Shown piece after piece: positions 1-7,413 of a DNA stretch of 7,413 bases. Both the position numbers and the translations under genes were made by a program. The stretch is from Rhodoferax sp. (GTDB taxonomy: Bacteria > Pseudomonadota > Gammaproteobacteria > Burkholderiales > Burkholderiaceae). The stretch is taken from positions 1 to 7,413 of the forward strand of contig JAIFMT010000059.1 in assembly GCA_020048295.1 (NCBI GenBank), read 5' to 3'. The notes beneath the pieces were generated by a model. It was given only the letters and a program-made list of their open reading frames with translations. It had not been told where the DNA came from and made no database searches. How positions within the stretch are numbered: position 1 is the first letter of the stretch; the number at the start of each line of letters is the position of its first letter.

Positions 1-315
1 GCCCGGGTACAGCTCGGCCAGCGTGCCAAAGGCTTCGGCCACTACCAGCGGCGCATGGTTGGGCAGCATGATGCCGCCCGAGCCCACCCGCATGCGCTGC
101 GTGCCGCCAGCAATGTACCCGACCAGCACCGCGGTGGCCGAACTGGCAATGCCCGCCATGTTGTGATGTTCGGCCAGCCAATAGCGGGTAAAACCCAGCG
201 ACTCGACATGTTGCGCGGTGCGCAGCGCAATCGCCAGCGCCTCGGCCACCGTGCCGCCTTCGCGCACGGCCACCAGGTCCAACATGGACAGTCGGGGGAT
301 TTTCGGGATCGTCAT
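1..315 (-). CDS. LLM class flavin-dependent oxidoreductase (luciferase-like), N-terminal part, truncated by window edge
   Basis: This is the first 105 codons of a luciferase-like monooxygenase family protein; the frame is open to base 1, so the C-terminal two thirds lie outside the window. Residues 46-52 (WLAEHHN) and 76-87 ([12 protein letters not shown]), followed by [18 protein letters not shown] to the edge, are the hallmark blocks of the single-chain, flavin-using group often annotated as alkanal monooxygenase-like or MsnO8/YhbW-like. The strands visible belong to the start of the TIM barrel; the AEHH segment lies near the flavin pocket in this family. The ATG at 315-313 is preceded only by a weak GAAG, so initiation may be inefficient or partly coupled. 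The gene is 103 bp downstream of the dienelactone hydrolase gene on the same strand, with a dispersed repeat in the gap. Substrate cannot be predicted. The family call is firm, the function unknown. Confidence 0.88.
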
Positions 316-344
316 GGTGCTTCAGTCATGCAGATAAAAATGAC

Positions 345-378
345 CTGCAGCCCTTTTCTTTGTTGTGTTGGTAGCTAT
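345..378 (-). repeat. Dispersed repeat, copy A (ATAGC-N20-GGGC element)
   Basis: On the minus strand this reads ATAGCT, 19 bases, then GGGCTGCAG. The same spacing recurs at 1220-1253, 3113-3146 and 3818-3846. It sits in the 103-bp gap between the dienelactone hydrolase stop (419) and the flavin oxidoreductase start (315). It is the copy whose left stem arm is most decayed (CTACCAAC), so it would fold poorly. No other feature is seen in the gap. Confidence 0.6.
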
Positions 379-418
379 TGAATCTGCAATATTGAGGGCG
401 GCAGACTGGCGCACCCGG

Positions 419-1111
419 TCAACCCAGATGGCGACCAAAAAAGCGCAGGCAGCGGTCCCAGGCTTGCTGTGCCCACACCGGGTCGTACTGGGTGGCGGGC
501 AGGCGGCCCGGGCCCACCGCAGTTTCGTTGGCAAAGGCGTGGTAGGCCAGGTAGCGGTGAAAGTCAAATGCCACGCCGGCACCGCGCAATTTGTCTTCCA
601 GCGCGTCAATCGTCTCGATCTTGAAAAACTCGTCTTGCGTGCCCCAGTGCGCTTGCAGCGGCACCTTGATCTGGCTGGCATCGATGTATTCCAGCGGCGG
701 GCAACCGTACCAGGCCACGCCGGCATCGGCTTCGGGTGTTTGCGTCAAGGCCAGCAGCGTCAGTGCGCCACCCATGCAAAAGCCGGTCACCCCCACTTTG
801 GGCGCACGGGTTTTCAGGAATTGCACCGCACCGCGAATGTCTTGCGCCGCAGCCTCGCCAAAGTTCAGCGCGTTCATCAGGTGGCTGGCTTCTTCGGCCT
901 CTAGGGTGGAGCTGCCACGGTACAGGTCAGGCACCAGCGCCTGGTAGCCAGCGGCAGCAAAGCGGTCTGCCACCTTGCGAATCTGCTCGTTGAGCCCCCA
1001 CCATTCCTGAATCACCACCACTGCGGGTGCGCCGTCAGCTTGTGCTGGCAAAGCCAGGTAGCCATTGATTGATTGCCCATCCGGGCGCTGGAAACTCACC
1101 ATTGATCCCAT
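419..1111 (-). CDS. Dienelactone hydrolase family protein (alpha/beta hydrolase)
   Basis: The 230-residue product is a full-length dienelactone hydrolase (DLH) family alpha/beta hydrolase, the usual size. Visible catalytic elements are Cys112 in the nucleophile elbow GFCMGG, Asp160 in GTQDEF and His191 in AYHAF, plus Glu36 in QEWWG, the residue that in Pseudomonas DLH activates the cysteine. Genuine DLH hydrolyses dienelactone to maleylacetate in chloroaromatic breakdown, but most family members have unknown ester or lactone substrates, and nothing in this neighbourhood suggests an aromatic pathway. It has no signal peptide, so it is probably cytoplasmic. The start is fixed by AAGGAG at 1119-1124, 7 nt before the ATG at 1111; a second ATG three codons later is less well placed. 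It follows flhC by 155 bp and is probably expressed separately. No resemblance in function to its neighbours is seen. Confidence 0.93.
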   Translation of the reverse strand: MGSMVSFQRPDGQSINGYLALPAQADGAPAVVVIQEWWGLNEQIRKVADRFAAAGYQALVPDLYRGSSTLEAEEASHLMNALNFGEAAAQDIRGAVQFLKTRAPKVGVTGFCMGGALTLLALTQTPEADAGVAWYGCPPLEYIDASQIKVPLQAHWGTQDEFFKIETIDALEDKLRGAGVAFDFHRYLAYHAFANETAVGPGRLPATQYDPVWAQQAWDRCLRFFGRHLG

Positions 1112-1200
1112 GACTGCTCTCCTTGAGGGTTGTTGCCGGCAGTCATGTTACCAAGGCGATGCCAAAGCGCAAACCGACGCGGCTTCGCAAGGCCAGCGAT

Positions 1201-1253
1201 GAATTTATAAGAAATCAGTCTGTAGCCCTTTGGCAGTATGTGCTAACAGCTAT
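1201..1253 (-). repeat. Dispersed repeat, copy B (53 bp, hairpin-forming)
   Basis: This is the best preserved intergenic copy. On the minus strand it starts ATAGCTGTTAGC, carries AAAGGGCTACAG at the fixed distance and ends AATTC, the same 53-bp span as copy C at 3094-3146. CTG(T)TAGC can pair with GCTACAG, giving a 7-bp stem with a one-base bulge. It starts 13 bp beyond the flhC stop codon (1267), between flhC and the dienelactone hydrolase gene. The left end also contains TATAAA (1209-1204 on the minus strand), which could serve as a -10 element for the hydrolase gene, but no convincing -35 is seen. Confidence 0.68.
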
Positions 1254-1266
1254 AAAAACAATTGTC

Positions 1267-1812
1267 TTAGTGCAGCAGAATGCTGCCCGCTGCCGCGCCC
1301 TTGCCAGCGCGTGCCGGCGGCGTGCACAGGCCGCATTCAAAGTGGCGGGCGTTTTCGTAGGGTTCGGTCACAAAATGGCCGCCGCACTTGCTGCACCGGG
1401 TCATGTGCAGCATGTTGGCATCCATGAACTTCACCAGCCGCCAGGCGCGGGTAATGCTCAGCAGCGGCTCGACTCCGCAGGCGGCGATTTGCTCGCTGTA
1501 CAGCTTGTAGGCCTTCATCACTGCGTCGATGTCGTCGAGCGCGCTGACCTTGCTCAGGTATTCATAGGTGTTCATGAACAGCGAGGCGTGGATGTTGGGC
1601 TGCCAGGTCAGAAACCAGTCGGTGGAAAACGGCAGCTGCCCTTTGGACGGCGACTTGCCAGCAACCTCTTTGTACAGCCGCAGCAGCCGCTCGTAAGACA
1701 GGTCGGTTTCGCTTTCCAGCACTTGCAGGCGCGCACCAAGCTGGATCAGCGCCACGGCGCGTTCAACTTGCCGGGAATCATTCAGGACGCTTTTGGTGGA
1801 GGGGGTGGCCAT
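1267..1812 (-). CDS. flhC: Flagellar transcriptional regulator FlhC
   Basis: FlhC is the zinc-binding subunit of the FlhD4C2 master activator, which switches on class 2 flagellar promoters with sigma-70. The 181-residue sequence matches E. coli FlhC over its length: LGARLQVLESETDLSYERL (about 25-43), LPFSTDWFLTW (60-70), NIHASLFMN (73-81), TRAWRLVKFM (121-130). The four zinc-ligand cysteines are present as Cys140, Cys143, Cys160 and Cys163 in CSKCGG and CGLC. It is about 11 residues shorter than the E. coli protein, lacking part of the C-terminal tail. AAAGGA (1820-1825) lies 7 nt upstream of the ATG and overlaps the flhD stop codon, so translation is probably coupled to flhD; the gap is 11 nt. 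Odd context: no motAB or other motility gene follows. Instead comes a dispersed repeat and an unrelated hydrolase. Confidence 0.97.
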   Translation of the reverse strand: MATPSTKSVLNDSRQVERAVALIQLGARLQVLESETDLSYERLLRLYKEVAGKSPSKGQLPFSTDWFLTWQPNIHASLFMNTYEYLSKVSALDDIDAVMKAYKLYSEQIAACGVEPLLSITRAWRLVKFMDANMLHMTRCSKCGGHFVTEPYENARHFECGLCTPPARAGKGAAAGSILLH

Positions 1813-1823
1813 GATGATTTCCT

Positions 1824-2150
1824 TTAGGCGAGGGTGGCAAAACGTTGGCTGAACTGCGGGCCGGTGCGCAGCGGGGCGCTGTCAGGCACATCGCTGCGTG
1901 GGGTGGTGTGGCTGGTGAGCAGACCCCACACCATCTCGTCATCCACCCGCATGCGGCACAGCAGCACCGGGCTGCTGGCAATGTTGAGCATTTGCGCCGC
2001 TGACAGCCGGGCAATCAGCTCGGCAGACTCCTGGCCAATGCCAAATCGGGCCAGCGCTTGCTGGGGGTCGCGGCGAATGGCGTTTTGCGCCAGCATCAGA
2101 AAACTCAGATTGGCATCGCGGATGTCGTTGCTGATTTGGTCGTTGCGCAT
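1824..2150 (-). CDS. flhD: Flagellar transcriptional regulator FlhD
   Basis: FlhD is the partner of FlhC in the flagellar master regulator complex. The 108-residue product aligns without gaps to the first 70 residues of E. coli FlhD: DANLSFLMLAQ (12-22), ALARFGIGQE (32-41), LSAAQMLNIA (49-58). Cys65 sits at the same position as the E. coli residue that forms the inter-subunit disulfide. The rest diverges, which is normal between beta- and gammaproteobacteria. The reading frame is open upstream to 2306, but AGGAG at 2157-2161, 6 nt before the ATG at 2150, and the homology start both favour this shorter form. It lies 11 nt upstream of flhC, and a 177-bp region rich in inverted repeats lies upstream. 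Confidence in identity is high. Confidence 0.96.
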   Translation of the reverse strand: MRNDQISNDIRDANLSFLMLAQNAIRRDPQQALARFGIGQESAELIARLSAAQMLNIASSPVLLCRMRVDDEMVWGLLTSHTTPRSDVPDSAPLRTGPQFSQRFATLA

Positions 2151-2156
2151 GCTGGG

Positions 2157-2161
2157 CTCCT
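2157..2161 (-). promoter_or_regulatory. Ribosome binding site that decides the flhD start
   Basis: AGGAG on the minus strand, 6 nt before the ATG at 2150. It supports the 108-residue FlhD over a 160-residue reading that would start at 2306 and has no homology in its first 52 residues. Confidence 0.8.
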
Positions 2162-2170
2162 GGGGTGATT

Positions 2171-2206
2171 CGGTGAATTGGGGGGTGATTACCGGCCAAT
2201 TCGCCG
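2171..2206 (-). promoter_or_regulatory. Inverted repeat in the flhD leader (11-bp arms, 14-nt loop)
   Basis: Arms are at 2171-2181 and 2196-2206, complementary at 10 of 11 positions. In an flhDC transcript this would form a hairpin ending about 10 nt before the AGGAG site; as DNA it could be a dimeric operator. The single mismatch would be A-C in the flhDC mRNA and G-U on the other strand. The loop and left arm also carry three AATCACC-like words (minus strand; plus strand 2164-2170, 2172-2179, 2184-2190). Function is inferred only from position. Confidence 0.5.
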
Positions 2207-2254
2207 CTTCAACCCCATGGCCCGAATTTTGGAAGCGTTGCGCAAGAACTTGAA

Positions 2255-2287
2255 TCAGCGTTTGGCTGCACCGCGTGTCAGCGTTTG
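2255..2287 (-). repeat. Direct repeat of a 10-bp word upstream of flhDC
   Basis: CAAACGCTGA (minus strand) occurs at 2255-2264 and again at 2278-2287, 23 bp apart, close to two helical turns. The second copy is also the inner part of one arm of the inverted repeat at 2276-2315, so three related half-sites are arrayed here. This looks like a multi-site operator, but no known regulator motif is recognised. Confidence 0.45.
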
Positions 2288-2315
2288 CTGCCGCCTTGTA
2301 GGGCAAATGCTGACA
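2276..2315. promoter_or_regulatory. Long inverted repeat between the amidase gene and flhD (13-bp arms, 14-nt loop)
   Basis: Arms TGTCAGCGTTTGC (2276-2288) and GCAAATGCTGACA (2303-2315) are complementary at 12 of 13 positions. It begins 12 bp past the amidase stop codon and about 125 bp before the flhD ATG. No run of T follows on either strand, so a standard intrinsic terminator is not supported. It may be an mRNA 3'-end hairpin for the amidase transcript or an operator for flhDC. Confidence 0.5.
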
Positions 2316-2327
2316 AGGGCGACCCGC

Positions 2328-3752
2328 TCAGGTACTGCGGCTGCGTGCCTGGGGTGGGTTGAGGGAGAAATAGCGTTCGATGCCGCGCATCAGGGCATCG
2401 GCGAGCTTTTCCTGGTAGTCGTCGCTGTTGAGGCGCGCCTCTTCTTCGGGGTTGCTGATGAAGGCGGCTTCGACCAGCACGCTGGGTATGTCGGGGGCCT
2501 TGAGCACGGCAAACGAGGCCTGTTCCACACGGGCCTTGTGCAGCTTGCCCACGCGTTTGATCTCGCCGAGCATGGCACCACCGAGCTTCAAGCTGTCCTT
2601 GATCTGCGCGGTGGTGCTCATGTCGAGCAGGGCGCGGGTCACCTGCACATCTTTGGCTTTGACGTTCAGGCCGCCAATCAGGTCAGCCTTGTTTTCCTTG
2701 GCAGCCATCCAGCGCGCTGCGGTGCTGGAGGCACCGCCCTGGCTCAGCGCAAACACGCTGGCACCCTGCGGATGAGGGGTAAAAAAGGCATCGGCGTGCA
2801 GACTGATGAACAGATCGGCCTGCACCCGCCGCGCTTTTTCTACCCGGGTGTGCAGCGGCACAAAAAAATCTGCGTCGCGCGTCAGAAAAGCACGCATCGG
2901 GTTGCCGTTGACCGAGGCCGCATTGATCCGCGCGCGCAGCCGGTGGGCCAGGCGCAGCACGACCGTTTTTTCATAAGTGCCAGCGGGACCGATGGCGCCG
3001 GGATCTTCGCCGCCGTGGCCGGGGTCGAGCGCGATGATGATCAGCCGGTCGGTTGCCGCAGGCGGCGTGGCGGTCATGCTGGGTGACTGCGGTGAATTGA
3101 TGCTTTTCTGGGCTGTAGCCCTTTCTGGCGTTGCGCTATCAGCTATATTAACAGTAGCTGTCTGGGGTGGGCTGGCGGCTGGCTGGGCTGGGGCAGCGGC
3201 ACTGGCAGGGCTGGCTTTTTCAGCTTTTTGTGCAATCAGCTCGCCCAGCGGGTCGGCGCTTGGCGCTGCATGGGCACTGGCGGGCGGGTGGGTGGCCTCT
3301 TTCAGCCGCTCGGCAATCAGCGTCGCCAGCGGGTCGGCTGCCACGGCGGGGTACAGGTCAAACACCAGCCGGTGCCGGTAGGCGGCCACCGGTGGCAGCG
3401 TGAACACTTGCGGTGCCACCGGTTGTTTCAGGTCCACCACCAGCCGCACGATGCCCGGACCAAACTGGCCGACGCGGATGCCGTTGATGGTGGGGTCGGT
3501 CGGGCCCACCTTGGCCACCAGCTCTTTGAGCGCCGGGTTGAGCGCAATGCCACGCACGTCCACCGCCAACCGTGGCGGGTTGGGCACAAAGTTTTGTGTA
3601 AAGGTCAGTTGCGCGTCCGACTCGATGGTGACACGTGAATAGTCTTGTGCCGGCCACACCCGCACTGCCACAATGCTGGCCCCGCGTGCCAGCTGCTGGG
3701 TGCCCAGCAGCAGCACGATGGCACCGCTTTGCACAAAATTGCGGCGTTTCAT
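2328..3752 (-). CDS. amiC: N-acetylmuramoyl-L-alanine amidase, AmiC type (AMIN + Amidase_3)
   Basis: This periplasmic zinc amidase removes the stem peptide from N-acetylmuramic acid, chiefly to split septal peptidoglycan in cell separation. The 474 residues show a twin-arginine-like signal (KRRNFV at 2-7, hydrophobic 10-23, likely cut after about Ala25), an AMIN domain (about 27-135), a low-complexity Ala/Pro linker (about 137-232) and an Amidase_3 domain (about 236-465). Zinc ligands are His246 (DPGHGG), Glu261 and His319 (SLHAD); catalytic Glu428 is in VEAAF. The insert around 350-403 corresponds to the regulatory helix of AmiA/B/C enzymes that waits for EnvC- or NlpD-like activators. There is no LysM domain, so AmiC-like rather than AmiB-like. 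The ATG overlaps the tsaE stop (ATGA), implying coupling. Odd: the linker holds a dispersed DNA repeat (residues 203-214) and an internal duplication (139-153 and 166-180). Confidence 0.95.
   Translation of the reverse strand: MKRRNFVQSGAIVLLLGTQQLARGASIVAVRVWPAQDYSRVTIESDAQLTFTQNFVPNPPRLAVDVRGIALNPALKELVAKVGPTDPTINGIRVGQFGPGIVRLVVDLKQPVAPQVFTLPPVAAYRHRLVFDLYPAVAADPLATLIAERLKEATHPPASAHAAPSADPLGELIAQKAEKASPASAAAPAQPAASPPQTATVNIADSATPERATAQKSINSPQSPSMTATPPAATDRLIIIALDPGHGGEDPGAIGPAGTYEKTVVLRLAHRLRARINAASVNGNPMRAFLTRDADFFVPLHTRVEKARRVQADLFISLHADAFFTPHPQGASVFALSQGGASSTAARWMAAKENKADLIGGLNVKAKDVQVTRALLDMSTTAQIKDSLKLGGAMLGEIKRVGKLHKARVEQASFAVLKAPDIPSVLVEAAFISNPEEEARLNSDDYQEKLADALMRGIERYFSLNPPQARSRST
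3094..3146 (-). repeat. Dispersed repeat, copy C, in frame inside the amidase linker
   Basis: Minus strand ATAGCTGATAGC, then AAAGGGCTACAG at the fixed distance and AATTC at the end, matching copy B at about 25 of 34 core positions and with the same 53-bp span. CTG(A)TAGC and GCTACAG form a 7-bp stem with a one-base bulge at the same place as in copy B. It is translated as part of the amidase linker, core residues 203-214 (IADSATPERATA). Confidence 0.62.
3232..3338 (-). repeat. Internal 81-bp-period duplication in the amidase linker
   Basis: Near-identical DNA occurs at 3232-3257 and 3313-3338 (GCAATCAGC, then CGGGTCGGC on the plus strand), exactly 81 bp apart. It encodes ADPLATLIAERLKEA (139-153) and ADPLGELIAQKAEKA (166-180), period 27 residues. 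The copies are probably short amphipathic helices separated by Ala/Pro-rich spacer. Confidence 0.7.
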
Positions 3753-4330
3753 GGCGCCACCCCGCTGCTGGCGCTGGCCAGATTGCTTTCAGAATTTACA
3801 AGACGATTGGCACTCGGGCCCACGTCCATTAATGGGTTACTGCTATGAATAGCGGAAAGTAGCGTGAGCCCGACGGGCGTTTGCGCCGTCAACGTGACGT
3901 GGCGCGCCGCCTCGTCGATCAGCGTCAGCTGCAGCACCAGATCAGCCAGCGGCAACTGACCCGCAGCCTTGTCGGGCCACTCGGCGAGTTTCAGCCCCGG
4001 GCTGGCAAAGATGTCACGAAAACCGGCATCCTCCCACTCGCGCGGGTCATTGAAACGGTAAAAGTCAAAGTGCCACGCCGACCAGCCGGGCAATTCGTAG
4101 GGCTCCACCACCGCATAGGTCGGGCTTTTGATGCGCCCTGGCACCCCCAGGGCGCGCAGCAGGTGGCGCACCAGCGTGGTTTTGCCGGCACCCAGATCAC
4201 CGCGCAGCGCAATAAACGCCTGGCGCAGTGCGGGGCAGGCCGCCAGTGCTGTGGCAAGCTGCTGTGTCGCTGCTTCGTTAGGCCAGACAGCGGTTTTTAC
4301 AATGGGCAGGTGAACAGTTTCAGCACACAT
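3749..4330 (-). CDS. tsaE: tRNA threonylcarbamoyladenosine biosynthesis ATPase TsaE, with C-terminal extension
   Basis: TsaE (YjeE) is the ATPase that works with TsaB and TsaD to make t6A37 on ANN-decoding tRNAs. With the ATG at 4330 it is 193 residues. Walker A is GDLGAGKTT (44-52); further family blocks are KSPTYAVVEPYE (68-79), HFDFYR (87-92) and AEWPDKA (116-122). Family members are usually about 150-160 residues; the excess is a tail from about 157 to 193, of low conservation, that contains dispersed-repeat copy D. A longer reading from TTG at 4393 is possible but unlikely, since no homology supports it. There is no clear ribosome binding site before the ATG. The stop overlaps the amidase ATG by 4 nt. 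Its 5' end overlaps the divergent queG by 21 bp as called here. The tsaE-amidase pairing is widely conserved in proteobacteria. Confidence 0.94.
   Translation of the reverse strand: MCAETVHLPIVKTAVWPNEAATQQLATALAACPALRQAFIALRGDLGAGKTTLVRHLLRALGVPGRIKSPTYAVVEPYELPGWSAWHFDFYRFNDPREWEDAGFRDIFASPGLKLAEWPDKAAGQLPLADLVLQLTLIDEAARHVTLTAQTPVGLTLLSAIHSSNPLMDVGPSANRLVNSESNLASASSGVAP
3792..3846 (-). repeat. Probable dispersed repeat, degenerate copy D, in the tsaE 3' end
   Basis: Minus strand ATAGC (3846-3842), exactly 20 bases, then GGGC (3821-3818), the spacing of copies A-C. It then ends in TGTAAATTC where copy B has TATAAATTC, two bases further out. Interior identity is low, so this copy is tentative. 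It would encode TsaE residues of about 162-180 in the extra C-terminal tail. Confidence 0.4.
4298..4303 (+). promoter_or_regulatory. Possible -10 element for queG
   Basis: TACAAT matches the sigma-70 -10 consensus at five of six positions and ends 6 bp before the GTG called as the queG start. The -35 at 17-18 bp spacing (around 4274-4280) is poor. If used, transcription would begin at about 4310, giving a leaderless queG mRNA. Confidence 0.25.
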
Positions 4331-5407
4331 AAGGATGGCGGTGAATGGGTCTCCAGAATACAGGACTGGGGGCAGGCGTTGGGATTTTCCCAAATCGGCA
4401 TCGCCGGGGTGGATCTGGCCAGCGCAGAGCCCGGATTATCCGCATGGCTGGCGCAGGGTTTTCACGGCGACATGGCGTACATGGCCGCGCACGGGCTCAA
4501 ACGCGCCCGGCCGGCCGAACTGCTGCCCGGCACCGTCAGCGTGATTACCGCGCGCATGGATTACTTGCCTGCCGGCACGCCAGACGACTGGCAGGCGGTT
4601 GAGCTGGCGCGGCTGCAGCGGCCATCGCAGGCCATCGTGTCGCTCTACGCCCGGGGCCGCGACTACCACAAGGTGCTGCGCAGCCGGCTGCAGCGCCTGA
4701 GCGAGCGCATTGCCACCGAGCTGACACCGCTGGGCGCACGCGTGTTTTGCGACTCGGCTCCGGTGCTCGAAGTCGAGCTGGCCAGCCGCAGCGGCCTGGG
4801 CTGGCGCGGCAAACACACGCTGCTGCTCAGCCGCGAGGCGGGCTCGATGTTTTTCCTGGGCGAGATTTTTGTCAATGTGGCGCTGCCGCCCAGCGCACCC
4901 CAGGCCAGCCACTGCGGCCGCTGCAGCGCCTGTATCGACGTGTGCCCGACGCAGGCCATCGTGTCCGCGTACCAGCTGGACGCGCGGCGTTGCATTTCGT
5001 ACCTGACCATTGAACACGCCGGGCCGATACCCGTGGCGCTGCGCCCATTGATGGGCAACCGCATCTATGGTTGTGACGATTGCCAGCTGATTTGCCCGTG
5101 GAACAAGTTTGCCCGGCGCAGCGCCTTGTCGGATTTTGCGCCGCGTGCCGGGCTGACCGACAGCCTTCTGGCCGACCTGTTTGGCTGGACCGAAGAAGAA
5201 TTCTTGCGCTTCAGCGAAGGCAGCCCGATCCGGCGCATTGGCCATGAGCGCTGGCTGCGCAACATCGCCGTGGCGCTGGGCAATGCCGTGCGCGTGACCC
5301 CGCCTGGCCCAATTCAGCAACCTTTGCTCGACGCTTTGCACAGCCGCGTAGCGCACCCCAGTGCGTTGGTGCGCGAGCACGTGCAATGGGCGTTGGCGCA
5401 AGCATGA
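4310..5407 (+). CDS. queG: Epoxyqueuosine reductase QueG
   Basis: QueG is the cobalamin and iron-sulfur enzyme that reduces epoxyqueuosine to queuosine at position 34 of GUN tRNAs, in the cytoplasm. From GTG 4310 it has 365 residues (E. coli 379). Visible: YARGRDYHKVL (113-123), CDSAP with the likely catalytic Asp148, GLGWRGKHTLLLSREAGS (162-179), and two 4Fe-4S motifs. Their cysteines are 202, 205, 208, 212 and 228, 255, 258, 262 (CGRCSACIDVCP and YGCDDCQLICPW). A HEAT-like C-terminal part includes IRRIGHERWLRNIAVALGN (307-325). The start is uncertain: homology requires one upstream of residue 17, and GTG 4310 is the only near in-frame standard start; it lacks a ribosome binding site. AAGGA at 4331-4335 fits no in-frame start codon. 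It is divergent from tsaE, as tRNA-modification neighbours. Confidence 0.95.
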   Translation: MNSFSTHKDGGEWVSRIQDWGQALGFSQIGIAGVDLASAEPGLSAWLAQGFHGDMAYMAAHGLKRARPAELLPGTVSVITARMDYLPAGTPDDWQAVELARLQRPSQAIVSLYARGRDYHKVLRSRLQRLSERIATELTPLGARVFCDSAPVLEVELASRSGLGWRGKHTLLLSREAGSMFFLGEIFVNVALPPSAPQASHCGRCSACIDVCPTQAIVSAYQLDARRCISYLTIEHAGPIPVALRPLMGNRIYGCDDCQLICPWNKFARRSALSDFAPRAGLTDSLLADLFGWTEEEFLRFSEGSPIRRIGHERWLRNIAVALGNAVRVTPPGPIQQPLLDALHSRVAHPSALVREHVQWALAQA

Positions 5408-5457
5408 GGGCAGGGCGCGCTGACTACAATTTGTCGGGCCAAAAGCCAAAGTCCAGA

Positions 5458-5478
5458 TGCCCGCGTCGTCGCCGGGCA
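5458..5478 (+). other. Small hairpin between queG and the epimerase gene
   Basis: TGCCCG (5458-5463) and CGGGCA (5473-5478) are perfectly complementary with a 9-nt loop. There is no following T run, so terminator function is not supported. The 90-bp gap (5408-5497) also has TACAAT at 5425-5430, a possible -10 element without a good -35 partner, suggesting the epimerase gene may have its own promoter. Confidence 0.35.
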
Positions 5479-5497
5479 CATTCAACCAGGAAACCCC

Positions 5498-6604
5498 ATG
5501 CTGATTCAGCGCATTACCGTCGGTGAAGTCAAAGTTCCGCTCAAAGTGCCGTTCAGAACCGCGCTGCGCACGGTCAACGAACTGCACGACCTGGTGCTGA
5601 TCATCGAAACCGACACTGGCCTCAAGGGCTATGGCGAAGCCACCGCCACCGCGGTCATCACCGGCGATCTGCTGGATTCGATGCGCGCCGCACTGGCCCT
5701 GCTGGCACCGCGCCTGCTGGGGCGCAAGCTGCTGGATTTCAATGCCATTTTGCGCACGCTGCATCAGACCGTGCTGAACCACCACAGCCTCAAGGCGGCA
5801 CTCGAAATGGCCTTGTACGACCTGCGCGCCCAGCAAATGGGGCTGCCGCTGTACCAGTTGCTCGGCGGTGGCGAGCCGCAGATCAAGACCGATGTGACCA
5901 TCAGCATCAATGACATCGACATCATGGTGAAAGACGCGCGCCGCGCTGTGGCCGCCGGTTTTGACTGCCTGAAAATCAAGTTGGGTGGGCGTACCTGGCG
6001 CGACGATGTTGAAAGTGTGCAGGCCATCGAGCGGGCGGTAGGGCCGCACGTGGCGCTGCGGCTGGATGCCAATCAGGGCTGGAGCCCGAAAACAGCGGTA
6101 CAGGTCATCCAGGCGCTGGAAAGGGCTGGAGTGATGCTGGAGTTTGTCGAACAGCCGGTGAAGGCGGACGACCTCAATGGGTTGAAATTTGTCACCGAGC
6201 GCACCCTGACGCCCATTCTGGCCGATGAAGCGGTGTTTTCGGTGGCCGATGCGCTGCGCATTTTGGCCAGCCAAAGCGCGGACATCCTCAATATCAAGCT
6301 GTCCAAGACCGCCGGCATCAGCCAGGCGATCGAAATTGCCCACCTGACGCGCCAGCATCACAAGACCTGCATGGTCGGCTGCATGTTGGAGGGCAACATC
6401 AGCGTCACGGCGGCAGCGCATTTTGCGGTCGCGTTTGACGATGTGGTGGCCTACATTGACCTGGATGGCCCGCAGCTGTGCAATGGCAGTGCAGTGGAGG
6501 GCGGCATGCTCATGAACGGTGCCTGGATCACGCTGCCCGATGCACCCGGCCTAGGCATCACGGCGGTGCATGGGCTGTTGAACACGTGCGTTTACGAAAA
6601 CTGA
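5498..6604 (+). CDS. Dipeptide epimerase (enolase superfamily; probable L-Ala-D/L-Glu type)
   Basis: This 368-residue protein belongs to the muconate-lactonizing subgroup of the enolase superfamily. It has the acid-base lysines Lys159 and Lys161 (LKIKLG), magnesium ligands Asp190 (RLDANQGW), Glu218 (VEQPV) and Asp243 (ADEAV), and the opposite-face Lys267 (NIKLSK). DLDGP with Asp321 and Asp323 is the DxD pair that in dipeptide epimerases binds the substrate amino group, and Arg24 matches the glutamate-binding arginine I recall from the B. subtilis L-Ala-D/L-Glu epimerase. That favours L-Ala-D-Glu/L-Ala-L-Glu epimerization, used to recycle murein peptides, over muconate or o-succinylbenzoate chemistry. 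AGGA at 5488-5491, 6 nt before the ATG, supports the start. It is followed after 10 nt by the metallohydrolase gene. Dipeptide specificity is inference; the fold and epimerase group are firm. Confidence 0.92.
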   Translation: MLIQRITVGEVKVPLKVPFRTALRTVNELHDLVLIIETDTGLKGYGEATATAVITGDLLDSMRAALALLAPRLLGRKLLDFNAILRTLHQTVLNHHSLKAALEMALYDLRAQQMGLPLYQLLGGGEPQIKTDVTISINDIDIMVKDARRAVAAGFDCLKIKLGGRTWRDDVESVQAIERAVGPHVALRLDANQGWSPKTAVQVIQALERAGVMLEFVEQPVKADDLNGLKFVTERTLTPILADEAVFSVADALRILASQSADILNIKLSKTAGISQAIEIAHLTRQHHKTCMVGCMLEGNISVTAAAHFAVAFDDVVAYIDLDGPQLCNGSAVEGGMLMNGAWITLPDAPGLGITAVHGLLNTCVYEN

Positions 6605-6614
6605 GGCGCCTGCC

Positions 6615-7413
6615 ATGAGCCGCTACCCCACCAGCCACTTGCAGATTCACCAGTTTGCCGCACTGGTCCCCGGCCCCCGGTTGATCGTGCTGGGGGCGGT
6701 GCATGGCAATGAAGTGGCCGGCACGCGCGGCATCGAGCGCGTGTTGGCTGAACTGGACGCGGGCGTGCTGCAGCTGCAGTGCGGCAGCGTGACTTTTGTG
6801 CCAGTGACCAACCCGCTGGCTTACCAGCAGGGGCAGCGCAATGGCGAGCGCAACCTGAACCGTAACCTGCGCCCCACCGATGCGCCGCAAGATTACGAGG
6901 ACAAGCTGGCCAACGTGTTGTGCCCACTGCTGGCGCAGCACGAGGTGTTGCTCGATTTGCACACCTTTGCGGCCCAATCCGAGCCCTTTGCCATGCTTGG
7001 GCCGGCTGACAACAGCGGCCCGCTGGAGCCGTTTGCGCTAGCACAACAGGAGCAGGCGCTGGCTTTGCGGCTGGGTGTGCGGCGCATTGTCGAAGGCTGG
7101 CTGTCCACCTACGCGGTGGGCGTGCAGCAGCGGCTGGCGCGCACCCCGGCGCAAGACCGGGCTGGCCTGCTCAGCACCGACCCCAGCTACGGCGTGGGCA
7201 CTACCGAATACATGCGCAGTCAGGGCGGCTGCGCCATCACGCTGGAATGCGGCCAACACGCCGACCCGGGCGCGCCCGAGGTGGCGTACCGTGCCATTCG
7301 CAACACGCTGGCGCAACTGGGGTTGATGGCAGAGCCAGCACCTGCGCCGGCGCGGGGTGTGGAACTGCTGGCGCTCACCCAAGTGGTGGACCGCCACCAC
7401 GCGCAGGATGCGT
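6615..7413 (+). CDS. M14-type zinc hydrolase, succinylglutamate desuccinylase/aspartoacylase-like, 3' end cut off
   Basis: The first 266 codons of a zinc-dependent acylase or carboxypeptidase run off the right edge. The zinc site is His30 and Glu33 (GAVHGNE) with His116 (LLDLHTFA); NLNRNLRP (80-87) carries the substrate-carboxylate Asn/Arg pair, and Glu211 in TLECGQH is the likely catalytic glutamate. These are the blocks of the AstE/AspA branch of M14-like enzymes, which cleave N-acyl or amide bonds next to an acidic residue. GAGG (6603-6606) lies 8 nt before the ATG and overlaps the epimerase stop codon, so the two are probably translated together. That pairing suggests an action on the same kind of acidic peptide substrate, like MpaA with YcjG in E. 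coli, but MpaA has HGDE and FHDP in a different branch. The exact substrate is not determined. Confidence 0.9.
   Translation, partial: MSRYPTSHLQIHQFAALVPGPRLIVLGAVHGNEVAGTRGIERVLAELDAGVLQLQCGSVTFVPVTNPLAYQQGQRNGERNLNRNLRPTDAPQDYEDKLANVLCPLLAQHEVLLDLHTFAAQSEPFAMLGPADNSGPLEPFALAQQEQALALRLGVRRIVEGWLSTYAVGVQQRLARTPAQDRAGLLSTDPSYGVGTTEYMRSQGGCAITLECGQHADPGAPEVAYRAIRNTLAQLGLMAEPAPAPARGVELLALTQVVDRHHAQDA

Follow-up and report, generated by a model that had tools for sequence, protein, structure and literature searches.

A dispersed hairpin repeat of Comamonadaceae and its probable tie to a RAYT-type Y1 transposase gene

A contig of Rhodoferax sp., analysed here as a single stretch of 7,413 nucleotides (the window), carries several occurrences of one spaced motif within a few kilobases, which raises the question of what kind of element they are and how they were dispersed. 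ATAGC-N20-GGGC occurs exactly four times in the window and always on the minus strand, just as the preliminary description had located it, while 200 dinucleotide shuffles of the window gave a mean of 0.04 occurrences and never four. We consider it probable (roughly 70%) that these copies belong to a REP-like Comamonadaceae family linked with a Y1 (HuH) transposase gene of the RAYT type, whose product spread the unit, and that most of the amplification lies in the past.

The copies in the window

The copies, here called A to D, and the host genes of C and D are as follows.

331..391, minus strand: copy A, degenerate, with its ATAG foot at 375-378
1202..1267, minus strand: copy B, with its ATAG foot at 1250-1253 and hairpin arms at ~1238-1245 and ~1223-1230
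2328..3752, minus strand: amiC, host gene of copy C (Pfam PF11741, AMIN; PF01520, Amidase_3)
3096..3160, minus strand: copy C, with its ATAG foot at 3143-3146 and hairpin arms at ~3131-3138 and ~3116-3123
3749..4393, minus strand: tsaE, host gene of copy D (Pfam PF02367)
3794..3863, minus strand: copy D, apparently decayed (log-odds -11.5), with the core ATAGC..GGGC at 3818-3846

A sequence-only profile, R1, was built from 59 copies, namely 57 from other genomes plus copies B and C. Copy A, which is not among these rows, matches R1 at 23.7 bits (E 2e-7); the matches of B (50.4 bits, E 9e-16) and C (43.1 bits, E 2e-13) arise partly by construction because both are among the 59 rows. Beyond A, B and C the profile has no match above 3 bits in the window, and copy D, also absent from the rows, fails it. 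Copy A is intergenic, with a dienelactone-hydrolase gene on one side and a luciferase-like gene on the other, and copy B is intergenic downstream of flhC. Copy C lies in frame within amiC, in the linker between the AMIN and Amidase_3 domains, where relatives carry an in-frame insert compared with the shorter linkers of L080, L081, L084 and L086. Copy D falls in the C-terminal extension of tsaE, and copies with scores of 10-30 occupy this place in relatives (L059, L060, L062, L066, L067, L069, L070 and L071), one of which, L070, has the stretch CTTGTAAATTCTG in common with the window. Because recognisable copies stand at its place in these relatives, copy D looks like a worn family member; of the four copies originally counted, the profile recovers three.

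Rfam gave 7 matches up to E 5 in the window, none overlapping A, B, C or D. When folded as single-stranded DNA with DNA parameters, A, B and D do no better than shuffles; copy C does better, but in a structure different from the consensus hairpin described below.

Unit, abundance and placement in Comamonadaceae

The family unit is ~65 bp long and consists of an RTAG foot, the imperfect hairpin TAGCSCTT-N7-AAGSGCTA and AT-rich flanks. It replaces the 53-bp unit first proposed, and the AATTC thought to lie at a fixed distance is not consensus at 48-52. The RTAG foot is present in 305 of 369 copies and takes the form GTAG in only 50 of the 369; by reading, foot position 0 does not covary with position -8. 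CT is found at -11/-10 in 64% of copies, the one feature that would suit processing by a cognate RAYT, and other fixed core positions also hold CT. The preliminary description had drawn a bulged stem of CTG-N-TAGC with GCTACAG, which is partly supported, yet its pair 6/31 pairs in only 31% of the 369 copies, which rules it out as the family's conserved 7-bp structure. The broader idea of a hairpin element stands on the consensus arms and on one compensatory pair between genera: pair 12/26 is mostly C-G in G023, G043, G052 and G001, and mostly G-C in Simplicispira (11/19) and Acidovorax (13/18). In the pooled copies only 12/26 shows a compensatory excess (z ~3), apart from a slight one at 9/29, and similar z values arise at some positions when the pairings are shifted by 1-2 bases.

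Three Rhodoferax-group genomes hold 88 copies in 400 kb, 61 in 285 kb and 84 in 400 kb, against 0 copies in their reversed sequence at the same threshold, and in 11 of 13 sampled Comamonadaceae genomes the density is 18.8-25.0 copies per 100 kb; in reversed sequence of Acidovorax and of Polaromonas, the per-genome iterated profiles gave 1 match each. A chance origin is thus ruled out by the shuffles, the profile E-values and the reversed-sequence controls. The preliminary statement that such dispersed, non-autonomous repeats are common in Comamonadaceae is supported, and matches stand in clear excess over shuffled sequence, the opposite of the outcome that the preliminary description had named as fatal to its reading. 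Abundance is uneven. Among 89 genomes of the genus, 40 have at least 20 R1 matches and 39 have 0-5 among the matches listed, and one Rhodoferax subclade has 0-1 matches in each of six sampled genomes; loss of almost every copy seems to have taken place in at least one Rhodoferax lineage. In G024, the matrix found 0 copies in 80 kb, yet there are at least 46 R1 matches genome-wide. Plasmids gave two weak matches only, and a plasmid search with a variant of the Polaromonas naphthalenivorans-type motif, discussed below, gave no match.

Gene context was taken from a codon-trained caller, an earlier caller having been set aside because it overcalled (94% coding). Intergenic copies number 51/88, 32/61, 46/87 and 48/90, though non-coding DNA makes up 12-21%, and 41-46% of copies lie within predicted genes in both orientations, counts that are approximate because the codon-trained caller misses tsaE in the window. 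Gaps between convergent genes hold 0.57-0.86 copies each, versus 0.07-0.20 in divergent gaps. Orientation shows no clear bias, with 51/37, 27/34 and 53/31 copies on the plus and minus strands and 15/21, 10/17 and 16/20 in-gene copies in sense and antisense (three genomes), so pointing with transcription, as claimed from the window, is not a property of the family. A terminator or RNA element amplified by convergence would account for the hairpin consensus and for the many copies near the ends of genes and in convergent gaps; it is highly improbable given the many copies inside genes in both orientations, the unclear orientation bias and the window copies that fold into the consensus hairpin no better than shuffles with DNA parameters. 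Copies are solitary: only 9 of 322 neighbours are no more than 400 bp apart (6 same, 3 divergent), compared with 31.6 expected at random. REPIN/BIME-type inverted pairs or clusters were not found, and there was no clustering under three null models.

A linked RAYT-like gene and the age of the copies

A Y1 (PF01797) RAYT-like gene of 229-234 aa has an antisense copy at its stop codon in 12 of 12 genomes (scoring at least 25 in ten, and weakly, at 9.2 and 12.8, in two), and among 30 Rhodoferax-group genomes a gene-end copy scoring at least 25 was found in 17 of 20 repeat-rich versus 0 of 10 repeat-poor genomes, counts that are not independent events because the two sets overlap and their genomes are related. 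Ordinary genes have an antisense copy near the stop in 4-9% of cases. Two of the 12 genomes also have a copy upstream of the gene, and the gene-end score in the repeat-poor G060 is 15.1. G002 has a second, distinct Y1 gene (L161), and this one lacks a gene-end copy, while L156 and L160, which are partial or IS200-type Y1 loci, contain a copy as well, at some point within the locus. A full orthologue is present in 37 of 40 repeat-rich and 37 of 49 repeat-poor genomes (Fisher p 0.046); since so many repeat-poor genomes have kept it, RAYT presence alone is a weak candidate for an abundance switch.

Two orthologues score 77.2 and 83.2 bits against NCBIfam REP_Tyr_transpos (cut-off 80), and the protein matches TnpArep of PDB 4er8 at E 8e-5. 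Across 42 loci from 36 genomes it carries NHFH in 40, WSS in 40 and Y[IML]DLNP in all 42; it has a long C-terminal extension, in which no HTH Pfam domain was matched at E up to 1. Within ~110 bp past the stop, 38 of the 42 loci have a strict GGGGWSAS match; upstream, one lies within 150 bp in 16 loci, and 14 loci have both. From these sequence features the gene most resembles subclass 2.1, or RAYT group 1 ('TIRYT'). A miniature element mobilised by an unrelated transposase, such as a MITE, is an improbable alternative; such an element would likewise be short, dispersed and non-coding with in-frame inserts in genes, yet the consensus ends, by reading, are not inverted repeats of each other, and it is the RAYT gene end that holds the repeat.

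Nearly every comparable site is shared between close relatives. At 91.7-93.6% identity, 53/56, 39/40 and 28/28 comparable sites are shared, and with G002 (~79% identity to G023) the figures are 11/11, 10/10 and 18/21. Most unshared sites among the closer genomes have a gap of 70-71 bp, and therefore the place is filled and the copy merely unrecognised; one gap measures 860 bp, and at one site G043 is 54 bp shorter than G052. The comparison at 91.7-93.6% identity gives no support to recent transposition; it offered few clean empty sites, and no occupied/empty junction was resolved at the compared sites. Occupied/empty polymorphism, which the preliminary description had looked for, is nearly absent at this range and is present across the genus, where copies in amiC and tsaE are present or absent in frame. 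That presence/absence and the linked RAYT-like gene are the indirect evidence for its suggestion of mobility.

In orthologous copies of G023 and G043, high-information positions differ at 61/1188 and low-information positions at 116/924 (Fisher p 1.7e-9). This constraint, the sites kept at ~79% identity and the solitary copies favouring convergent-gene gaps would suit a dispersed functional protein-binding site (for a nucleoid, gyrase or RNA-end factor) under selection; any spread by a transposase would then be incidental or belong to the distant past, and the RAYT gene would simply have one of these sites. We hold this reading to be unlikely, since the divergence of high-information positions is only modestly below that of the flanks (5.1% vs 6.3%), the six-genome Rhodoferax subclade has 0-1 matches each, and the link to the RAYT gene end is left unexplained.

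Hundreds of copies together with a copy at the end of a transposase-like gene suggest instead an old, mostly immobile REP-type family. Under this RAYT-linked reading, the RAYT would recognise the RTAG foot and imperfect hairpin on single-stranded DNA and would cleave it at a CT, for instance the one at -11/-10. In ancestral genomes it may have dispersed the unit to the ends of genes, to intergenic gaps and to protein linkers that tolerate it. Amplification would be largely finished and present copies old and vertically inherited, and selection may hold their consensus. We counted against the RAYT-linked reading the lack of recent movement and of a resolved junction, the orthologue in repeat-poor genomes, the few GTAG feet, the CT at other fixed positions, the weak covariation, the poor folding, the copies at L156 and L160 and the relatedness of the genomes counted. 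On a more speculative and less likely reading, a group 1 (TIRYT-type) RAYT may have been domesticated in Comamonadaceae with ~900 solitary, non-clustered sites per genome. Selection would keep these in place over ~20% divergence because they organise the chromosome or gene ends, with the RAYT or some other factor binding them, and wholesale purge would be possible in some lineages. Uneven abundance combined with positional conservation makes the family a natural test of why bacteria retain REP-like sequences, as related repeat-rich and repeat-poor lineages can be compared directly.

Comparison with known systems

Rickettsia palindromic elements likewise insert into unrelated protein-coding genes; they differ in being CGTC-tagged, and CGTC repeats are described without a transposase link (PMC3733652). 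BRE (Betaproteobacterial repeat element) is also dispersed in Bordetella and Comamonadaceae with some copies in genes, and is set apart by its published description: ~90 bp, 69% GC in Bordetella, sometimes tandem, with a copy number of 4 in R. ferrireducens T118 and a maximum of 29 (PMC3110155). Closer is the Polaromonas naphthalenivorans motif ATAGCT(N)22CAAAAG, printed in 2017 with 125 copies, of which 101 are intergenic, 34 lie between convergent genes and 18 are in genes; it is reported from a single genome as a pair of motifs whose role is unknown, with neither a unit nor a transposase link (PMC5217627). It shares ATAGCT at 0-5, the C-A-AG letters at 28-33 and the exact family spacing (PMC5217627), from which we infer that it may represent the same family; the loci searched contain 0 exact instances.

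GTAG REP/REPtron systems of E. coli, Stenotrophomonas and Marinomonas share the short hairpin with a TAG foot, the hundreds of mostly extragenic copies with some in genes, and the link to a Y1 RAYT (PMC3733652, PMC8266576). As in REPs, copy number is high and mainly extragenic, and copies flank a RAYT gene of the same genome (12/12, two of them weak). The foot, in contrast, is mostly ATAG, whereas REPs are defined by GT[AG]G at the 5' foot of the hairpin; the unit is ~65 bp with conserved AT-rich flanks rather than 20-40 bp; copies are solitary, without inverted pairs or clusters; and, unlike that of GTAG REPs, the partner gene most resembles RAYT group 1.

That group, TnpAY1 subclass 2.1, is described with ~238 aa, NH[YF]H, YIELNP or Y[IV]HLNP, an SS motif, a C-terminal HTH-like domain and flanking inverted repeats with GGGGWSAS, whereas subclass 2.3 has YVDLNP but ~325 aa; the 2018 survey found no REP-like sequences with subclass 2.1 (PMC6006769). 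For a domesticated-transposase subclass that lacked a known repeat partner, the repeat described here would be a candidate, and it is present at very high copy number in the well-sampled Comamonadaceae. The ~234-aa Y1 protein, its NHFH and WSS motifs and the GGGGWSAS beyond the stop are TIRYT-like (PMC3733652, PMC6006769), while the tyrosine motif is Y[IML]DLNP rather than YIELNP or Y[IV]HLNP and GGGGWSAS lies upstream in only 16 of 42 loci. According to the 2013 paper, the TIRs of TIRYT systems themselves form families of moderate abundance (PMC3733652), whereas in Comamonadaceae the dispersed unit is a subterminal hairpin.

A probable REP-like repeat family and its anatomy

By gene content, the window resembles a Comamonadaceae chromosome: it carries the end of a luciferase-like gene, a dienelactone hydrolase gene, flhC, flhD, amiC, tsaE, queG and one gene each of the enolase superfamily and of AstE/AspA type. 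The amiC-tsaE-queG block has matches in Rhodoferax-group genomes (top DNA identity 75–78%). At 1267–2281, flhCD lies near amiC, but relatives (e.g., genomes G001, G002 and G023) have their flhDC match on a different contig or distant from the amiC match; the block is apparently rearranged. The repeat copies in the window are:

331–391, minus strand, copy A
1202–1267, minus strand, copy B
3096–3160, minus strand, copy C
3818–3846, minus strand, D, a probable worn copy

The four minus-strand occurrences of ATAGC-N20-GGGC reported in the preliminary description were confirmed (mean 0.04 in 200 shuffles of the window, never four). Run on the window, R1, a sequence-only profile from 59 copies, recovered A, B and C, of which B and C are themselves among the profile rows, and did not recover D. 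Genome-wide figures were taken from relatives' genomes. An exact core pattern, searched in a one-per-species genome collection, gave 58 stretches titled Rhodoferax, Polaromonas, Acidovorax, Simplicispira, Giesbergeria, Comamonas, Comamonadaceae, or a beta-, gamma- or Burkholderiaceae bacterium. Three related genomes, scanned over 400, 285 and 400 kb with a weight matrix refined on 328 copies, yielded 88, 61 and 84 copies, respectively (~21–22 per 100 kb, extrapolated to ~900–1000 per genome), and reversed sequence yielded none at equal threshold. Copy density was 18.8–25.0 per 100 kb in 80-kb samples from Simplicispira, Acidovorax, two Polaromonas and four further genomes, and 6.2 in one from Comamonas composti; 11 of 13 sampled genomes, the three larger samples included, are repeat-rich. 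The refined matrix found no copy in the 80-kb sample of genome G024 (contig C2, 1000001–1080000). The genome-wide R1 search of G024 gave 46 matches, a mismatch that may reflect either uneven density or a diverged subfamily.

In a gapless alignment of 59 copies, conservation extends from about −15 to +52 around ATAGC and is at background level beyond. The consensus reads TGCTAY-n-AAATTT-n, RTAGC, a hairpin TAGCSCTT-N7-AAGSGCTA, nAGGC, ATTT, C and an A-run. The foot is RTAG in 305/369 copies and GTAG in only 50/369. The inner pairs of the stem originally proposed for B and C are common to the consensus hairpin, but its outer pair (6/31) pairs in only 31% of copies. Compensatory support for the hairpin is limited. 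In the pooled set, pair 12/26 stands above shuffles (z ~3) and pair 9/29 a little above them (2.3), but pairings slid by 1–2 bases reach similar z at some positions. Pair 12/26 is mostly C-G in G001, G023, G043 and G052 and mostly G-C in Simplicispira (11/19) and Acidovorax (13/18); G025 is split, and the remaining genomes have mostly G.G. In single-stranded DNA folding, copies A, B and D are no better than shuffles; C beats them, but with a structure different from the consensus hairpin.

Association with a Y1 transposase gene

The best reading is that the family is REP-like and would have been spread in the past by a linked REP-associated tyrosine transposase (RAYT). We infer that in these genomes the RAYT would have recognized the foot and hairpin on single-stranded DNA, cut, and then spread the repeat unit. 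A Y1 gene of 229–234 aa is present in 12 genomes searched for PF01797, a search that also picks up fragments and IS200-like copies. Each of the 12 genomes has an opposite-strand repeat copy that overlaps or abuts the stop codon of this gene, against a baseline of only 4–9% of ordinary genes with an antisense copy near the stop. The gene-end copy scores at least 25 in 10 of the 12; the two weak ones (12.8 and 9.2) are both from Polaromonas, and two genomes have an additional copy upstream of the gene. Other Y1 loci (L144–L147, L162–L164) and the second Y1 gene of G002 had no repeat copy, and L156 and L160, both of G005, carry one elsewhere in the locus. This second gene of Rhodoferax antarcticus (L161 1462–2154; G002:C17) is RAYT-like, ~44% identical, with an upstream end of GGGGTCAGGCTCGAATTAAA type.

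The protein was matched in 77 of 89 genomes of the genus set. Leaving out partial and distant matches, the full orthologue is kept in 37/40 genomes with at least 20 R1 matches vs. 37/49 with fewer, going by the R1 matches listed. Among the 30 best of the 77 matches, a gene-end copy scoring at least 25 occurs in 17/20 rich genomes (the exceptions being G055, G056 and G093) vs. 0/10 poor ones, these genomes being related rather than independent and the matrix having been trained on rich genomes.

Placement, age and probable loss

Predicted genes contain 41–46% of the copies, in both orientations, and the remainder are mostly intergenic, with 0.57–0.86 per convergent, 0.22–0.28 per tandem and 0.07–0.20 per divergent gap. 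Copies are solitary, with 9/322 neighbors within 400 bp vs. 31.6 expected at random; with a null model of one copy per gap, the deficit largely disappears (CV P 0.25) and a slight one remains below 500 bp (11 vs. 20.5 expected, P 0.015). The unit forms an in-frame insert within the amiC linker; the AmiC protein in loci L080, L081, L084 and L086 is 23 codons shorter than in L083. The tsaE of relatives carries the unit in a C-terminal extension, at the same place as copy D. The AmiC linker of L070 (G022:C84) has an expanded Ala-Ser dipeptide run upstream of the insert.

Three genomes of 91.7–93.6% identity have copies in common at 53/56, 39/40 and 28/28 sites with both flanks aligned, and G002 (79% from G023) shares 11/11, 10/10 and 18/21 comparable sites, all of these being subsets: of the 88 copies in G023, 32 could not be compared with G043, 48 with G052 and 77 with G002, mostly through flanks unalignable in the stretches covered. 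G023 and G043 differ in 61/1188 comparisons at high-information positions, 116/924 at low-information positions and 248/3960 in the flanks; conservation is thus stronger at the consensus than elsewhere in the unit, though only slightly stronger than in the flanks. Homogenization between copies may be a source of this conservation.

In a midpoint-rooted AmiC-TsaE tree (28 rows, 8 with 0–5 matches), a poor clade of six, at a starred 100/98 fork, is nested among rich, occupied rows, with three changes in all. The Rhodoferax subclade L077, L080, L081, L084, L086 and L088 has 0–1 R1 matches genome-wide, is without the amiC and tsaE inserts and keeps the RAYT gene in 3/6. The nesting of the poor clade among rich rows, together with rich genomes in other genera, suggests loss rather than original absence.

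Transposase class and known systems

The RAYT groups were reportedly defined by Bertels et al. in 2017. Two orthologues of the Y1 protein score 77.2 and 83.2 bits against NCBIfam REP_Tyr_transpos (cut-off 80), one matches PDB 4er8, TnpArep, and "REP-associated tyrosine transposase" is among the database names in the 120 best of 7999 homologues. Across 42 loci (36 genomes), NHFH and WSS each occur in 40 and Y[IML]DLNP in 42, and a strict GGGGWSAS match follows the stop codon in 38, is upstream in 16 and is on both sides in 14. This recount slightly lowers the odds that a group 1 RAYT was domesticated together with solitary sites held by selection, a reading that we consider unlikely.

Length and motifs make subclass 2.1, or RAYT group 1, the likely class; no HTH domain was found in the Y1 protein. 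Against subclass 2.1 as described by Quentin et al. (2018; PMC6006769), the gene broadly fits in length, in its HuH and SS motifs and in the GGGGWSAS element; its Tyr motif departs by one letter from the YIELNP form. Subclass 2.1 is described as equivalent to RAYT group 1 and corresponds for the most part to the TIRYTs of a 2013 paper (PMC6006769; PMC3733652), and Quentin et al. report that neither automatic nor manual search found REP-like sequences for it (PMC6006769). No paper linking the present family to a RAYT was found in the open-licence literature searched. In a motif-pair survey topped by R. ferrireducens T118, a motif from P. naphthalenivorans, ATAGCT(N)22CAAAAG (125 copies), has the same register as the repeat (PMC5217627), and the family is thus probably already in print in part. 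The proposed mechanism follows the REPtrons of E. coli, Stenotrophomonas and Marinomonas, in which the RAYT recognizes foot and hairpin on single-stranded DNA (PMC8266576).
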